Below, one piece after another: positions 1-64,000 of a stretch of DNA of 64,000 nucleotides (its first letter is position 1; every line of letters starts with the position of its first letter). Source of the DNA: a virus. The position numbers were made by a program, and so were the translations under genes. The stretch is from positions 1 to 64,000 of IMG/VR virus record IMGVR_UViG_3300046314_000223. One strand, given 5' to 3'. The notes under the pieces are model-generated. The model was not told where the DNA came from. It saw only the letters and a list, made by a program, of their open reading frames with translations, and made no database searches.

Positions 1-687
1 GGTGGGGGCGGCGCTGGTTATTCAAACCAAATCGCTGGAGGGGGCGGTGGAGGTGGCGGACAGGTGATTATTGATAGACCCGTTACCGTATCTACTTCAA
101 CGACTGTTACTATTGCTTCTGGTGGTTCCGGTGGGGCATTCCCAAATGGCAACGGAACAAACGGCGGAACATCTACATTTGGCGCATTGTTGTCTGCTAT
201 AGGTGGCGGGTTTGGTGCTGGTGGCGGACAGTATGGAGTTTCTGGTGGATCGGGTGCTTCCGGTGGTGGTGGCGGTGGGCATCAATCATCGTCTGGCGGT
301 CCCGGTGGTGGGGCGGGTGGCATTGGTATCAATCGACCAATCACAAATATTGCTGGAGAAATTTATCAGCGATTTGGTGGGTCTGCTACATCTGGGCACC
401 CAGGCGCGGCGGGTATAAACGATCTGGGCAACGGTTCACAAGAAACGTCTTTGGAACAATTTGGAGGGGCTGGCGTAAACGGTTTCGGTGGGGGTGGTGG
501 TGGCGGTCGGTATTATGGTATTAGCAGAGGTAGTTCTGGTGGTGGTAATGGAGCATCGTCGCAGCCAACATTAACGGCTCCAGTTGCGGGTACAGCAAAT
601 ACCGGTGGTGGTGGCGGCGGCGCATCTAACTCCTATGCAGGCGCAGCAGGTGGTTCCGGTTTCTGCCGCGTGGTCTGGTTTGAGTAA
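1..687 (+). CDS. Glycine-rich tail/adhesin-like protein (5' end missing)
   Basis: The reading frame is open from base 1 and stops with TAA at 685-687, so the start lies upstream of the window. The visible ~228 residues are dominated by glycine runs broken by short hydrophobic strands (GGSGGAFPNGNGTNGG and similar). This composition is typical of phage tail-tip adhesins and glycine-rich fibre domains that fold as polyglycine-II sandwiches, as in the T2 gp38-type adhesin. That family link rests on composition and position beside fibre genes, not on a specific motif. It probably sits at the distal end of a tail fibre and contacts the host surface. Confidence 0.75.
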   Translation, partial: GGGGAGYSNQIAGGGGGGGGQVIIDRPVTVSTSTTVTIASGGSGGAFPNGNGTNGGTSTFGALLSAIGGGFGAGGGQYGVSGGSGASGGGGGGHQSSSGGPGGGAGGIGINRPITNIAGEIYQRFGGSATSGHPGAAGINDLGNGSQETSLEQFGGAGVNGFGGGGGGGRYYGISRGSSGGGNGASSQPTLTAPVAGTANTGGGGGGASNSYAGAAGGSGFCRVVWFE

Positions 688-698
688 GGAATAAAATC

Positions 699-1175
699 AT
701 GCAATACGCACTAATCAAAAATGGCAGCGTTGTCAATACAATTGTAGCAGAACAAGAATTCATCGCATCTATTACTTCTGAATATGACCATATTGAGGCA
801 CTTGATACTCTCCATGAACAAGGTCTGAATATCGGTATGGGGTGGACTTGGAATGGTGAGTTTCATGCTCCTGTCGTAATCCCTGTTGACCCTCCCGCCC
901 CAGTTACTCAAACACGCCACATCACTCAATTGGCGTTCATGACACGTTTCACCGATGCCGAAGCCATTGCGCTGGACTTGGCGTCTATTGGAGCCACTGT
1001 TGAGGCTGCTTCTATGCGACGTTATTTGGACAAAGTTAAAGTCGCCAAGCATATTGACCTTGACCGACCGGATACTCGTGCTGGTGTGCAGATGCTGGAA
1101 ACTATTGGTCTGTTGTCTGCCGGTCGCGCTCTGCAAATCTTGGACGCACCAATCGAGCCAAGCGAACGAGCATAA
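699..1175 (+). CDS. Hypothetical tail-fibre-associated protein
   Basis: 158 residues, starting 11 bases after the glycine-rich gene. The N-terminus (MQYALIKNGSVVNTIVA) has the short beta-hairpin form often seen at the start of small phage tail-fibre accessory or assembly proteins. A Pro-rich linker (VDPPAPV, about residues 64-70) leads to a helical C-terminal half. No catalytic motif is visible. Position in the fibre operon suggests a tail-fibre accessory or chaperone role; this is inference from context. Confidence 0.6.
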   Translation: MQYALIKNGSVVNTIVAEQEFIASITSEYDHIEALDTLHEQGLNIGMGWTWNGEFHAPVVIPVDPPAPVTQTRHITQLAFMTRFTDAEAIALDLASIGATVEAASMRRYLDKVKVAKHIDLDRPDTRAGVQMLETIGLLSAGRALQILDAPIEPSERA

Positions 1176-1176
1176 A

Positions 1177-1389
1177 ATGCCAACAATCAATCTGTTGCCA
1201 TCATCAGGAACCGGAACGTCAACCGAGACCATCATTGAGTTGGTTCCTGATGATATGACGGTATCGGCGCTATCTGTTGATGTCACCGGAGTTGAGGATA
1301 AGTCACTGCTTATGTTTGATGCTGCACGATCAACATGGGTAACCACAAGAAACATAGAGAATCATTTCATTAACGGAGGTCAATACTAA
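1177..1389 (+). CDS. Small hypothetical protein in fibre operon
   Basis: 70 residues, start ATG at 1177, one base after the preceding TAA, and its own TAA abuts the next ATG at 1390. A GGAGGT ribosome-binding site for the next gene lies in its last codons. The sequence begins MPTINLLPSSGTG and has a beta-rich middle and an aromatic C-terminus. No family recognised. The tight packing between fibre genes makes it a likely real virion-associated or assembly gene. Confidence 0.6.
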   Translation: MPTINLLPSSGTGTSTETIIELVPDDMTVSALSVDVTGVEDKSLLMFDAARSTWVTTRNIENHFINGGQY

Positions 1390-3294
1390 ATGGCAACAAT
1401 CAATCGAATTAAGCGCTCAGAGACAGCAGGCAATCCACCTACGCTGGCTCAGGGCGAACTGGCATACTCTGCACTGGCAGACAACGGAGCAAACGGCGGT
1501 GACCGTCTGTATATTGGTATGGGCACTGAGACTGCTGGCGATGCAGTCAATCATGTGGTCATTGGTGGTAAATTCTTCACCGATAAGCTGGATCATGCCA
1601 ATGGCGTGGTCACGGCTGATTCTGCCTTGGTGGTTGATTCCAGCAAGAAGCTGGATGAACTGAATGTTGATAACGTCACCATCAATGGTAATACCGTCTC
1701 TACGACCGATACCAATGGCGACCTGATTCTTGCTCCAAATGGAACGGGTAAGGCTGTCATCTCTGGTAATGCATTCCCTAATACTCAGGGTATTGCTGAC
1801 CAGTATCTGAAGACCGATGGCGCTGGCGCTCTTTCTTGGGCTACCATTCCGTCCGGTTCGTTTACCATTGCTGGTGATACTGGCACTGACGTATTCACTA
1901 CCGGCGAAACGCTGACCGTTGTTGGCGGGGCTGACCTGACTTCTGTTGTCACTGACAATACCATCACAATCAATGCCGATGCATCGCTGGCTCGCCGTGC
2001 AGATGTCACCTATGTGGGTACGACTGAGATTGCGCTGAACCGTGCTTCTGGTTCTCAAGACCTGACCGGCATTACCGGATTGGTCTTGGATGGGTCCACT
2101 TCCGGCATCACAACCTTGGTTGCTTCTGCTGATGCTGGTGAGGAAACGATTACGCTTCCCGCTGCTACAGGTACTGTTGCTCTGACTAATCAGAAGCTTA
2201 ATACCTTTGCCGCCACGTCATCCGCTGAATTGGCTGGTGTTATCTCCGATGAGACTGGATCTGGTGCTCTGGTGTTTGGGACGTCCCCAACACTGGTTAC
2301 ACCTAACATTGGTGCAGCCACTGCCGATTCTATCACCGGTTCCGGTGCCCTGATCATCACTGCTGGTGGTTCCGATGCAAACGTGACTCTGGCTCCAACC
2401 GGAACGGGCTCCGTTGATGTATCGAACAAGCGAATCAGTTCTGTTGCCGAACCAACTCAAGCAACCGATGCTGCAACAAAGTCCTATGTGGATTCCAAGG
2501 CATCCGGTCTTGACCCAAAGGAATCAGTCAAAGCAGCTACGACAACCAGCATCACCCTGATTGGTCTGCAGACCGTTGATGGTGTTGGTCTGAGTAACGG
2601 CGATCGCGTTTTGGTTAAGGATCAGGCAACTGCATCCGAAAACGGCATTTATGTTGCAGATACCAATTCATGGGTTCGCTCCACGGATGCCAATGATTCC
2701 ACCAAGGTCACCCCCGGTCTGTTTACATTTGTCGAGCAGGGCGATACTCAGGCCGATACCGGCTGGACACTGGCTACGGATGGCGTAATCAACCTGAATG
2801 TAACTGACCTGTCTTTCACGCAATTCTCCAGCGCCGGATCGGTTGTTGCTGGAGCCGGTCTGACCAAGACGGGCAACACTCTGGACGTTGTTGTTGGTGG
2901 CGGCGTTGCTATCGTCGGTAACACTGTTCAACTGGATGCCACAGTTGCTGGCGGTGGCTTGACACTGACCTCTGGTGTTCTGAATGTGGTTGGCACGACA
3001 GATCGAATTGCTGTTGCTGCCGATTCGATTGACATTGCATCTACCTATGTTGGTCAGGCATCCATCACCACGGTTGGTACTCTGACTGCCGGTGAGTTGG
3101 GTTCTGGCTTCACAACGGTTGCTGTTGCTCAGGGCGGTACCGGCGCAACTTCCTTGACTGCTCGCGGTGTTGTGATTGGTAACGGAACGTCTGCTGTGTC
3201 TACGGTGGTATCTGGAACCGATGGTTCTGTGCTGATGGCGGATGCTACCGGCAACCCATACTGGTCTAACGTCATTGATGGCGGCACTTATTGA
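1390..3294 (+). CDS. Tail fibre-like structural protein
   Basis: 634 residues with a strong GGAGGT ribosome-binding site. The N-terminus (INRIKRSETAGNPPTLAQGE) is the type found on virion structural proteins of T4-like cyano- and pelagiphages. The body is beta-rich, low in Cys and Trp, with degenerate repeats such as NGDLILAPNGTGK and ANVTLAPTGTGSVDVSNKR, which suggest a trimeric fibre shaft. The C-terminal part carries AQGGTGATSLTARGVVIGNG, a motif common near the tips of phage fibres. Likely a long or side tail fibre; the receptor-binding role is inferred. Confidence 0.8.
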   Translation: MATINRIKRSETAGNPPTLAQGELAYSALADNGANGGDRLYIGMGTETAGDAVNHVVIGGKFFTDKLDHANGVVTADSALVVDSSKKLDELNVDNVTINGNTVSTTDTNGDLILAPNGTGKAVISGNAFPNTQGIADQYLKTDGAGALSWATIPSGSFTIAGDTGTDVFTTGETLTVVGGADLTSVVTDNTITINADASLARRADVTYVGTTEIALNRASGSQDLTGITGLVLDGSTSGITTLVASADAGEETITLPAATGTVALTNQKLNTFAATSSAELAGVISDETGSGALVFGTSPTLVTPNIGAATADSITGSGALIITAGGSDANVTLAPTGTGSVDVSNKRISSVAEPTQATDAATKSYVDSKASGLDPKESVKAATTTSITLIGLQTVDGVGLSNGDRVLVKDQATASENGIYVADTNSWVRSTDANDSTKVTPGLFTFVEQGDTQADTGWTLATDGVINLNVTDLSFTQFSSAGSVVAGAGLTKTGNTLDVVVGGGVAIVGNTVQLDATVAGGGLTLTSGVLNVVGTTDRIAVAADSIDIASTYVGQASITTVGTLTAGELGSGFTTVAVAQGGTGATSLTARGVVIGNGTSAVSTVVSGTDGSVLMADATGNPYWSNVIDGGTY

Positions 3295-3322
3295 TTACTG
3301 TCAATAGGTAAATACATACACA

Positions 3323-3343
3323 GGGGCTTCTTAGCCCCTTTTT
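3323..3343 (+). terminator. Rho-independent terminator after fibre gene
   Basis: Perfect 6-bp stem GGGGCT/AGCCCC with a TCTT loop followed by TTTTT. It lies 28 bases after the stop of the 634-residue fibre gene. Confidence 0.85.
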
Positions 3344-3367
3344 CTTTCCTTATTAGGACATTCGATA

Positions 3368-3670
3368 ATGCCACAACAGGTTATCTTAAAGAAGTCATCG
3401 GTCACATCCAAGATTCCAACAATCGGAGACTTGGAATTCGGTGAACTTGCAATCAATTATGCAGACGGTCGCCTTTATTACAAGGATTCGACTGTTGCAA
3501 TCAAATACTTCATCAATTCAGATCAGATAGCCGCTGCATATCAGCCAACATTGGTATCTGGGTCTAACATCAAAACGGTCAATGGTTTATCTCTGGTTGG
3601 CTCTGGAGATATCACTGTTGGTGGAGCATCAATCAGTGATGCAATGGCTGTTGCAATCGCACTAGGGTAA
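3368..3670 (+). CDS. Small fibre-family structural protein
   Basis: 100 residues. The N-terminus (MPQQVILKKSSVTSKIPTIG, then DLEFGELAINYADGRLYYKD) is a module that begins many T4-like cyanophage and pelagiphage virion proteins. Here it is almost the whole protein, followed by a short LTVNGLSLVGSGDITVGG-like segment typical of fibre tails. It may be a truncated fibre or a short adaptor. It sits just downstream of a terminator and may be read from its own promoter. Confidence 0.65.
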   Translation: MPQQVILKKSSVTSKIPTIGDLEFGELAINYADGRLYYKDSTVAIKYFINSDQIAAAYQPTLVSGSNIKTVNGLSLVGSGDITVGGASISDAMAVAIALG

Positions 3671-3675
3671 AGAAA

Positions 3676-4395
3676 ATGATCACATTGGCACTTGTATTGG
3701 AAGCCTTGGCTTATATCGGAATTGGGTTTGTTGGATTCCTCTTGTTTGCACATAATCCAATTATCCCAACTATCAGAATCCTGATGCTTCCGATCCCAGA
3801 CAAATTCAACTGCATTTTCTGTTTTTGGGGCGCATGGTTCCGTTCATTACTGACATTCATTCCAGACATTCTATCCCCAGTCATTGTTCCTATTGCCCTG
3901 TTGTTCACCAAGTGGGAAGATGACAAGTTACCATGGATTTTTTCTTGGTGGGATAATGATGCCAGTATCAATGGCGACGTCAGGACAGATGATTCGTCTG
4001 ATGGTAAGGATGGATGGGGGCTCAGGCATGTTCCTGTTGAGGATACACCAGAAGCCAGAGCCATGTGTTACTGGGCTAAAAACGCACACCCACGAAGTTT
4101 CAAGGCAAGGTATATCTGGTTGGGCTTGCGAAATCGTGCATCATACTTGTCAATGCTGCTGGGTAAAGATCACCCTCCGGTTGATGCTCAATTATGGGAA
4201 TCGGGTAATGCCTACAGACCTGATTATACTGGATGGCGAGTTCACCGAATCGGGAATATCTGGCGTTATTTTGAAACGGTCAAGGTCGGACCTATATTCT
4301 TCCGGTTTCATTATGGCTACAAGATTCCCAAGATTCCTCATTCCAAGGTTGCCATGGTGACTGCCATTGCATTCTCATTCCAGAAGGCAGACTGA
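3676..4395 (+). CDS. Membrane-anchored protein of unknown function
   Basis: 239 residues, starting 5 bases after the previous stop. Two hydrophobic N-terminal segments (about residues 2-26 and 53-77) flank a Cys/Trp-rich turn (FNCIFCFWGAWF), predicting two membrane passes. The soluble C-terminal part is rich in Trp, Arg and His (WAKNAHPRSFKARYIWLGLR). Similar proteins occur as uncharacterised genes in other phages. No enzymatic motif recognised. Confidence 0.6.
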   Translation: MITLALVLEALAYIGIGFVGFLLFAHNPIIPTIRILMLPIPDKFNCIFCFWGAWFRSLLTFIPDILSPVIVPIALLFTKWEDDKLPWIFSWWDNDASINGDVRTDDSSDGKDGWGLRHVPVEDTPEARAMCYWAKNAHPRSFKARYIWLGLRNRASYLSMLLGKDHPPVDAQLWESGNAYRPDYTGWRVHRIGNIWRYFETVKVGPIFFRFHYGYKIPKIPHSKVAMVTAIAFSFQKAD

Positions 4396-4396
4396 T

Positions 4397-4738
4397 ATGG
4401 TCAAGTATAGAAACATTTTCATCTACCCACACTCTCCCTACTCTCAGGTCATTACGATCAAGAATCCAGACCAGACAGTAGATGATGTCACTGGATATAC
4501 AGGCAGAATGTATCTGGCAAAGCATCATGAATCGGCCACCAAGTATGCGGTTGACCTGATCATCGAAAATGCTGCTGGCGGGATGATGAAGGCATCATTG
4601 GCTCCCGAGTCAACTGCAATATTGCCGGTCGGAACCATGATGTATTCTGTTTTCGTCACCCCTCCCGGCGATGAAGAACGGCTGATTATGCAGGGGGCAG
4701 CGGTTATTGAACCTACCATCCACCCGGCGTTACCATAA
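4397..4738 (+). CDS. Ig-like / BppU-N-like small structural protein
   Basis: 113 residues from ATG 4397; an upstream ATG at 4367 would overlap the previous gene and is less likely. The pattern of an N-terminal strand, DVTGYTGRMYLAKHH, 'PESTAILPVGTMMYSVFVT' and a final GAAVIEP strand matches the layout of baseplate-upper-protein N-terminal domains (DUF2479/BppU_N type) that connect fibres to baseplates. The assignment is by fold pattern only. Its last 9 bases overlap the convergent terminase gene. Confidence 0.5.
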   Translation: MVKYRNIFIYPHSPYSQVITIKNPDQTVDDVTGYTGRMYLAKHHESATKYAVDLIIENAAGGMMKASLAPESTAILPVGTMMYSVFVTPPGDEERLIMQGAAVIEPTIHPALP

Positions 4739-6898
4739 TCCACTGGACTGTCTGACCTGCCATACATCACCGTTGAATATGACGGTTTCTTCCTCTATTG
4801 CTGGCATTCCATCATCCAAGAATCCGATTGGGGCTAATTGCTCATCAAATTCCTCAATCTGCTTCTTGATGAATGCCTGCCTCAGTGAGAAGTCGAACAG
4901 TTCTCGGAACACAGCCTCCTGCACCAAGTAACCAAACATCACCAAGCACATAACCAAGTCATCATGCTTGCCTTCTTCTGCCTTGTATGACGTTCCTGAC
5001 CGGGTGAACGTGGAAAGTTCCTCCAGAATCTCATGGTCATTTATGATCAGGTGATCCGATTCAACCAATGTCTTTAGTTGGTCACACCCAATGGCCTTGG
5101 TTCTCTTGGTGGTTCTGATGCCCGGAGTCTTTTGCTTGCCACCAGCACCTTCCTTAATTTTGTCATTGACTGACATATAGACATTTTCATATTCCAAGTC
5201 ATAGAAAAGAATATCAGCAACCTGCTGACCAAGGTCATTGGTTTCTATCAGGACAAAGGCATCATTAAATCGTTTGGCGACTTTCATTATTACCTCTGGA
5301 TACATCAGAGTGTTGATTGAGTTGCAGCTAAACTTGGCAACAATTTTATATGGCATCTGGTTGATATCAAATACCACAAAGGCCGATGAGTCCAAGTCAG
5401 CACCTCTGGCCGTATCGACTGTGATGACATAGTTCCCTCCGGGAGAATCTGTGGTCTTCTTGATCGGGGGTTCAAATTCGGTGTAGTTTGGAAACAGAAC
5501 ATTTCCGGTCTTGTGTGGAATCTGAGCCAGCTTTCCGCCTGAGATTAGTGTATAGCTACTTCCTTGGAAAACACAGTTGTGATGGACAATTCCATCCGCA
5601 ATGTATGAATTTGTTGGATTCTTTACGTTTACCGGATCATACAGAGTCGTAAACGAGTCCTCGGACGTTACACAAACAACTCTAACTCCATTAGACAGCT
5701 TTGTTGTTGGCTTTAGGGATTTTGCCTTGATGAAACCTTTGTTGGTTTTAACAAGATGATCTGTTGAACAAATCAGCGTCTTTCCGGTATTGACTGTGAT
5801 CTGGACGTTGGTTTTCTTCTGCTTAACGGATATACCATCAAAATTACACCAGCCGTAATCGGTCATGATCTGATACTTGGAATCAGACGACATATCAATC
5901 AGTCGATATGCTTCTGTCATGGATGCGGAAATTTCCTTGTTTGTATTGGTGTCCTTTAATTGAATGATACTGTCCCCATGCAGGCATTCCACCTCTTGAG
6001 CAAACTTAACTGGTCCGAGAATGGAAAATTGTTCGTCTGCCCATGCTTGAGTTCTCTTTGGGTGCTGCTTCCAACTTGTATATACTGGGTGGAATCCATT
6101 AATCCCTTGTTCAGCCTCGACCCACATCTTGTAGAAATGATTCATACCATTTGGGGTGGACACAATAATCATCTTGGATGATTCAGCAGAAGAAATCGTC
6201 GGGAATACAGATGCAATGAACTCATCCGCCAATCCGGGACGCAGGAATGCAAATTCGTCCAATGCCAATAGGGAAATTGAGCTACCTCGAACAGCAGAGG
6301 CGGATGTGGCAGCGCATGATACCTTGGAGCCGTTCTCCAACATGAACGATGTCTTGTTCCATTCCTTGACGCCCTGCTGAAGCCATTTTGGACACGCTTC
6401 GATGATGAATTGGACTCGGGAGAAAATGTCCTTGGCCGTATTCATCTTGTTTGCCAAGATCATGGAGTTCTTAGAATCATTGAACAATGTATACCATGCA
6501 ATATATCCAGCCAAGGTTGTGGAGTTGTGCGACAATATTCCGTTGGTGTAGTATCTATGGTCTTCAGAATCAACGGACAGATCATACATATTTTCGATGA
6601 TTCCCGTATTTGCCACGGATTTCACCGACTCCAGCCCAACATCGGTATAAATTTTTTGACCCGGAATCAAGTCCTTGACGAAAACTTCCTCATGATCTGA
6701 TGTGAATACAATGTGTGTATCCGCACAACCAAGCGAATACCCATTATCCAAGACCAATCGGTATTTGGTATATTCTATGGTCTTATTGGCCGAAAGTATT
6801 GGTTGATACCCAGAATCCGTCAGAATTTCCCAATCAGAGACGTCAAACTTCTCTATAAACTTTCTCTCTACACCGTCAGATAATTTATTTTTGCCCAT
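4730..6898 (-). CDS. terL: Terminase large subunit, C-terminal half (split-intein C-part plus second mini-intein)
   Basis: 722 residues. Residues 1-125 are a C-intein ending ILSHN; residues 126-304 continue the gp17-type ATPase from STTLAGYIAW and include Walker B (LLALDEFAF). Residues 305-441 are a second, uninterrupted intein starting Cys-Leu-His-Gly-Asp and ending HHN before Cys. Residues 442-722 are the nuclease half, with acidic motifs VDTARG, IETNDLG and GKHDDLVM, equivalent to the metal-binding acidic residues of T4 gp17. With the N-half at 7999-8379, removing both inteins gives about 549 residues, compared with 610 for T4 gp17. The protein is the ATP-driven motor and headful nuclease of DNA packaging. 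The gene runs opposite to gp18-gp23. Confidence 0.93.
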   Translation of the reverse strand: MGKNKLSDGVERKFIEKFDVSDWEILTDSGYQPILSANKTIEYTKYRLVLDNGYSLGCADTHIVFTSDHEEVFVKDLIPGQKIYTDVGLESVKSVANTGIIENMYDLSVDSEDHRYYTNGILSHNSTTLAGYIAWYTLFNDSKNSMILANKMNTAKDIFSRVQFIIEACPKWLQQGVKEWNKTSFMLENGSKVSCAATSASAVRGSSISLLALDEFAFLRPGLADEFIASVFPTISSAESSKMIIVSTPNGMNHFYKMWVEAEQGINGFHPVYTSWKQHPKRTQAWADEQFSILGPVKFAQEVECLHGDSIIQLKDTNTNKEISASMTEAYRLIDMSSDSKYQIMTDYGWCNFDGISVKQKKTNVQITVNTGKTLICSTDHLVKTNKGFIKAKSLKPTTKLSNGVRVVCVTSEDSFTTLYDPVNVKNPTNSYIADGIVHHNCVFQGSSYTLISGGKLAQIPHKTGNVLFPNYTEFEPPIKKTTDSPGGNYVITVDTARGADLDSSAFVVFDINQMPYKIVAKFSCNSINTLMYPEVIMKVAKRFNDAFVLIETNDLGQQVADILFYDLEYENVYMSVNDKIKEGAGGKQKTPGIRTTKRTKAIGCDQLKTLVESDHLIINDHEILEELSTFTRSGTSYKAEEGKHDDLVMCLVMFGYLVQEAVFRELFDFSLRQAFIKKQIEEFDEQLAPIGFLDDGMPAIEEETVIFNGDVWQVRQSSGLW
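5576..5986 (-). other. Mini-intein in TerL (continuous, second site)
   Basis: 137-residue in-frame insertion. It starts at Cys (codon 5986-5984) after FAQEVE and ends at Asn (5578-5576) before CVFQGSS; the joined product reads QEVECVFQGSS, which matches T4 gp17 around YECEFLGSS. It has intein block A (CLHGDS), block B (ICSTDHLV), block F/G (IADGIVHHN) and Cys+1. No endonuclease domain is present. From memory, the site and sequence resemble the atypically split AceL-TerL intein, but here the intein is one piece. Confidence 0.9.
6524..6898 (-). other. C-intein of split TerL intein
   Basis: First 125 residues of the C-terminal terminase ORF. It contains block B-like CADTHIVFTSDH, a DLIPGQ block D-like turn, and the C-terminal YTNGILSHN followed by Ser+1. 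It pairs with a 37-residue N-intein at 8002-8112, so the break lies near the N-terminus of the fold (atypical split). Confidence 0.88.
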
Positions 6899-6908
6899 TC
6901 GTATTCTT

Positions 6909-7970
6909 CTAATATGTCGTTTTCTGATTTTGATTCAACGTAGTTTGCCAATTCATTGCCGAGACTCCCCTAAGAGTCTCGCTGAAACCAAATACGCCAT
7001 GTTGCTCTGCTAGTGTGATTGTCTTATCGGAAAAATCGTGCTTGACCAAACATTCCAATTTGGCAATTAGGTCAAGATCGCCTTCCATTGTATATACAAC
7101 CTCACAACCATCCATTTGCTTCTTGGTATATCGCTGGTCCATTCTGCGTGAAGTGATTCCAAATTTCAGGAGGTCATTTGGAAGTGAGACCATATAGAAC
7201 AGCCCCTTGATATTTACGTAAAGATCAGAGTCAATCAGACCGTAGTTGGTATTGATTGCTTTCCGGCGATTGATGTCTTGAATTTCCTCTGGGGATTTGG
7301 AGTTCATGACCCCAATCCATTTGCTCTGTCTCTCTTTCCAGATTCTGCGACCTTCTTTCTCACCATGCTTCTTTATACAAACTTCCAGAGAAAATGTCCT
7401 CTGTCGGTCAGATAGTGCAAGTTCAGCTTCCCGTTGAGACATTCCTTTGGACAGATAGTATTCTATTCTTGTGGATTCATTTTGTGGATTTGCTGCCTTT
7501 GTTTCTTTAGCTGCATCAGCAGTTTCTCGAATTTTCTGAGCCTTTTCTTCCTCAGTCAACCCATCGTATTTTAGGAATTTATCTGAGAACGCGGAAAATT
7601 TGCCTCCGTGTTGGTATCCGGGATTTTTCTCACCTTTTATTGAATCTTTCCGCGTCTGGCATATAACTTCAGCATTGTATTTTGCTTTATATTCATCTAC
7701 AGTCAACCCATGTGTATATACGTGTCTGGCAATACTCGTTGCTTGCATCCCACATAATTTACACTCCACATATTCGTCTGGATGGGCATCTATAAATTTT
7801 GATATAGTCGATACTCGTCGCCGCTCATTTAATTTAATTTTCTGTGCCTGTTTATATGCTTCATCAGCAACCATTGAACATTTGGCTGAGCACGTAACCC
7901 TTTTGTAGTTTCCAGTTGGTGACGTTAACACGCCCTCGCATATTTTGCAAGTTTTTTGAATTGGTTCCAT
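6909..7970 (-). CDS. Free-standing GIY-YIG homing endonuclease with zinc fingers
   Basis: 353 residues, located between the two halves of the broken terminase gene, with only 28 and 10 bases of spacing. The N-terminus has a four-Cys cluster (CKIC...CSAKC). A MucR/Ros-like finger follows (CKLCGMQ...RHVYTHG, then VDEYKAKYN), a DNA-binding module often found in phage homing enzymes. The C-terminal region (GLFYMVSLPNDLLKFGITSR followed by ..RYTKKQ and ..AKLECLVKHDF) fits a GIY-YIG-type nuclease of the T5orf172 kind, with FYMV, KFGIT and the catalytic Glu. It probably cleaves intein-less terminase alleles and spreads the split arrangement. Confidence 0.8.
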   Translation of the reverse strand: MEPIQKTCKICEGVLTSPTGNYKRVTCSAKCSMVADEAYKQAQKIKLNERRRVSTISKFIDAHPDEYVECKLCGMQATSIARHVYTHGLTVDEYKAKYNAEVICQTRKDSIKGEKNPGYQHGGKFSAFSDKFLKYDGLTEEEKAQKIRETADAAKETKAANPQNESTRIEYYLSKGMSQREAELALSDRQRTFSLEVCIKKHGEKEGRRIWKERQSKWIGVMNSKSPEEIQDINRRKAINTNYGLIDSDLYVNIKGLFYMVSLPNDLLKFGITSRRMDQRYTKKQMDGCEVVYTMEGDLDLIAKLECLVKHDFSDKTITLAEQHGVFGFSETLRGVSAMNWQTTLNQNQKTTY

Positions 7971-7998
7971 AATAAATCTCCAAAATCAAGAGTTGTAA

Positions 7999-8379
7999 TT
8001 ATACAACATCAGAATCCCTCTTTACCATGGAATGAAACTCAGCAGCGGAAATTTCCATTATTTCCCCGGTTTTTTTGTTCCTTATCGTGTATTTTGTGTC
8101 GCCTTCGTGACACTTGCCCATCTGCCGGGGTAACTTACCGACAGTTTTCCGATTCTCATGAAAAGACAGAATCAGTTCCTTCTGATACCCAAACAACTTA
8201 AATGGGACAACCCCATCATCCAATGAAATGATCCGACCATATACCTCCAAGAAATAAATTGGGTCTTTGGAGCACTTTTCATATTCAAGTATTTGATCCT
8301 GAGTAAACTGAATAGATTCCCCAACTTGCTTCAGATGTGGATTGTTCAGGTAACCCTTGGGTGTTTTTTGTATAGCCAT
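7999..8379 (-). CDS. terL: Terminase large subunit, N-terminal half plus split N-intein
   Basis: 126 residues. Residues 1-89 are the gp17 N-terminus, ending in the Walker A-like PRQMGK; residues 90-126 begin with Cys (CHEGDTKYTI) and form a very short 37-residue N-intein ending at TAA. The Walker A loop is finished only after trans-splicing to STT at the start of the C-extein (RQMGK-STT, compared with SRQLGKTT in T4 gp17). Neither half can bind ATP normally alone, so packaging depends on splicing. No large terminase copy without the break is seen in the window. Confidence 0.92.
   Translation of the reverse strand: MAIQKTPKGYLNNPHLKQVGESIQFTQDQILEYEKCSKDPIYFLEVYGRIISLDDGVVPFKLFGYQKELILSFHENRKTVGKLPRQMGKCHEGDTKYTIRNKKTGEIMEISAAEFHSMVKRDSDVV
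8002..8112 (-). other. N-intein of split TerL intein (37 residues)
   Basis: The N-intein begins at Cys (codon 8112-8110) directly after Lys of the Walker A motif and stops after KRDSDVV. Canonical N-inteins are about 90-110 residues, so a 37-residue N-piece with a 125-residue C-piece is an atypical N-terminal split. Confidence 0.85.
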
Positions 8380-8458
8380 AATGTTCTTTTAAGTAAAGTC
8401 GCCATGATTCAGATGGCATGGTGCAATTTACTTATTGGATGGCAGAAAACAAAAAAGC

Positions 8459-8465
8459 CTAAATA
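8459..8465 (+). promoter_or_regulatory. Late promoter motif CTAAATA (sheath)
   Basis: CTAAATA, followed by TATAAAC, 38 bases before the sheath ATG. This heptamer recurs before other structural genes here and matches the late-promoter consensus of T4-like cyanophages (T4: TATAAATA, read by the gp55 sigma factor). Confidence 0.75.
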
Positions 8466-8503
8466 TATAAACTAACTTTTTTACTTCATAAAGGAAGAAT
8501 ATC

Positions 8504-10414
8504 ATGGCAGCATCCTCCATCAGCCCAGGAATTTCGGTACGCGAAACCGACCTTACAAGCATCATCCCATCAGTATCCACGACTACCGGCGCTTTTGTTG
8601 GCGCATTCGCATGGGGTCCAGTGATGGACGTTACTGGCGTGTCCGATGAGACCGCATTGGTTGCTCGTTTTGGCAAACCAAACAACAACAACTTTGATTC
8701 ATTTTTCTCTGCAGCCAACTTCCTTGGATATTCTAATGATCTGAAACTGATTCGAGTGCAGACTGCGGGAATGAAGAATGCCGTTGCTGCTGGCACTGCA
8801 GTAACCATCAAGAATGAAGCTGAATATGACGCATCGTATGCGGCTGGCGAGGCTTCCGTGGGTGTGTTTGCGGCCAAGTATCCCGGCACATTGGGCAACT
8901 CAATCAAGGTCTCTATGGCCGATGCAGCTACCTACAGCCGCACAGTTACTGGCACGGTTGAAGTCACCAACGCATCCAACGTGGTTACCGGAACTGGCAC
9001 TGCATTCACCACCGAATTGTCTGTTGGTGACTTCTTTGAAGTGACTATTGCATCTACCAAGATCGTCAAGCAAGTCGCCACCATCGTTGATGCTGATACC
9101 CTGACCGTCAATAGCAATTACACCACTGCTGGAACGGGGCTGACGGCTACTGCCAAGTGGGAGTTCTATACCTATTTTGACGGCGCTCCTGTTGATTCCA
9201 ATCAGGCATTGGATGCAGGTGCTTCTGGTGACGGTATGCACATTATTGCAGTTGATGTTGATGGTAAGTTTACTGGCAAGATTGGCTCGATTCTTTTCCG
9301 CGCAGATAATGCTTCTAAGGCATCGAATGGTAAGCGCTACGATGGCACCTCTGGCTACTATCGGAATGTGATGAACCAATCCACCTATCTCTGGTGGATG
9401 GATCATCCCGATGCTGCATTGGTTGGTGCAACAGGACATGATTTTGGTTCGATTGCTTCTGCTGGCGCGTTCAAGTCTCTGAAAGCCCCTCTGACGGTTA
9501 CTTTGTCTGGTGGTATGGATGACTATACCGTCACTACCGGCAATCTGCAATTGGCATGGGACATTTTCTCCAATGCCGAACAGCATGACATTTCCTTGGC
9601 ATTTACTGGCAAGGTTCCATCTTCTGTTGCCGCCTATGTGATCTCCAATGTGGCTGAACGGCGCATGGATTGTATTGCATTTGTGTCTCCTACCGAAAAT
9701 GGTGCTCCCATTATTGGCGATACTGCCGAGTCCATTGAGAAAGTGATTGCTTTCCGCAATGCTCTGAACATTTCTTCTTCGTATGGCGTGATGGATACCG
9801 GCTTCAAGTATCAGTATGACAAGTATAACGATGTGTTCCGCTGGGTTCCTCTGAATGCTGATATTGCAGGGACATGCGCCCGCACTGATATGCTGAATGA
9901 CCCATGGTTCTCCCCCGGTGGTCTGAATCGAGGCCAGATCAAGAATGTGACCAAGTTGGCTATTAACCCAACCAAGGCTCAACGCGATGACCTGTTCAAG
10001 GTTGGTGTGAACCCAGTGGTGTCATTCCCTGCGCAGGGTGTGGTTCTGTTTGGCGATAAAACCCTCTTGGCTCGTCCATCGGCATTTGACGCGATCAACG
10101 TCCGCCGCCTGTTTATCGTGCTTGAGAAGGCCATTGCAATCGCTTCCAAGAGCTTCCTGTTTGAGATGAACAATGACCTGACACGCCAGTTGTTTGCTGG
10201 AATGATCAATCCTTATCTGCGTGATGTTCAGGGTCGTCAGGGCATCACAGACTTCTTGGTTGATGTTGGTCCCAGTGTCAACACCCCAGAAGTGATTGAT
10301 TCTCAGGAAATGCGAGCCAACATCTTCATCAAACCAACTCGGTCAATTCGCACGATTCTGCTTGGCTTCATTGCAACCCGCACATCCGCTAACTTCACCG
10401 AACTGGAAGTCTAA
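8504..10414 (+). CDS. gp18: Tail sheath protein
   Basis: 636 residues. The N-terminus (ISPGISVRETDLTSIIPSVS) and TTTGAFVGAFAWGPV are diagnostic of T4 gp18-family contractile sheaths. The C-terminal domain contains NVRRLFIVLEKAIAIASKSF and TPEVIDSQEMRANIFIKP, the conserved core that forms the extended sheath lattice. The family length fits (T4 gp18 is 659). Expressed late from the CTAAATA promoter 38 bases upstream and closed by a strong terminator. It contracts to drive the tube through the host envelope. Confidence 0.97.
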   Translation: MAASSISPGISVRETDLTSIIPSVSTTTGAFVGAFAWGPVMDVTGVSDETALVARFGKPNNNNFDSFFSAANFLGYSNDLKLIRVQTAGMKNAVAAGTAVTIKNEAEYDASYAAGEASVGVFAAKYPGTLGNSIKVSMADAATYSRTVTGTVEVTNASNVVTGTGTAFTTELSVGDFFEVTIASTKIVKQVATIVDADTLTVNSNYTTAGTGLTATAKWEFYTYFDGAPVDSNQALDAGASGDGMHIIAVDVDGKFTGKIGSILFRADNASKASNGKRYDGTSGYYRNVMNQSTYLWWMDHPDAALVGATGHDFGSIASAGAFKSLKAPLTVTLSGGMDDYTVTTGNLQLAWDIFSNAEQHDISLAFTGKVPSSVAAYVISNVAERRMDCIAFVSPTENGAPIIGDTAESIEKVIAFRNALNISSSYGVMDTGFKYQYDKYNDVFRWVPLNADIAGTCARTDMLNDPWFSPGGLNRGQIKNVTKLAINPTKAQRDDLFKVGVNPVVSFPAQGVVLFGDKTLLARPSAFDAINVRRLFIVLEKAIAIASKSFLFEMNNDLTRQLFAGMINPYLRDVQGRQGITDFLVDVGPSVNTPEVIDSQEMRANIFIKPTRSIRTILLGFIATRTSANFTELEV

Positions 10415-10421
10415 TCCCGAT

Positions 10422-10445
10422 GGGGAGGGAAACCTCCCCGTTTAT
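10422..10445 (+). terminator. Terminator between sheath and tube genes
   Basis: Stem GGGGAGG/CCTCCCC with a GAAA tetraloop, followed by GTTTATT. The U-tract is weak but the stem is strong; it may allow partial read-through to the tube gene. Confidence 0.75.
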
Positions 10446-10480
10446 TGACATAACAACGAAACATTAAAGGAAAATTAAAA

Positions 10481-11011
10481 ATGGCCAACATTACGGGGTT
10501 TAGAGCATCAATGTATAACGGCGGCGTCCGCCCAAATGCATTCTCAATTGAGATTGATTATCCAGCATTTGTTACTGCTGGCAATTCTGCTTCCCTCTTG
10601 GGAACATATCACTGCCGTTCTGGTTCATTGCCAGCATCAACGGTATCTCCAATCCCATTGTATTACATGGGACGTTCAATCAATGTGGCGGGGGAGCGAG
10701 ACTTTCAACCATGGCAATGCATGATCTATAACGAAGACTTCAAGATTCGGGATGCATTGGAAACTTGGTCTAATGGTATCAACAACATCACCAACAACAC
10801 TGGTGTCATTCAGCCTACCTTGTATCAGACCAACATTCGCATCCGTCAGATGGATCGCAACGGCGTTGTTCTGAAGACTGTGGAATTGTTTGATGCAATG
10901 CCTGTTGAAGTTGGCGCAATCGAACTTGATTGGGAGAATGGGAATCAGGTGGAGCAATTTCCTGTGACGTTTGTGTATAACTACTACACCACCACTGGCG
11001 TCAACGCCTGA
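10481..11011 (+). CDS. gp19: Tail tube protein
   Basis: 176 residues, preceded by AAAGGAAA as ribosome-binding site. It begins MANITGFRASMYNGGVRPNA and contains GTYHCRSGSLPAS and FQPWQCMIYNEDFKIRDALE, conserved features of the T4 gp19 tube family (T4 gp19 is 163). It stacks as hexamers inside the sheath. It lies between two hairpins, so it may be made as its own transcript in addition to read-through from gp18. Confidence 0.95.
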   Translation: MANITGFRASMYNGGVRPNAFSIEIDYPAFVTAGNSASLLGTYHCRSGSLPASTVSPIPLYYMGRSINVAGERDFQPWQCMIYNEDFKIRDALETWSNGINNITNNTGVIQPTLYQTNIRIRQMDRNGVVLKTVELFDAMPVEVGAIELDWENGNQVEQFPVTFVYNYYTTTGVNA

Positions 11012-11024
11012 TGAAATGAGGATT

Positions 11025-11060
11025 CTATTTACGGGGCAATTAAAACATCCCCGTAAATAG
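11025..11060 (+). promoter_or_regulatory. 12-bp inverted repeat containing a late-promoter motif
   Basis: Arms CTATTTACGGGG (11025-11036) and CCCCGTAAATAG (11049-11060) pair perfectly around a 12-base loop. The 3' arm holds GTAAATA, a variant of the late promoter, 30 bases before the portal ATG. The same DNA can act as an RNA hairpin ending the tube transcript and as the start point of the portal transcript. It has no U-tract. Confidence 0.6.
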
Positions 11061-11089
11061 ACAATCATAAATCACCATATCATTTTCCC

Positions 11090-13846
11090 ATGCAACTGAA
11101 TATCTTTGGCTTTGAAATTCGCAAGACTCCAGAAGCGCCCGCCTTGGTTCCCGAGAACAAGGCGGATGGTGCCATTGAGCAATTCACTGGCGCTGGTGCT
11201 GCTCATTATGCCCATGTTTTTGACATCAATGGGCGCCTGAATGATGATGTCGCCAAGATTAATCGTTATCGCCAATTGTCTCATGTTGCCGAAATCGACA
11301 GTGCAATTGAGGAAATCGTCACCGAAGCCATTGTTGTAGAAGAAGAAAAGCTGCCGGTTCAGGTTAACGTGGTTGCCGGGGATGAGACTATCCCAGAACA
11401 GATCAAAGAAGCCATTGTAGAGGAATTCAAGAACATACTGGCTCTGATGGAATTCAACACCGAAGGACATGACCTTTTCCGGCGATGGTATGTTGATGGT
11501 CGTCTGTATGGACAGATGTTGGTTGACGAATCCGACTTGGCTGCAGGTATCAAAGATATTCGATTTATTGACCCCCGTAAGATCAAGAAAGTTCGTGAGA
11601 TTCAACGTCAGAAAAATTCTGCTGGCGTTGACATCATCACCGGAACCACTGAATATTTTGCGTTCAATGATGCAGGCATTAACGCCACGACAAATGCTGC
11701 CATCAAGCTGTCCCCGGACAATATCATCTATGCGCCATCTGGTATTACAGATGAATCCGGTGAGACGATCGGATATTTAAATAAAACGATCAAACCAGCC
11801 AATATGCTCCGATATATGGAGGATGCGGTGTTGGTTTATACCTTGGCTCGGGCACCTGAGCGCCGGGTCTTTTACATTGATGTGGCAGATATCCCCAAAC
11901 AGAAAGCCGATCAGTATATCCGAGATGTGATGGCTCGGTATAAGAACAAAGTTGTTTACAACCAAGCTACGGGTGAAATTTCCGATGATCGAATCCACCA
12001 GTGTCTGGTAATGGATACCAAGGTTCCTCTGCTGGATGGGCGCACCCTGACTCTGACCGAAATCGCCAATGAATACAAAGACAAGGAACTGTGGGCATAT
12101 TCATGCGACCCAGTGACTGGTAAATTTGCTCCCGGAAAAATCACATGGGCTGGCGTTTCTCGTCCAGATGCAGAGATTATTCGTCTGACACTGGATAACG
12201 GCAAGACTATTGATTGCACCCATGAACACCAATTCCCCGTATGGGGTAAGAACTTGGTTCAGGCCAAGGATTTGGTTGTTGGTGATTCGATGATTCCTCT
12301 GTATCGGAAGAAGGCTCAAATCAGCCAAGCAAACAAGTATGGGTATGAGCAGTTGTTTGACAACGAAAACAAAAAATGGGTATTCACACATCGAGCAGTT
12401 TCCGCATGGAAAGACGCCAACTCACTTGAGAATGAATTTGTCTTTGATCCAAAATTCATTGATGCCGAAAAGAAAACGGTTCATCATATGAATTGCAAGC
12501 CTCTTGACAATTCCCCCAATAATTTGTTCCGCATGAACAACGGAGACCATAACAAATGGCATCATGCAAATGGCGCAATTGCCGGAAGTTTTGGTGGTAA
12601 GCGTGCTGCAGAACTTGGGATACCCCAAGAGAATTATGCCAAGGGTCGTCGCATTTTTTCTGAAATGATGCAAGACCCAGAGTTCCATGCAAAATTCTGT
12701 GAAGGTCAGAAAAACAATTGGACTCCAGAACAAAAGGAACGTCAATCTGGAGTTGCCAAGAATATCAACCTGAGCGCTCGTGGCAATGCCGCCAAACAGG
12801 AACTCTTTAAGACCAATGAAAAACAAGATCAGCATAAGCAGATGTATGCAACTGCATATAGTCAGTCTATGTATGATGCGGTTGTTTCTTGTGCAAAGTC
12901 TGGAATGACAAAGGATGCTGCCGCCAAATTCATGACTGAATCCTCTGGTTTGCTATTGACATTCATTGAACTCAATAGCTCTAAGTGCGTTAGCTCTGGA
13001 CAAAAATCATTTGATAGATTCACCAAATATGATGTTGTCCGAATTGCCAAAGAATATGCAGACACGACATACAAGGAACTTGGAGATCAGTTCAAATACA
13101 GGAATCACAAAATTGTCAAGATTGAGTATCTGAGCGAAAGACAAGATACCGGTTGCTTGACAATTGATGGCAATGAGGAATTCCATAACTACCATACCTT
13201 TGCTTTGGATGCTGGAATTTATACAAAAAACTCATTATTGGAGGATTATTGGATGCCCCGCAGATCGAATGGGCGCTCCACGGAAATCACCACGCTCCCC
13301 GGCTCATCCATTATGTCCAATATGGATAATGTGAATTACTTCTTGAACAAGTTGTATGCTGCCCTGAACGTCCCAATGTCAAGGATGAAAGCAGACGCCG
13401 GGTTTAACTTGGGAAGAACCAGTGAAATCACACGGGACGAAATCAAGTTCAATAAATTCGTATCCAGACTTCGCCGCAAGTTCTCTGAGGTGTTCTATCA
13501 GGCTCTGCGCGTTCAGTTGATTCTGAAGGGAATCATTGCCCCGGAAGACTGGCAGTTTATCAAGTCCAAGATTAACTTTGACTTCCTTAGAGACAACTAC
13601 TTCTCTGAACTCAAGGACAATGAAATCCTGACCGGGAGAATTCAGATGGCTGAAATGATTCAGCCTTATATGGACAAGTATTACTCTCATAAATATGTCA
13701 GAACCATGATCCTCAAGCAGACTGAGGAAGAAATGGAAGACATGGATAAGGAACGGGAGATTGAAATGAAGCAGCATCCCGAGTGGTTTATGCCTCCGGG
13801 GATGGATATGGGTGGCTCTCCCGGTCAGTCAGAACAGCAGCAATAA
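11090..13846 (+). CDS. gp20: Portal protein with embedded HNH intein
   Basis: 918 residues. Residues 1-304 and 715-918 match T4 gp20: FDINGRLNDDVAKINRYRQL, IDSAIEEIVTEAIV, and after the insert SLLEDYWMPRRSNGRSTEI then TLPGSSIM. Without the 410-residue intein the portal is about 508 residues (T4 gp20 is 524). The dodecameric portal is the DNA entry channel, the head-tail junction and the docking site for terminase. The intein lies just before the conserved LLEDYW segment, so splicing is needed for head assembly. Confidence 0.95.
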   Translation: MQLNIFGFEIRKTPEAPALVPENKADGAIEQFTGAGAAHYAHVFDINGRLNDDVAKINRYRQLSHVAEIDSAIEEIVTEAIVVEEEKLPVQVNVVAGDETIPEQIKEAIVEEFKNILALMEFNTEGHDLFRRWYVDGRLYGQMLVDESDLAAGIKDIRFIDPRKIKKVREIQRQKNSAGVDIITGTTEYFAFNDAGINATTNAAIKLSPDNIIYAPSGITDESGETIGYLNKTIKPANMLRYMEDAVLVYTLARAPERRVFYIDVADIPKQKADQYIRDVMARYKNKVVYNQATGEISDDRIHQCLVMDTKVPLLDGRTLTLTEIANEYKDKELWAYSCDPVTGKFAPGKITWAGVSRPDAEIIRLTLDNGKTIDCTHEHQFPVWGKNLVQAKDLVVGDSMIPLYRKKAQISQANKYGYEQLFDNENKKWVFTHRAVSAWKDANSLENEFVFDPKFIDAEKKTVHHMNCKPLDNSPNNLFRMNNGDHNKWHHANGAIAGSFGGKRAAELGIPQENYAKGRRIFSEMMQDPEFHAKFCEGQKNNWTPEQKERQSGVAKNINLSARGNAAKQELFKTNEKQDQHKQMYATAYSQSMYDAVVSCAKSGMTKDAAAKFMTESSGLLLTFIELNSSKCVSSGQKSFDRFTKYDVVRIAKEYADTTYKELGDQFKYRNHKIVKIEYLSERQDTGCLTIDGNEEFHNYHTFALDAGIYTKNSLLEDYWMPRRSNGRSTEITTLPGSSIMSNMDNVNYFLNKLYAALNVPMSRMKADAGFNLGRTSEITRDEIKFNKFVSRLRRKFSEVFYQALRVQLILKGIIAPEDWQFIKSKINFDFLRDNYFSELKDNEILTGRIQMAEMIQPYMDKYYSHKYVRTMILKQTEEEMEDMDKEREIEMKQHPEWFMPPGMDMGGSPGQSEQQQ
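12002..13231 (+). other. HNH-containing intein in portal protein
   Basis: 410 residues, portal residues 305-714. The N-terminus is CLVMDTKVPLLDGR (block A); block B is DCTHEHQFPVWG. A central HNH nuclease motif (TVHHMNCKPLDNSPNNLFRM, about residues 463-482 of the ORF, then NKWHHANG) is followed by helical DNA-binding-like segments. The C-terminus reads YTKN before Ser+1. The residue before the terminal Asn is Lys rather than the usual His, which may slow Asn cyclisation or need a compensating residue. Confidence 0.92.
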
Positions 13847-13856
13847 AGGAAACATT

Positions 13857-14039
13857 ATGGACTACAAAGAAGCATCCAAGAAAGTCGTTCATGCGGCTCG
13901 TGCTAAAGACAAAGATGGCGTTGATGCAGCAATCACGGGTATTCTGTTTTCCAAGACAACAGATGCCATTCGTGAGGCTAAATCAACTCTATCCAAGACT
14001 ATGTTCAATCAGATGATTGCCGATAAGAAATCAAAATGA
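13857..14039 (+). CDS. gp67: Small prohead core protein, gp67-like
   Basis: 60 residues, ATG at 13857 after AAAGGAAAC. A short, charged, helical protein (DYKEASKKVVHAARAKDKDG) with the 'SKTTDAIREAKSTL' segment typical of the PIP/gp67 family. Position exactly between portal and the protease/scaffold genes matches the T4 order 20-67-68-21. It likely forms part of the scaffolding core. The call rests mainly on order and size. Confidence 0.7.
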   Translation: MDYKEASKKVVHAARAKDKDGVDAAITGILFSKTTDAIREAKSTLSKTMFNQMIADKKSK

Positions 14040-14368
14040 ATTCCATTCGACTGGCTAATGTGATTTTTGATATGGGAGAGAAACTTTCCCAGAGCAAATA
14101 CGAATTGATATGTGAGGATATTCGTTCTGACAGATTTACTCTGTCCGAACATGTCTGTGCATACAAAAAACTGGATATGGTTGCTGGTAAGAATGCATAT
14201 CGTCTGACCGATGGGACTACCGTGTTGGTTTCGCCAGAACTTATTGAATCTTTAAATTCCCTAAGTATAGATAAGAATAAATTGACGACTTTTATGTCTC
14301 AATCGGAAAAGAATTTCAAATCAGTTTTGAGGACTATCATAGATGGCCGCACGGAAAGTAATTGTTAA
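14036..14368 (+). CDS. Hypothetical prohead-region protein (gp68 position)
   Basis: 110 residues, overlapping the previous stop as ATGA and the next start by 26 bases. Mostly helical, starting MNSIRLANVIFDMGEKLSQS. No direct resemblance to gp68 could be confirmed by eye, but it occupies the gp68 slot between gp67-like and gp21. It may be a core protein. Uncertain. Confidence 0.55.
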   Translation: MNSIRLANVIFDMGEKLSQSKYELICEDIRSDRFTLSEHVCAYKKLDMVAGKNAYRLTDGTTVLVSPELIESLNSLSIDKNKLTTFMSQSEKNFKSVLRTIIDGRTESNC

Positions 14369-14741
14369 ACTAAATCATAACGAGGCTCTGGTCAAATGCA
14401 TCAATGATGCAGATTCCCCAGCCACACTGACCATTGGTCTGTCAACTGACCTCCTGAAGTCAAATGAGGTTTTGTCTGGGACTCCATTCTCCGTGGGTAT
14501 GTCTTCTATTGATGCAGCCATTGCTGATCTGAAGGAAGTCATTATCTCCCGCAATGGAACTCCGGTTGTGACACTCTTTGAAAACACCAATACCCTGCCA
14601 TTCATCTATGGTGCAGATACAGAGTTTTCTGACTCTGACCTGAGTGTTGCTTTTACTGGGAAAGGCACTGTCTATATCCGTCTTCTGAAGATTTCTGGAT
14701 ATACACCAAAGTTCCAGCCGGAGCGAGGGATTCAACTGTGA
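14343..14741 (+). CDS. Hypothetical virion-region protein
   Basis: 132 residues, overlapping the previous gene by 26 bases and the gp21 GTG start by 4. Beta-rich with hydrophobic strands (KVIVKLNHNEALVKC; TVYIRLLKISGY). No known motif. Being inside the head-assembly operon suggests a head or head-decoration role. Confidence 0.6.
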   Translation: MAARKVIVKLNHNEALVKCINDADSPATLTIGLSTDLLKSNEVLSGTPFSVGMSSIDAAIADLKEVIISRNGTPVVTLFENTNTLPFIYGADTEFSDSDLSVAFTGKGTVYIRLLKISGYTPKFQPERGIQL

Positions 14742-15403
14742 AACTAATCCGAGATATTTCAAGTGACATGGAAATCTTGACCGAAGCAGTTGATGCTGGT
14801 GAGAAGCGCATGTATATCGCTGGGCCATTTCTGATGTTCGATAAGCCAAATCGGAATGGTCGGATTTATCCACAAAAAGTTATGGATGAGGCTGTTTCTG
14901 TTTACCAAAAAGAATATATTGACCGAAATCGGGCACTGGGCGAATTTCTTCACCCACAGGGGCGCGTAACCGTTGATCCAGAACGTGCCTGTGTAATGAC
15001 AACCGAGTTGACCAAGGATGGTTCTTATTACTACGGCAAGGCCAAGGTTCTCTCTACCCCATTGGGCAAGATGTTGGAGAACCTGATGAATGATGGGGTC
15101 AAGATTGGAGTTTCCTCCCGGGGTGCAGGTTCCGTGGCTCAAAAAGGCGGCAATAAGATCGTCCAGCCCGGTTACATCATCACTGCAGCAATTGACTGTG
15201 TATTTGATCCTTCGGTTCCAGAGGCTTTTGTTGATCACCTGATGGAAGAAAAAGAATACCTTTATATGAACGGGTCTTTTATTGAGAAAGACCTGATGGA
15301 AGAAAAGTCGCGGATCACCAAAGCCAAGAAGTCCGAATTGACTGAAGCCAAATTGAAGGCATTTCAGAATTTTGTAGCCAAAATTTCGGCTTCCCCTAAG
15401 TAA
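14738..15403 (+). CDS. gp21: Prohead protease
   Basis: 221 residues, starting with GTG overlapping the previous TGA. It has the S78-type protease layout: FDKPNRNGRIYP near the N-terminus, the catalytic His in GEFLHPQG, and the catalytic Ser region KIGVSSRGAG. T4 gp21 cleaves scaffold, capsid and internal proteins after short hydrophobic-x-Glu motifs during head maturation. Length agrees with T4 gp21 (212). The Lys/Glu-rich tail is probably removed by self-cleavage. Confidence 0.95.
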   Translation: MKLIRDISSDMEILTEAVDAGEKRMYIAGPFLMFDKPNRNGRIYPQKVMDEAVSVYQKEYIDRNRALGEFLHPQGRVTVDPERACVMTTELTKDGSYYYGKAKVLSTPLGKMLENLMNDGVKIGVSSRGAGSVAQKGGNKIVQPGYIITAAIDCVFDPSVPEAFVDHLMEEKEYLYMNGSFIEKDLMEEKSRITKAKKSELTEAKLKAFQNFVAKISASPK

Positions 15404-15437
15404 ACAAACATACACACCATTTTAAGGAATAACCAAA

Positions 15438-16520
15438 ATGACCGTTGAAACCCAATTGGAAACCCTCATGGAATCTGCTGACGCTGTTGATGCCGATCTG
15501 TTGGAATCCGTCCGTCAGAAACTGGCCGAAAAGGGCATGTTGTCTGAAAAGAAAAAAGAAGAAGACAAAGAAGTCCCTGCCCCAGATGCTGATGATGCCG
15601 ACAAGGATGCTGCTGATGAGCAAGATGACATCCCTGCCGTTTCCGTTGAGAACCCAATCAATCCCGAATTGGTTGCTTCCGATACTGAAGGTGACGATGA
15701 AGATGCAGATGATGCATCCGTCACCAAGTCAGTCAAGGAATCTGTGGATGCTCTGTTGGGCGACGAATTCACCGAAGATTTCAAACTGAAAGCAGTTGTA
15801 ATTTTTGAAGCCGCCGTTAAAGAGCAGGTTGCCGCAATTGAGAAAGACCTTAAAGCAGAGTATAGCAAGAAGGCTGCTGCTCTGCAAGAAGATTTTGATG
15901 CTAAGTTGGTGAAAGAGACAGCAGCATTGGAAGAAAGCCTTAGTGATGAAATCAATGGATACCTCACCCTAATCAGTGAGCAGTGGATGAGTAAGAATGA
16001 TCTGGCCGTTCAGGCCGGTGTTAAAGCTGAACTTGTGGAATCTTTTATTACTGGAATGAAGACTTTGTTTGAGGAACACTATGTTGACCTCCCAGACGAG
16101 AAGTTGGATATGGTTTCCAAACTGGAAAAGGAAAAAGCCGAGTTGACCGAATCTCTGGCTCGATCCAATGCACTGTTTGAATCCCTGACCGATACCCATC
16201 ATTCAATTCTCCGTGCCCAAATTATGAATGAAGCCTCAGCAGGATTCACTTCATTGGACTTTGAACGATTCAAGACCCTGACCGAAGACTTTGCATTTGA
16301 TAGCGAAGAAACTTTCCGCAAGAAAGTTGACATCGTTAAGACTGCATTCTTTGAGGCCAAGTCCGAACGTCGCTCTGCCCCCAAGAAAGAAGAAATCAGT
16401 GAATCCTTTGTCCCCAGCGCGCCCGTTATCGAGGAAACCAAGCTGATTGCAGAAGATGCACCAGCCAAACCAACCAAGATGGACGAATATCTGCGCTACA
16501 TGGGTAAAGCCAATCGCTAA
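15438..16520 (+). CDS. gp22: Prohead scaffold protein
   Basis: 360 residues, highly charged. An acidic Asp/Ala-rich stretch (PAPDADDADKDAADEQDD) near residues 48-65 is followed by long coiled-coil helices (EKDLKAEYSKKAAALQEDF; KLEKEKAELTESLARSNAL). This is the gp22 type of core scaffold placed between gp21 and gp23. It forms the inner core that shapes the head and is then degraded by gp21. Several LxE-type cleavage sites are visible. Confidence 0.92.
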   Translation: MTVETQLETLMESADAVDADLLESVRQKLAEKGMLSEKKKEEDKEVPAPDADDADKDAADEQDDIPAVSVENPINPELVASDTEGDDEDADDASVTKSVKESVDALLGDEFTEDFKLKAVVIFEAAVKEQVAAIEKDLKAEYSKKAAALQEDFDAKLVKETAALEESLSDEINGYLTLISEQWMSKNDLAVQAGVKAELVESFITGMKTLFEEHYVDLPDEKLDMVSKLEKEKAELTESLARSNALFESLTDTHHSILRAQIMNEASAGFTSLDFERFKTLTEDFAFDSEETFRKKVDIVKTAFFEAKSERRSAPKKEEISESFVPSAPVIEETKLIAEDAPAKPTKMDEYLRYMGKANR

Positions 16521-16541
16521 TTTAATAGCAATTGATTTTAC

Positions 16542-16548
16542 CTAAATA
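16542..16548 (+). promoter_or_regulatory. Late promoter motif CTAAATA (major capsid)
   Basis: CTAAATA followed by TATC, 54 bases before the gp23 ATG and in the gap after gp22. Expected to give high late transcription of the capsid gene. Confidence 0.75.
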
Positions 16549-16602
16549 TATCAAGAATTAGACATTCTTATTTCAACATTCCATATCAAAAGAGGAAACA
16601 AA

Positions 16603-17946
16603 ATGATTGACCAAAGCAACGCACTGCTCGAAGAAAAATGGGCTGGTATTCTGGACGCTGAAGGTGCTGCACCTATCTCCGATCCCTATCGCCGTAAGGT
16701 AACCGCCATGCTCTTGGAAAACCAAGAGAAGGCCAATGCCGAATCTCGTCAGGCTCTGTTTGAAGATGCTCCTACCAACAGCATGGGTTCTTACCCCGAT
16801 GCTGGCGGTGTTGCCAAGTATGACCCCGTGCTGATTGCCATGGTGCGTCGCACGATGCCCCAACTGATCGCATACGATGTGTGTGGTGTGCAGCCTATGT
16901 CCAGTCCTGTTGGTCTGATCTTCGCAATGAAGGCCAAGTATACCAACCAAGCTGGCGCTGAAGCCCTGTTCCAAGAAGCCGATTCCAGCTTCTCCGGCGA
17001 CAAGACCGCTCAAGGTGGCACCCAAGGTCGCGATGACACCCAGCGTGGTACCAACCCTGCCGTTCTGAACGATGCAGTGAACAGCCCCGCTACCGACTTC
17101 ACCTATGGCGGCGGCATGTCCACTGCTACGGCTGAAGCTCTGGGTTCTGTTGGTGGTAACGCTTTCGGTTCCATGGCTCTGACCATCGAAAAGAAGGCTA
17201 TCGAAGCCAAGTCCCGTGCTCTGAAGGCTGAATACTCCACCGAAATGGTGCAGGATATGCGCGCCCTCCATGGCTTGGATGCTGAACAAGAACTGATCAA
17301 CATCCTGTCTACCGAAATCACCGCTGAAATCAACCGCGAAGTGATCCGTTCGATTGCTGTGTCTGCCAAACCCGGCGCACAAGCAACAGTCACCCCCGGC
17401 GTGTTTGACTTGGATCAAGATGCTGGTGGTCGTTGGTCTGTTGAGAAGTTCAAGGGTCTGATGTTCCAAGCAGAGCGCGAGGCCAACGTCATCTCCCAAG
17501 AAACCCGTCTGGGTCGTGGTAACTTCATCATCTGCTCCAGCGATGTGGCATCTGCTCTGGCAATGGCTGGCACTCTGGATTACAACCCCAGCATCCAAGG
17601 CGTGAACGTGGTTGACGAAGCATCCACCACCTTTGCCGGTATCCTGAATGGCCGTTTCAAGGTGTTCGTTGATCCCTACCTCGCCACTGGTGGCTCCAAC
17701 GTGCATTACATGGTTGTTGGTCACAAGGGTCAGAACCCATACCAAGCCGGTATGTTCTATGCTCCTTATCAGGCACTGCAACTGATGCGGGCTGTTGATC
17801 CACAGACCTTCCAACCAAAGATCGCGTTCAAAACCAGATATGGCATGACTTCGCATCCTTACGCAACTGGCACCGTTGCTGGTGATGGTTTGGCTGCTAA
17901 CAGCAACGTGTTCTATCGCCGCTTGGCAATTCGCAACGTGCTGTGA
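16603..17946 (+). CDS. gp23: Major capsid protein
   Basis: 447 residues after GAGGAAAC. It is gp23 family: YDPVLIAMVRRTMPQLIAYD, VCGVQPMSSPVGLIFAMK, EYSTEMVQDMRALHGLDAE and the C-terminal FQPKIAFKTRYGMTSHPY. The segment ALFEDA near residue 50 is a plausible gp21 cleavage site that would free the mature N-terminus. The codon choice is strongly biased (GCT, CTG, AAC, GGT, ACC), as expected for the most abundant virion protein. Confidence 0.97.
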   Translation: MIDQSNALLEEKWAGILDAEGAAPISDPYRRKVTAMLLENQEKANAESRQALFEDAPTNSMGSYPDAGGVAKYDPVLIAMVRRTMPQLIAYDVCGVQPMSSPVGLIFAMKAKYTNQAGAEALFQEADSSFSGDKTAQGGTQGRDDTQRGTNPAVLNDAVNSPATDFTYGGGMSTATAEALGSVGGNAFGSMALTIEKKAIEAKSRALKAEYSTEMVQDMRALHGLDAEQELINILSTEITAEINREVIRSIAVSAKPGAQATVTPGVFDLDQDAGGRWSVEKFKGLMFQAEREANVISQETRLGRGNFIICSSDVASALAMAGTLDYNPSIQGVNVVDEASTTFAGILNGRFKVFVDPYLATGGSNVHYMVVGHKGQNPYQAGMFYAPYQALQLMRAVDPQTFQPKIAFKTRYGMTSHPYATGTVAGDGLAANSNVFYRRLAIRNVL

Positions 17947-17993
17947 AATTGATAGCAAGCATCCTTTACTGGGTGCTGGTTTCAATAACAAAA

Positions 17994-18014
17994 GGCTCCC
18001 TCGGGAGCCTTTTT
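17994..18014. terminator. Bidirectional terminator after gp23
   Basis: Stem GGCTCCC/GGGAGCC with a TC loop, followed by TTTTTC on the plus strand and, read backwards, preceded by AAAA giving a U-tract on the minus strand. It separates the capsid gene from the convergent endonuclease operon. Confidence 0.88.
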
Positions 18015-18016
18015 CT

Positions 18017-19690
18017 TTACTGAGTCAAAATATATCTAATCTTACCGGAGTCATAGCATCTGAGTAATCGGTATTCATCTGCCAATTCCCTTTCGGTTTT
18101 TCCTTCCAAATTCAATCCAACTGACTCAAAGAATTCCTTTCGGTATCCAAACTTATGCTGCCGTTTCTTGGTTCGGTAGTCATAGTATCTGTAGTCTGGA
18201 TTCAGGTATCCATCAAATTCAAATCCGTTCTTCAGGTAAACATTATTTCTCTGGTCAATGATTTCCAAGTCACCAAATGACAAAACATAGTCAATCGAAT
18301 TGTTCTTCAGAAAGTGACTTAACAGCTTCCTGAATGCCCCAGTGACGTTACTGTTGGCAAAACGGTTTAGATCATATCCAATCCCAGTTCGACCAACATT
18401 CTTGGCAATTTTCTTGAATCCCATTGCAGAAACAACATCTCCTGTGGAATCAACCAATCCCAATCTGACAGAGGCAATTGTCGCGCCCTGCATGTGATTG
18501 GCATTCATGAATGCATCAAACTCGGATTGAGTCAGTTCAATCACCTTGGTTTTTCTGGCACCCATCCTTGAGTTACAACCAAGCAGATTTCGGATGAAAT
18601 TCTGAACAGTTTCTTTTCTCTGGTTCCAATCGTCCTCCCAGACTTGGATATACCGAATCCCCCTCCGATAGAAGTAGTCAACCTTCTCCTGATGATATGA
18701 TGGAGACTTTTTCTTGTCAGAGTGCCAGTAGATTCCGTTAAACTCAAATCCAATCTTCAGGTCTGGGATGTAAACATCCAAATGCTTTCCATCCTTGTAG
18801 GTATGGATTGCGTCTGGTCGGACTCCTTGGATGAATTCCAGTAACTCAAGCTCACCCAAGGAAACCTGATTTTGCATCCGGTCTGGGGAATATGGTATTC
18901 CCATATAATGAATTGCATGGACAACGGCTTCGCCTGAACATCCAAGCAACTTGGATATCCCCAGCACTGAAGTCCTCTGAGTCAGGTAAAGATCGCTCAG
19001 TTGTTCCTTGGCGGAAAGGACATCAAATGCGGTTGGGTTTATCCGCGATTTCCTGTAGTTGGAAATCATCGAATTTTTCTCTGCATCAGACATGCCTCTA
19101 AAACGCGCCAGAATGCCCTCTACAGCCATTGATCGAGTTGGTTGGTGCTGGGATACATGCTTGACGTTATAACGCTCCAGATTCGTTTCTATGCGCTTCT
19201 GGAGCCTCTTTTCTTTTTTGGTTGGATCATTCCATGCGTCCTTGGTTCTTTCAGCAAATGATTCCTTCATTTCCGGTAATTGGGAAATGTGCTCAACCCC
19301 ATATCGCTCCTGATTGGTTTTGGTTCTCTTGGCAATTGAATCTGTATAGTCATCCAGTCGATTCTTGGTCTTGACTTCCGGGTCATTCTGGGTGCATTTC
19401 TGGGAGCAGTAGCAGGCCCATGCTTGGTGCTTGTTTGACCAATTGACATACTCGACTCCACATGTTTTGCATCTTGGAACTCGAACGGAATCTTTGCAGT
19501 ATGCCCGAATCATATCGGTCATGGATAGCTTTCCCGACATTCCAATAGATTCCCACTCCTGAGTAATCTGACTCAGAAGGTCTCCAAAACCATTCTTGTT
19601 CAAGACTGATTCGGAGAATCTGGTTGCTCTGGCTTTCCCGGCTTCGTTATAGATGAAATCGATCAGGTCTTGTTTGGTTTTGTTGGTCAT
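18017..19690 (-). CDS. EDxHD/Vsr-like homing endonuclease 1
   Basis: 557 residues from ATG 19690, which overlaps the upstream gene's stop as ATGA; an in-frame ATG at 19702 is possible but less likely. N-terminal zinc-cluster region CKTCGVEY...CYCSQKC. The nuclease core has LDVYIPDLKIGFEFNGIYWH, then SYHQEKVDYFYRRGIRYIQV and WEDDW, matching the Vsr-like EDxHD family of homing endonucleases known from fractured, split-intein genes. A conserved C-terminal domain starts FDAFMNANHMQG and contains AMGFKK. Last gene of a three-gene array next to gp23. Confidence 0.85.
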   Translation of the reverse strand: MTNKTKQDLIDFIYNEAGKARATRFSESVLNKNGFGDLLSQITQEWESIGMSGKLSMTDMIRAYCKDSVRVPRCKTCGVEYVNWSNKHQAWACYCSQKCTQNDPEVKTKNRLDDYTDSIAKRTKTNQERYGVEHISQLPEMKESFAERTKDAWNDPTKKEKRLQKRIETNLERYNVKHVSQHQPTRSMAVEGILARFRGMSDAEKNSMISNYRKSRINPTAFDVLSAKEQLSDLYLTQRTSVLGISKLLGCSGEAVVHAIHYMGIPYSPDRMQNQVSLGELELLEFIQGVRPDAIHTYKDGKHLDVYIPDLKIGFEFNGIYWHSDKKKSPSYHQEKVDYFYRRGIRYIQVWEDDWNQRKETVQNFIRNLLGCNSRMGARKTKVIELTQSEFDAFMNANHMQGATIASVRLGLVDSTGDVVSAMGFKKIAKNVGRTGIGYDLNRFANSNVTGAFRKLLSHFLKNNSIDYVLSFGDLEIIDQRNNVYLKNGFEFDGYLNPDYRYYDYRTKKRQHKFGYRKEFFESVGLNLEGKTERELADEYRLLRCYDSGKIRYILTQ

Positions 19691-21249
19691 TCCCGTTCCC
19701 ATACAAACTTCAAGTTCCCGGAATCATATATCCAATCAAATCCATTGGCTTCCATATTGTCAAATGCTGTCTTGGATGAATCGAATTTGTCTCCGAACTT
19801 GGCCTTTAGTCTGTGCTTCATGAATTCGTGTCGGGAATGCAGATAGTATTCTTTCTTGGAAAACGCATACCAATTTGGGTCTGTTGTTCCAATCAGAGTC
19901 AGCCCATTGGCATACGCACATCCATCATGGGAAGCAAATCGCCTATCTGCAAAACATACAATCGAGTCTGCATTGTTCTTTACATGATTCAGGAGTCGAT
20001 TCATACCGCCAACCACAATCAGGGTCTTCTTGGTTGCCATCCGGATGATTTCGGTTTCATTACCGCTCCCAAATCGAGTCTTGCCATAGGATACAGCCTG
20101 AACCAATTCATCCCCACTGAAAAGACCCATGTATGTCGTTGCTTTGGTATGTCCAGCTAAGTGACTGTTCTCAAAGAATTCTGTTGCCTGTTTTGATGTC
20201 AATGACTTCATGAGAGTCTTTCTGGCAGGAATTTTGTTGATAATAACACCCAAGCGAACTCTGATCATTGACTTCCATATCTCCTGCTTAATCGGATCAT
20301 TCCACTCGACATCGTAAATCTGAAGAAGATTTATTCCCTTGTTCTCTGCCATTTCGGTCTTGTTCAGGTGGTAGTTCTTGTCCTTGCCCATACCAAAGGA
20401 ATGGTTCCAGATTCCATGGAATTCAATGCCCAAGTTGGCAGATGGAATCAGAATGTCAATTTCATAGGGAGCAATCATTGTTCTGTCAGACATGATGGCA
20501 GAGAATCCAAGACTCTCGACAAATTCCTTGACCTGAGCCTGCTGTGCTGAAATGGAACGTGAGGCAATATATAGCATTGCATGTTCGTCTGACCCCCTGA
20601 GCCACCGATTGATCATCGAATACTGAATCTTGCTGAATTCAGATATTTCTGCTCGGGTTGGCTCCCGACCAATATCAGCTTCCAGTCTGGTCGCAATCTT
20701 GATGATGGCTTCCGCCTTTGACACAGGGTCATGAAAATCTATGGAGTTGATGATTGCTGGGTCTACTCCCCTGATCCCGAGAGTTTCTATCGTTTGACGA
20801 ATACCGGCGGCATCCCAATCAGTCACTCGATTTTTCACTGCATTCTTGGCAAACTCCCGGTCTTTCATTGGATTGTCAACCCCAAGCCTGTCCATGAAAG
20901 TCTGTTTTCGAGTGCCATTCTCCTCAATCAACAACTGAGCGCATGATGGGGAACAGGTCATTGCCCATGATCCATAGGGAGTGATTCGGTCTTCTGTTGT
21001 CTTATTGTTTCGCCATGGAAACTTATCAGAAACGGAATTTCCACAGGTCAGGCATGATGGCTCTGATTCACCGCGTTCTTTCAGACATACCAAGGCAGCC
21101 ATCTTCTTGATGGTCAGTTGCTTACTGACAAAGAAAAAATCAGATGGAAATTCCTTGGTCAGGTCGGCAACCAGATTCTTGTCAGTGATGGATTGGATTG
21201 AATGCTCTTTGGAATTGGCATATTCAATCAGTCTGGTGAATAGAGTCAT
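19687..21249 (-). CDS. EDxHD/Vsr-like homing endonuclease 2
   Basis: 520 residues, coupled by ATGA overlaps on both sides. N-terminal zinc-type region CLTCGNSV...CSPSCAQ. Nuclease core: YEIDILIPSANLGIEFHGIW, NHSFGMGKDKNYHLNKTEMA and NLLQIYDVEW. C-terminal domain: FFENSHLAGHTKATTYMGLF, VSYGKTRF, VVGGMNRLL. The architecture is the same as its neighbours but sequence divergence is wide, so the array is not a recent tandem duplication. Confidence 0.85.
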   Translation of the reverse strand: MTLFTRLIEYANSKEHSIQSITDKNLVADLTKEFPSDFFFVSKQLTIKKMAALVCLKERGESEPSCLTCGNSVSDKFPWRNNKTTEDRITPYGSWAMTCSPSCAQLLIEENGTRKQTFMDRLGVDNPMKDREFAKNAVKNRVTDWDAAGIRQTIETLGIRGVDPAIINSIDFHDPVSKAEAIIKIATRLEADIGREPTRAEISEFSKIQYSMINRWLRGSDEHAMLYIASRSISAQQAQVKEFVESLGFSAIMSDRTMIAPYEIDILIPSANLGIEFHGIWNHSFGMGKDKNYHLNKTEMAENKGINLLQIYDVEWNDPIKQEIWKSMIRVRLGVIINKIPARKTLMKSLTSKQATEFFENSHLAGHTKATTYMGLFSGDELVQAVSYGKTRFGSGNETEIIRMATKKTLIVVGGMNRLLNHVKNNADSIVCFADRRFASHDGCAYANGLTLIGTTDPNWYAFSKKEYYLHSRHEFMKHRLKAKFGDKFDSSKTAFDNMEANGFDWIYDSGNLKFVWERE

Positions 21250-22904
21250 CTCTTGTAGTAGAAAACGGCATTGCCACAGTCATTATAGCGGAAGAACCCG
21301 TTAGTCAGTGCATTCTCACCCTCACTCTTGGTGGGGTCATACTCTGGACATAGACTCTGAATGTTTCCTTTCTGGAACATCTGGCGCGAGTATGTCTTCT
21401 TTAGATCGGTATAGAAGTATCCGGGATTCGTATTATGTGAGTATTCAAACCCGATTTTCTCATATGCAGCGCCGGAACCAAACCTGAGATTGGCATAGGT
21501 CATTACATTTCCTGTGGTTATTGACAAGAAGCGTTTAAAAATCTTTGACATTCCACCAACAACGTTGGTGTTGGTTTTGGTTGCTGATCGGATAATTTCC
21601 CAGTCTGCAGATTTGTCAAACCGGGGCTTGGCAAATGACATACACTGAACCAACTCTCCACCAAACACCAATCCAATATAGATTGATGCTGCAGCAAATC
21701 CGCTCATGTGATTTTGTTCAAAGAACATGCGAGCATCATTGGATTCAACGGTAACAAGTTGACACTGACGAGCATATAATTTCTGATTTGCCCTACCGAT
21801 CTTGGATGCAATAATTGATTTGATGATTTCTAACCGAATAGGGTTTGATGTTTCCCCAACATCAACAAACCTGAGCAGAGTATATCCTGCTGAAGCGCAC
21901 AATTCTTGCTTCTCCTGATGATTTTTACTGACCTTGTTGACGGGAGTTCCCGTTGCATGATAAAACAACCCATCAAGTTCAATTGCCAACTTTGCTGATG
22001 GTATAACAATGTCCAGTTCCTTACCCGACAACACGGTCCTATCTCGCTGAATCGGCTCAACCCCCAATGAACGAATATATGAAACCAATTGTCGCTCAAT
22101 CTTGGATTCAGACCCAGTTCGGTCAATTTCAATCCCGTGATGGTGGAGTTTCTGAAGGATCAGGGATGAAGAAACCCCATTGCGTTCCCCAATTTCCTCA
22201 GCAGACATGGTTTTGTATTGGGATTCTAACCATTCCTTATCATCAAGAAGCATTCCCGTTGCTTCTGGTATCTGATTGAACTTGGTTGAAATCTGGTTAT
22301 ATGCATAGGCCATAGCCAACTGGTCTCTGGAGACGCCAATTTCCTCAGCAATCTTGTCCATCGCCATCCCGGAATCTTTCTTCTGAATCAGCATCTGCTT
22401 ATCCAAGAGACTTGACGACATTTCCGTCAGTTGCGTCTGAGTGGTTGATTCGTGGTCTTTGACATAGAAGCACGATGAGTTAGAAGAATCAAACAACATC
22501 AGTTTTAGCAGATATCGACTTATTCCGGTTTCTTCAGTAGCATCCTTGATTGATGGGTAAATTTTCCCATTTACCGATACTGAGATTCTGGTCAGAGGAG
22601 TTTTCAGTGACCGACATTTCATATCGCAGTAGATGCCATAGCGATACAAGGTTTTGTGGAGCTTCAGCTTCTTTTCGCAGCTTGGGCACTCTGGAGGCTC
22701 AAGCATGTTGTTCTTCAGAAGATATATTGCTTCAGATAGGGTTTCTGCATCTGGGAATGTTTCCCACAACTGGTCAATCAGTGCAGTATATTTTGGTAGA
22801 ATTTTCGCATAGCGAATTGGGTTACTGACACACTTCCCGATTTCCTGAATCTGGGTTGGGGTCATTGCAACGATAGCTTCTTTCGGAGCTTGTTTGGTAG
22901 TCAT
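21246..22904 (-). CDS. EDxHD/Vsr-like homing endonuclease 3
   Basis: 552 residues and first gene of the array. N-terminal zinc cluster CPSCEKK...CDMKC; two helix-turn-helix-like repeats follow (MDKIAEEIGVSRDQLAMAY and AEEIGERNGVSSSLILQKL), probably for DNA recognition. Nuclease core: KELDIVIPSAKLAIELDGLF, then NHQEKQELCASAGYTLLRF. C-terminal domain: FFEQNHMSGFAAASIYIGLV with MSFAKPRF and NVVGGMSKIF. A sigma70-like promoter lies 30-60 bases upstream. Confidence 0.85.
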   Translation of the reverse strand: MTTKQAPKEAIVAMTPTQIQEIGKCVSNPIRYAKILPKYTALIDQLWETFPDAETLSEAIYLLKNNMLEPPECPSCEKKLKLHKTLYRYGIYCDMKCRSLKTPLTRISVSVNGKIYPSIKDATEETGISRYLLKLMLFDSSNSSCFYVKDHESTTQTQLTEMSSSLLDKQMLIQKKDSGMAMDKIAEEIGVSRDQLAMAYAYNQISTKFNQIPEATGMLLDDKEWLESQYKTMSAEEIGERNGVSSSLILQKLHHHGIEIDRTGSESKIERQLVSYIRSLGVEPIQRDRTVLSGKELDIVIPSAKLAIELDGLFYHATGTPVNKVSKNHQEKQELCASAGYTLLRFVDVGETSNPIRLEIIKSIIASKIGRANQKLYARQCQLVTVESNDARMFFEQNHMSGFAAASIYIGLVFGGELVQCMSFAKPRFDKSADWEIIRSATKTNTNVVGGMSKIFKRFLSITTGNVMTYANLRFGSGAAYEKIGFEYSHNTNPGYFYTDLKKTYSRQMFQKGNIQSLCPEYDPTKSEGENALTNGFFRYNDCGNAVFYYKR

Positions 22905-22934
22905 GGCAGTCTTGGGTGGATTTTAATTACCTAC

Positions 22935-22963
22935 AGTATACCATAAATATCTAACCACAGCAA
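22935..22963 (-). promoter_or_regulatory. Sigma70-like promoter for endonuclease operon
   Basis: On the minus strand, TTGCTG (22963-22958) and TATACT (22940-22935) are separated by 17 bases, 31 bases before the start of endonuclease 3. It overlaps the divergent late motif at 22943-22949. Confidence 0.6.
22943..22949 (+). promoter_or_regulatory. Late promoter motif ATAAATA
   Basis: ATAAATA 40 bases before the ATG of the gene at 22990. It lies in the spacer of the minus-strand sigma70-like promoter, so early and late transcription from this spot would compete. Confidence 0.6.
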
Positions 22964-22989
22964 GATCAACCAATAAGAAAGAAAAAATA

Positions 22990-24159
22990 ATGGACTCAAT
23001 TGCCAAGAAATACATTGCCATGCTTCAGGAGGAAATTATCAAGAAACATGCCAAGGTGTTTACCGCCATCCCAAAGCAGACGACCGTTGATCTGACCAAC
23101 CCAGAAACCAATGTGGTCATGCATTCAGTTCGTCAGTATGATCCAGACTATGATTTTCGCCAGAAACACCCAGACTCAAACCTGACCAAGCAGTATGTGA
23201 TTGGTATGGCAAACAGACTGGCTACTTCGGATAATCCCGACTACAAGAAGTCGGTTTTCCAAGCATACAAGCGTCAGGCTCCAGCAATTGTTGGCGGTGC
23301 TCAGAACTATGAGCAGTTGGTTGACCGATGCTATGCGGCTGCTAAGAAAGAAACTCTGCATCAATTTGATTCTTTGCCGATTGATACATCGTATCATCAG
23401 GGAGAGTTCAATTATGCATCATCCGGCGCAATGGTTGAGGATGTGCATAAGAATCGCCATATGGCCGTTTACTCAGGTGGAGAGCCACATACCCACTTGG
23501 ACAAGTCACATGGCGAAGACCTGACCGCCAATGAGAAGTTTCGGGCGGTTCATGATTACTATGGACATGCTTTGCATGGCAATCAGTTTGGACCAAAGGG
23601 CGAGGAAATTGCATGGAACATTCATCGTCAGATGTATTCTGACTTGGCTAAACCGGCAGTCACGGCAGAGACTCGTGGACAGAATTCCGAGGTCAGCTAT
23701 ACCATGCTGAAGCATGAAAACATTGCCGGTATGAAGCACTATCGCCAGTTGGCATCTGTTGCATCTACGCCACAGGAGAAGCAGGAACATCTTGCCAAGG
23801 TTCGGGAAATCGGTAATAATTGGAACTATGCCCGACAAGTCGCCTCCGTTCTCCCACCCGAAATGAATTCGCCTCATTTTAATGGGGATGTTCCAGAGTC
23901 GATTCGTCATCTGCTGATCGACAAAGAAGGAACAAAAATGTCAACCGTTTACAACTCAACCAATGATCATTTGGGTATCCATAAATTAGCCAAGCTACAT
24001 AATCCAGAAAATGCAGATGATGTCACTTCACAACTCGCCAAGGTGCATGGTTATACCGGCGCTCTGCATGAGTCCGTTTGCTCTGCTGGTGGTGATGAAT
24101 TGATCCATGATGAAGACTATGCACCAATCCACCAGAAGCAAAGCTACTCGTTTGAGTGA
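22990..24159 (+). CDS. Unknown protein with a conserved phage domain (RAVHDYYGHA type)
   Basis: 389 residues. The central part has ANEKFRAVHDYYGHALHGNQ, then FGPKGEEIAWNIHRQMYSDL and TAETRGQNSEV. From memory this His/Glu-rich pattern recurs in large multidomain ('polyvalent') phage and conjugative-element proteins, where its activity is unknown; the conserved His, Asp and Glu could bind metal. No signal peptide. The late-type promoter upstream suggests late expression, perhaps packaging in the virion. Function not assigned. Confidence 0.65.
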   Translation: MDSIAKKYIAMLQEEIIKKHAKVFTAIPKQTTVDLTNPETNVVMHSVRQYDPDYDFRQKHPDSNLTKQYVIGMANRLATSDNPDYKKSVFQAYKRQAPAIVGGAQNYEQLVDRCYAAAKKETLHQFDSLPIDTSYHQGEFNYASSGAMVEDVHKNRHMAVYSGGEPHTHLDKSHGEDLTANEKFRAVHDYYGHALHGNQFGPKGEEIAWNIHRQMYSDLAKPAVTAETRGQNSEVSYTMLKHENIAGMKHYRQLASVASTPQEKQEHLAKVREIGNNWNYARQVASVLPPEMNSPHFNGDVPESIRHLLIDKEGTKMSTVYNSTNDHLGIHKLAKLHNPENADDVTSQLAKVHGYTGALHESVCSAGGDELIHDEDYAPIHQKQSYSFE

Positions 24160-24523
24160 TTATCAAAAGGCCATGTTCAGGTGTTTCCTCTCAACCGGGG
24201 AGCATCTGTTGATGCATGGTTGGAAATCCGACATTGTTGGGTCTGCGTTTGTCATCACCGCCCATAATCCATATGGTGAGTTACATAGCGAAGAATTCAA
24301 CCATAAGGCAACCACACAACTCAGGAATGATATAGAGGCCAGTGGAGCCTCTTTTGTTGTTGGTGTTGGTGGCGCAGATGGACATTCTGAAGATAGTTTC
24401 TTGGTATGGAGTGACGACCATCAATACCTAATGACTAAATATCATCAGGATTGCGTCCTTCTGATTGACGCAGATGGTAACTGTCAATTGGAATGGAACT
24501 CAAAAACAAAGAGCCTCAATTGA
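24107..24523 (+). CDS. DUF3293-like protein
   Basis: Up to 138 residues from ATG 24107, overlapping the preceding gene by 53 bases; a later start is possible. SAFVITAHNPYGELHSEEFN, then a helix, VVGVGGADGHSEDSFLVW and a final DADGNCQLEW strand reproduce the DUF3293 pattern (ITA-x-NP near the start, acidic/Ser motif before the last strands). The domain's function is unknown. The stop codon sits inside the following terminator stem. Confidence 0.6.
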   Translation: MMKTMHQSTRSKATRLSDYQKAMFRCFLSTGEHLLMHGWKSDIVGSAFVITAHNPYGELHSEEFNHKATTQLRNDIEASGASFVVGVGGADGHSEDSFLVWSDDHQYLMTKYHQDCVLLIDADGNCQLEWNSKTKSLN

Positions 24524-24533
24524 GGCTCTTTTT
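24511..24533. terminator. Bidirectional terminator
   Basis: Stem GAGCCTCA/TGAGGCTC with an AT loop, followed by TTTTT on the plus strand and preceded by AAAACAAA, giving a U-rich tract on the minus strand. It separates the convergent genes at 24107 and 24537. Confidence 0.85.
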
Positions 24534-24536
24534 ACG

Positions 24537-25001
24537 TCAACCCTTGATTACCAGCCGAGAAACATTCTCGGGTAGGTTTCTGATTGTCCTCTTGGCAACT
24601 GGTCGATTGCTCTGAGCATATACGAAGAATCGGATGTTCGGGAACATGGCAGCCATGGTGACCGCCATTCCCAGACTATCGGCATCTGAAGAAAAGACAT
24701 GAATCTCCTTCAGATCTGGATTTTTGGCTGCCTCATACGCAGCAGTGACTGCCATGATCAGGTCAACCGCTTCCTTGGCGATAGTCGATCCAACAATCAC
24801 CTCCAGATTATCCATAACTGGCGGCTTGGCAATCTTGTTTGCAGTTGCCCATACCAGTCTTGTCTTTGATTGGTCAATCTTGGCATAGATGCGCTTCAGC
24901 GTAGCCACCTTTACCTGATCGGCATCAAACATGACCAGATGGGTCTTGCCCTTGGTTGGAGTTGGGTAGAAGAAAGATTTGATTTTCTGGAACATGGACA
25001 T
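24537..25001 (-). CDS. NYN/PIN-like domain protein
   Basis: 154 residues. LVMFDADQVKVATLKRIYAK near residue 23, KEAVDLIMAVTAAYEA in the middle and IHVFSSDADSLGMAV later follow the order of acidic motifs in NYN/PIN-fold proteins (Asp after strand 1, Asp before a helix, SSDxDS). Those families are mostly metal-dependent RNases. Here it is a single minus-strand gene among plus-strand genes. Fold assignment by eye; nuclease activity is not shown. Confidence 0.55.
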   Translation of the reverse strand: MSMFQKIKSFFYPTPTKGKTHLVMFDADQVKVATLKRIYAKIDQSKTRLVWATANKIAKPPVMDNLEVIVGSTIAKEAVDLIMAVTAAYEAAKNPDLKEIHVFSSDADSLGMAVTMAAMFPNIRFFVYAQSNRPVAKRTIRNLPENVSRLVIKG

Positions 25002-25017
25002 AATTCTACAGCATTCC

Positions 25018-25024
25018 CTAAATA
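25018..25024 (+). promoter_or_regulatory. Late promoter motif CTAAATA
   Basis: CTAAATA 36 bases before the ATG of the 760-residue gene. It occupies the divergent gap between the NYN-like gene and this gene. Confidence 0.7.
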
Positions 25025-25060
25025 AGTCAAGAAAATCTAAATTTTTACTCGGACAACATA

Positions 25061-27343
25061 ATGACCCAACCCACCATCAAGAAAATCAAATCGTTTGCTG
25101 AATACCGTCAGGCACCATCACTGGGGGTGGTTCTGTTGGAGGATCTTAACGATTATCAGAAGAAGAAAGTTGATCGCATGCCTGAAATGAGCTGGGATGC
25201 TGCCAAGGAACATGACCGAGTGTTTGGTCCCGGTAACGAAAAGATCATCATTCCTTTCCATGGGCCGGATCAGAAAATCACCACCCATAACCACAAGTCT
25301 GTCTTGGTTCCTGCTCAGTTGCGAGTAACTTCCAATATCCTGAGTCACCTGCAGTCACATGGGTATTTTACCAAGGATTATCGCGCAGGATTGGTTCACC
25401 ATCAGAACACACCAAGTAGAGACATTAAGATTTCCAAGGCTCTGGAGACCATCGGTTCTGCCGATGAGCCATCACCACACCTGAATAAAGATGGTAAGGT
25501 TATGACATGGAAGCAGTCATATGATGCCGACCCTGCTCGCCAATCCAAGTCAGCAAATAAACAGATCGTGTTTACCAAGAATCGGTATGATGTTGCTGGA
25601 GTGTCAACAGATCGCGAGGGCTGGACATCCTGCATGGAGATGGACTCCGCACCAAATACAAAAGACGGTGGCATCAATCAACACACGCTCCCCAACGACC
25701 TCCATACTGGCACAATTGCTGCCTATGTCACTCACCATGGCGACGATGACATCAAGCACCCTATTGCTCGTCAGTCTCTGAAGCAATTTATGAATGGGAA
25801 CCATATCATCTATCGTCCAGAATCAACCAGATATGGGGCATTCCAACCCGAAGCAGGGGATGTTATTTCCAAGTGGGCTGCTGAAAAATATCCATCCAAT
25901 CCGGGAGTATATGTCAAGAATCCATCACTCTATAATGATGATGGGCGAGCAATCAAGCTTGAAAAGGTTGCCGACTATTCAGGCGTCGGTATTGAGGATG
26001 CGCATCGTCATATTCGTCAGTCTCTGCGGACTGCACATGACGCCGGATACCAGTCTGCATTGGATATGCAGCACAAACATGATGATTATGACGCCACGAA
26101 TGCCCACTTTGAAAATATGGAGAACCTGACATCAAAAATGCATGATATGCTTCCTGAGCATCATAAGATTCATATTGCAACCCATGCTCTGTTGGATGGT
26201 GCGGAAGAGGATGGTGACGATTTTGCGGACGAAACAATAGATGAGGGAATCGATCATGACCTGATAGATTCATCACATTTCGTCAAGCATTGGGCGGCCA
26301 ATCACGCAACAGACATCTCTAACCATATCAATCATGAATATTCTTCAGAAGATGCTCTGAAGCTGCATAGTGAGATTCACAATCGCATGGGCAAGACCAA
26401 TTCAGATGCCGTTGTTGATAACCATCAAGCACTGAAGCATATTCATGCTACCCTTATCAATAAGGTTATGACGGGGGACAATCAGCAGCACAAGGATGCT
26501 GTTCTGCATGACATCATGGATTCTGCCGGAACAAATGAGCAACATGGCTACTATGAGAACATGCTTCAGAATCAGAATACTGTGTTTGACCATACCCATC
26601 CAGCAGAACACACCACCAACCCCAGAGTGATTCATTCTATGTTGAAGGATGATGACAAGATCAGTATGTTCCCACAGAACAATTGGAAGCACGACCCATC
26701 AACCGCTCTGCATATTGGTAAACATGCCGATGATAAGCTGGCAAGCCACCTGATGTTTGGGGATCATCGCAACACATTCTCCCAGACGATTCGCCATGGG
26801 AATACTGGGAAATATGGATTGGGGGACGACCGAACGGAAGACCTTATGCATGGTCTGAATCAGAACCCCAACGGGGAGGCAATTCAGCATCATATCACTT
26901 CACACATGGTGCTGGACGGTGGTTATAACCCAGAGCAGCAGACTCGATTACCCATTGAGAATGAGCGCGAGATTCGACACTACGTCAAGCAGGTTTGGTC
27001 TGCCCCAACGGAGACCACGAGTGGTCGAATTGATACAATCAAAACACATACGATCCCCAGAGTCATGCACGATATGACCGCCGATGCCACCGATTCGTCT
27101 GATGATGTTGATCGCTTTGCCGATGTTGCTATGCACACCAAATTCAAATCGGTTCTGGATAAGCTGAAGAATCGCCATGATACCCAGATTCCTGCAATTC
27201 AGAATGCAGTTCGGGATAACTACCACGTTCTGCATGAGGGTGTTCATGCTAAGTCCCTGAGCGAGTTCATGCTTAAAGCCAAGTATCAGAAAGAGATAAC
27301 TGGTGACAAGATGCATACTTGGCCGCTCAGGAAGGGCATTTAA
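25061..27343 (+). CDS. Large His-rich phage protein, paralogue A
   Basis: 760 residues. The N-terminal ~300 residues are homologous to the protein at 36231: both have an ISKALE/IGKALS segment, V-x-x-ST-DR-GWTSC-x-M, H-x-DD-x-I-HPIAR followed by a LKxF motif, and a conserved SLYxD. The remaining ~450 residues are helical and very rich in His, Asp and Asn (HDDYDATNAHFENMENL), in solenoid-like repeats. A late promoter suggests a virion or late protein. The invariant Cys in GWTSC could be catalytic but no known fold is recognised. Confidence 0.6.
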   Translation: MTQPTIKKIKSFAEYRQAPSLGVVLLEDLNDYQKKKVDRMPEMSWDAAKEHDRVFGPGNEKIIIPFHGPDQKITTHNHKSVLVPAQLRVTSNILSHLQSHGYFTKDYRAGLVHHQNTPSRDIKISKALETIGSADEPSPHLNKDGKVMTWKQSYDADPARQSKSANKQIVFTKNRYDVAGVSTDREGWTSCMEMDSAPNTKDGGINQHTLPNDLHTGTIAAYVTHHGDDDIKHPIARQSLKQFMNGNHIIYRPESTRYGAFQPEAGDVISKWAAEKYPSNPGVYVKNPSLYNDDGRAIKLEKVADYSGVGIEDAHRHIRQSLRTAHDAGYQSALDMQHKHDDYDATNAHFENMENLTSKMHDMLPEHHKIHIATHALLDGAEEDGDDFADETIDEGIDHDLIDSSHFVKHWAANHATDISNHINHEYSSEDALKLHSEIHNRMGKTNSDAVVDNHQALKHIHATLINKVMTGDNQQHKDAVLHDIMDSAGTNEQHGYYENMLQNQNTVFDHTHPAEHTTNPRVIHSMLKDDDKISMFPQNNWKHDPSTALHIGKHADDKLASHLMFGDHRNTFSQTIRHGNTGKYGLGDDRTEDLMHGLNQNPNGEAIQHHITSHMVLDGGYNPEQQTRLPIENEREIRHYVKQVWSAPTETTSGRIDTIKTHTIPRVMHDMTADATDSSDDVDRFADVAMHTKFKSVLDKLKNRHDTQIPAIQNAVRDNYHVLHEGVHAKSLSEFMLKAKYQKEITGDKMHTWPLRKGI

Positions 27344-27370
27344 AGCCCCTTGGAGACTCTGTAAACAAAA

Positions 27371-27397
27371 ATGGCTACCTTGGTAGCCATAATCGTT
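27371..27397 (+). terminator. Terminator after paralogue A
   Basis: Stem ATGGCTACC/GGTAGCCAT with a TT loop, followed by AATCG and TTTTTT. Confidence 0.8.
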
Positions 27398-27542
27398 TTT
27401 TGGAGGCGTGTAGAGCATTTACTCGGGAGTTGATTTGCGAACCATGACCAAGCCCATTTTCTTTTGTTCCATCTGGCGTCTGGATGTGAGGCAACCGAGG
27501 AAATGTAAATTGATTTCCGACCATTGTTTCTTGGCGAATCAT
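27375..27542 (-). CDS. Possible small ORF downstream of rnlA (doubtful)
   Basis: The 222 bases between the genes at 25061 and 27566 hold only a terminator and overlapping short minus-strand ORFs. This one starts at ATG 27542, 16 bases after a TGATAAGTAA element, and encodes 55 residues (MIRQETMVGNQFTF...); its stop is inside the terminator stem. A 69-residue ORF in another frame (start 27549) and a short third-frame peptide (MEQKKMGLVMVRKSTPE) overlap it. None is recognised; which, if any, is translated cannot be decided from sequence. Confidence 0.25.
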   Translation of the reverse strand: MIRQETMVGNQFTFPRLPHIQTPDGTKENGLGHGSQINSRVNALHASKKRLWLPR

Positions 27543-27565
27543 GCAACAACGTAATTAATTACTTA

Positions 27566-28693
27566 TCAGATACCGGTGGATGTTCCATCAAGGAACAAAT
27601 CGGGATTCTTCTTGGCAAATGCCACATAGTCCGGCGTCCGTTCATCCAAGAGCAACATACAGAGGCTCATGAACTCAGGAAGGTCTTTCTTGGCCTTCAG
27701 GGCATAAGACTTCCGCAACAGTTTCTTGTTCTTCTTATGGAACGCCTCAACTGTCTTGATCATCTTGTTGTATGCTGGCATCACAGCCGATTCCATATCA
27801 TCAATCATCTTCAGAGACAATGGGTCGGTTGCAAAGATACTGCGGAGGTCATCCGTAGAGCCATCCAAGACACACTCATACAGGCGAGACTTGATCAGGA
27901 TTGAATCTTTGGCCTTGTGCAGAGTGCTGTATCGGTCATTCTTGACCTTGACCGCATACTTGGTGCCATCTGATTGTTCCATGATCAGAACATAGCCTTC
28001 ACCCTCCTGTTCAGCATAGATTGCATCAACAAAGGCTTTCTGGTCATTGCCGGATACTGAACATGGCACAAATCCGGCACGTTGCTCAGGCAGGAATGAC
28101 ATCAGCAGATACATTGAGTTGACATACTGAGTCTGCCCAATCTGGCTGCGGTGATCAACCATACCCAATACCTTCAGTTCAGCAGCGTCATAACCAACAA
28201 CAATTCGATTGTCTGGGGAAATCCACTCCATATTCACGGTAGAACCATGCAGAGTTGCGCTATACACAGCATCACGGAACTTCTTATTGTCCGTCCGATT
28301 GATCCACTCGGTAGCGGCAATAGCCTGATCGGAAGCCAATGAGGCGCGGGACTTCATGCATAGAGTTCCATTGGTGTCCAAGTAGCTGGAGATCAATGAC
28401 CCGTCCAACTTGACCATTTTCCCAACAATAGTTGATTGGGTATGATCAACTGTGCCTTCTGCATAGTTAAAGAACTTCTTGGGGGGCATGCATACCAGTT
28501 CCGCATCTTCACCGGACATACGGAACATGGTTCCGCGACAGAACATAGCTCCGGGTTGTTGGAAATCCGTCCATGAGGCCAGTCGGTAGTCAAAGATGCG
28601 ATATGTTGCTCCATCGGAACCCGTATGATCCTTGAAGGAGAATGCATCGTTGGATGCACAGAGAGTCATTAGTGTCTGGTATAGTTCAGTCAT
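27566..28693 (-). CDS. rnlA: RNA ligase 1
   Basis: 375 residues from ATG 28693 (upstream in-frame ATGs would overlap the preceding gene). T4 RnlA is 374. Shared features: TYRIFDYRLASW near residue 30, CRGTMFRM, KFFNYAEG, the nucleotidyl-lysine motif KLDGS (Lys95), VNMEWISPDNRIVV, GYVLIME and YAVKVKNDRY. In T4 the enzyme reseals tRNA cleaved by host anticodon nucleases. Here it follows the kinase-like gene by 22 bases and is probably co-transcribed with it. No Pnkp partner gene lies nearby. Confidence 0.93.
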   Translation of the reverse strand: MTELYQTLMTLCASNDAFSFKDHTGSDGATYRIFDYRLASWTDFQQPGAMFCRGTMFRMSGEDAELVCMPPKKFFNYAEGTVDHTQSTIVGKMVKLDGSLISSYLDTNGTLCMKSRASLASDQAIAATEWINRTDNKKFRDAVYSATLHGSTVNMEWISPDNRIVVGYDAAELKVLGMVDHRSQIGQTQYVNSMYLLMSFLPEQRAGFVPCSVSGNDQKAFVDAIYAEQEGEGYVLIMEQSDGTKYAVKVKNDRYSTLHKAKDSILIKSRLYECVLDGSTDDLRSIFATDPLSLKMIDDMESAVMPAYNKMIKTVEAFHKKNKKLLRKSYALKAKKDLPEFMSLCMLLLDERTPDYVAFAKKNPDLFLDGTSTGI

Positions 28694-28715
28694 GATCAAG
28701 TTTCCTTTGTTAGTT

Positions 28716-29597
28716 TCAGCGATTATAATACATCTTCCGACGCGCCCTTGAATAAAGATTGGCAATATCGGTAGAGAAGCCATAGTCCAGAATTACTGGG
28801 TGCTTGTGTCCGGTATGTGGGTGAGTCCAGATGCCCATATTTCTTGGCGACAGGTCTCCGGGATGCATACCCATAGAATGCATGGCGTCAATCATGTTGT
28901 TTGCATGATCACTGTGAATCAGGTCTGGATGTCCAGACCCATCGTGTCTCTCCCCATGAGCAGACCGATATTCTGAAAGCATATGCTCCTGAAGTTCTGC
29001 ATGGGAAATACCCTTCTTGAATCTGGCATCCTTGGTATGCTCACGCAAGTCCTTGGCATTGTATGCAGAGCAGTGCCCCATTTCCAAGTAGTGATGGTCT
29101 GGGTGTGATTCCATTACTGGAGCCAAGACGCCATTTGGGTTGGTTTCATACTGATTATGCCCAACTGGAATCAGCATCCCGTATTGACTTTGTGTATATT
29201 GATCTGCCTCCAGTTGATTCTGGTGCTCACCAAGGAGCATCGAATCTCCGGTGTATTTGTCCAGCTTACCGGGGAATGCAATCTTGACCGCCGTTGGCAG
29301 ATAAGTTTCCTTACCATCAAGGATGATTTTCTTTGGCTCCTTGGGGAAGAATACGGCGCGACTGGAACCTTTCTTGGGCTTGTCATCTGCAAATCCGGTG
29401 TCCTGACCAGATGCGATCAGGTGACGTGCATGCCGCGCAACTTCATTCAGCTTGGTTGATGCTCCATGTTCTCGATCCAGAATATCCTGAAGTTCAGCAT
29501 GGATTGCCTCCGACAGAATTGTCATGTCGCTCTGATAGATCAGGTCTTCATCAAGAGTCGTCTGTGAGGCAATATTTTTGAATTGATTGAAGTTCAT
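28716..29597 (-). CDS. Protein-kinase-like protein
   Basis: 293 residues with kinase-fold landmarks in the right order: AVKIA with Lys105 (VAIK lysine), Glu130 on a following helix (HQNQLEADQY), the catalytic loop HPGDLSPRN (Asp248, Asn253), and a DFG-like DYG at 271-273 in PVILDYGFSTD. All catalytic positions are present, so it may be active. Many phages carry compact kinases of this type that modify host proteins. The N-terminus (MNFNQFKNIASQ) is not a signal peptide. A hairpin with a conserved loop precedes the start by 18 bases. Confidence 0.7.
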   Translation of the reverse strand: MNFNQFKNIASQTTLDEDLIYQSDMTILSEAIHAELQDILDREHGASTKLNEVARHARHLIASGQDTGFADDKPKKGSSRAVFFPKEPKKIILDGKETYLPTAVKIAFPGKLDKYTGDSMLLGEHQNQLEADQYTQSQYGMLIPVGHNQYETNPNGVLAPVMESHPDHHYLEMGHCSAYNAKDLREHTKDARFKKGISHAELQEHMLSEYRSAHGERHDGSGHPDLIHSDHANNMIDAMHSMGMHPGDLSPRNMGIWTHPHTGHKHPVILDYGFSTDIANLYSRARRKMYYNR

Positions 29598-29615
29598 TTT
29601 TTTGTTTCTTACTGC

Positions 29616-29649
29616 GGGGTGATTCTTTACTTATCATCGGAATCACCCC
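29616..29649 (-). promoter_or_regulatory. Leader hairpin with TGATAAGTAA loop (kinase-like gene)
   Basis: Perfect 10-bp stem; on the minus strand the arms are GGGGTGATTC and GAATCACCCC, with a 14-base loop containing TGATAAGTAA. It ends 18 bases before the ATG, no Shine-Dalgarno sequence intervenes, and there is no U-tract. The same loop element occurs in the nrdB leader. Confidence 0.6.
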
Positions 29650-29658
29650 CTCCTGCGG

Positions 29659-30042
29659 TCATGCAACTGCATAAGGTTTGTCCCAACGACCAACGGAAAT
29701 GTCAAAGTAGTATGCGCAGTCAAAATAATCCGACTGAACATCCGATCGATCGTACCAGCCCTGCCCCTTGATGGCAGAGATCATTTCTCGAATGAATGCC
29801 TTGTTCTTTTCGTCAGAGAAATTTGTCTCGAACCAGTAGGGATTGATGTCCATGTAGGTGCCGATCTGGCGGTCGGTTTTCTTCTGAGCATCGCCAATCA
29901 AGTCCAAGGAACCGCTGGACAGAGTGACGCAGAGGGTCATGTGGCTGCGAATGGAGATTGTGCCCTTCATGCCATACTTTTTCAGAACGGCCTTGATGGC
30001 TGGAGTCAGTTTTGCCTTGGTTGCTTGGTCAATGTATGCCAT
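29659..30042 (-). CDS. Conserved hypothetical phage protein
   Basis: 127 residues from ATG 30042. Starts MAYIDQATKAKLTPAIKAVL and contains KKYGMKGTISIRSHMTLCVT, MDINPYWFETNF and a C-terminal DYFDCAYYFDISVGRWDKPY. Similar small proteins are widespread as uncharacterised genes in T4-like phages; a relation to large-polyvalent-protein-associated domains is possible but unconfirmed. Transcribed from an extended -10-like element at 30080-30088. Confidence 0.6.
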   Translation of the reverse strand: MAYIDQATKAKLTPAIKAVLKKYGMKGTISIRSHMTLCVTLSSGSLDLIGDAQKKTDRQIGTYMDINPYWFETNFSDEKNKAFIREMISAIKGQGWYDRSDVQSDYFDCAYYFDISVGRWDKPYAVA

Positions 30043-30079
30043 GATGTAGTTCCTATCGGAGTGGTTGTTGATGGAACGA

Positions 30080-30088
30080 ATTGTATCA
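30080..30088 (-). promoter_or_regulatory. Extended -10 element TGATACAAT
   Basis: On the minus strand TGATACAAT (TG-n-TACAAT) lies 38 bases before the ATG of the 127-residue gene. The same nonamer is found on the plus strand at 55661-55669 before gp44. No good -35 is seen, as expected for extended -10 promoters. Confidence 0.45.
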
Positions 30089-30094
30089 TGGCAT

Positions 30095-30418
30095 TCAGCG
30101 AATGATCTGTTCTTTTTTGATTCCGTTGTTTTCCAGCAACAAGATTCGATTTTCGATATATTCACCAATCAAGTTCAGTCTGGATTCAATCAGAGACATG
30201 CGACCATGAATCTGAGTGATCCAGATGGCAACTTCTTTTTCTGTGGCTGTTGCTGGGTCTGGTGTCGGAATCTTGTCTGGGGCAGTCAACAGTTCCTTTG
30301 GTGGCTCAATGACCATGTATGTCTGCTTGGCGACAACAACCGGAACCTCAACGATGGGGGGTTTGGTTGCAGCGCATCCAGACAACAAGGCAGTTACCAA
30401 TAAAATTGCAAGTTTCAT
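30095..30418 (-). CDS. Outer-membrane spanin-like lipoprotein (o-spanin)
   Basis: 107 residues. N-terminal signal MKLAILLVTALLSGC is a type II signal with a lipobox (LLSGC); the mature protein starts with a lipidated Cys, then a Pro-rich stretch (PPIVEVPVVV) and a helical tail. It overlaps the end of the membrane/coiled-coil gene 30415-30843. This order and topology fit a two-component spanin pair that fuses inner and outer membranes at lysis. Longer than lambda Rz1, but within the range for o-spanins. Confidence 0.65.
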   Translation of the reverse strand: MKLAILLVTALLSGCAATKPPIVEVPVVVAKQTYMVIEPPKELLTAPDKIPTPDPATATEKEVAIWITQIHGRMSLIESRLNLIGEYIENRILLLENNGIKKEQIIR

Positions 30419-30843
30419 TTTTGATTCCCTTTGATGCCGATCAGAGCCTCTTTCATGAAGTCACTGATTGGTTTATCGGTTGCTGCAACAGACTCAATCT
30501 TCTGCTGAGTTGCATCAGTCTGCGTCTCAATCTTTTTCTGATTGGTATTGTCTTTCTTGACAACAGACTGGTCAAGCCGCTTGGTCTGACGTTGGATTTC
30601 TGCTTCTTTCTTGGATGCTTCCAATGCAGCAGTCAGTTCGGTGGTTGCTTTGGTCAGCTTCTGATTCTGTTCATCTTTTATAACAGATTGTTCTGTTAGT
30701 TGCTGAATCTGCTGGTTCAATCCAGAATACTTCCGGTAACCAAAGAATGATGTCAAGATCAGGAAAACCGCCAACAGGAGTCTCCAATCAGACAAAGCCT
30801 TGAATGCTCCCTTGAAGCCAGATAGGAATGAAAGCCAGATCAT
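30415..30843 (-). CDS. Inner-membrane spanin-like protein (i-spanin)
   Basis: 142 residues. One membrane segment near the N-terminus (WRLLLAVFLILTSFFGY, about residues 20-36) is followed by a long periplasmic coiled coil rich in Gln, Lys and Glu (LNQQIQQLTEQSVIKDEQNQ). This is the Rz-type N-in/C-out topology. It is translationally coupled to the lipoprotein gene downstream and, by ATGA, to the small gene upstream. Confidence 0.65.
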   Translation of the reverse strand: MIWLSFLSGFKGAFKALSDWRLLLAVFLILTSFFGYRKYSGLNQQIQQLTEQSVIKDEQNQKLTKATTELTAALEASKKEAEIQRQTKRLDQSVVKKDNTNQKKIETQTDATQQKIESVAATDKPISDFMKEALIGIKGNQK

Positions 30844-31007
30844 TTCTTGTTCCTGTTTTCAATCAGGGTTGCTGCATCAAAGAAGGCATCATCCGGGGAA
30901 AATGCATTCTCTTTACTGGATTCCTTCAGGATGTCAGCGATGCATGCAATTGGTTCTGCGGTTTCAACAAAGCCTTCTTCTGGTTCTACGATTTCGTGAA
31001 GTCTCAT
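30840..31007 (-). CDS. Small acidic hypothetical protein
   Basis: 55 residues (MRLHEIVEPEEGFVETAEPI...). It overlaps its upstream neighbour as ATGA at 31004-31007 and its downstream neighbour as ATGA at 30840-30843, which strongly supports real translation. Strongly acidic with no known motif. Confidence 0.65.
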   Translation of the reverse strand: MRLHEIVEPEEGFVETAEPIACIADILKESSKENAFSPDDAFFDAATLIENRNKK

Positions 31008-31942
31008 TTTGTGGTCTCCTGTGGGTTTAATTTGTGATGGGATAGGATCAGAACATCCATTTTCTTGTCTTCTGATTTTCCATACGTGGCATTGAAATGA
31101 TGTTCTTTATTTTCTGGCGTGACGACGTGCAGTTCCCTGCCATCATGTCGGTAAACATGAGTTCCATCGGCATGCGCCATGTCAATCAGACGACCCCACA
31201 TATTATGTCCTCGCTGATATTGCCCGGAGGAACTGACCAGAGGAAGTGGTTGCCTTTTAAAGTGGGCATATATGAATCGAGTTGCATATCCCTTGGGCAA
31301 TATGCTGGTATCGGCTACTCGGTCAACGGTGTCCTGAACAATATGTCCATCTTTGTTGTATGGCGATTTATCAACCTTATTGATGACAGAATAGTGAACG
31401 AGTTGCTTTTTGTCATGATTCACACTATTCAAAATATTCTTGGTTCCCTTCACAAGAAGATGAATATCATGGCCCTCAAAGGAGCAGATTGTTGGTAGTT
31501 CTATAGTCTGTGGATACAGATCAGTTGCGTATGTTGGTTTGTGCGCGAATATGGACATTGGTGTACCCAAATTCCTTGCCATTTCGGACAATGCCAAATA
31601 TGTCTTGAATGAAATCATTTTTTTCTCCCTGTGGAAAAGTATTCCGGTTTGATCGGCAATGATGACCGAATTTACATACCCATGTTCAACGTCAACATAA
31701 GCAGAAATGCCATAGTTGTCAATTAAGAAATCATCCCATACGATGGGATACCTTCCCAACCACATCGACTTTGAAAACAGATCAAAGATTTCCTTATTTA
31801 ACTTTGGGTCATTCAGCATATCCGGCGACATATAGTCATCGAACGCCACCCAGACCATGCGATGAGTCATGTCAAACCGATAGAGACAATCCAAGAAAAC
31901 ATCATGCCCAAGTCCATGCACAAACCCCTGATAGTCAGCCAT
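31004..31942 (-). CDS. Hypothetical protein in dda operon
   Basis: 312 residues, 3 bases after dda, in the same coupled minus-strand operon. No signal peptide or membrane segment. Visible motifs: YQRGHNMWGRLIDMAHADGT, IPLPLVSS-like turn and a His-rich C-terminus (ENKEHHFNATYG). The His/Asp-rich style resembles the accessory proteins at 25061 and 36231 but no clear homology. Function unknown. Confidence 0.6.
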   Translation of the reverse strand: MADYQGFVHGLGHDVFLDCLYRFDMTHRMVWVAFDDYMSPDMLNDPKLNKEIFDLFSKSMWLGRYPIVWDDFLIDNYGISAYVDVEHGYVNSVIIADQTGILFHREKKMISFKTYLALSEMARNLGTPMSIFAHKPTYATDLYPQTIELPTICSFEGHDIHLLVKGTKNILNSVNHDKKQLVHYSVINKVDKSPYNKDGHIVQDTVDRVADTSILPKGYATRFIYAHFKRQPLPLVSSSGQYQRGHNMWGRLIDMAHADGTHVYRHDGRELHVVTPENKEHHFNATYGKSEDKKMDVLILSHHKLNPQETTK

Positions 31943-31945
31943 TGC

Positions 31946-33226
31946 TTACGTCTCCAGCATATAGAGTTGTTCTGATGCCCTTGATGCAGCCACATACAGG
32001 CACTTGGTTCGGGTCGATGCATCCCGGTTCTTCATGATGTCAGGGGTATCAATAAAGACATGCTTGAATGTTGACCCCTGCGAACGATGGGATGTGATTG
32101 CATATGCATACTTGACCTGATGGAACCTGTCCTTGCATTCCCAGAACTTTCCCCAGATTTTCTTCTGAGCCATCTCATTCAGATAGACTTCCAAGTCGGC
32201 AACCGAATCCTCATGTATGACCCTAAGAATTATTTTATCCCCAGTCTCCATACGAACATCAATCTTCCATATTTTGAACTGAGGATACTTGGGGTGTCTA
32301 TCAACGCTGGCACCCAATACCAAGGCTTCATCATCGGTATTTGCCAAGGACGGTTGGTTATCATAATCGGAGTTGACCGGAGCAGTCATGACCAAACGAT
32401 CCCCCTTGACGAAAGGAACTTCGCTGTTGGTCATCTCAAAGGACTCCCGGATAAACTGGTTCAGGGTGTCAACCGTGACGTTACGCCATGCAATGGCCTT
32501 GGCTGCTCCTGTATGGAAAGCCCCCTTGACCGCCAGAGCCTCAATCGTATCAGCAAAGGAATCATCATCCATGATATGAACCTGATCCCCGGTGGACTTG
32601 ATTGTAGGTCGTGGATTGGCTCTGAGTTGCTGAACCATGGTCAGAATTGAGTTGTCATGACGCTCAACCTTGGTCAACTCAAAGGAAACCGGATATGCTG
32701 ACCAGATGGGGGAAACGTCATCGCCAACAGGGGGCAATTGCTCTTTGTCCCCCAGCATGATAACCTTGGTTCCAGTAAAGACTGTCTTGCGTTCCAAGTA
32801 GGTCAGAACAGTATTGTTCAGCATAGAAGCCTCATCAATCAGAACCAAGTCATATGAACCAGCATCATTCTGGTCATCCTTACCAACAAGTTCCTTGACA
32901 GCACCATTAGGTTCCAATCGAAGCCCCAACAGGGAATAGATGGTCTTGAATGTCAGTCCAGAAACGGCATCACCAATACTCTCCTTGATAACCTTCAGGG
33001 ACTTATTGGTCGGGGTAGTGACGGCAATCTTCAGGTCCATTCTAGAAATGGATTCCAAGAAATACCGAATGGATGTTGTCTTACCAACACCAGCCTGACC
33101 AGAAAGCAGGTATACCAAGTTGGAATCCTTGGTTGATCGAGCGTTGCTCTTGACAAAGGAAGTCAAGGACTTGATCAGTTCAGATTGATCTTTGTTAAGA
33201 ATGATGTCTTTTTGTTGTGGAGTCAT
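31946..33226 (-). CDS. dda: Dda-like SF1B DNA helicase
   Basis: 426 residues (T4 Dda is 439). Walker A GQAGVGKT (43-50), motif Ia TTPTNKS, Walker B LVLIDEASM, motif III MLGDKEQLPPVG, and motifs V/VI AYAITSHRSQGSTF and LYVAASRAS identify a 5'-3' helicase of the Dda/RecD2 type. T4 Dda acts at replication initiation, recombination and removal of DNA-bound proteins. It overlaps the GIY-YIG gene upstream as ATGA. Confidence 0.93.
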   Translation of the reverse strand: MTPQQKDIILNKDQSELIKSLTSFVKSNARSTKDSNLVYLLSGQAGVGKTTSIRYFLESISRMDLKIAVTTPTNKSLKVIKESIGDAVSGLTFKTIYSLLGLRLEPNGAVKELVGKDDQNDAGSYDLVLIDEASMLNNTVLTYLERKTVFTGTKVIMLGDKEQLPPVGDDVSPIWSAYPVSFELTKVERHDNSILTMVQQLRANPRPTIKSTGDQVHIMDDDSFADTIEALAVKGAFHTGAAKAIAWRNVTVDTLNQFIRESFEMTNSEVPFVKGDRLVMTAPVNSDYDNQPSLANTDDEALVLGASVDRHPKYPQFKIWKIDVRMETGDKIILRVIHEDSVADLEVYLNEMAQKKIWGKFWECKDRFHQVKYAYAITSHRSQGSTFKHVFIDTPDIMKNRDASTRTKCLYVAASRASEQLYMLET

Positions 33227-33906
33227 TTTAAATGAGTCAGCTTATCGGGGTCTACCCGATACGTTTTGCTTGTCGTTGGTTTCGGTGGTTGGGCAACGAT
33301 TCGTTGAGTCTTGGTTGATTTTACCAAGTCACCCGGTAGAGTATAGCATGGTTCATGTCCTGTGCGTTGGACATCTTCGTTCAAAATCACACAGTCTGGG
33401 TTGACCGCAATTTGAGACCCGCCGTAGGGTTGTATAGACCACTCTGCCAGAACCAGATTCTTCTTATTGCGGTAGGCTTTATTCAGAATAAATCGGTTTG
33501 TTGCTGGTTTATTATCAGCAATGATTGCCGCCTCAAGCAACTCTGCTGACTTCCGGGTTCGGCAGTAGAATGTGTGTTTCAGGGAAAATGACTGTTGACC
33601 ATCAATCCGCATGATTGCTTCAACTACCTTGGATGATGTAAAGTATCTCCGAAGAACAGAGTGTGGTTCATCATCGGTATGCACACCAATATAGAAACAT
33701 CCAGTTCTGCTGTGTTCAATGATATAGACGCAGGTATATTTCCCAACTTCGTTCTTGACTGGCGTTGTTGATGCATAGTCGTAAATCGTCTTTGCGTCCG
33801 TCAGTCTTCGTTTCTTGTCAGCCTTGGCCTTCTTTTTCTTTACCTCGTATACATGCTGTATGTTATATGTAGCCGCAATCCCTGTATGCCAATCACCTTT
33901 TGCCAT
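33223..33906 (-). CDS. GIY-YIG-like endonuclease domain protein
   Basis: 227 residues. After a basic N-terminus (VKKKKAKADKKRRLTD), the segment YTCVYIIEHSRTGCFYIGVH fits the GIY-YIG pattern (VYII...FYIG) as in phage Seg-type and related nucleases. It is followed by a conserved Arg (RRYF) and Glu (SAELLEAAIIADN). The C-terminus is Pro/Thr/Lys-rich and probably disordered. It may be a homing endonuclease settled beside dda or a repair nuclease. First gene of the dda-spanin operon. Confidence 0.65.
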   Translation of the reverse strand: MAKGDWHTGIAATYNIQHVYEVKKKKAKADKKRRLTDAKTIYDYASTTPVKNEVGKYTCVYIIEHSRTGCFYIGVHTDDEPHSVLRRYFTSSKVVEAIMRIDGQQSFSLKHTFYCRTRKSAELLEAAIIADNKPATNRFILNKAYRNKKNLVLAEWSIQPYGGSQIAVNPDCVILNEDVQRTGHEPCYTLPGDLVKSTKTQRIVAQPPKPTTSKTYRVDPDKLTHLK

Positions 33907-33953
33907 TCTGTATGTTTCCTTTTCTTTCGAGCATAAACGAGCCGTGTGGTGAA

Positions 33954-33981
33954 CTTATAGGTTTAAAAATAAGAAACCCAA
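33954..33981 (-). promoter_or_regulatory. Sigma70-like promoter for dda operon
   Basis: On the minus strand, TTGGGT (33981-33976) and TATAAG (33959-33954) are 16 bases apart, 48 bases before the GIY-YIG gene ATG. Confidence 0.5.
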
Positions 33982-34044
33982 TAAGAATCATCCAACACTC
34001 GATCAACCCTTGTTTAAAATAAGACGATATGTATGAAATGAACA

Positions 34045-34239
34045 TCAATAAGAAAGAGATGTTCCATCAATACCTGAGTGAGTCCAAGCCAGATTTAATT
34101 CAGAATCGGAATAGACGTTCATACAGGGAGTATACCATAAGCCAACGTAGTAATCGGTAACAGTATAAATTTCATACAGACCATTCATATAGTACAATTG
34201 AATGGGTCGAAGCTCTTGTCCCATTTCCGTATCCATCAT
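34045..34239 (-). CDS. Possible small hypothetical protein
   Basis: 64 residues (MMDTEMGQELRPIQLYYMNG...), Tyr- and Trp-rich, with an open frame that extends about 40 bases upstream of the ATG but no strong ribosome-binding site. Composition looks protein-like. It lies in the decayed stretch and may be the intact tail of a broken gene. Confidence 0.4.
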   Translation of the reverse strand: MMDTEMGQELRPIQLYYMNGLYEIYTVTDYYVGLWYTPCMNVYSDSELNLAWTHSGIDGTSLSY

Positions 34240-34386
34240 TGATGGCCGTACTCGGAACTCATCCGTTTTATTTCTGGCAGTTTATCGATCAGGTCTTTTG
34301 AACAATCAACCCGTTAAGGCTGATCTATGGCACCCCTGCATATGGCTTGACATTTCCATACACTTCCACCTCAAAGTTTCACCACT

Positions 34387-34584
34387 TTATGAATTGTCGT
34401 TTATCTCGGCAGTTGGAGACTGCTCGAACCGGAGGCTCGTTATTTTACCGGCTGCTCTTACTATGTTTTCATTGCTTGTCAGGCAAGTTTTTGAATGGAT
34501 ACCATTGTAAGATGTAAAACCATCCATCTGTTTTGACACGAACCCAATGGGGATTCTACGGACGCAGAGAAGTGTCACTATCAT
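34387..34584 (-). CDS. Possible small hypothetical protein
   Basis: 65 residues (MIVTLLCVRRIPIGF...EINDNS) with AGGA 4 bases before the ATG. A different frame of the same DNA gives the equally protein-like WVRVKTDGWFYILQWYPF. The two cannot be told apart here, so translation is doubtful. Confidence 0.25.
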   Translation of the reverse strand: MIVTLLCVRRIPIGFVSKQMDGFTSYNGIHSKTCLTSNENIVRAAGKITSLRFEQSPTAEINDNS

Positions 34585-34766
34585 ACGTCCTGACTTTTAC
34601 TTAGTGTGAACCAAATCCAAGATTGGATAAATTTGTCGCAAAACACTTTTTACTTTTTGTGTGGTAATCAAGTAGCATCCCAACACAATGCCTTGTTCCC
34701 ATCTGAACCAAGACACACATCAAACCATGTTGCTGATCGCATCCGATGTTTTACGTCGAGTTTCCA

Positions 34767-35501
34767 TCACCCAACAATCGTTTCCCACCTCCGGTTCAGC
34801 ATCTTCGCATACTCCATGGGTCTGATGCACTTGTCATAGAGTCCGATTGCCCAGAAGTCATTGACTTCCATCAGAACTGTCTTCTTGTTATCCATGATGG
34901 CTACATCCAGAGCATACGGTTCCTGATTGGAGTATGTCTTGATCATCTGGTTGACTCTATCCATGTCCGGTGGCTCTGTGTCCCATTCATTCTGGTCATA
35001 TCTGGCACAACCAATGATTTTCTTCTGGTCGATATAGAACCGCCATTCGGATTGTATTTGAATTACATCCGACCACCAGATTGGTTCTGAATCTGATAGG
35101 GATACAAACTCACCCAAGGATTCTGGGTCTGGTTGTTGTTCTGGTGACCCATAGACAAATCCAGTAAAGAGTTTTGTCCTGACCGGTTTGATGAATATGG
35201 GCTCCTGTATCCCAATGAGCATTCCCTTGGTGGTCATTCCAAATTTTCGATCAAGGAAGCATAGAAGTTCATTCGGATAACTGATCGGCTCTGGTTCTTG
35301 AATCGCCATGGCTTTCATGCACTCTCTGAGGAATTCCACGGAGCCGACTGGTGTATATCCTTGGCACATGGCATCGTTGCAGTCTCCGGTAGAAACTTTT
35401 CCTATGGATGCATTCATTACTTGGATGCCATCGCCCATCATGGCGGCATGTCTGATTGTTCTGACTTCTTCGGTATTGACGTTCTGTAGTAGGAATTTCA
35501 T
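34767..35501 (-). CDS. ATP-grasp domain protein (R2K-like)
   Basis: 244 residues from ATG 35501. The middle has EPIFIKPVRTKLFTGFVYGS, then SEWRFYIDQKKIIGCARYD, YALDVAIMDNKKTVLMEVND and F-WAIGLYD, which fit the ATP-grasp order of an ATP-binding Lys, an Arg/Tyr strand and metal-binding Asp/Glu-Val-Asn. Phage members of the R2K clade are proposed to join amino acids to peptides or proteins; the substrate is unknown. It follows the Mom-like gene by 4 bases, so the two probably act together. Confidence 0.7.
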   Translation of the reverse strand: MKFLLQNVNTEEVRTIRHAAMMGDGIQVMNASIGKVSTGDCNDAMCQGYTPVGSVEFLRECMKAMAIQEPEPISYPNELLCFLDRKFGMTTKGMLIGIQEPIFIKPVRTKLFTGFVYGSPEQQPDPESLGEFVSLSDSEPIWWSDVIQIQSEWRFYIDQKKIIGCARYDQNEWDTEPPDMDRVNQMIKTYSNQEPYALDVAIMDNKKTVLMEVNDFWAIGLYDKCIRPMEYAKMLNRRWETIVG

Positions 35502-35505
35502 GGGT

Positions 35506-36177
35506 TTACTCAAACAGGTTTGATTGTTGATTGATTTGGTAGTCAATCCGTTCCCCATCATCATACCGGGATTGATTGCATTTTGGATACTCATTCATGA
35601 CTGGGTAGGTCAGCATCCCAAGCATTCGCTTCTTCTGTTTTGCTGTTCCATTCAGGTAGAAGTAGCGATGCTTGGGCATTGGAGGAATCATCTGGATTCC
35701 ATTTTCCTTGGCCCATTTTGTTGGGTTGGTTATGCCTCTGTCCCTTAGAGTCATTGGATGCACTCGGTTGCCTTCAATCAGGTAAGCCTTGTCATGACTG
35801 ATGGTTTTGCCTGTATAGAGCCAGTTGGTGGCCTGATAGATGATGCCGCAGTGGTTCTGTTCCATGTCGGCATAGCTGACCACTGCTGATGGTTTTGGCA
35901 GCAAATTCAGGGCATGGGATACCAAGTAGCTGGAGGCGTTCTTTGTTTTGGACTGCACGACCAGTCTGGATAGTTCATAGAGTCGGAAGTCTCTGTCGTT
36001 GAATGAATGTTTCTGGATGGGCGGTGATGGTTGACCAAAGACACAGACCCCTTCGAGTTTCCCATCTTCTACCAGACCATATGCGGCCCAGAAGATTGAT
36101 GCTCGGTGACTGTAGTGCTTGTTCAGGACAAATAGCTCTGCTGTCCGTTTGTCGATCTGGATGATGGAAAAATTCAT
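35506..36177 (-). CDS. Mom-like GNAT-fold protein
   Basis: 223 residues. LFVLNKHYSHRASIFWAAYG at the start, RLYELSRLVVQ, NASSYLVSHALNLLPKPSAV and VVSYADMEQNHCGIIYQATN (then WLYTG) match the Mu Mom/phage GNAT-like family. Mom carries out adenine carbamoylmethylation in phage Mu; related phage proteins are often annotated as DNA-modification or adenine-modification enzymes. Whether this one modifies DNA is not established. Shares a minus-strand unit with the ATP-grasp gene. Confidence 0.65.
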   Translation of the reverse strand: MNFSIIQIDKRTAELFVLNKHYSHRASIFWAAYGLVEDGKLEGVCVFGQPSPPIQKHSFNDRDFRLYELSRLVVQSKTKNASSYLVSHALNLLPKPSAVVSYADMEQNHCGIIYQATNWLYTGKTISHDKAYLIEGNRVHPMTLRDRGITNPTKWAKENGIQMIPPMPKHRYFYLNGTAKQKKRMLGMLTYPVMNEYPKCNQSRYDDGERIDYQINQQSNLFE

Positions 36178-36185
36178 TGGGTGGG

Positions 36186-36192
36186 CTAAATA
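36186..36192 (+). promoter_or_regulatory. Late promoter motif CTAAATA
   Basis: CTAAATA in GGGCTAAATAAGGG, 38 bases before the ATG of paralogue B, in the divergent gap. Confidence 0.7.
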
Positions 36193-36230
36193 AGGGAACC
36201 GTTACTTTTCTTTAGATTTGTGAATTCCAA

Positions 36231-38294
36231 ATGACAAAAAAATTCTCATCTTTCCTTGCCGAAGCATTGAGTCCATCCCAGAAGAAGACTGTCGATGACT
36301 GGACTGCCGATAGACCAATTGCAGCCAAGAGGCTGTCCGAGCATGTCTTTGGTGGCAAGGATGTTCTGATTCATCCTCTGAGCAGGGATACGAATAATAC
36401 ACCAATTCACCCGGTTGTGCAAGAGCACCTGAGTCAGCATGGTTATACGATTCCTTCCGGCAAGGATTACCATGCCGGGTATGCTGTTGACAAGCATAAC
36501 CGAATCGTCACGATTGGTAAGGCGCTGAGTCGAACCAAAGCGTCACCTGAGATTAGTTCTGCGTTTGAGAATGACCCCAATCGAGCATCCAAGGGTGTGG
36601 ATTTGTCTGTTGCCTATACATGGCATCCCCATCATGTGGCTGCAATGTCAACGGATCGGGGATGGACTTCTTGTATTGATATGTCTGGCGGCAACAGCAA
36701 GGGCTACTTGCAGCATGATGTTGCTAATGGAACTCATGTGGCATACCTGATTCATTCGGATGACCATAAGATTGAGCACCCACTGGCTCGAATTGCCCTG
36801 AAGCCATTTTCCTCAATTGATGGGCATGTGGCTCTGATTCCTGAGCACAAGACCTATGGAACGGCTTCTACGGCATTTTCGGATGCAGTGAATGACTTTA
36901 CCGATACTCACTTCCCAATGAAGAAGAATACCCATTATCGGATACATTCCAGCCTGTATCAGGATTCTATTACCGGAACTTCTGACTATGATGACCAGAC
37001 TATTCACGGTAAGGTTCATGATGCTGTTAATGGAGGGACCGGTTCTCATTTCATTCGTCGGGAATTGACATCTCCAAAGAACATCCATACTGCAATTGAC
37101 ACTCTGCTGGACGTCAAGCCGGAGAATGTCAACAACCCAGACAACATTGTTGCGGACAAGACCTATGTTGCCAAAGACCTGATCCATAAATCACAAGAGA
37201 CTCCAATCTCTCCCGATCATATCCATAAAGTAGTGGAAGCATCTGAAAGGGGTGATCTTGATGGAAAGCGAATGGCGCATTCCCTGAGCGTCATAGGCAA
37301 TCGGATGCAACCGCACACAGCAGCCAAGGTGGTTGATCTGGCAATTAAACACGGGGAACCTTTGGCAACGGACGCCGGTTCTGTCATCTATAACACTGGA
37401 GTTACCGGATCACAACTGCTGAAAGCAGCAAATGCCGGTTCTGTTTCCATCCATGATCTTTCCCCGGAAAAATATACCAAGGAAGCAATTGCCCAGATTC
37501 ATGCGGATATTCCGCTGACCAAACCCAATGATGTGGCAATTAGCAACTCTCTCCAGAGCAAACATATGCCAATGGCAGTTGTTCATGAGATTTCTGACAA
37601 AATCATGATGTCCCCAGAATCCGAATACAACATGGTTGCGATGGCAAAGAACCTTGGTGGAAATGTTTCTGGTAAGCGAAACCCCAATTACTCGATTGAT
37701 GATGCTCGGGAACTTGATTCCAAGGTTCAACGAATGGATGATGGAAATCACTATGGCTTGTCTCTGATACATCCACACGCCACAGTTGAAGATTTTGACA
37801 GACATCATGACCAGAAAACGGGGGCTATATCAACAGGAACTTTCCGGGCAATCAAGTCGGTTCCCGTCCTGAATCATCTTTTCTCCAGTCAGAAGCACCA
37901 GACCGACCTTCTGAATTCATTGTATACCCATGGAGTCAACCCCCATACCGAACACCATCATACCATGATGGCTGCAGTTGGGCTCCCGGCTGGCCGAAAG
38001 AACGTATCCGAAATGCTGGCTAATGCCGATCCAAGATTGATATTCTCACCCAAGCATGTTGAAAATGTCAAGAAGAATATGAGTAATGCGGCATCAGTTC
38101 TGGCTAATGGCGATGATTACCATGATTCAATTCGTAAGGCTGTCAAGAATGCAGTTGATGATCATGACCCCACATTCGCATCCAAGTTGATGGCAGTGAC
38201 CCAGAATCGAGTTGCATTTCCCAAGGAACACTTGGATTATGTCCGCAAGGAACTGAATCATTCCTTTAACGACACCCCTGTTTACAAGGAATAA
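36231..38294 (+). CDS. Large His-rich phage protein, paralogue B (capsid-targeting-like N-terminus)
   Basis: 687 residues. It begins MTKKFSSFLAEALSPSQKKT; the first eleven or so residues resemble the T4 internal-protein targeting peptide (MKTYQEFIAEA), cut by gp21 after the Glu. Residues ~60-270 are homologous to the protein at 25061 (AMSTDRGWTSCIDM, EHPLARIALKPF, SSLYQD). The rest is helical and His-rich. If the targeting peptide is real, the protein is packed in the head and injected with the DNA. Function unknown. Confidence 0.6.
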   Translation: MTKKFSSFLAEALSPSQKKTVDDWTADRPIAAKRLSEHVFGGKDVLIHPLSRDTNNTPIHPVVQEHLSQHGYTIPSGKDYHAGYAVDKHNRIVTIGKALSRTKASPEISSAFENDPNRASKGVDLSVAYTWHPHHVAAMSTDRGWTSCIDMSGGNSKGYLQHDVANGTHVAYLIHSDDHKIEHPLARIALKPFSSIDGHVALIPEHKTYGTASTAFSDAVNDFTDTHFPMKKNTHYRIHSSLYQDSITGTSDYDDQTIHGKVHDAVNGGTGSHFIRRELTSPKNIHTAIDTLLDVKPENVNNPDNIVADKTYVAKDLIHKSQETPISPDHIHKVVEASERGDLDGKRMAHSLSVIGNRMQPHTAAKVVDLAIKHGEPLATDAGSVIYNTGVTGSQLLKAANAGSVSIHDLSPEKYTKEAIAQIHADIPLTKPNDVAISNSLQSKHMPMAVVHEISDKIMMSPESEYNMVAMAKNLGGNVSGKRNPNYSIDDARELDSKVQRMDDGNHYGLSLIHPHATVEDFDRHHDQKTGAISTGTFRAIKSVPVLNHLFSSQKHQTDLLNSLYTHGVNPHTEHHHTMMAAVGLPAGRKNVSEMLANADPRLIFSPKHVENVKKNMSNAASVLANGDDYHDSIRKAVKNAVDDHDPTFASKLMAVTQNRVAFPKEHLDYVRKELNHSFNDTPVYKE

Positions 38295-38296
38295 AA

Positions 38297-38818
38297 ATGG
38301 CAGTCAATCTTTGCGACCTCCAGACCAACTACCTCCAGACCAATGGATTTCAATTGGTCTTACCAAGGTTCCCTCTGGTTACCTACTTTGCCCAGAACTT
38401 CACATTTCCATCCCTGAGTCTACCAAATTCTCCGGTAGCCACGCCTTTCTCCAAGATGCAATTCCCCGGAGATACCTTGGAATTTGAACCATTCACATTC
38501 AGCTTTATCGTTGATGATCGGATGCAGAACTACAAGGAAATTTACAACTGGTTGTATGCAATCGGCAATGCTGAATCTTATGACAACTTCAGAAACTTCA
38601 ACAACCGAGAAAAGATTGACAAGATGCAGCGCCTTGGTGAGCAGGATGCGACAGTAAGTATTCTATCAGCCAAGAGCAATCCAACCGGGCACGTTCTTTT
38701 TCGGGATGCGTTTCCAATCTCCCTGAGTGGTGCTGAATTTAGCACACAAGGAACGTCCACGGATTATGTCATGGCTACCGCCACTTTTGCATATACCCTA
38801 TTTGAATTCACCCCATAA
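38297..38818 (+). CDS. Tail-tube-like / baseplate tube protein
   Basis: 173 residues, 2 bases after paralogue B. It has the gp19/gp54-family form: NGFQLVLPRFPLVTYFAQNF, FTFPSLSLPNSPVATPFS, FPGDTLEFEPFTFSFIVDD and YKEIYNWLYAIGNAESYDNF. T4-like phages use such tube-related proteins at the baseplate end (gp48/gp54) or as minor tube parts. Which of these it is cannot be decided here. It is likely late. Confidence 0.65.
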   Translation: MAVNLCDLQTNYLQTNGFQLVLPRFPLVTYFAQNFTFPSLSLPNSPVATPFSKMQFPGDTLEFEPFTFSFIVDDRMQNYKEIYNWLYAIGNAESYDNFRNFNNREKIDKMQRLGEQDATVSILSAKSNPTGHVLFRDAFPISLSGAEFSTQGTSTDYVMATATFAYTLFEFTP

Positions 38819-38821
38819 AAC

Positions 38822-40330
38822 ATGGTTTCTATTGAAAAGATCAGCGAGAGTCATCTGAAGGTAATGGGTGAGGCATCCGAGGAACTGGACATCAAGCAGT
38901 TCTTCACGTTCAAGGTTCCCGGCTATCAGTTCTCCCCCAAGTATAAATCTGGCGTGTGGGACGGAAGTATCTCCATGTATGACGCCAGAACCAAGTTGCT
39001 CCCGTTGGGGTTGTATCCTCGATTGGAGGGGTTCTTGGATGAGTCCAATGTTGAGTTCTCAATCCGGGAAAATGACAACTATGACTTGGATGATGTTGAT
39101 ACTGTTGGCATTGAGGAACTGACTGAATATCTGACGGATTTGGATGTTCATCTACCAAGGGGAGCGTCTATTCGGGAATACCAGATAGATGCCATTCATA
39201 AGGCAATCACCCAGAAGAAGATTACCCTAGTCTCCCCAACTTCATCGGGTAAATCATTGGTACTTTACTGTTGCATTCGTTGGATTCTGGACAGGAACCC
39301 TCACGCCAGAATCATTCTGATTGTCCCTACGGTTCAACTTGTGACTCAGATGTATTCGGACTTTGAGGAATACTCCGTTGATAATGGGTTTGATGTATCC
39401 AAGTGGACACAGAAGTTGTTTACTGGACAACCAAGGGAACTGGTCAAGAACATTCTGATCACCACATGGCAGTCTATGAAGAACATTGCCAATCAGCCTG
39501 CTGTTGGGATGAAAGTCATGTCCCAGTATAACGCTGTTTTCTTTGATGAATGTCATCAGGCCAAGGCAACTGAAAGCGCGGCAATCTTGGAGAAGTGTCG
39601 GAATGCTTCTTATCGAATCGGCACTACAGGAACTCTGGATAACCAGAAAATCCATCAGTTGCAGATTGAGGGTTACTTGGGGCCGGTGCATAAGGTCATC
39701 ACCACCAAGGAATTGATGGATAGCGGTCAAGTATCTCAGTTGGATATTCGCTGCCTATCATTGGTATATCCAGATGACATCAAGAAGTCAATGAAAAAGA
39801 CCAAGTACCCAGATGAGATTGAATTCCTGCTGGGATTGAACAAAAGAAACGAATTCATCGCCAAGATTTCGTGTGCTACTGTAGGAACAACTTTGGTATT
39901 GACCAAGCTCAGGGACAAACACGCCAAGCCTCTGTATGAGTTGATTTCATCCATGACGGACAAGCCAGTTTACTTTGTGGCCGGGACTATCAAGGCAACA
40001 GAGCGCGAAGCCATCCGAAAGGTGGCAAACATTGATGATTGTGTCATTGTAGCAACAGCCCAGACAATGAGCACAGGAGTCAATATCCCAAATCTGAGGA
40101 ATGTTCTTTTTGCCCTACCGTCCAAGGATGTAATCACAATCACACAGTCAATTGGTCGCGGCCTGCGATTGGCTGAGGGTAAAGAAAAGATGACCCTGAT
40201 TGACATTATAGATGACATCAGATATGGAAAGCGCGAAAACTATGCTTATGAACATGCCTTGGAACGAATTGCCTTGTATCGCAAAGAAAAATTCAATGTA
40301 ACCGTAACCGAAATCCCATTCCAACCATGA
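38822..40330 (+). CDS. uvsW: RNA-DNA / DNA helicase UvsW
   Basis: 502 residues (T4 UvsW is 503). SF2 motifs: Walker A SPTSSGKS, DECH box (FFDECHQAKA), motif III GTTGTLDNQ, and motif VI QSIGRGLRLAEGKEKM. The N-terminal domain includes YQFSPKYKSGVWDGSISMYD, typical of UvsW. It unwinds R-loops and branched DNA, switching replication from origin- to recombination-dependent. Unusually placed among structural genes, though T4 uvsW is also a late gene. Confidence 0.95.
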   Translation: MVSIEKISESHLKVMGEASEELDIKQFFTFKVPGYQFSPKYKSGVWDGSISMYDARTKLLPLGLYPRLEGFLDESNVEFSIRENDNYDLDDVDTVGIEELTEYLTDLDVHLPRGASIREYQIDAIHKAITQKKITLVSPTSSGKSLVLYCCIRWILDRNPHARIILIVPTVQLVTQMYSDFEEYSVDNGFDVSKWTQKLFTGQPRELVKNILITTWQSMKNIANQPAVGMKVMSQYNAVFFDECHQAKATESAAILEKCRNASYRIGTTGTLDNQKIHQLQIEGYLGPVHKVITTKELMDSGQVSQLDIRCLSLVYPDDIKKSMKKTKYPDEIEFLLGLNKRNEFIAKISCATVGTTLVLTKLRDKHAKPLYELISSMTDKPVYFVAGTIKATEREAIRKVANIDDCVIVATAQTMSTGVNIPNLRNVLFALPSKDVITITQSIGRGLRLAEGKEKMTLIDIIDDIRYGKRENYAYEHALERIALYRKEKFNVTVTEIPFQP

Positions 40331-41217
40331 AGAACAAAAAGAAAAAAGATCAGGATGTATCCACCCCGTTTGGTGATACGCAATCCCAATTGTCGGTTCT
40401 CTTGGAAGGGCTGAAGGAAACCAAGCGCCAACAGAAAGAGGAATTCTCTGCCTTGGCTGAGGAAACAATACCCAAGTTAGGTGACTTTTTCAGCCTGCTG
40501 GCTGGCAAGAAAGTCCCAACGGTCGTCAAGGAAGTTGTTGCTGAAGCCGTGGCTGAAGTGCCATTCGTTGATGAACCAATGGCAGAGCAGATTCAGGTTG
40601 TTGAGCAGGCAATTGAAGAAGTCACTCAGGTTGTTGAACAGATTCAGGCTGTGGAGGCCACCCCAGTTCCTGTTGACCAGCAACCCGCACTAAGGCTCTT
40701 AAAACAGTCTATATCGGCCTTGGAAGCTCGGTTGGTCACTGAGGTCAACCAGCTTCGCAAGATGGTTCAGATTGCATCTAAAGCGGCTGCAAATGCAGGT
40801 GGTGGGGGTGAGGTTCTGTTCAGGCGACTGGACGATGTTGCGGTTGGTAGTCTGGTCAATGGAGATTTCTTGGTCTGGGATGAGACAACCAAGAGATTCG
40901 TAAATAAGACAGTGTTCATTGGGGTTCCCGGTGGACTGGCTAATCAGGTTCTGATTAAGAAAAGCGATACAGATTTTGACTACGAATGGACTGATATGGT
41001 CACCACACAACAAGAATTTACCAAGCTGATTGACGATACAAACCCATTAATCACCTATATTGGGGAAGCAAATCCAACAACTCCACCAACAGCATCAACA
41101 TGGCGCATTCGACGAATCACCTATGATGCAAACCTTAATGTGGACTCAGTTGAATTTGCCGGAACCGGAACATTTACTCACTCTTGGGTAAATAGAGCAA
41201 CACTTTCATATTCGTGA
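40327..41217 (+). CDS. Virion structural protein with coiled coil
   Basis: 296 residues, overlapping uvsW as ATGA. Lys-rich start, a Val/Glu/Ala coiled-coil region (VVEQAIEEVTQVVEQIQAVE), then a C-terminal beta domain with GGGGEVLFRRLDDVAVGSL and ANQVLIKKSDTDFDYEWTDM. These motifs occur in structural proteins of T4-like cyanophages. Probably a fibre- or baseplate-attached protein. Confidence 0.65.
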   Translation: MKNKKKKDQDVSTPFGDTQSQLSVLLEGLKETKRQQKEEFSALAEETIPKLGDFFSLLAGKKVPTVVKEVVAEAVAEVPFVDEPMAEQIQVVEQAIEEVTQVVEQIQAVEATPVPVDQQPALRLLKQSISALEARLVTEVNQLRKMVQIASKAAANAGGGGEVLFRRLDDVAVGSLVNGDFLVWDETTKRFVNKTVFIGVPGGLANQVLIKKSDTDFDYEWTDMVTTQQEFTKLIDDTNPLITYIGEANPTTPPTASTWRIRRITYDANLNVDSVEFAGTGTFTHSWVNRATLSYS

Positions 41218-41573
41218 TTTACAACCAACTCAGTTTAGCCATGACATTTATAGACTCATCTTTTTTCCAGATTACGGTTATGCTGACATGCATATTTGCT
41301 CTGGTAACCCTGATTCTTCAGGTGGTAGGTAGCATCAATACCGAACGTAACTACAGTAAGGTGACTTCAGTTCTGTTAAAGAATACCAGCAACATTGGGA
41401 ACATTCAGATTGAAATTGACCGGCTTAAACATGAACTTGTCCTGATGAGCATTGAGAATCAGAAGTTGGATGCTGAAGTCAAGATTCTGGTTATTCGGGT
41501 TGCCAAGTTACAAGAACAGGCAACTTGTATGAAACAATGTGGAAGACCATCGGAGTTTCGAGAGCTTTCCTGA
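41214..41573 (+). CDS. Small membrane/coiled-coil protein
   Basis: 119 residues if read from GTG 41214 (overlapping the previous TGA); an ATG at 41241 gives 110. One membrane segment (VMLTCIFALVTLILQVV) is followed by a helical coil (NIQIEIDRLKHELVLMSIEN). A holin or another small inner-membrane role is possible but not supported by neighbours. Function unknown. Confidence 0.55.
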   Translation: MIYNQLSLAMTFIDSSFFQITVMLTCIFALVTLILQVVGSINTERNYSKVTSVLLKNTSNIGNIQIEIDRLKHELVLMSIENQKLDAEVKILVIRVAKLQEQATCMKQCGRPSEFRELS

Positions 41574-41586
41574 ATTGCCAATAACC

Positions 41587-41593
41587 CTAAATA
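41587..41593 (+). promoter_or_regulatory. Late promoter motif CTAAATA
   Basis: CTAAATA 12 bases before the ATG of the 68-residue gene; a start site about 6 bases downstream would leave only a very short leader containing GAGGTAAAG. Confidence 0.55.
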
Positions 41594-41605
41594 ATGAGGT
41601 AAAGA

Positions 41606-41812
41606 ATGTCTGAACAAGATGCTCTGGACAAGAAACTGGAATGTGCTTTTGCTGGAATAGGTGCTGAGGTTGGAAAATTGGTTCGTTGTCTGATACAGCA
41701 GGAACTTGCAACTCATGTTGCCCGTATAGAACAACTGAATGCCATCCTGACAGGTGGCGCTTGTGCGCCGACAGCCAGCAATAGCAATGACGGGGAATCA
41801 CCAGCCGCCTAA
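41606..41812 (+). CDS. Small protein paralogous to the Ala-rich coil protein
   Basis: 68 residues with a GAGGTAAAG ribosome-binding site. Its LDKKLECAFAGIGAEVGKLV aligns with LNQTLECLLDGIGLATGEAI of the next gene, and IEQLNAIL with IQALNAAV. So it is a short paralogue of the N-terminal domain only. The C-terminus is Ala/Ser/Asn-rich and flexible. Possibly a virion attachment module. Confidence 0.55.
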   Translation: MSEQDALDKKLECAFAGIGAEVGKLVRCLIQQELATHVARIEQLNAILTGGACAPTASNSNDGESPAA

Positions 41813-41852
41813 AGTGCTGGATTTTTAGCTAAAAATAGAAAGAGAAAAGTCA

Positions 41853-42680
41853 ATGACTACTTTGAATCAAACCTTGGAATGCTTGTTGGACGGTATTGGC
41901 CTTGCCACTGGCGAAGCCATCCGTACCGAAATCAACACCCTGTTGGGCATGCCCAACGTGGATATTCAGGCTCTGAACGCCGCCGTTGCTCAGATTCAAT
42001 CCATTCTGGATTCCGATCCCGCAACCGAAGGCTATCAGACCGCCCAAAACATCATCACCCAACTGGTTGCTCTGGGTAACCGCCTTGACAGCTTGGAAAA
42101 CAGCACCGTTGTTGCCCAACTGCAAGTTCTGGTCAACAACATCAACGTTGCTCTGGGTGAAGAAACCGCTGCTCGTCAAGCTGCTGACCAAGCACTGCAG
42201 GATACCATTGCTGCACTGACTGCTCAGTTGGACAACTTGGCTAGTCAAGTTGACGTTATCAATCAGACTACTCCTGATTGCGATTGTGTTGCTATTGCTG
42301 CACAGATCACCGCTCTGCAGAATGATATTGGCAATCTGACCGGTACTGATGCTGCCCAAGCTGCACAGATCACCGCTCTGCAATCCAGCATCACCGAGTT
42401 GTCCGGTGCTGTGGCTGCTGCTTCTGCCGCCGCCCAAGCTGCTGCTACTGCTGCTGCTACTGCCCAAGCCACGGCAACCGCCGCCGCCGCTGCCGCCGCT
42501 GCAGCACAGGCTGCTGTGTCCACCTTGGATGCACGTGAAGAAGGTCGTCACAACGGCCATGGCAACCGCCTGAACGCTCTGGAGTCCTTCCAAGCTGGCG
42601 TGGAAGCCATCGACTGCGTGGCTCTGGTGGCTCGTTTCCGCACCAACGTAACCGCTGGCTTGGCCGGTTCCGGTTACTGA
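41853..42680 (+). CDS. Alanine-rich coiled-coil virion protein (putative)
   Basis: 275 residues. N-terminal ~50 residues are paralogous to the gene just upstream. The middle is heptad-like (AALTAQLDNLASQVDVINQT), with a very Ala-rich stretch (about residues 188-230, AAQAAATAAATAQATATAAA) and a C-terminal globular cap (LNALESFQAGVEAIDC). Codon choice follows gp23 (CTG, AAC, ACC, GCT), which suggests high expression. A long alpha-helical fibre on the head or tail is likely. Not related to any protein I recognise. Confidence 0.55.
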   Translation: MTTLNQTLECLLDGIGLATGEAIRTEINTLLGMPNVDIQALNAAVAQIQSILDSDPATEGYQTAQNIITQLVALGNRLDSLENSTVVAQLQVLVNNINVALGEETAARQAADQALQDTIAALTAQLDNLASQVDVINQTTPDCDCVAIAAQITALQNDIGNLTGTDAAQAAQITALQSSITELSGAVAAASAAAQAAATAAATAQATATAAAAAAAAAQAAVSTLDAREEGRHNGHGNRLNALESFQAGVEAIDCVALVARFRTNVTAGLAGSGY

Positions 42681-42688
42681 TCTGACTG

Positions 42689-42877
42689 ATGGCTACCATC
42701 CCAGTCATTCATATGCCCAATTCCGAAGTCTATAAGACTCGGTTTTCTGTATGTGAGAATTGCGAACACAAAAAAGAACGCAATGCTCTGGGGTGGGTAG
42801 TTGTCGTCTGTGGGGTATGCAACTGCCCCATCAAGACCAAATGCATCACTGGACCATGCCCAAAAAGCAAATGGTAA
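42689..42877 (+). CDS. Small zinc-ribbon-like protein
   Basis: 62 residues. Cys pairs at CENCEHK, CGVCNC and later CITGPC give at least four possible zinc ligands in a ribbon. Such small zinc ribbons are common in phage tail and regulatory regions; the role is unknown. Confidence 0.6.
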   Translation: MATIPVIHMPNSEVYKTRFSVCENCEHKKERNALGWVVVVCGVCNCPIKTKCITGPCPKSKW

Positions 42878-42883
42878 CCGGTG

Positions 42884-43492
42884 ATGCATTCCTCGTTGCT
42901 GAGTATTCATGTCCTCCAGACAAGGGATGATATTTCAAATTGTCTGAATAGTCTAAAGTCCTCCGGTTGCTCAATCAGTGTCATTGACAACAAAGGCAAG
43001 AATATACTGACCGGCAGAGAATCCGGGTTTAAAGAGGGCGATTTGCCCTTTGTTTCTTTCTGCGATGATGACGATGAATCTATGTTGACCACTGATTTGG
43101 TTGATTCTTTGCTCGGACATAATGCAGACGCCCTATATACCAACTCAATTGTTTCCTATTCAACTGGATACACGCATCCACTCAGTTTCAAAGGCGTAAC
43201 CGAATGGAATCTTACCAGTGAAACTCGTGGCATAACTAAGCCACACCAGACCATAATCTATCGCAGGGATTTTGCTCTGAATGCTCTTAAAGAAGCCAAG
43301 AAGATAATCCAGAAGCAAGACTGGCTTCCAAATGACTGCGATTTTGTAATGAGATTGATTGTTTCATACGGGGTTGGTTGGAAATATGTCCCCATAACCA
43401 CATACAAATGGAACATACACAATTCCAATGACCATGCCAGATCGCATAGTCATTTTCAGAAAATTAGGCGATACTTTGCCTCCGGTAAATAA
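42884..43492 (+). CDS. Putative glycosyltransferase-like protein
   Basis: 202 residues from ATG 42884. The start LLSIHVLQTRDDISNCLNSL followed by SISVIDNKG and an acidic patch FVSFCDDDDESML resembles a short GT-A fold (strand, helix, strand, then DxD). A later part (GVGWKYVPITTYKWNIHNSN) fits the C-terminal strand and loop of such enzymes. It may decorate tail or capsid proteins. Weak call. Confidence 0.4.
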   Translation: MHSSLLSIHVLQTRDDISNCLNSLKSSGCSISVIDNKGKNILTGRESGFKEGDLPFVSFCDDDDESMLTTDLVDSLLGHNADALYTNSIVSYSTGYTHPLSFKGVTEWNLTSETRGITKPHQTIIYRRDFALNALKEAKKIIQKQDWLPNDCDFVMRLIVSYGVGWKYVPITTYKWNIHNSNDHARSHSHFQKIRRYFASGK

Positions 43493-43525
43493 CTTCTGAA
43501 CATTAGATTTTAGGATTCATTCCAA

Positions 43526-46114
43526 ATGGCATCATACACAATAACGACAACAAAGTATATCACTGAATTGACTCTGAAAACCGGCTCAGATACGTATAAC
43601 GTAGATGCCGGAACTTTAATCATTGACAGCGATACTCGGTATGGCCCAAACACAACCCCCACAACTGGCCCTCTCGGAAACCTTACGGTCAGTTCAACAT
43701 TGGGTGGACTATTCCAAGTCACTACCGAATTCACCAAACTGGTTTCATTCATCGGTAATGTAGGCACCATACCTGCTGCCGGAACGGTCATCACGCAAGG
43801 TTCAGCCTCTGGTGTATTACTTTGTGTGATGTCTGACCGGACTGGTGGTACTGTATATTCTACAGGAGATGCGGTTCCCCCCAATGGTTGGATGAAACTG
43901 CGCGTTACTGCCGGTACTTTTGTTGCCGGTAGCGCAGTTTCTGGTATTGCAGTGACGGGGATAACTGATCAAGAGCAGGGGTGGATTCATCTCGTCGGGG
44001 TTAAAGATCGCGTACATAGCCATTCTCGCCTTGGTTCAATGTCAATGCGCGGCGATTGGTTTAGCGTCGGACAGACCAACGGCATACGAGGCCAGACAAT
44101 GCAACTTCCACATTTTACGGCAGCAACACGAACTGATTATCCGGGCGTTGAAATTGAAACTGCTCCCGGTTCTGGCGTATATGATTTTTGGCCAAATGCT
44201 GGTTTGTATGCAACTTCAGTAAACTGCTCAACCGATAGTCGCTCTCGATTTGTGTACATCAGCACAGCAGGCGTGGTTATGCTTGGTCTTGGGAATGATG
44301 CGTCCGTCTGCAATGATCTTCCGGTGTCTGGATGCAAAGTAAGGATTCCGTCAATCATTCTGCAAGAGTGTGATGTTACCAATCTACAGACAAACGTGGA
44401 ACCATGGAGATCAATGGGAAATCGCTATGAATCGGCGTTTACTAACGCTGGGCTTTGTGATATTCGCAAGGTGACCGGCACATGGTATTGGAACATCCTA
44501 CAGGCATATTCTCTGTATATTCGGGATGTTCATGTCTGCGACAATATCCTGATTGGCGAGGTGGCAACTCAGATTGATGTTGACAATCTACATCAGGGGC
44601 TGTCTACAGCAACGACCGAGTTTGCATCTAACGGTATCGTGTTTCAGCAATGCTACTACGGTGGTGTGATTGGAACGATGTCATGGCTCAGGGGGCGAGC
44701 ATCTGCAACATCTGGGTATGCTGCAATCATTGTCAACTGCTATGGTGGTTGGAACATCAACAAACTTCGTGGCGGGCATACAGGAGCAGCGACTGCTGTT
44801 TCTGGTGCAATATACCTGAACACAAACGGACCAATGATCATTAATGAGATTTGGACATTCACCAAGCGGGTATTGGTTCAGGCTGCCGCTGGACTAAAGA
44901 TTAATACCCACTATTATGCCGACAACTGTGTGGGGACAACCCCAACAACAATTGGGGCTCGTGCGGTTGAATCGGTTGCAATGACTCAGAACTTGGTGAT
45001 TGAAAACATCAAGAATTGGCCGGGTGTTGCTAACTGCCATCCATATTTGGGGTTGTTCTTTGCAAACACTACGCAAAATTCATCTCTGAGGTTTTGCGGA
45101 ACTCCCGCTGAACCGTTCAATGCCGGAACCGTCAACTTGATGGCGTACATCTTTGATGATGGTGGCAACAACGCCGACATCATGATTCAACGCAATTGGA
45201 CAACTGCTTTGCGTCTGGGTCTGCATGGAGGGACAAACACCACCAACAGATTCACTTCGGTCAATAACTACATGACCGATGCATCAAAGACAATTGGACC
45301 GCAGCAGCAGAACAGTGAGGTTCATGGCAACCGCTTCAACTCCGGTGGGGTTCCAACAAGCTATTCTGCTGTGTATGGCAACTGTATGTGGGACGGGTTT
45401 ACTGGAGACAACACAACCCGCGCTGCATTGATTCTTGTTGAAAAGAATGCAACCAATCCAGACGCATATCAGGTTACGTATGGGCTCCCAAGATTCACAG
45501 GTGCTGGTCGATTGGCTATGTTGTTGGTTGGTGATCAGGTTGAATGGACATGGCCTTGGAAAATTCTCGGGTGGAGTGGTCTGACTTCGTTTGCTCGTCA
45601 GGGGCAAAACGTAGCCAATATGACTTATGAATATGACTTGGATAAAGGTAACGGCTGGGGTGGTTGGAAAACTTGCTCTAATGCAAACCTGCTGGCTGAG
45701 ACAGGTTTAGACCCTGTTGATGGATTCCGTCTGAGGATCAGGATTACGTGTATTGTTGCCAGCACAACAAACCGGATTGATTCATTCAACATTGATGGCG
45801 CAACCGCCTTGGCATTGCAGAATGCTGCATTGTATCCGCTTCCCGTTTCCGGATTCAAGATTGTTGGATTCCCTGCCGGTTCTGATATTGTCATTTATGA
45901 CGATCTGATTCCTGCCGACGGCACGGGAGCAAACGTGCTGGCTACTGGGGATAACGTATCCAATGAATGGACGTTTACCTATTCGGGATTCCCGACCATC
46001 ACCATTGGGGTATTCCGACCAGAATATGTCCCTGCTTATTTCCGAGGCATCACGATGACTGGCATTGACTCTGAATACAAAGTTCAATTGTTCCGGGATA
46101 GAAACTACATCTGA
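43526..46114 (+). CDS. Large tail fibre/spike-like structural protein
   Basis: 862 residues. Beta-rich throughout with an N-terminal attachment-like region (ITTTKYITELTLKTGSDTYN), a middle part rich in parallel beta-type repeats (SGAIYLNTNGPMIINEIWTF; NNADIMIQRNWTTALRLGLH) and a C-terminal domain ending FRGITMTGIDSEYKVQLFRD. It could be a beta-helix receptor-binding spike. Enzymatic residues were not identified. Confidence 0.65.
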   Translation: MASYTITTTKYITELTLKTGSDTYNVDAGTLIIDSDTRYGPNTTPTTGPLGNLTVSSTLGGLFQVTTEFTKLVSFIGNVGTIPAAGTVITQGSASGVLLCVMSDRTGGTVYSTGDAVPPNGWMKLRVTAGTFVAGSAVSGIAVTGITDQEQGWIHLVGVKDRVHSHSRLGSMSMRGDWFSVGQTNGIRGQTMQLPHFTAATRTDYPGVEIETAPGSGVYDFWPNAGLYATSVNCSTDSRSRFVYISTAGVVMLGLGNDASVCNDLPVSGCKVRIPSIILQECDVTNLQTNVEPWRSMGNRYESAFTNAGLCDIRKVTGTWYWNILQAYSLYIRDVHVCDNILIGEVATQIDVDNLHQGLSTATTEFASNGIVFQQCYYGGVIGTMSWLRGRASATSGYAAIIVNCYGGWNINKLRGGHTGAATAVSGAIYLNTNGPMIINEIWTFTKRVLVQAAAGLKINTHYYADNCVGTTPTTIGARAVESVAMTQNLVIENIKNWPGVANCHPYLGLFFANTTQNSSLRFCGTPAEPFNAGTVNLMAYIFDDGGNNADIMIQRNWTTALRLGLHGGTNTTNRFTSVNNYMTDASKTIGPQQQNSEVHGNRFNSGGVPTSYSAVYGNCMWDGFTGDNTTRAALILVEKNATNPDAYQVTYGLPRFTGAGRLAMLLVGDQVEWTWPWKILGWSGLTSFARQGQNVANMTYEYDLDKGNGWGGWKTCSNANLLAETGLDPVDGFRLRIRITCIVASTTNRIDSFNIDGATALALQNAALYPLPVSGFKIVGFPAGSDIVIYDDLIPADGTGANVLATGDNVSNEWTFTYSGFPTITIGVFRPEYVPAYFRGITMTGIDSEYKVQLFRDRNYI

Positions 46115-46120
46115 TTTTCC

Positions 46121-46127
46121 CTAAATA
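46121..46127 (+). promoter_or_regulatory. Late promoter motif CTAAATA
   Basis: CTAAATA starting 7 bases after the fibre stop codon and 51 bases before the next ATG. Confidence 0.7.
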
Positions 46128-46178
46128 GTCAACGAAATTTTTTCTTTTAACAACCATAGATCATAGAAAGATTCTATC

Positions 46179-47564
46179 ATGGCAAAACTCACCAGCCGGT
46201 CCCAGATTGTAGTCGGCACCAACATCACTATTGATGAAACCGCCAAGACGTTTACGCTGATTGCTTCGACAGATGGCTCCACTACAGGTGGCCTGATCGC
46301 CAAGGATGGCGTGTCTCTGGCAGCATTGTATTCCAAGTTTGTTGACCTCTGGACTACTTCTGGTTATCAGGATAGCCCATTCCCAATGTATGCAATTGAC
46401 CGTAACTCGGGTCAGTATCAATTCGGTACCGATGGCGCAACCTATTCTGGCTGGAAACCAGCCGATGACACTACTCGCCAGATGCTGCGTGATGGTGGCT
46501 GGACTGAGTTCACTTCTGCTGGTGTTGTGGCTCGTGAATACGTTGGTATCATTGGTCTGGGTACCGTTTCTGCTGGATCTCAGTTGTATTACCAGAAAAC
46601 GTCAACAGATGCTGCATCTAACTTTACATTTGACGATCAGGTGAACGAGGGCATTCAGGTCTTGGGTAATTTGGCTGCAGACCCAACAACCACCAGCTTT
46701 GACAATCGCGCCTACTTCAAAGGCTTTGTCCGTGAGTATGGTAAGAAATACAAAGACTCGGTTCTGGCCGATACGGGTAAGACTTCTACCGGCGCTTTCA
46801 TCGTCAACTTGCTGCTTTCCAACGAAGATGACCTGAAGATTCAGGCCAACGATGCAGCAATGTCTGCTGCTCCTTATTCGGGCATCACGGTCAGCTACTA
46901 CACAGCCAACCAGACACGTAGCATTGGCGGCACCAACTACAACTACAAGATCATCGTTGATGGCAACGGCGCAACACTGGAGCAAATCTATACCAAGGTT
47001 CAGTATTTGCTGCGTCAGAACTCGGACATCAATACTGCCGGTACTGCCGGTGTTGTGATTGGTAAGACTGCCGAGTCTTTGATGTATTTTGTGGGCGACA
47101 ACTTGGAAACTGCCACGTCTGTCTATATTGACAACGTGCTTCCTGTTGACTCTAACCGGGTTGCATTCAAGGATGACTCCGGCGTGTTCCGCGCATTCCC
47201 CTATGAATCCGCATGGACAATCACGTTCAACACCCCATTGGTCGGGGCTGGCTCATCCTTCCGCATGATGTTTACTGCGCCTCCTGGTGCAGGTAACGAC
47301 TATGGCGAATCCGGTGCTGTTACCGTGAACGATGCTCAGGGTGTTCCTATTTCTGGTGTGGTTACTGCCGGAACACTCAGTGGTTCGTATGATTACGATG
47401 GCAACTCTCAGTCTGGATTTACGTCCGGCACTGATCGTCCCGTTACTATTGTTGGCGTTCGCCCCGGTTACGGCAAGTATGCTGTTGCTACCGGTGTCCT
47501 GACTCGCAGCAAGAACATTTCTTTCTCTCTGGTTGCCGAGCAAGATCGCGTCTATACTGCTTAA
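46179..47564 (+). CDS. Virion structural protein
   Basis: 461 residues. Strand-rich protein with DGSTTGGLIAKDGVSLAALY near the start, PMYAIDRNSGQYQFGTDGAT and a C-terminal Ig-like module (GYGKYAVATGVLTRSKNISF). Own late promoter, and codon use similar to other structural genes, so it is probably an abundant virion part. It is followed by a hairpin. Precise location unknown. Confidence 0.6.
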   Translation: MAKLTSRSQIVVGTNITIDETAKTFTLIASTDGSTTGGLIAKDGVSLAALYSKFVDLWTTSGYQDSPFPMYAIDRNSGQYQFGTDGATYSGWKPADDTTRQMLRDGGWTEFTSAGVVAREYVGIIGLGTVSAGSQLYYQKTSTDAASNFTFDDQVNEGIQVLGNLAADPTTTSFDNRAYFKGFVREYGKKYKDSVLADTGKTSTGAFIVNLLLSNEDDLKIQANDAAMSAAPYSGITVSYYTANQTRSIGGTNYNYKIIVDGNGATLEQIYTKVQYLLRQNSDINTAGTAGVVIGKTAESLMYFVGDNLETATSVYIDNVLPVDSNRVAFKDDSGVFRAFPYESAWTITFNTPLVGAGSSFRMMFTAPPGAGNDYGESGAVTVNDAQGVPISGVVTAGTLSGSYDYDGNSQSGFTSGTDRPVTIVGVRPGYGKYAVATGVLTRSKNISFSLVAEQDRVYTA

Positions 47565-47610
47565 AGTAACGCAAGCCTCTTGGTAACTCTTGAGGCTATC
47601 CTATGCATGG

Positions 47611-47645
47611 GAAGGGACTAAATAATGGTAGTCCCTTCCCTTCTT
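47611..47645 (+). terminator. Terminator-like hairpin enclosing a late promoter
   Basis: Arms GAAGGGACTA (47611-47620) and TAGTCCCTTC (47629-47638) pair perfectly around an 8-base loop, followed by a pyrimidine-rich CCTTCTTTG tail. CTAAATA (47618-47624) spans the end of the 5' arm and the loop. Confidence 0.7.
47618..47624 (+). promoter_or_regulatory. Late promoter motif CTAAATA inside hairpin
   Basis: 45 bases before the ATG of the 158-residue gene. A transcript starting here would begin at or after the loop and lack the 5' arm, so it could not form the hairpin that would stop upstream transcripts. Confidence 0.6.
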
Positions 47646-47669
47646 TGTTTTGGTGATTGAATCCTTCCT

Positions 47670-48146
47670 ATGGCAAAAGTAACCTTTGACGGTGATACAA
47701 AAATCATATCTGTCCTACCGACAGCCGCTACGCTTGATCTGAGAACCGATCTCTATTCTGCATGGGTTGATTGGGTTGTCTTGGGAGATAATCTGAAATA
47801 CCTACCAGCAATGCGAGTGACTGGTCTTGACCCTATGGGTGGTGGTAAATTCACAGGAGACATTTACTTCCTGATGAATGGATGGAAGCTGACAATTGAC
47901 TTCACCTTGACTCGGGTGAATGGGGTTCTTCTGTCTGATGATTTTGATACCCCGTATTATACATCGGCACTGGTTCCTCAGTATGCTGCTAACGTATCCA
48001 ACCTTGTGAACACAACCCCATCTGCCGGTTCTTTGTTCACTGTGAATGACATCTGGGACTTTCTATTGACCAATGCAACTCCCGGAACTGCCGGTGATAA
48101 GCTGCGTCAGGCACTGACTACTGGAAACTTCTTGGCTCTTAAATGA
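47670..48146 (+). CDS. Minor virion protein
   Basis: 158 residues. DTKIISVLPTAATLDLRTDL, LYSAWVDWVV, GLDPMGGGKFTGDIYFLMNG and 'FDTPYYTSALVPQ' form a beta-rich domain seen in phage structural gene clusters; the C-terminus is helical (LTNATPGTAGDKLRQALT). Own late promoter and terminator. Confidence 0.6.
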   Translation: MAKVTFDGDTKIISVLPTAATLDLRTDLYSAWVDWVVLGDNLKYLPAMRVTGLDPMGGGKFTGDIYFLMNGWKLTIDFTLTRVNGVLLSDDFDTPYYTSALVPQYAANVSNLVNTTPSAGSLFTVNDIWDFLLTNATPGTAGDKLRQALTTGNFLALK

Positions 48147-48169
48147 TCCTTTTGCTTGGCTACGCCAAG

Positions 48170-48189
48170 ATGCCCTTGCGGGCATGTTT
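48170..48189 (+). terminator. Terminator at end of structural block
   Basis: Stem ATGCCC/GGGCAT with a TTGC loop, followed by GTTTC. It separates structural genes from the AT-rich island and replication genes. Confidence 0.65.
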
Positions 48190-48193
48190 CCCT

Positions 48194-48299
48194 GTAATTA
48201 CTGTTATATCAGTATATAATTATATTCTTTATTTAATATATACATATTAATTATATTTTAATATTATATATATAGTAAATTATTTACTTTTTGGCTTAA
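48194..48299. other. AT-rich island (possible origin or regulatory region)
   Basis: About 106 bases of roughly 90% A+T with alternating TA runs. It is flanked by TTCCCT (48188-48193) and its inverse AGGGAA (48300-48305), and contains AGTAAA-TTA-TTTACT, a palindrome. No ORF. It lies at the border between structural and replication genes. An extended -10-like TGGTATCAT follows at 48382-48390, 12 bases before the primase ATG. Confidence 0.45.
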
Positions 48300-48401
48300 A
48301 GGGAACCGACACGGTTATTGTATCACACTTTTTTGACCTGTCAATAGGTGTTTACCCTAAGTCACCTCTGACGTTCGTTTGTATGGTATCATTGCATCAC
48401 T

Positions 48402-49421
48402 ATGCTTTGGCTTGACGAAAAATTCATTCACATCATCTCTGGTCGCCTGTCCCTTTTCAAGAAGGTCAGACAGAACTCCTATGTGTTCCGTTGCCCACTC
48501 TGTGGTGACTCCAAGAAGAACCCATATAAGACCCGTGGTGGTCTGTATGTCCCACCGGGTGCAGACTGCTACAACATGGGATGCTTCAACTGTGGAGCAT
48601 CCATGAAGTTTTCATCGTTCCTTGAAACCCAAGATAAGTCATTGTATGATGAGTATCGCTTGGAAACATTCAAGGAAAAGTTCGGTGGTTCAACATTCAT
48701 ACCAACCAAGACAGCCCAACCAAAAACAGAAACTGCATCACCAAAGGTCAAGAAGTTTGATATGACATCGTTGACTCGTCTGGACATGATGGATTCATCT
48801 CACCCTGCCATGGACTACATTCGGTCAAGGATGATACCCAAGAGCCAGTGGAATCGACTTTTCTACTGTCCTCAGTATGTCAAGTGGGTATCTGCTTACA
48901 ACGAAAAGAAGTTTGATCCAAAGATCGAGCATCCTCGACTGATCATTCCATTCTTTGACCGTTATGGTAATGTCACGCGAGTTGCCGCCAGAGCATTTGG
49001 TAATGAAGCTAACAGATACCTCTATACCGTCTCAGACCGCAATTCCACCCGATTGTATGGACTGGACAGTATCGACGCCCAGAAGCCTGTTTACGTCCTT
49101 GAGGGGCCATTGGACAGCCTGTTCATCCCAAATGCAATTGCTGTTGGGATGGCATCATACACCGATCATGAACTGACAACCATTCAGGATAAGATATTTG
49201 TCCCTGATAATGAACCAAGGAACCGGCAGGTATGCGAGGGCATCTACAAGATGGTCAGGGCTGGGGAAAAGGTCTGCATCTGGCAGAAGGATACCCCCAA
49301 GGACATCAACCAGATCATTCAGTCCGGTATGTCGGTTGATGACCTGATGCGACTGATCAATGATTCCACATATCGGGGTCTGGAAGCAGAGTTGAAATAC
49401 AAAGAATGGATACGGTTCTGA
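48402..49421 (+). CDS. gp61: DNA primase
   Basis: 339 residues (T4 gp61 is 342). N-terminal zinc ribbon with Cys31/34 and Cys61/64 (FRCPLCGDS...CFNCG). The TOPRIM-like centre has EHPRLIIPFFDRYGNVTRVA and the metal-binding Glu-Asp motif VYVLEGPLDSLF, followed by KIFVPDNEPRN. It makes RNA primers with the gp41 helicase, which is not in this window. No clear Shine-Dalgarno sequence precedes the ATG. Confidence 0.93.
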   Translation: MLWLDEKFIHIISGRLSLFKKVRQNSYVFRCPLCGDSKKNPYKTRGGLYVPPGADCYNMGCFNCGASMKFSSFLETQDKSLYDEYRLETFKEKFGGSTFIPTKTAQPKTETASPKVKKFDMTSLTRLDMMDSSHPAMDYIRSRMIPKSQWNRLFYCPQYVKWVSAYNEKKFDPKIEHPRLIIPFFDRYGNVTRVAARAFGNEANRYLYTVSDRNSTRLYGLDSIDAQKPVYVLEGPLDSLFIPNAIAVGMASYTDHELTTIQDKIFVPDNEPRNRQVCEGIYKMVRAGEKVCIWQKDTPKDINQIIQSGMSVDDLMRLINDSTYRGLEAELKYKEWIRF

Positions 49422-49422
49422 A

Positions 49423-49866
49423 ATGTCAGCAACAATCATCGAGCATAGTTTCACAGTTGGAAACCGACATCGCAGCGTTTTACTTCAGGGTCGGCAGGAA
49501 ATCATCACATTGCTGATTCCAAAGGCCGAATATCAGGAATCTGATAGGGGTCTGATGTTCAGTCGCAGAGGGTCATCTGTTCTATGCACCTACAAGGGCA
49601 TTAAAACCGTTCCAGAGCGATTCAAATCTTTGGTTGATACCTCGGTAGCCAAGTATGTTCCTGAAGGCTCCTATCATGCGCCATTCATTCCTGAATGGTT
49701 TGCTTACGGAAAACAGGCAACATTGCTGATGTCAAAAAGGAATTGTGCTGTGGTGAGTGAGTTCAGGGGTGACTTGTTTGATCTGTTGGGTCAAGAGAGA
49801 GCACTGAACCGCCCCAACAAGCATATCTTTGAAGTCGTTGATGGGGAGTTCTACCTTGCTAAATAA
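49423..49866 (+). CDS. Hypothetical protein downstream of primase
   Basis: 147 residues, 1 base after the primase stop. Begins MSATIIEHSFTVGNRHRSVL. No recognised family; basic, mixed alpha/beta. Tight spacing in the replication operon supports a replication-associated or regulatory role. Confidence 0.6.
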   Translation: MSATIIEHSFTVGNRHRSVLLQGRQEIITLLIPKAEYQESDRGLMFSRRGSSVLCTYKGIKTVPERFKSLVDTSVAKYVPEGSYHAPFIPEWFAYGKQATLLMSKRNCAVVSEFRGDLFDLLGQERALNRPNKHIFEVVDGEFYLAK

Positions 49867-50068
49867 TCCCCCAACAGAATTTGCGTTTGCTATCATTTTT
49901 GCCGTTCATTATGTGGTATACTTCGGAGTATCGGAATATATCACGATGATCTGGTTGTCAATGATGGACAACAAGGATAGGTATGACAGACCACCAAAGT
50001 CCCCATGGCTGGTTGTCAATTCTGGAATCGAATCAATTTATCAAATAGAAGAAGGCCACCAAGAATGA
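49841..50068 (+). CDS. Small membrane protein upstream of nrdA
   Basis: 75 residues from ATG 49841, overlapping the previous gene by 26 bases; the end overlaps nrdA as ATGA. One strong membrane helix (FAFAIIFAVHYVVYFGV...MIWLSMM) and a short basic tail (DNKDRYDRPPKSPW). A CTAAATA motif lies within its first codons at 49859-49865. Coupling to nrdA supports translation. Function unknown. Confidence 0.55.
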   Translation: MGSSTLLNNPPTEFAFAIIFAVHYVVYFGVSEYITMIWLSMMDNKDRYDRPPKSPWLVVNSGIESIYQIEEGHQE

Positions 50069-52263
50069 ATAAGAAGGACATTATTGTCGTTAAGCGGGAT
50101 GGGTCGCGCGTTCCATACGATGTGACTAAGATTAAGGCATCAATTGCATTTGCCACAGAAGGAACCGGGGTGAGTCCACTTCAGCTTGAGTCTACATTGG
50201 ATCAGGTTGTTCGCAGCGGCATGAAGACTTCTGAGATTCAGGATAACATCATCCAACATGCCCTTCAACTATCCACAAAACAGGAACCTCGATGGATTAA
50301 TGTTGCTGGTCGCGCATTGGCAATGCAGCAATGGGGAAACTACAAACTCAGAAACAAAACATTCAGCGAGATTGTTCACTATAACTTCAAAAAGGGCGAA
50401 TATCCCAAGGAACTTATTTCCACATATACATCTGAGCAGCTTGACATCTTGGGTGATGTCATTGATCATAAGCGCGACTTGGAGCATTCGCATGCATCAT
50501 TGGTAACTGCTCAGAAAAAATACTTGGGTAAACATGAACTGAATCAGCATATGCACATGGTCAGTGCCATGCGGTTCGGTCAGTTGGCGCAAGAAGATTG
50601 TCGCATGAATTATGTAACATCTTTGTATAACGATCTGAGTCAGCGCAAGATTAGTTTAGCCACCCCTTTTATGTCCAATCTCCGAAAGGGTGGTAATGTT
50701 TCATCGTGCTTTACTCTGGCTATTGAAGATGACTTGGATTCCATCTACGATAATGTGAAACGAATTGCTCAGATTAGCAAAAATGGGGGTGGTATTGGCG
50801 TTTTCTTGGGATATATTCGCGCCCGTGGGTCTGATGTTGCTGGCAATAAGAATGCTGCTGGGCCGGTTCTGCAGTGGATTAAAGTAATTAATGATACATT
50901 GGTTGCTGTAAATCAAGGCGGCAAACGCGCAGGGGCTGGCACTGTTGCCCTTCCCATCTGGCATAATGATGTGCTTGATTTTTTTGAGATGCAATTGGAA
51001 CATGGCGATCCTCGACTGAAATCGTATGATGTGTTTCCTCAATTGGTGATGCATGATTCCTTTATGATTCGTGATTTGGAGCAGCGACCTTGGGTTACAT
51101 TCTGTCCATACGAGGTCAAGAATGTGCTTGGTATTGATGTTCGTGGTTTGTATGGTTCGGCCTTTGAGGATGCATATCAAAAGATTGAGGCTGCATTTGA
51201 AGCAGGTAAGTTGCGTGTTGCTAAGAAATATGACAACGCTCGCGACCTGATGAAAAAGGCAATGGTGCCTATGTTTGAAACTGGAATGCCTTATGTTGCG
51301 TTTATTGACACGATCAATGAGGCAAACCCAAATCGGGATGACCCTGAGACATATGGCATCCTGAACGTGAACCTTTGCGTTGAATCGTATTCCAATACGA
51401 AGCCGGATGTCTATGCTCACGTATGCAATCTCTGCTCCATTAACCTATCCAACATCAAGGATATGGATGAATTGGCTCGTGTATCTCGTCAGGCATGTCG
51501 CATGCTTGAATATGGGATTGAATTGACCAACGACCCAACCGCAATCACCAAGGCTCATAACCAACGCTTCCGCACCATTGGAATTGGCATCATGGGACTT
51601 CATGATTACTTGGTCAAAAACAAGCTGACATACAAAGATTTGGATGTAATTTCGGAAATCGCTGAATGTATTGAGTATAATGCTGTTCTAGAGTCCATTG
51701 AATTGGCAAAACAATATGGTTCTTTCTTGGCATTTGAGCACTCTCAGTGGAAAACTGGTGAGATGACTGCTCGATTTAAGAAGGATGGTTGTGGCAAGTA
51801 TGATTGGGATTATGCTCAGACTCTGATTGACCGGCATGGCATGCGACATTCTCAGTTGACATCTCCGGCCCCAACTACATCCACTTCTGTCTATCAGGAT
51901 TGCTCATCCAGTTTCCTCCCTGTATTTGATACATTCTTTGTTGAAGAAAACAGCAACGGAAAACAGATTACCGCTGCTAAGTTTTTGGCAAAATATCCAT
52001 TGGGATATACCAAGACCCTGCCAAAATTCAAGGCTAAGGAAATCATTGATGTCGCCAGTCGATTGCAGAAGCATATTGATACTGGAATCAGTATGGAATT
52101 GATGTTTGATCACAATGATCCTGAGTTTACGGCCAAGACCGTATGGGATACAATTCATTATGCGCATCAGAAGAAGTGCAAGGCCATCTATTATATTCGC
52201 CACATCAAGAAAAATGAACTGGCTGTAAAGGAGGAAGCTTCCTGCGAATCCTGCGCATCCTGA
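50065..52263 (+). CDS. nrdA: Ribonucleotide reductase, large subunit
   Basis: 732 residues from ATG 50065. Class Ia signs: N-terminal ATP-cone-like VVKRDGSRVPYDVTKIKASI, SSCFTL (thiol of the active-site pair), NLCVES (the Asn-Cys-Glu radical site), CSINLSNI, and a redox-active C-terminal tail CESCAS. It reduces NDPs with NrdB and glutaredoxin, encoded just downstream. No intein is present, although phage nrdA is a frequent intein host. Confidence 0.96.
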   Translation: MNKKDIIVVKRDGSRVPYDVTKIKASIAFATEGTGVSPLQLESTLDQVVRSGMKTSEIQDNIIQHALQLSTKQEPRWINVAGRALAMQQWGNYKLRNKTFSEIVHYNFKKGEYPKELISTYTSEQLDILGDVIDHKRDLEHSHASLVTAQKKYLGKHELNQHMHMVSAMRFGQLAQEDCRMNYVTSLYNDLSQRKISLATPFMSNLRKGGNVSSCFTLAIEDDLDSIYDNVKRIAQISKNGGGIGVFLGYIRARGSDVAGNKNAAGPVLQWIKVINDTLVAVNQGGKRAGAGTVALPIWHNDVLDFFEMQLEHGDPRLKSYDVFPQLVMHDSFMIRDLEQRPWVTFCPYEVKNVLGIDVRGLYGSAFEDAYQKIEAAFEAGKLRVAKKYDNARDLMKKAMVPMFETGMPYVAFIDTINEANPNRDDPETYGILNVNLCVESYSNTKPDVYAHVCNLCSINLSNIKDMDELARVSRQACRMLEYGIELTNDPTAITKAHNQRFRTIGIGIMGLHDYLVKNKLTYKDLDVISEIAECIEYNAVLESIELAKQYGSFLAFEHSQWKTGEMTARFKKDGCGKYDWDYAQTLIDRHGMRHSQLTSPAPTTSTSVYQDCSSSFLPVFDTFFVEENSNGKQITAAKFLAKYPLGYTKTLPKFKAKEIIDVASRLQKHIDTGISMELMFDHNDPEFTAKTVWDTIHYAHQKKCKAIYYIRHIKKNELAVKEEASCESCAS

Positions 52264-52278
52264 ACAAGATAATTGAGT

Positions 52279-52309
52279 GAATCTGGGTGATAAGTAAATC
52301 CCCGGATTC
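52279..52309 (+). promoter_or_regulatory. Leader hairpin with TGATAAGTAA loop (nrdB)
   Basis: Arms GAATCTGGG and CCCGGATTC (one T-G wobble) with a 13-base loop containing TGATAAGTAA. It ends 15 bases before the nrdB ATG, with no Shine-Dalgarno sequence between. The loop element is identical to that before the kinase-like gene while the stem differs. Confidence 0.6.
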
Positions 52310-52324
52310 TTTGCAAGACTAAAA

Positions 52325-53335
52325 ATGAACCTACAAAAAAGAAAACTTTTCAATGCTTCTGGCGACGACTCTCTAGAGTCTCGAATGCTTATTGGCGGGA
52401 ACCCAACAGGCATTGCCAACCTTAACTCAGTGAAGTATACATGGGCGTCTGACTTGTATAACATCATGTTGAATAACCATTGGATTCCTCAGAAGGTATC
52501 ATTGGTTGAGGACAAGACAACCATCAAGAATCTGACCGATGACGAGATGGAGGCATTCAAGGATACTTTGTCTTTCCTGATCGCATTGGATTCAATGCAG
52601 ACTGCCAACCTACCAAACTTGGCAGATTACATCACCGCCCCTGAAATAAGTCAGATTTTTACTCTGCAAGGATTTCAGGAGATGATCCATTCGCAGTCGT
52701 ATCAGTATCTGCTACAGGAACTGTTCCCATCAACAGAACGGGATGCTATCTACAATCGCTGGCGAGACAATCCGCTTTTGTTGGAGCGAAATCAGTTCAT
52801 TGCCAATCAGTATGAGAAATTCAATCAGGATGCAACTCTGGAGAATTTCAAGCATGCATTGGCCGGGGATATGGCTCTGGAGGGCATCTATTTCTATCAG
52901 GGATTCAACTACTTCTATATGCTGGCTGCGCGTAACAAGTGTGCTCGGGTTGCGGCAATGATCAAGTATATTGAGAATGACGAATCAACTCATGTCAGTT
53001 TTATGGTCAACCTGATTCGTGAAGTATTTGATCGCAGCACAACAGACCAAGAGATTCTATTCAATTCCCTGAAGACAGCTTCTGAGCATGAGATTCGATA
53101 TGGCAAGGCTGTTTATGGAAATCGCATATTAGGTATCTCTGAAGAATCGACTGAGCAGTATGTCAAATGGCTGACCAATCGGAGATGTAAGGCTCTGCGG
53201 ATTGACCAATGCTATCCCGGCGTGACCAATAATCCATATGAGTATCTTAACGGAAGCGTCAAGGGCAATTTCTTTGAAACCAGCGTGACTGAGTATTCGC
53301 AATCATCTGCCGTTGGTGGATGGGATTCATTCTGA
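52325..53335 (+). CDS. nrdB: Ribonucleotide reductase, small subunit
   Basis: 336 residues. Di-iron ligands in SFLIALDSMQTANLPN (Asp), TLQGFQEMIHSQSYQY (Glu, His), GDMALEGIYFY (Glu) and YIENDESTHVSFM (Glu, His). The Tyr in SQSY aligns with the radical Tyr122 of E. coli NrdB. C-terminal residues AVGGWDSF would bind NrdA. Complete and apparently active. Confidence 0.95.
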   Translation: MNLQKRKLFNASGDDSLESRMLIGGNPTGIANLNSVKYTWASDLYNIMLNNHWIPQKVSLVEDKTTIKNLTDDEMEAFKDTLSFLIALDSMQTANLPNLADYITAPEISQIFTLQGFQEMIHSQSYQYLLQELFPSTERDAIYNRWRDNPLLLERNQFIANQYEKFNQDATLENFKHALAGDMALEGIYFYQGFNYFYMLAARNKCARVAAMIKYIENDESTHVSFMVNLIREVFDRSTTDQEILFNSLKTASEHEIRYGKAVYGNRILGISEESTEQYVKWLTNRRCKALRIDQCYPGVTNNPYEYLNGSVKGNFFETSVTEYSQSSAVGGWDSF

Positions 53336-53353
53336 TATAAGCAAGGAAACATA

Positions 53354-53575
53354 ATGGACGTTATTGTCTGGTCAAAAGATGCCTGCAATTATTGCACAAT
53401 GGCAAAGCAATTGCTTGACTCCCGAAGCATTCCGTATGAAGAACGGAAAATTGGCTATGGATACAGCAGGGATGACTTGCTGGCAATCATCCCAACGGCC
53501 AAGACCATGCCTCAGATCATCATCAATGGTGATCCCATTGGCGGATATACAGAACTCAAGGAAATCTTGGGCTAA
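53354..53575 (+). CDS. nrdC: Glutaredoxin
   Basis: 73 residues, small glutaredoxin fold: VIVWSKDACNYCTMAKQLL with a CNYC active site, and TAKTMPQIIINGDPIGGYTE with cis-Pro and the glutathione-site GGYT. It supplies electrons to NrdA/NrdB, which precede it in the same unit. Confidence 0.9.
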   Translation: MDVIVWSKDACNYCTMAKQLLDSRSIPYEERKIGYGYSRDDLLAIIPTAKTMPQIIINGDPIGGYTELKEILG

Positions 53576-53647
53576 ATTACAACCAACCCATGATTTTTGT
53601 GGTAGAATCTGGGTTTCTTTCCAACCACCACTAACCGGAGACTTTAG

Positions 53648-53857
53648 ATGGGCAGCGCCCGTATTGATATTCAAAATGGAACTTGGTCGGCACCTCGTAA
53701 CCATCAGACCCGAAACCGAAAGGCTGAAATGGATGAGCATGATGGTCGCTACCCAAGCGATACATACAATCGCAAAGACAAGTATCGATCATGGAAGAAG
53801 ATTCCAACCCGAGAGGATGAGGGTTGGGATGACATTGATGATGAATACCCACGATGA
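53648..53857 (+). CDS. Small hydrophilic hypothetical protein
   Basis: 69 residues, ACCGGAGAC ribosome-binding site, overlapping uvsY as ATGA. Very rich in Asp, Glu, Arg and Lys (NRKAEMDEHDGRYPSDTYNR); probably disordered. An upstream TGTGGTAGAAT may be an extended -10. Unknown. Confidence 0.6.
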   Translation: MGSARIDIQNGTWSAPRNHQTRNRKAEMDEHDGRYPSDTYNRKDKYRSWKKIPTREDEGWDDIDDEYPR

Positions 53858-54294
53858 CATCTCTGGAAGACCTACAGGCCGCATGGAAGGTCGATGCAAC
53901 CATTGACCATATGCATCTGGATACGGCATCCATCAGGACCGCCAATCTGCACCAGAAGTATCTGGATATCATGACCGAATACAAGATTCGGATCTTTTCC
54001 TTGGAAAAGAAGTTCTTGGAGATGAAGGGGGTTCGCTCCCGTTACTTCAGTGGACAGATGACCAAGGCAGAACTTGAACAGAACGGGTGGGAACAGTATC
54101 CATATAAGACCCCATTGAAGTCCGAACTGGAAAGGCTCTTGGAGACCGATCCTATTCTGTTGGACTTAAAGGACAAAACGTCCTACTACACATTCTGTTT
54201 TGAATATGTAGAGGATGTCTTGAAGGCGCTGCGTGACAGGAACTATCAGATTCGCGCAGCAATTGATTTTATGAAATTTCAAGCAGGTAACTAA
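53854..54294 (+). CDS. uvsY: UvsY recombination mediator
   Basis: 146 residues (T4 UvsY is 137). TSLEDLQAAWKVDATID matches the LEDLQEELKKDVFID start of T4 UvsY; other shared points are LHQKYLDIMTEYKIRIFSLE, RYFSGQMT, DPILLDLKDKTSYY and a C-terminal IDFMKFQAGN (T4: IQDMRAFEAGK). It helps UvsX load on gp32-covered ssDNA. Confidence 0.88.
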   Translation: MTSLEDLQAAWKVDATIDHMHLDTASIRTANLHQKYLDIMTEYKIRIFSLEKKFLEMKGVRSRYFSGQMTKAELEQNGWEQYPYKTPLKSELERLLETDPILLDLKDKTSYYTFCFEYVEDVLKALRDRNYQIRAAIDFMKFQAGN

Positions 54295-54297
54295 AGA

Positions 54298-54945
54298 ATG
54301 TTGAATAAATTGAACCGTTGTTTTGAGATGCAGGACGCATTCAATGCTGCTGTGACTCCTCAATGGAAAAATGCTGGGTATAAGTGGCGACGAGCCATGT
54401 GGGTTGAAGCAGCCGAGGCTGCAGATTTCGTCCATTATAAATGGTGGAAGAATGTTGATGCTCCTGTTGACCGTCAGCAACTACTGATGGAACTGGTGGA
54501 TATTTTCCACTTCTATATGAGTGACCTGATGGTTGGTCGGATTGCCTTCAAGGAACTCCCGGCGCATGTGGTTGCCAATTATGAGTATGCTGTTCGTCAT
54601 ACTCCCCAGCGTGAAAAGGCCGATGTGCTGCTGAACATTGACGAGTTTGTCAATGCAGCAACAGATCCAAACCTCCCCAGCATCAGCCGGGAATACATGC
54701 GAGTCTTGGTATCTGCCGGATTTACTCTGGCAGATGTGGTTGACTACTACATTGGCAAGAATGCGCTGAATCTTTTTCGACTGAACAACGGCTACAAGAC
54801 CGGAAGTTATGTTAAACTGTGGGGAGGCGAAGAAGATAACAAGGTATTGGAGCGCATCTTGGCAACTGGCATCCGAGACTTTGATGCCATCTACAACCAA
54901 CTCATCGCCGCTTACGAAACCACAATCACCAAAACCAACCCCTGA
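54298..54945 (+). CDS. gp56: dUTPase/dCTPase-like pyrophosphatase (all-alpha, gp56-like)
   Basis: 215 residues of the dimeric all-alpha dUTPase type. AMWVEAAEAADFVHYKWWKN, then RQQLLMELVDIFHFYMSDLM supply the Glu/Asp metal ligands, and the C-terminal NGYKTGSYVKLWGGEEDNKV is the nucleotide-binding motif typical of the family. T4 gp56 hydrolyses dUTP and dCTP. It keeps uracil out of phage DNA and supplies dUMP. Located between uvsY and the clamp gene. Confidence 0.85.
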   Translation: MLNKLNRCFEMQDAFNAAVTPQWKNAGYKWRRAMWVEAAEAADFVHYKWWKNVDAPVDRQQLLMELVDIFHFYMSDLMVGRIAFKELPAHVVANYEYAVRHTPQREKADVLLNIDEFVNAATDPNLPSISREYMRVLVSAGFTLADVVDYYIGKNALNLFRLNNGYKTGSYVKLWGGEEDNKVLERILATGIRDFDAIYNQLIAAYETTITKTNP

Positions 54946-54959
54946 AAGAAAACTTAATC

Positions 54960-55622
54960 ATGCAACTCTCCAAAGAAACTCTGGCTATCATCAAGAACTT
55001 TGCCAGCATCAACCAGAACCTCCTGATCAAACCAGGCAACATCCTCTATACCCTGTCTCCAACCAAGTGGATTTATGCTGAGGCCAAGATTGCTGAAACT
55101 TTTGATGACACATTTGGTATCTATGACCTGAATGAACTGCTGTCTATTCATTCGATCATGAACAATCCTGAACTGACATTTGATGGCAATACCCTCTATA
55201 TCAGCGAAGACAAGTTGAAGGTTCGGTTCCAGTCGGCGGAGCACTCTGTCCTGATCTATCCAAAGAACCCCAATCACTTTCCAGCGGATGCTGAGGTGAC
55301 GTTTGATCTTTCTTCTGGCATGCTTCAACAGATCATTCGCTCTGCATCCATTCTGAAGGCTCCTTTTGTATCTATTGTTGGCGACGGAACCAAGTTTGGT
55401 ATCACTGTTACCGACAAGAACAACGTGAACGCCAACCAATTGCACATCGAAATCGGTCAGACCGAGCATGTGTTCTCGGTGAATCTGAAGGCTGAATTGT
55501 TCAAGATGATGCCCGATGATTATGAGTTTGCTCTGTCCAGCACTCGCAAGGCATGCAAGATTTCTGGAAATGACCGTCTGTATATGCTGGCATGGGAAAC
55601 CGATTCCGCCTTCCAGAAGTGA
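54960..55622 (+). CDS. gp45: DNA polymerase sliding clamp
   Basis: 220 residues (T4 gp45 is 228). Starts MQLSKETLAIIKNFASINQN with LLIKPGNILYTLSPTKWIYA, followed by VRFQSAEHSVLIYPKNP; the fold is a PCNA-like two-domain ring subunit. In T4 gp45 also acts as the mobile activator of late promoters with gp33/gp55, which links it to the CTAAATA promoters seen here. Confidence 0.93.
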   Translation: MQLSKETLAIIKNFASINQNLLIKPGNILYTLSPTKWIYAEAKIAETFDDTFGIYDLNELLSIHSIMNNPELTFDGNTLYISEDKLKVRFQSAEHSVLIYPKNPNHFPADAEVTFDLSSGMLQQIIRSASILKAPFVSIVGDGTKFGITVTDKNNVNANQLHIEIGQTEHVFSVNLKAELFKMMPDDYEFALSSTRKACKISGNDRLYMLAWETDSAFQK

Positions 55623-55640
55623 TCTTCTGCGCCTGAATGG

Positions 55641-55674
55641 GTTGGATTGTGTCCTTTTTATGATACAATCCAAC
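55641..55674 (+). promoter_or_regulatory. Promoter overlapping a 10-bp inverted repeat before gp44
   Basis: TTGGAT (55642-55647), 16 bases, TACAAT (55664-55669) with upstream TG make an extended -10 promoter. The arms GTTGGATTGT and ACAATCCAAC (55641-55650, 55665-55674) cover both the -35 and -10 elements, so a dimeric repressor could bind here. It has no U-tract. Confidence 0.5.
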
Positions 55675-55711
55675 TCTTCTATGTTTCCATCCCTTTATTG
55701 AATGATTTGTT

Positions 55712-56338
55712 ATGGTTGAAAATTTGCTCTTGGTTGAAAAATACCGCCCACGTTCTGTCTCCGATTGCATCCTGCCTGCACGAATCAAGGACTCCATTCA
55801 GGATGCCATTGACTCCAATAACCTTCAGCATATGATTTTTCATGGGCCTGCCGGGGCAGGTAAGACCAGCCTAGCCAAGGCAATCTGTGGGGATATCTCA
55901 GGCGACATGCTGTATATCAATGCATCCAATGAGACTGGCATTGATGTGGTGCGAAACAAGGTATCCAACTTTGCATCCACCATGTCATTCGATGGTAACA
56001 TGAAGGTTGTCTTGTTGGATGAATGTCTGTCCGAAGATGAGACTGTTCGTGTTGGACATACTGACCTGTGGAAACCTGTTGCTCTGAAAGAACTTGAGCT
56101 TGGTCAAGAGTACCCGATTGTGTCATTCAATGAATCAACGCAAGAATTTGAGAATGATACTGGCTCTATAATTTCCGATAAGGTGGATGATATGTATGAG
56201 GTGATGCTGGATAGCGGAAAAACTATCGTCTGCAACAAGAAGCACCCTTTTATGTGTCAGTCTCCAGATGGTTCAATTGTCCAGCGCACGATTGAAGAAG
56301 GTCTGGATGGTTACTTGGTGATTGTTGCCAATGATTGA
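55712..56338 (+). CDS. gp44: Clamp loader ATPase, N-terminal part plus split N-intein
   Basis: 208 residues. Residues 1-104 are the gp44/RFC-type AAA+ N-terminus: LLVEKYRPRSVSDCILP, Walker A GPAGAGKTS and Walker B VVLLDE. Residues 105-208 start with Cys (CLSEDETVRVG) and form a 104-residue, very acidic N-intein ending at TGA. The break falls inside the DExx box region: after splicing the protein reads LLDECDRLSSSAQ. Clamp loading thus depends on trans-splicing with the product of 57217-57963. Total extein 311 residues, T4 gp44 319. Confidence 0.92.
   Translation: MVENLLLVEKYRPRSVSDCILPARIKDSIQDAIDSNNLQHMIFHGPAGAGKTSLAKAICGDISGDMLYINASNETGIDVVRNKVSNFASTMSFDGNMKVVLLDECLSEDETVRVGHTDLWKPVALKELELGQEYPIVSFNESTQEFENDTGSIISDKVDDMYEVMLDSGKTIVCNKKHPFMCQSPDGSIVQRTIEEGLDGYLVIVAND
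56024..56335 (+). other. N-intein of split gp44 intein
   Basis: 104 residues from Cys (56024-56026). Block A CLSEDETVRV, block B-like VCNKKHPFMCQ, acidic throughout (ESTQEFENDTGS). The matching 41-residue C-intein is basic, a charge split typical of canonical split inteins. Confidence 0.9.
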
Positions 56339-57200
56339 TGCAATTGCGGATCAATATCGACTGATTCATGCAAAGTCTCGTCAGTGGCCGAATCTGAGTA
56401 ATTCGGTTCCGGTTGCTGCCATTCAGCATGAACAGACATGCGCTAAGAGTCACCTGACTGAATCCGATGGGTTGGATCAATGGGTCAGGCAGAGCGATGT
56501 TGATTATCCGATTCGCTCCAGAACCATATTCTCTATGGGGCTGGACTATCTTCTTAGCCGAGGTGTTCATACTGATTGGATGGAGCGTCAGCATGACCAT
56601 CATCTGCAGCAATCGCATGCCTCAAATCTGACCGATATTGACAAGGATCATATCCAGAAGTTGATAATTGGTGGGATGGAATATGGACATGATTCTGACT
56701 CTGCCGACCTGACCAAGTTCTTGACTGATGCCTATAAGACTCGATCTAAGCCATCTTTGTTTGTCAGGAAGCACGTCAAGGATGTCAGTGTTCCTCCTGA
56801 CCAGATTGACCTGACCAAGGTGGATTCTGCGCTGGGTAAGAATACATTTGCCGATGGATTTCATTCATTTCATGGTATTGGATTTCATCCCGGAAAGTTG
56901 GTTGGCAATTCAGATATGTTGCATCTGCCAGCATATACTTCCGGGTCAGTCAATCGAAATATTGCCCTGAAATATGCTAAACTATCTCCTGTTGATGGAG
57001 CGCACCATGTCATTCATATGGTGCATCCCAAGGACTCAACCGGAGTCTACATCGGAAATCAATCGTTCCATGATAACGAAGTTCTGCTACCCAGAAACTT
57101 GACCCTGAAGATTCACCCCCATGAATCTGCCCGCTATGATGTGAATGGTAAACCAGTTCATGTCTGGGTTGCTCACCGAATCCCTTTTACCGAAATCTAA
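56331..57200 (+). CDS. ADP-ribosyltransferase-like protein in the gap of split gp44
   Basis: 289 residues from ATG 56331, overlapping the N-intein end by 8 bases. The C-terminal half has ART landmarks in order: a strand with Arg (KPSLFVRKHV, Arg146), HLPAYTSGSVNRNIALKYA (STS-like, 199-216), and HDNEVLLPRN with Glu250 (E/D-x-E site of the ARTT loop; here Asp248-x-Glu250), followed by LTLKIHP. These are the R-S-E elements of the Alt/ModA and mono-ART class. The N-terminal 110 residues are helical. No nuclease motif is visible, so it is not a homing endonuclease. Confidence 0.6.
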   Translation: MIDAIADQYRLIHAKSRQWPNLSNSVPVAAIQHEQTCAKSHLTESDGLDQWVRQSDVDYPIRSRTIFSMGLDYLLSRGVHTDWMERQHDHHLQQSHASNLTDIDKDHIQKLIIGGMEYGHDSDSADLTKFLTDAYKTRSKPSLFVRKHVKDVSVPPDQIDLTKVDSALGKNTFADGFHSFHGIGFHPGKLVGNSDMLHLPAYTSGSVNRNIALKYAKLSPVDGAHHVIHMVHPKDSTGVYIGNQSFHDNEVLLPRNLTLKIHPHESARYDVNGKPVHVWVAHRIPFTEI

Positions 57201-57216
57201 ACTCTTGAAAGTTCTC

Positions 57217-57339
57217 ATGTCTTCTTATACATTATGCAAGGTAAAGTCAATTCTCCCTCTTGGTCGCGGCAGGGTCATTAACCTTACCGTCAACAAGAAT
57301 CATACATTTGTCACTGGAAATGGCATTGTCACTCACAAT
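57217..57339 (+). other. C-intein of split gp44 intein
   Basis: 41 residues ending GNGIVTHN (Asn codon 57337-57339) before Cys+1. Contains NLTVNKNHTFV, the block F signature. The 104/41 split matches the canonical position used by DnaE- and gp41-type split inteins. Confidence 0.9.
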
Positions 57340-57963
57340 TGTGACCGCCTTTCCTCGTCTGCTCAGGACTCTCTGAAGGCAACCATGGAGCAGTTTGCCG
57401 GTGCAACGACTCGGTTTATCATGACCAGCAATAACAAGCAGAAGATCATTGCTCCGATCATGTCAAGGTCTACCATGTATGACTTCACCATGACCACGGA
57501 TGAGCGAAATGCCCTGATTCCTATTGCTTTCAAGAGAATCGCCACGATTCTGAAGGCAGAAAACATCGAATATGATCCCAAGTCGGTGGCATCTCTGGTT
57601 CAGAAGCACTATCCCGACATGCGGAAAACCTTGAATGAGATTCAACGATATTCCTCCAATGGAAAGATTGATGCGGGTATCTTGATTCAAGAGAACACCA
57701 CCACAGATGAACTGATTGGTTTCCTGAAGAACAAAAAGTTTGGGGATGTTCGCAAGTGGCTGGCTCGTAACCCGGACTTGGATCATCAGTTGCTTTTGCG
57801 ACACTTCTATGACAATCTGACGGAACTATTCACCCCTCAGACAATCCCAGAAGTCATCCTGATCCTGTCTCAGTATCAGTATTATGCATCTCGTGTGGTT
57901 GACCAAGAAATCAACACGATGGCATGTCTGATCGAAATGGTCAAGGGGTCAGAATGGAAGTAA
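57217..57963 (+). CDS. gp44: Clamp loader ATPase, C-terminal part plus split C-intein
   Basis: 248 residues from ATG 57217; an in-frame ATG at 57145 would overlap the ART-like gene. Residues 1-41 are a basic C-intein (MSSYTLCKVKSILPLGRGRV...GIVTHN) with Cys+1. Residues 42-248 continue gp44: CDRLSSSAQDSLKATMEQFA, FIMTSNNKQKIIAPIMSRS (sensor 1 and arginine-finger region) and the C-terminal collar domain. No other gp44 copy is seen. Confidence 0.92.
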   Translation: MSSYTLCKVKSILPLGRGRVINLTVNKNHTFVTGNGIVTHNCDRLSSSAQDSLKATMEQFAGATTRFIMTSNNKQKIIAPIMSRSTMYDFTMTTDERNALIPIAFKRIATILKAENIEYDPKSVASLVQKHYPDMRKTLNEIQRYSSNGKIDAGILIQENTTTDELIGFLKNKKFGDVRKWLARNPDLDHQLLLRHFYDNLTELFTPQTIPEVILILSQYQYYASRVVDQEINTMACLIEMVKGSEWK

Positions 57964-58451
57964 ACAACTTCATCCAGACGCAGTTGGTTCCCTTGGCAAT
58001 CGTCAGTTCTTTTGAAGATGAGGAACGAACCATTATCCTGAGTGAGCCTGCTCTTCTGCACTGTGGAGAATGGATGATGGCCGAGGAATCTATATTGATT
58101 CCAAATCTGATGGCGGTTGATATTGGGATTGGTATGGACTTTGCCAAAATGACCGATGAAGATGTCAAGAACAACGTGGTAATCTCAATCATTTCCAAGA
58201 TTCCCGAATCATTCTACAATTCTCAACCGACCGTGGTTCTGACCCAAGAATTGACTCGGATTATCTGCAACCAGATCACCACATTTTTTGATGATACCAA
58301 CCTGAGCGTTCGTCTACACGACAAGTCATATGACATTCAGGCCACGCTGAAAGTTGCTCCATGGGACTTCAGGATTCGACATGGAATCAGCATTCGACCA
58401 ATGGTTGATAATGATTACAACATGACATTTGAGGTATGTTGCGATGTTTGA
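57954..58451 (+). CDS. Hypothetical protein between gp44 and gp62
   Basis: 165 residues from ATG 57954, overlapping the gp44 stop by 10 bases. Begins MEVNNFIQTQLVPLAIVSSF; no known motif. Its place inside the clamp-loader operon suggests a replication-associated or regulatory role. T4 has no gene here, so this is a lineage-specific insertion. Confidence 0.6.
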   Translation: MEVNNFIQTQLVPLAIVSSFEDEERTIILSEPALLHCGEWMMAEESILIPNLMAVDIGIGMDFAKMTDEDVKNNVVISIISKIPESFYNSQPTVVLTQELTRIICNQITTFFDDTNLSVRLHDKSYDIQATLKVAPWDFRIRHGISIRPMVDNDYNMTFEVCCDV

Positions 58452-58893
58452 AGATGCCAACTCAATCATCTATGTTGAGCCTGTTGATGATCGGCTGACC
58501 AAGAAGACTGGGGAGAAAATTTCCCCATTTGATTTTGTCAAGTCCATCACCGAGACTAAAGAAGACCTATTGACTGGCAATGAAAGCTCCTACAATCAGT
58601 TTATGATCAATAAGGCGCTTTCATTCATGCCAGATTGTGTCTTTCATGTGCATCAGCTATGCATGGCAGATGATATGCCTGATAGTGCCCATTACAACTA
58701 TCTGATAAATACGATCAGCAGGAAAAAAAGATATGGTGGCTGGGCCAAGAAAGATACTCTTCCAGCAACTGTTGACCTCCTGAAAGAAGCATTTGGCTAT
58801 TCAACCAAGGATGCGTTGGCTGCATCCGAATTGCTGAGTGATAAACAACTACTCCAACTACAAGACGAACTGAGAAAAGGTGGTCGAAAATGA
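58444..58893 (+). CDS. gp62: Clamp loader small subunit
   Basis: 149 residues from ATG 58444, overlapping the previous stop. Matches T4 gp62 (187): PFDFVKSITETKEDL, YNQFMINKALSFMPDCVFHV, DSAHYNYLINTISRKKRYGG and W-AKK. It links the gp44 tetramer to the clamp. Shorter C-terminus than T4. Confidence 0.85.
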   Translation: MFEDANSIIYVEPVDDRLTKKTGEKISPFDFVKSITETKEDLLTGNESSYNQFMINKALSFMPDCVFHVHQLCMADDMPDSAHYNYLINTISRKKRYGGWAKKDTLPATVDLLKEAFGYSTKDALAASELLSDKQLLQLQDELRKGGRK

Positions 58894-59324
58894 CTATGAA
58901 CGGTGAAGATATACTTTATGACTGGTCCATGGAAAAGATGGTGGAGATCACCCTACCAAAACCAGATGATTTCCTGAAAATCAAGGAAACATTGACTCGA
59001 ATTGGGATTGCCAGTCGCAAGGACAATATCCTGACCCAATCCTGTCATGTCCTGCACAAGCGCGGGAAATACTATATAATTTCGTTCAAGGAAATCTTTG
59101 CCATTGAAGGCAAGGAATCCACCCTGACCTTGGAAGACGTGGCTCGCCGCAACCGAATCATTGGTCTCTTGGAAGACTGGGGGATGTGTAAGGTTGTTCG
59201 TCCTGAAATGATTGTCAACAAGGCATCCATGTCATCCATCAAGGTGGTGGCATACAAAGATCGGGAAAACTGGACACTCTGCTCGAAATATACAATTGGA
59301 AAGAAACGGGACGTTAAACCCTAA
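58890..59324 (+). CDS. regA: RegA translational repressor
   Basis: 144 residues from ATG 58890 (GGTGG site, ATGA overlap); T4 RegA begins at the MVEITL equivalent (58938), so the first 16 residues are an extension or the start is later. VEITLPKPDDFLKIKETLTR, NILTQSCHVLHKRGKYYIIS, LLEDWGMCKVV and LCSKYTIGKK match T4 RegA. It binds start-site RNA of early mRNAs, including its own and those for gp44 and gp45 in T4. Confidence 0.93.
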   Translation: MTMNGEDILYDWSMEKMVEITLPKPDDFLKIKETLTRIGIASRKDNILTQSCHVLHKRGKYYIISFKEIFAIEGKESTLTLEDVARRNRIIGLLEDWGMCKVVRPEMIVNKASMSSIKVVAYKDRENWTLCSKYTIGKKRDVKP

Positions 59325-59560
59325 CCATTAACTTTTGGTTTGAATGCCTCCAAGGTGCCTTTTAAGGGCTTCTGGAGGCATTCCTGATTCGCCGCCAATT
59401 CCGGCGGGAACCGTCGAATGGCCGACAGACGGATTAAATCGTCGGCAATATTAAATAAAAGTTTAAGATTCCGTAAAATCCTGTAAAGAAACGATAAAAC
59501 CTAAAAGTTCCCAATCTAAGTTTCTCGCCGATAAATACCACAACAAACAAATCCTTTCTA
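59325..59560 (+). other. Gap with hairpins before tnpB (possible IS left end)
   Basis: Holds an 11-bp perfect inverted repeat (GAATGCCTCCA 59342-59352; TGGAGGCATTC 59373-59383), then CCGCC/GGCGG, and GCCGAC/GTCGGC. The GC-rich hairpins differ from the surrounding AT-rich DNA and could be the left end of an IS200/IS605-type element, which uses subterminal hairpins. The first hairpin could instead be regA's terminator, though it lacks a U-tract. A GATAAATACC stretch lies 25-30 bases before the tnpB ATG. Confidence 0.4.
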
Positions 59561-60790
59561 ATGCCAACAATCCTTAAAGCTTATAAGTACCGGGTTTACC
59601 CGACTCAGGTGCAGGCTGAGTTCCTTGATAGGAACTTTGGAGCAGTGCGTTTCCTCTGGAATCAGTTCGTAAGTTCTTTCAATGGGTGTGATAGAGGTCC
59701 GGTCCTACCTGAGAACGAGAAAATCCTGAAAGACAGGAATCTCTGGATGCACGACGTTATCTCCTATGCCCTCCAGCAAAAGAGGATGGACTGGTTTGAA
59801 TTCAAGAAGCAATACTTTAGCAAGAAACGTAAAACGAAGTTAGGTAGACCATCCTATAAGAAACGTGGTGTTTCTAATGATTCTTTCCGGTTACCCGGAG
59901 CATGCATCGGTTTCAACGCCGGAGTCAACTTCGACAAGGGTACTTTGAAAATCCCTAAGATGGCTCCATTAAAAGTCGTTTATGATAGGGAATTTAGTGG
60001 TCAACTTCGTTCGGTAACTCTTTCAAAGAACAAATGTAATCAATATTTCGTTTCAATACTTGTTGAAACTGAAGTAGAAATAAAACAAAATACCGGTCGC
60101 TCAATCGGTATTGATCTTGGTCTAAAGCATCTTTGTATCCTGTCAAATGGGATCAAAATCGACAATCCAAGATGGTTTCGTGAAACTCAAGCGAAACTAA
60201 AAAGAGCACAGCAGCATTTTAGTCGCAAGACTAAAGGGTCGTCAAGGTACAATCAGCAACGATTAAAGGTAGCAAAGCTACATTTGAAAGTTGCAAATCA
60301 AAGAAAAGACTTCCAACATAACTTTTCGACATGGTTAGTCAACAACTACGATACGATCCTCACCGAGGACTTGAACGTCAAAGGGATGGTTAAGAATCGT
60401 AGGTTAGCTAAGTCGATTAGTGATGCTTCATGGTCTTCATTGGTCTCCATGATCGCTTATAAGTCAAACTGGTACGGTCGAAGCTTCCATAAGATCGATC
60501 GTTGGTACCCTTCGTCGAAAACTTGTAGTTCATGTGGTCATAAAGAGACTAACATGGGATTACATGTTCGTGACTGGAAATGCCCAAGTTGTGGAACTGA
60601 ACATGATCGTGACTTGAATGCTGCTGTAAACATTTTACATAAGGGTCTTGATGATCTTTATGGATTTAAAACATCGGAAGAATTATCCGATTACAGGCGC
60701 GGAGAAGACATAAGACCCGAGGCAGTAACGCCGAAGGCACCTTCGTTGAACCGTCTAGTCAGTTTTATCGATTTTGATAGAACGACGTAA
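59561..60790 (+). CDS. tnpB: TnpB (OMEGA RNA-guided nuclease)
   Basis: 409 residues. N-terminal wedge/REC region LKAYKYRVYPTQVQAEFLDR and VRFLWNQFV; RuvC residues Asp185 (SIGIDLGLKH), Glu269 (LTEDLNVKGM) and Asp351 (HDRDLNAAVN); zinc ribbon Cys322/325/341/344 (TCSSCG...CPSCG) between RuvC II and III. All catalytic residues are intact. The ~50-residue tail after RuvC III is probably also part of the omega RNA gene. TnpB is an RNA-guided nuclease that helps its element persist. Codon use (TCT, CGT, ATC) differs somewhat from neighbours, suggesting transfer. Confidence 0.93.
   Translation: MPTILKAYKYRVYPTQVQAEFLDRNFGAVRFLWNQFVSSFNGCDRGPVLPENEKILKDRNLWMHDVISYALQQKRMDWFEFKKQYFSKKRKTKLGRPSYKKRGVSNDSFRLPGACIGFNAGVNFDKGTLKIPKMAPLKVVYDREFSGQLRSVTLSKNKCNQYFVSILVETEVEIKQNTGRSIGIDLGLKHLCILSNGIKIDNPRWFRETQAKLKRAQQHFSRKTKGSSRYNQQRLKVAKLHLKVANQRKDFQHNFSTWLVNNYDTILTEDLNVKGMVKNRRLAKSISDASWSSLVSMIAYKSNWYGRSFHKIDRWYPSSKTCSSCGHKETNMGLHVRDWKCPSCGTEHDRDLNAAVNILHKGLDDLYGFKTSEELSDYRRGEDIRPEAVTPKAPSLNRLVSFIDFDRTT
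60640..60760 (+). ncRNA. Candidate omega RNA overlapping tnpB 3' end
   Basis: In known TnpB elements the guide RNA scaffold is encoded in the 3' end of tnpB and next to the right end. Here the 3' end holds GGC-AGTAAC-GCC and the hairpin CGAAGG-CA-CCTTCG (60732-60745) followed by TTGAAC. The scaffold and guide boundaries cannot be set by eye; a guide would then lie inside the tnpB tail or hsp20. Confidence 0.35.
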
Positions 60791-60792
60791 TT

Positions 60793-64000: not shown

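Follow-up and report, generated by a model that had tools for sequence, protein, structure and literature searches.

A phage terminase gene fractured at Walker A by a split intein, with a GIY-YIG-type nuclease gene between its halves, and its many relatives

The only large terminase subunit gene (terL) found in a virus of bacteria is broken within its ATP-binding loop by an atypically split intein and interrupted again downstream by a continuous intein, and a gene for a GIY-YIG-type nuclease lies between the two halves. We consider it very probable that this fractured terL is rebuilt by one trans-splicing and one cis-splicing event and that the intervening gene encodes a homing nuclease. The locus belongs, with its GIY-YIG-type nuclease, to a widespread family of fractured terL genes, and the strongest new points of this work come from its relatives. 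The DNA analysed, here called the window, comprises bases 1–64000 of a linear, possibly incomplete IMG/VR virus record of 90,772 bases.

The locus lies on the minus strand and follows, in the direction of transcription, the order N-piece, nuclease gene and C-piece. The N-piece gene (7999..8379) encodes 126 residues and matches the PHROG terminase large subunit, as the sole such N-terminal match in the record. Its residues 1–89 form the N-extein (8113..8379), ending in ...LPRQMGK with the Walker A lysine, and they are followed by the 37 residues of N-intein a (8002..8112), from Cys1 to DVV before the stop. The nuclease gene (6909..7970, 353 residues) is flanked by only 28 and 10 non-coding bases, with a GGAG ribosome-binding site upstream of it and a weaker one for the C-piece. 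The C-piece gene (4730..6898, 722 residues) matches Pfam Terminase_6N, Terminase_6C and Intein_splicing as well as the PHROG terminase large subunit. It starts with C-intein a (residues 1–125, 6524..6898) and continues with a middle extein holding the ATPase and Walker B (residues 126–304, 5987..6523, STTLAGY... to ...FAQEVE); intein b (residues 305–441, 5576..5986) follows, and then a C-terminal extein with the nuclease domain matched by Terminase_6C (residues 442–722, 4733..5575, starting CVFQGSS...). T4 gp17 matched the TerL pieces, including both exteins of the C-piece (E=1.6e-69), and N-piece and C-piece together make a T4-type TerL. The neighbourhood is also T4-like, with tail sheath and tail tube, then portal. 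The same arrangement was present in two other assemblies (L008 and L009), every piece being 99–100% identical. A second split intein of the window lies inside a clamp-loader gene.

The split and its junction residues can be read directly from the DNA: intein a is inserted within Walker A (the P-loop), with PRQMGK before it and STT after it. Its N-intein, CHEGDTKYTIRNKKTGEIMEISAAEFHSMVKRDSDVV, begins with Cys. Against a profile made from the rest of the family it scored 52.9 bits, while the top score among 925 scored shuffles was 9.2. At 37 residues it equals the N-intein of GOS-TerL in length and falls in the atypical S2 split class, in which N-inteins measure about 15–37 residues, contain block A and start with a nucleophile. 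In agreement with an S2-type split, block B and blocks F and G are all located in C-intein a, which ends in ...TNGILSHN before Ser. Block B reads ADTH (positions 59–62), with Ala replacing the usual Thr of TxxH; we rejected this loss as a sign of decay because Ala-Asp-x-His is invariant in a 22-row family alignment. The initial annotation had proposed modelling the HINT fold, and AlphaFold2 did predict one for the C-part alone (pLDDT 91). Foldseek returned VidaL first (E=1.6e-8, rmsd 1.0 A, 33% identity), followed by gp41-1 and the atypically split Cat intein; there were 56 PDB matches at E<=0.001 and, among the matches listed, all were inteins or intein-like domains. The N-extein ending in PRQMGK before a 37-residue N-intein, and the 125-residue C-intein ending in ILSHN before an extein that resumes at STTLAGY, had both been claimed from the letters alone; the ORF coordinates and the independent profile agree with the former, and an ungapped alignment with both.

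Intein b separates QEVE from CVFQG and is a continuous mini-intein of 137 residues without an endonuclease (CLHGDS...GIVHHN before Cys). It matched CatC (E=0.0024) as well as further inteins, shares 25% identity with C-intein a, and its site is empty in an alignment of 77 relatives; the matches and the empty sites confirm the earlier proposal that 137 further residues interrupt the C-half at this point.

The joined extein was used as query against IMG/VR. It returned 80 loci, 78 of which gave one uninterrupted match, the other two being L008 and L009. Aligned with 77 intein-free TerL proteins, the joined extein of the window showed no gap at either junction; at the site, the intein-free locus L002 reads FRQSGKSTTVAGFIAWY. 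No second N- or C-part of terL was found in the whole 90,772-base record. The initial annotation had named two observations that would speak against it, a full-length terL elsewhere in the genome and an alignment placing residues 90–126 or 305–441 in a normal terminase; considering that the record holds no other terL part and that both junctions are ungapped, neither was made. The record scan and the alignment of the 77 relatives therefore support an atypically split Walker A intein and a downstream continuous intein in the sole terL, so that one trans-splicing and one cis-splicing event would be needed to complete the protein.

The gene between the halves had been described as a GIY-YIG gene with zinc fingers, and this description stood. 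Residues 8–31 of its product carry a zinc-finger pattern, CxxC...CxxxC, residues 56–99 match the Pfam ROS/MUCR family (MucR finger), and residues about 106–237 form a module common to nucleases of other phages, relatives of the gene being found at the equivalent place in split TerL genes. The window nuclease (P0003) on its own gave no significant GIY-YIG match in Pfam, and T5orf172 was matched by 5 of the 9 aligned nuclease members (best 1.2e-7). Moreover, the GIY-YIG positions Y259, K269, G271, I272, T273, R280 and E306 (Tyr, KxGIT, Arg, Glu) are invariant. Motifs and relatives thus point to a GIY-YIG nuclease of the T5orf172 type. The predicted model of the whole nuclease was poor (pLDDT 62) and structure comparison gave no match at E<=0.001; we therefore did not use it as evidence.

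By the mechanism that we propose, the N-piece would supply TerL residues 1–89 together with the 37-residue N-intein, and the C-piece would begin with its partner, the C-intein of 125 residues. The two parts of the intein would associate and re-form the HINT domain, ...RQMGK would be joined to STTLAGY... by means of Cys1, the Asn at the intein end and Ser+1, so that the P-loop is whole again, and the mini-intein of 137 residues would be removed from the C-piece by cis-splicing with Cys1, Asn and Cys+1. In established intein chemistry the nucleophiles Cys1/Ser+1 (site a) and Cys1/Cys+1 (site b) follow the class 1 pattern, so class 1 splicing is predicted at both sites. As site a lies directly after the Walker A lysine, the ATPase site presumably cannot form before trans-splicing, and an unspliced motor, broken in its ATP-binding loop, should be unable to hydrolyse ATP. 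The free-standing GIY-YIG-type product would most likely be a homing endonuclease that cuts intein-free terL at the P-loop and so spreads the element during co-infection.

We surveyed the family with the C-intein alignment (closest 80 of 309 relatives), the nuclease module (80 of 167) and named phages, which together gave 117 non-redundant groups. A split Walker A intein was found in 70 of them. In 58 groups two separate ORFs encode the halves of TerL and the nuclease module lies between these ORFs (4 of the groups appear additionally frameshift-broken), and in 12 the intein is split with no recognised nuclease, one of these, the named phage L092, resembling a sequencing frameshift. The intein is continuous in 11 groups (one, L165, containing a nested HNH ORF) and continuous with a nested shared-module nuclease in 4. 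Six groups have an uninterrupted terL with the nuclease adjoining, as in Caulobacter phage Cr30, in which a free-standing relative of the nuclease is located just upstream. Junctions are conserved, with GK before Cys upstream and HN before Thr/Ser downstream, and so is the split point, the N-intein having a median of about 40 residues and the C-intein mostly 120–125. Nearly all nuclease groups (58/60) were within 3 kb of a TerL match, most of them between terL halves, an association that is not unbiased for the whole nuclease family because the scan retained those relatives that were closest to seeds linked to terL. The window's combination of a split intein a with a continuous intein b is one among many: 7 groups are split at both sites, others carry further inteins close to Walker B, and three TerL inteins are present in each of L137 and L219. 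In Salicola phage SCTP-2 (L096) and in L083/L084, a middle TerL piece is bounded by a C-intein and an N-intein, which indicates a TerL in at least three pieces.

We also considered other explanations for a nuclease gene within terL. The related terL of Campylobacter phage IBB_35 has been published as interrupted by an intein and by an intron with a homing endonuclease (PMC3322345), and in the terL of phage ICP1 a T5orf172 gene adjoins a spliced intron (PMC10448857). Applied to the window, this would mean that RNA splicing takes a group I or group II intron, with the nuclease in it, out of the mRNA, so that a single continuous intein is left. We regard this as very unlikely. Rfam intron families gave no match in 6700–8400 even at E up to 10, nor did any at E up to 1 in L085, L088, L098 and L099, of which three are split loci and one is an intact terL that has a nuclease beside it. 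The short non-coding flanks of the nuclease leave no room for an intron core outside the nuclease itself. In addition, the frame relation of the two terL halves varies between loci, and the context at the start of the C-piece, LSDxxERKF, is conserved in many phages; neither is in favour of an intron.

A two-chain TerL, working in pieces with no protein splicing at all, is slightly less probable still. A case cited in PMC10448857, in which a homing endonuclease splits a ribonucleotide reductase that is still functional as two chains, speaks for it; against it, the break in terL falls inside the P-loop, and the intein residues are conserved across the family. The least credible explanation is that terL is decaying into a pseudogene or was misassembled. 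It would fit a linear and possibly incomplete metagenome contig, but it is largely refuted by the independent contigs, as the two other assemblies carry the same arrangement; moreover, both pieces are intact with all their motifs and the same architecture is present in 58 non-redundant groups. Reconstruction of TerL by trans-splicing at Walker A and cis-splicing at intein b is hence the reading that we prefer.

The continuous relatives revealed another arrangement. In L174 (grouped with L236), L232, L233 and L234, a single ORF runs from the N-extein through the N-intein and the C-intein into the extein that follows, and the nuclease ORF (278–313 codons) is located wholly inside it, in the +1 frame. 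Across the nested nuclease the TerL frame has 0 stops, versus 15–23 expected when codons are exchanged for synonymous ones at the codon usage of the same gene (2000 recodings per locus). None of the 2000 recodings was free of stops at any of the four loci, and the third frame has 23–34 stops. In the equivalent frame of split loci, stops occur as expected (ratio 1.00). The avoidance is specific: third-position T before AA, AG or GA was found at 0/444 positions in the four EDxHD-like nested genes versus 37% elsewhere in them, and at 35% and 36% in split loci. L165 contains an ORF of unrelated type, an HNH homing-endonuclease-like frame of 299 codons, also in the +1 relation and with 0 stops versus 15.9 expected. 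As to the origin of overprinting among the EDxHD-like cases, 4 changes are needed on the tree, of which no fewer than 3 are required by branches with good support, although a one-clade test did not reject a single origin (p=0.128). We infer that both frames of the overprinted loci are translated. Stop depletion as a relic of overprinting was looked for in the window nuclease too and was not seen, as 25 stops are present where 27.4 would be expected.

A related phenomenon is on record from a phage methylase, in which an HNH lies out of frame within an insertion other than an intein (PMC11855218); in the literature searched, we found no earlier report of an out-of-frame nuclease inside an intein. 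We count as new the overprinted nuclease within an unbroken intein in five groups (L165, L174, L232, L233 and L234). Taken together, the data make it likely that TerL inteins at Walker A form a single mobile family whose homing nuclease is carried in two ways at the same loop, either by fracture of the host intein into a trans-splicing pair, as in the window, or by +1 overprinting with the frame of the cis-splicing intein kept open. If this is true, a single site would show how inteins become split.

The catalytic part of the nuclease also varies. Among 78 nuclease rows, the C-terminal motif was GIY-YIG-type in 18 and EDxHD-like in 46. When the motif is mapped on a tree built from the shared module, the GIY label changes 13 times, a number that is uncertain because the alignment has no more than 127 columns; branches with good support require 3 changes or more. 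For example, L156 (EDxHD-like) has L231 (GIY) as its sister (support 100/96). The replacement of one catalytic module by another, GIY-YIG or EDxHD-like, next to a common middle region is a point that we count as new, and it may explain how homing nucleases retain their target site while changing chemistry.

One site of one essential gene thus presents continuous, overprinted, split-with-nuclease and split-without-recognised-nuclease forms of an intein in many phages. As all these forms are at a single site, the steps of intein splitting become comparable and testable. Moreover, the about 70 natural pairs with a short N-intein are a resource for protein labelling.

Most known split inteins have been described singly. 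We count the split Walker A TerL intein family itself as new; the rarity that the initial annotation gave to split TerL inteins, with AceL-TerL as the one known case, was nonetheless overstated, since a review already includes GOS-TerL, more than half of the surveyed groups are split, a continuous form is found in Ackermannviridae, and terL genes that have several inteins and lie in several pieces are common. GOS-TerL (37+115 residues, Ser1/Cys+1) is tabulated beside AceL-TerL in that review (PMC11766414). AceL-TerL, GOS-TerL and the engineered Cat-TerL have N-inteins of 25, 37 and 30 residues and C-inteins of 104, 115 and 104 residues, respectively, and the two natural ones are split after helix alpha-1 (PMC11766414, PMC13014065). 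Intein a of the window resembles these three in its location in a phage terL and in its short N-intein and long C-intein. Unlike them, it has, at its Walker A site, Ser+1 and not the Cys+1 that marks the AceL/GOS-TerL lineage; intein b has Cys+1 as they do, but is continuous whereas they are split.

Continuous homologous inteins occupy the same Walker A insertion site in Ackermannviridae (Kuja, VAP7-like, Dickeya and Escherichia phages) and are 42–48% identical over the C-intein, but they form a single ORF with no nuclease gene in the intein. In Campylobacter phage F379, terL can be read as broken by a split intein within the same P-loop: as in the window, its two pieces enclose a homologous nuclease of the GIY-YIG type (35% identity), and its splice point is three residues earlier in the loop (PRQ, C...HN, SSKSTT).

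The order N-part, nuclease, C-part of the window terL is also that of the 'fractured genes' of Dassa et al. 2009, reportedly split inteins with a free-standing homing endonuclease between their halves. The nucleases of those genes are said to belong to the EDxHD (Vsr-like) family, whereas the catalytic part in the window is GIY-YIG-type; most relatives of the window nuclease are EDxHD-like. Finally, ShiLan has a nuclease in another frame of an insertion that is stop-free in the host frame, as in L165, L174, L232, L233 and L234; the ShiLan insertion is neither an intein nor an intron, whereas in the overprinted relatives the host insertion is an intein.

In addition to its split terL, the phage was also found to carry a second split intein, in a clamp-loader (gp44-like) gene. 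This locus consists of three ORFs on the + strand of the window (55712-56338, 56322-57200 and 57145-57963). The N-piece runs through the junction VVLLDE|CLSEDETV and ends in an N-intein of about 105 aa, the C-piece junction reads GIVTHN|CDRLSSSAQ, and the two pieces cover positions 7-109 and 108-313 of PHROG 168. The 292-aa ORF lying between them had no Pfam or PHROG match. Moreover, the portal (gp20-like) gene (11090-13846, + strand, 918 aa) contains a continuous intein at approximately residues 305-717 of the protein, with an HNH-like part within it. The phage also carries an IS605 OrfB/TnpB-like gene with a Cas12f1-like domain (59561-60790, + strand).

Among the related loci of our TerL survey, the continuous Walker A inteins of L174 (the same as L236), L232, L233 and L234 contain a nuclease overprinted in the +1 frame, and the overprinted stretch shows 0 stops against 15-23 expected. 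In the continuous Walker A intein of L165, an HNH endonuclease ORF (2788-3684) is overprinted in the same +1 frame and is unrelated to the former nuclease; a truncated remnant is present at L168:5792-6028.

We also observed, in Salicola phage SCTP-2 (L096) and in L083 and L084, a TerL middle piece that starts with a C-intein and finishes with an N-intein, the latter at the Walker B site. As this piece is flanked by intein parts on both sides, TerL must be in at least three pieces in these loci; the N-piece was absent from the vicinity of the middle piece. In L088, a second nuclease-like ORF (4326-5954, 542 aa, weak Vsr match) lies between the split TerL halves in addition to the EDxHD-like one.

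In Vibrio phage VP-1 (L100:3500-6842), the N-part of an intein at the second TerL site is joined in frame to a GIY-YIG-like protein, and the C-part lies in an ORF of its own; its close relative BX-1 (L094) lacks this intein. Finally, in the split TerL of Campylobacter phage F379 (L099:3091-6437), the intein occupies a P-loop position three residues earlier than in the window (PRQ|C ... HN|SSKSTT), and the halves are separated by a nuclease homologous to that of the window.

Follow-up and report, generated by a model that had tools for sequence, protein, structure and literature searches.

The DNA analyzed here (the window) comprises the first 64 kb of a 90,772-base IMG/VR virus record, a metagenomic fragment in which a single portal gene was found; an intein-free portal copy may lie beyond the fragment. 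The ORF at 11090–13846 encodes 918 amino acids and is open throughout without a stop codon. Its product is a T4-like portal protein, gp20, and the Portal_T4 profile (E 1e-146) matched both flanks of a foreign segment at residues 305–714. The intein-splicing profile PF14890 matched between these flanks; PF14890, run with the intein alone (E 1.9e-10), and TIGR01445 intein_Nterm (E 3.5e-9) both exceeded their curated cut-offs. Alignment to the solved T4 gp20 covered query residues 57–301 and 715–895 and placed T4 residues 328 and 329 at ORF residues 304 and 715, so that the insert is exactly 410 residues. It starts with CLVMDTKVPLLDG, carries the HNH string HHMNCKPLDNSPNN...DHNKWHH, and ends with GIYTKN, followed by Ser. 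The initial annotation had described an in-frame HNH-containing insertion ending in YTKN before Ser at this position; this description proved correct, and T4 gp20 joins exactly at residues 304 and 715. Of 2,469 phage records encoding a gp20 relative, none matched 80% of the query at a single locus, so this insert was found in none of them. Identical copies of the 410-residue intein were found in three more IMG/VR contigs (L002, L003, and L007, the last at a contig end).

Table 1. Features of the intein-bearing portal gene in the 64-kb window.
Feature	Position	Strand	Evidence
Portal (T4 gp20-like) N-extein, residues 1–304	11090..12001	+	Portal_T4 1e-146; T4 gp20 alignment to residue 325, 3 residues before the junction
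HNH intein, 410 residues	12002..13231	+	PF14890 1.9e-10; TIGR01445 3.5e-9; AlphaFold2 pLDDT 91.1; NrdJ-1 Z 20.2
Block A, CLVMDTKVPLLDG, nucleophile Cys1	12002..12040	+	Cys1 in 61/61 representatives
Block B, DNGKTIDCTHEHQFPV; Thr B:7 (residue 73), His B:10 (residue 76)	12194..12241	+	Both 61/61
HNH nuclease motif, VHHMNCKPLDNSPNNLFRMNNGDHNKWHH	12476..12571	+	H161, H162, N170, N174, H183 61/61; H187 60/61
All-helical region past the HNH motif, presumably DNA-binding	12629..13096	+	AlphaFold2 secondary structure
Block F, TGCLTIDGNEEFHNYHTF; F:4 = Cys385 (codon 13154–13156), F:13 = His398 (codon 13193–13195)	13148..13201	+	F:13 His 61/61
Block G end: penultimate Lys409 (G:6), cyclizing Asn410	13226..13231	+	G:6 His 0/61; Asn 61/61
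Portal C-extein, first residue Ser+1 (T4 gp20 Ser329)	13232..13843	+	Portal_T4; T4 alignment

Relatives of the portal intein were collected by two scans of viral contigs, which counted 364 and 492 relatives; the best 80 of each were retained, so rarer states may be missed. All loci retained from the first scan interrupt gp20-type portals, as judged from flanking motifs; reduction to <90% identity left 61 representatives. As shown in Table 1, Cys1, Thr B:7, His B:10, His F:13, and the terminal Asn are each present in every representative. In contrast, G:6 is Lys in 45, Cys in 8, Gln in 3, Arg in 2, and Phe, Gly, or Asn in one each, and His in none. A C-terminal pattern was part of the first scan and possibly biased it on G:6, whereas the second relied on N-terminal-half patterns only, and again no His was found at G:6 among the full-length matches read. 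Across related inteins with Thr or Cys at F:4, G:6 holds Lys, Cys, Gln, Arg, Phe, Gly, Asn, Met, or Tyr. Among the matches listed, the nearest relative (L021, 62% identical) occupies the same site with Gly at G:6, and the next ones have Gln and Arg. A regex count of the clade (64) was too strict and supports no claim. The phage-record collection yielded seven records with relatives, the best full-length one at 27.6% identity; a dCTP deaminase intein (L011) came from these records rather than from the viral-contig scans. The portal intein falls within a well-supported clade whose members are HNH inteins of portal genes and occupy several neighboring gp20 sites. Because every close relative found likewise lacks the helper His, the missing G:6 His is, judged from these sequences, probably an evolved splicing mode in a large phage family and not the mark of a broken or slow copy. 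A broader statement, that all portal inteins lack this His, was rejected when a wider scan found sister portal lineages that retain it, and the claim is limited to the clade. A 280-residue version of the portal intein (TKN before Thr+1) was also observed in gp20 of a 132-kb contig filed under a Bacteroidetes MAG (L099, 2501–3340); its nuclease region looks shortened.

Next, the fold was analyzed with an AlphaFold2 model built on a 50-sequence alignment (pLDDT 91.1, pTM 0.67). The HINT splicing domain is formed by residues ~1–105 and 367–410, the HNH region lies at ~125–195, and helices occupy ~210–365. A PDB sequence search gave weak matches (best NrdJ-1, E 0.0013), and the fold search was decisive: comparison of the whole model with solved structures returned inteins, with NrdJ-1 at Z 20.2 (rmsd 1.9 Å over 141 residues), Ssp DnaB at Z 19.3, and Npu DnaE at Z 18.6. 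HNH profile matches were weak and below the Pfam cut-off (PF13392, E 0.024; phrog_7545, E 3.7e-5). The H-N-H catalytic residues are present, and H161/H162, N170/N174, and H183 are conserved in all 61 representatives. The HNH domain, if active as the predicted nuclease, would probably home into intein-free gp20 alleles. No family match was found for the helical region.

The portal intein has the features of class 1: Cys1, a block B TxxH (T73, H76), Asn410 with Ser+1, the HINT fold, and an in-frame position in a protein whose homologues lack the insert. The +1 residue is Thr in a few relatives. The penultimate His is replaced by Lys409, as had been annotated; its absence is not exclusionary for class 1, and the G:6 His is missing in ~5% of functional inteins (PMC4031507). 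A second absent helper was overlooked in the initial annotation: F:4, usually Asp (PMC4031507), is Cys385 in the portal intein. Class 3 inteins employ a block F Cys (PMC7664689), and Cys occupies F:4 in 11 of the 61 representatives, so that Cys385 rather than Cys1 might be considered the branch-point nucleophile. This route is very improbable, given that Cys1 is invariant, F:4 is Thr in most of the clade, and the Trp-Cys-Thr triad is incomplete, with Leu at F:5 and Phe78 at the block B position instead of Trp.

Lys409 itself might stand in for His as a stabilizer or general acid in Asn cyclization, being the commonest G:6 state and recurring in further lineages whose F:4 is not Asp (L010/L300, L075, and L011). 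However, G:6 is Gly, Gln, or Arg in close relatives that share the insertion site and Cys, Phe, Met, Tyr, or Asn elsewhere in the clade. Since G:6 may be Lys, Cys, Gln, Phe, Gly, or Met, we consider it unlikely that Lys acts as a catalyst in place of His.

Selection was measured on relatives, as the portal intein itself, with its nearest relative at 62% identity, is too distant for the test. For pairs of relatives 72–98% identical, dN/dS of the whole intein was 0.10–0.21. Among the pairs that had diverged further, values were 0.02–0.18 in the N- and C-terminal splicing blocks and 0.09–0.27 in the HNH region, and constraint was in most cases stronger on the splicing blocks. The sampled clade members are under purifying selection and appear to be maintained as working proteins despite having no G:6 His. 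As the splicing activity of the portal intein is a prediction from sequence, the insert could instead be a splicing-dead relic or an in-frame insertion retained purely as a nuclease gene. The tighter constraint on the splicing blocks argues against this, as do the conservation of every splicing nucleophile and the location in an essential structural gene present in one copy in the record; we give this alternative hardly any weight.

The initial annotation had further suggested that Lys makes splicing slow or conditional, or makes it rely on another residue. If Asn cyclization were slow or trigger-dependent without the G:6 His, it could time portal and head assembly. Asn cyclization is the slow step in most inteins studied, and some inteins splice better when the His is restored (PMC4031507); however, the Bethlehem RDF phage intein, which has Gly at the penultimate position, spliced more slowly once His was added (PMC5050341), so that published restorations go both ways. 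Moreover, the entire clade lacks the His while its splicing blocks are conserved under purifying selection, the residues at G:6 are chemically unlike one another, and no trigger motif was seen. Slow or conditional splicing is, therefore, rather improbable. Reliance on another residue, by contrast, is probably right, with the invariant His F:13 as the candidate. This His has been assigned to deprotonating Asn and stabilizing the intermediate, whereas His G:6 assists (PMC4031507).

The best explanation overall, to which we assign a probability of about three in four, is ordinary four-step splicing with Lys409 tolerated and not catalytic. Cys1 would undergo the first acyl shift, aided by the block B Thr and His; transfer to Ser+1, cyclization of Asn410, and a second acyl shift would then follow. 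His398 (F:13) would probably drive Asn cyclization, with Thr or Cys at F:4 retuning the active site. The spliced portal would contain the junction peptide ...DDRIHQSLLEDYWMPR. Portal splicing is probably efficient because the insertion lies in the clip domain, the docking surface of the packaging motor.

We then compared F:4 with G:6. Among the 61 representatives, F:4 is Thr in 48, Cys in 11, Asn in 2, and Asp in none. In 263 distinct related HNH inteins, Asp at F:4 was accompanied by His at G:6 in 97 of 99 cases, whereas other F:4 residues were accompanied by His in 2 of 164, both of them RtcB inteins (L155 and L162) with Cys and His. On the best tree, built without the F:4 and G:6 columns and having long deep branches, each trait needs six changes. 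The non-Asp/non-His pairs fall in the main clade (one branch, 100/97 support) and in L010+L300, L075, L292, L289, and L011, several of these lineages being single long branches. The best tree thus suggests that Asp F:4 and His G:6 were lost together about six times; however, because only three independent pairs lie on well-supported branches (two agree, and one shows no difference in G:6), we treat the coupling as a hypothesis and make no statistical claim. Nor is it general among inteins, since the Ssp and Npu DnaE inteins keep Asp at F:4 without a penultimate His, and the gp44 intein in the window looks like Asn F:4 with His.

In Pho RadA, Asp F:4 was proposed to restrain Asn until the branched intermediate forms (PMC4031507). 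Asp F:4 as a brake and His G:6 as an accelerator may act on one step: loss of the helper alone would slow that step, loss of the brake alone would risk early cleavage, and with both lost the balance could hold. We tentatively propose, as a possibility somewhat short of even odds, that joint loss of the two residues occurred several times among portal HNH inteins and produced an alternative class 1 active site (Thr, Cys, or Asn at F:4, an invariant His F:13, and a free G:6), in which the order of the steps would be kept although both residues are gone. Related phage inteins in the same gene number in the hundreds, some having both Asp F:4 and His G:6 and others having neither, and constitute a natural experiment. 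Single and double swaps would test step coordination and survival of penultimate His loss directly, and the clade supplies many candidate inteins for protein engineering.

The insertion sites were placed by alignment in T4 numbering. The portal intein lies between gp20 residues 328 and 329, inside the clip domain; other clade members lie at 316/317, 319/320, and 353/354, and one more just past a ...PRREG motif. All these sites fall in the clip domain (279–358), with 353/354 in the channel loop (350–359). A more distant member, L010, is probably inserted further along gp20, near the tunnel loop. The clip domain is the binding site for gp17, the packaging ATPase, and for the neck (PMC4493910). 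With respect to the annotated coupling of head assembly to splicing, a need for the portal to splice beforehand is reasonably expected from the clip-domain site; the same would hold for any intein there, and it is not evidence of regulation. Some portal ORFs bear several inteins, with three splicing domains each in L006 and L010 and two each in L004 and L090. The three domains in L006 (1–5187) and L010 (1027–5187) are of different types, and L006 also has a LAGLIDADG domain. The gp20 clip region is a recurrent intein target, with two or three inteins in some portal genes. As gp20 serves as a standard marker of T4-like phages, alleles with inteins may escape PCR or be mis-annotated.

Other inteins were also observed in the window. 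The large terminase gene gp17 (4730–8379, minus strand) appears split at the ATP-binding region by intein halves in ORFs 7999–8379 and 4730–6898; a 353-aa ORF between them (6909–7970) weakly matches HNH endonucleases and ROS/MUCR. The C-terminal ORF itself contains a second intein, around 5576–5830. Thus, the portal and its motor partner are both intein-bearing. The clamp loader gene gp44 (55712–57963, plus strand) is likewise split, with the two intein halves in different ORFs (55712–56338 and 57145–57963) and the C-half ending in ...GIVTHN, followed by C. Between these halves, in a third frame, lies a 292-aa ORF (56322–57200) with a weak ADP-ribosyltransferase match (PF03496, E 0.01) and no match in PHROGs, PDB, or phage records. 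It would be unusual for a split intein to carry a passenger other than a nuclease.

Finally, the portal intein was compared with known systems. The Ssp and Npu DnaE inteins (PDB 1zd7 and 4kl5; fold match Z ~17–19) splice without a penultimate His, as predicted for the portal intein, but they are split and have no nuclease. Cellular GyrB, GyrA, and RtcB HNH inteins (L102–L178) are homologous full-length inteins with HNH, roughly 24–34% identical, whose block ends align with that of the portal intein (GVFVHN versus GIYTKN); they keep His G:6 and Asp F:4, except L155 and L162, with Cys at F:4. Sister portal HNH inteins (L268, L258, L103, L259, L260, and others) resemble the portal clade in their gp20-type hosts, HNH type, and TGDITI/TCDITI block F, but they retain both Asp F:4 and His G:6. 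The contig of L103 (portal-type ORF, 1115–4132) is filed as a Woesearchaeota MAG and may be a virus or provirus. In the literature searched, whose coverage excludes most subscription journals, no description of T4-like gp20 inteins was found. Penultimate-Lys phage inteins and portal inteins have already been published in mycobacteriophages, where class 1 inteins have penultimate Gly, Lys, or Ser and some lie in portal genes (Kelley et al. 2016, PMC5050341). These share with the portal intein the phage hosts, the tolerated loss of the G:6 His, and, in some, the penultimate Lys, whereas here the host gene is a T4-like gp20, an HNH nuclease is present, and a whole clade at several neighboring sites lacks G:6 His and Asp F:4. 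What appears to be new is, therefore, a large gp20 HNH clade without either residue, beside sister portal inteins that keep both.
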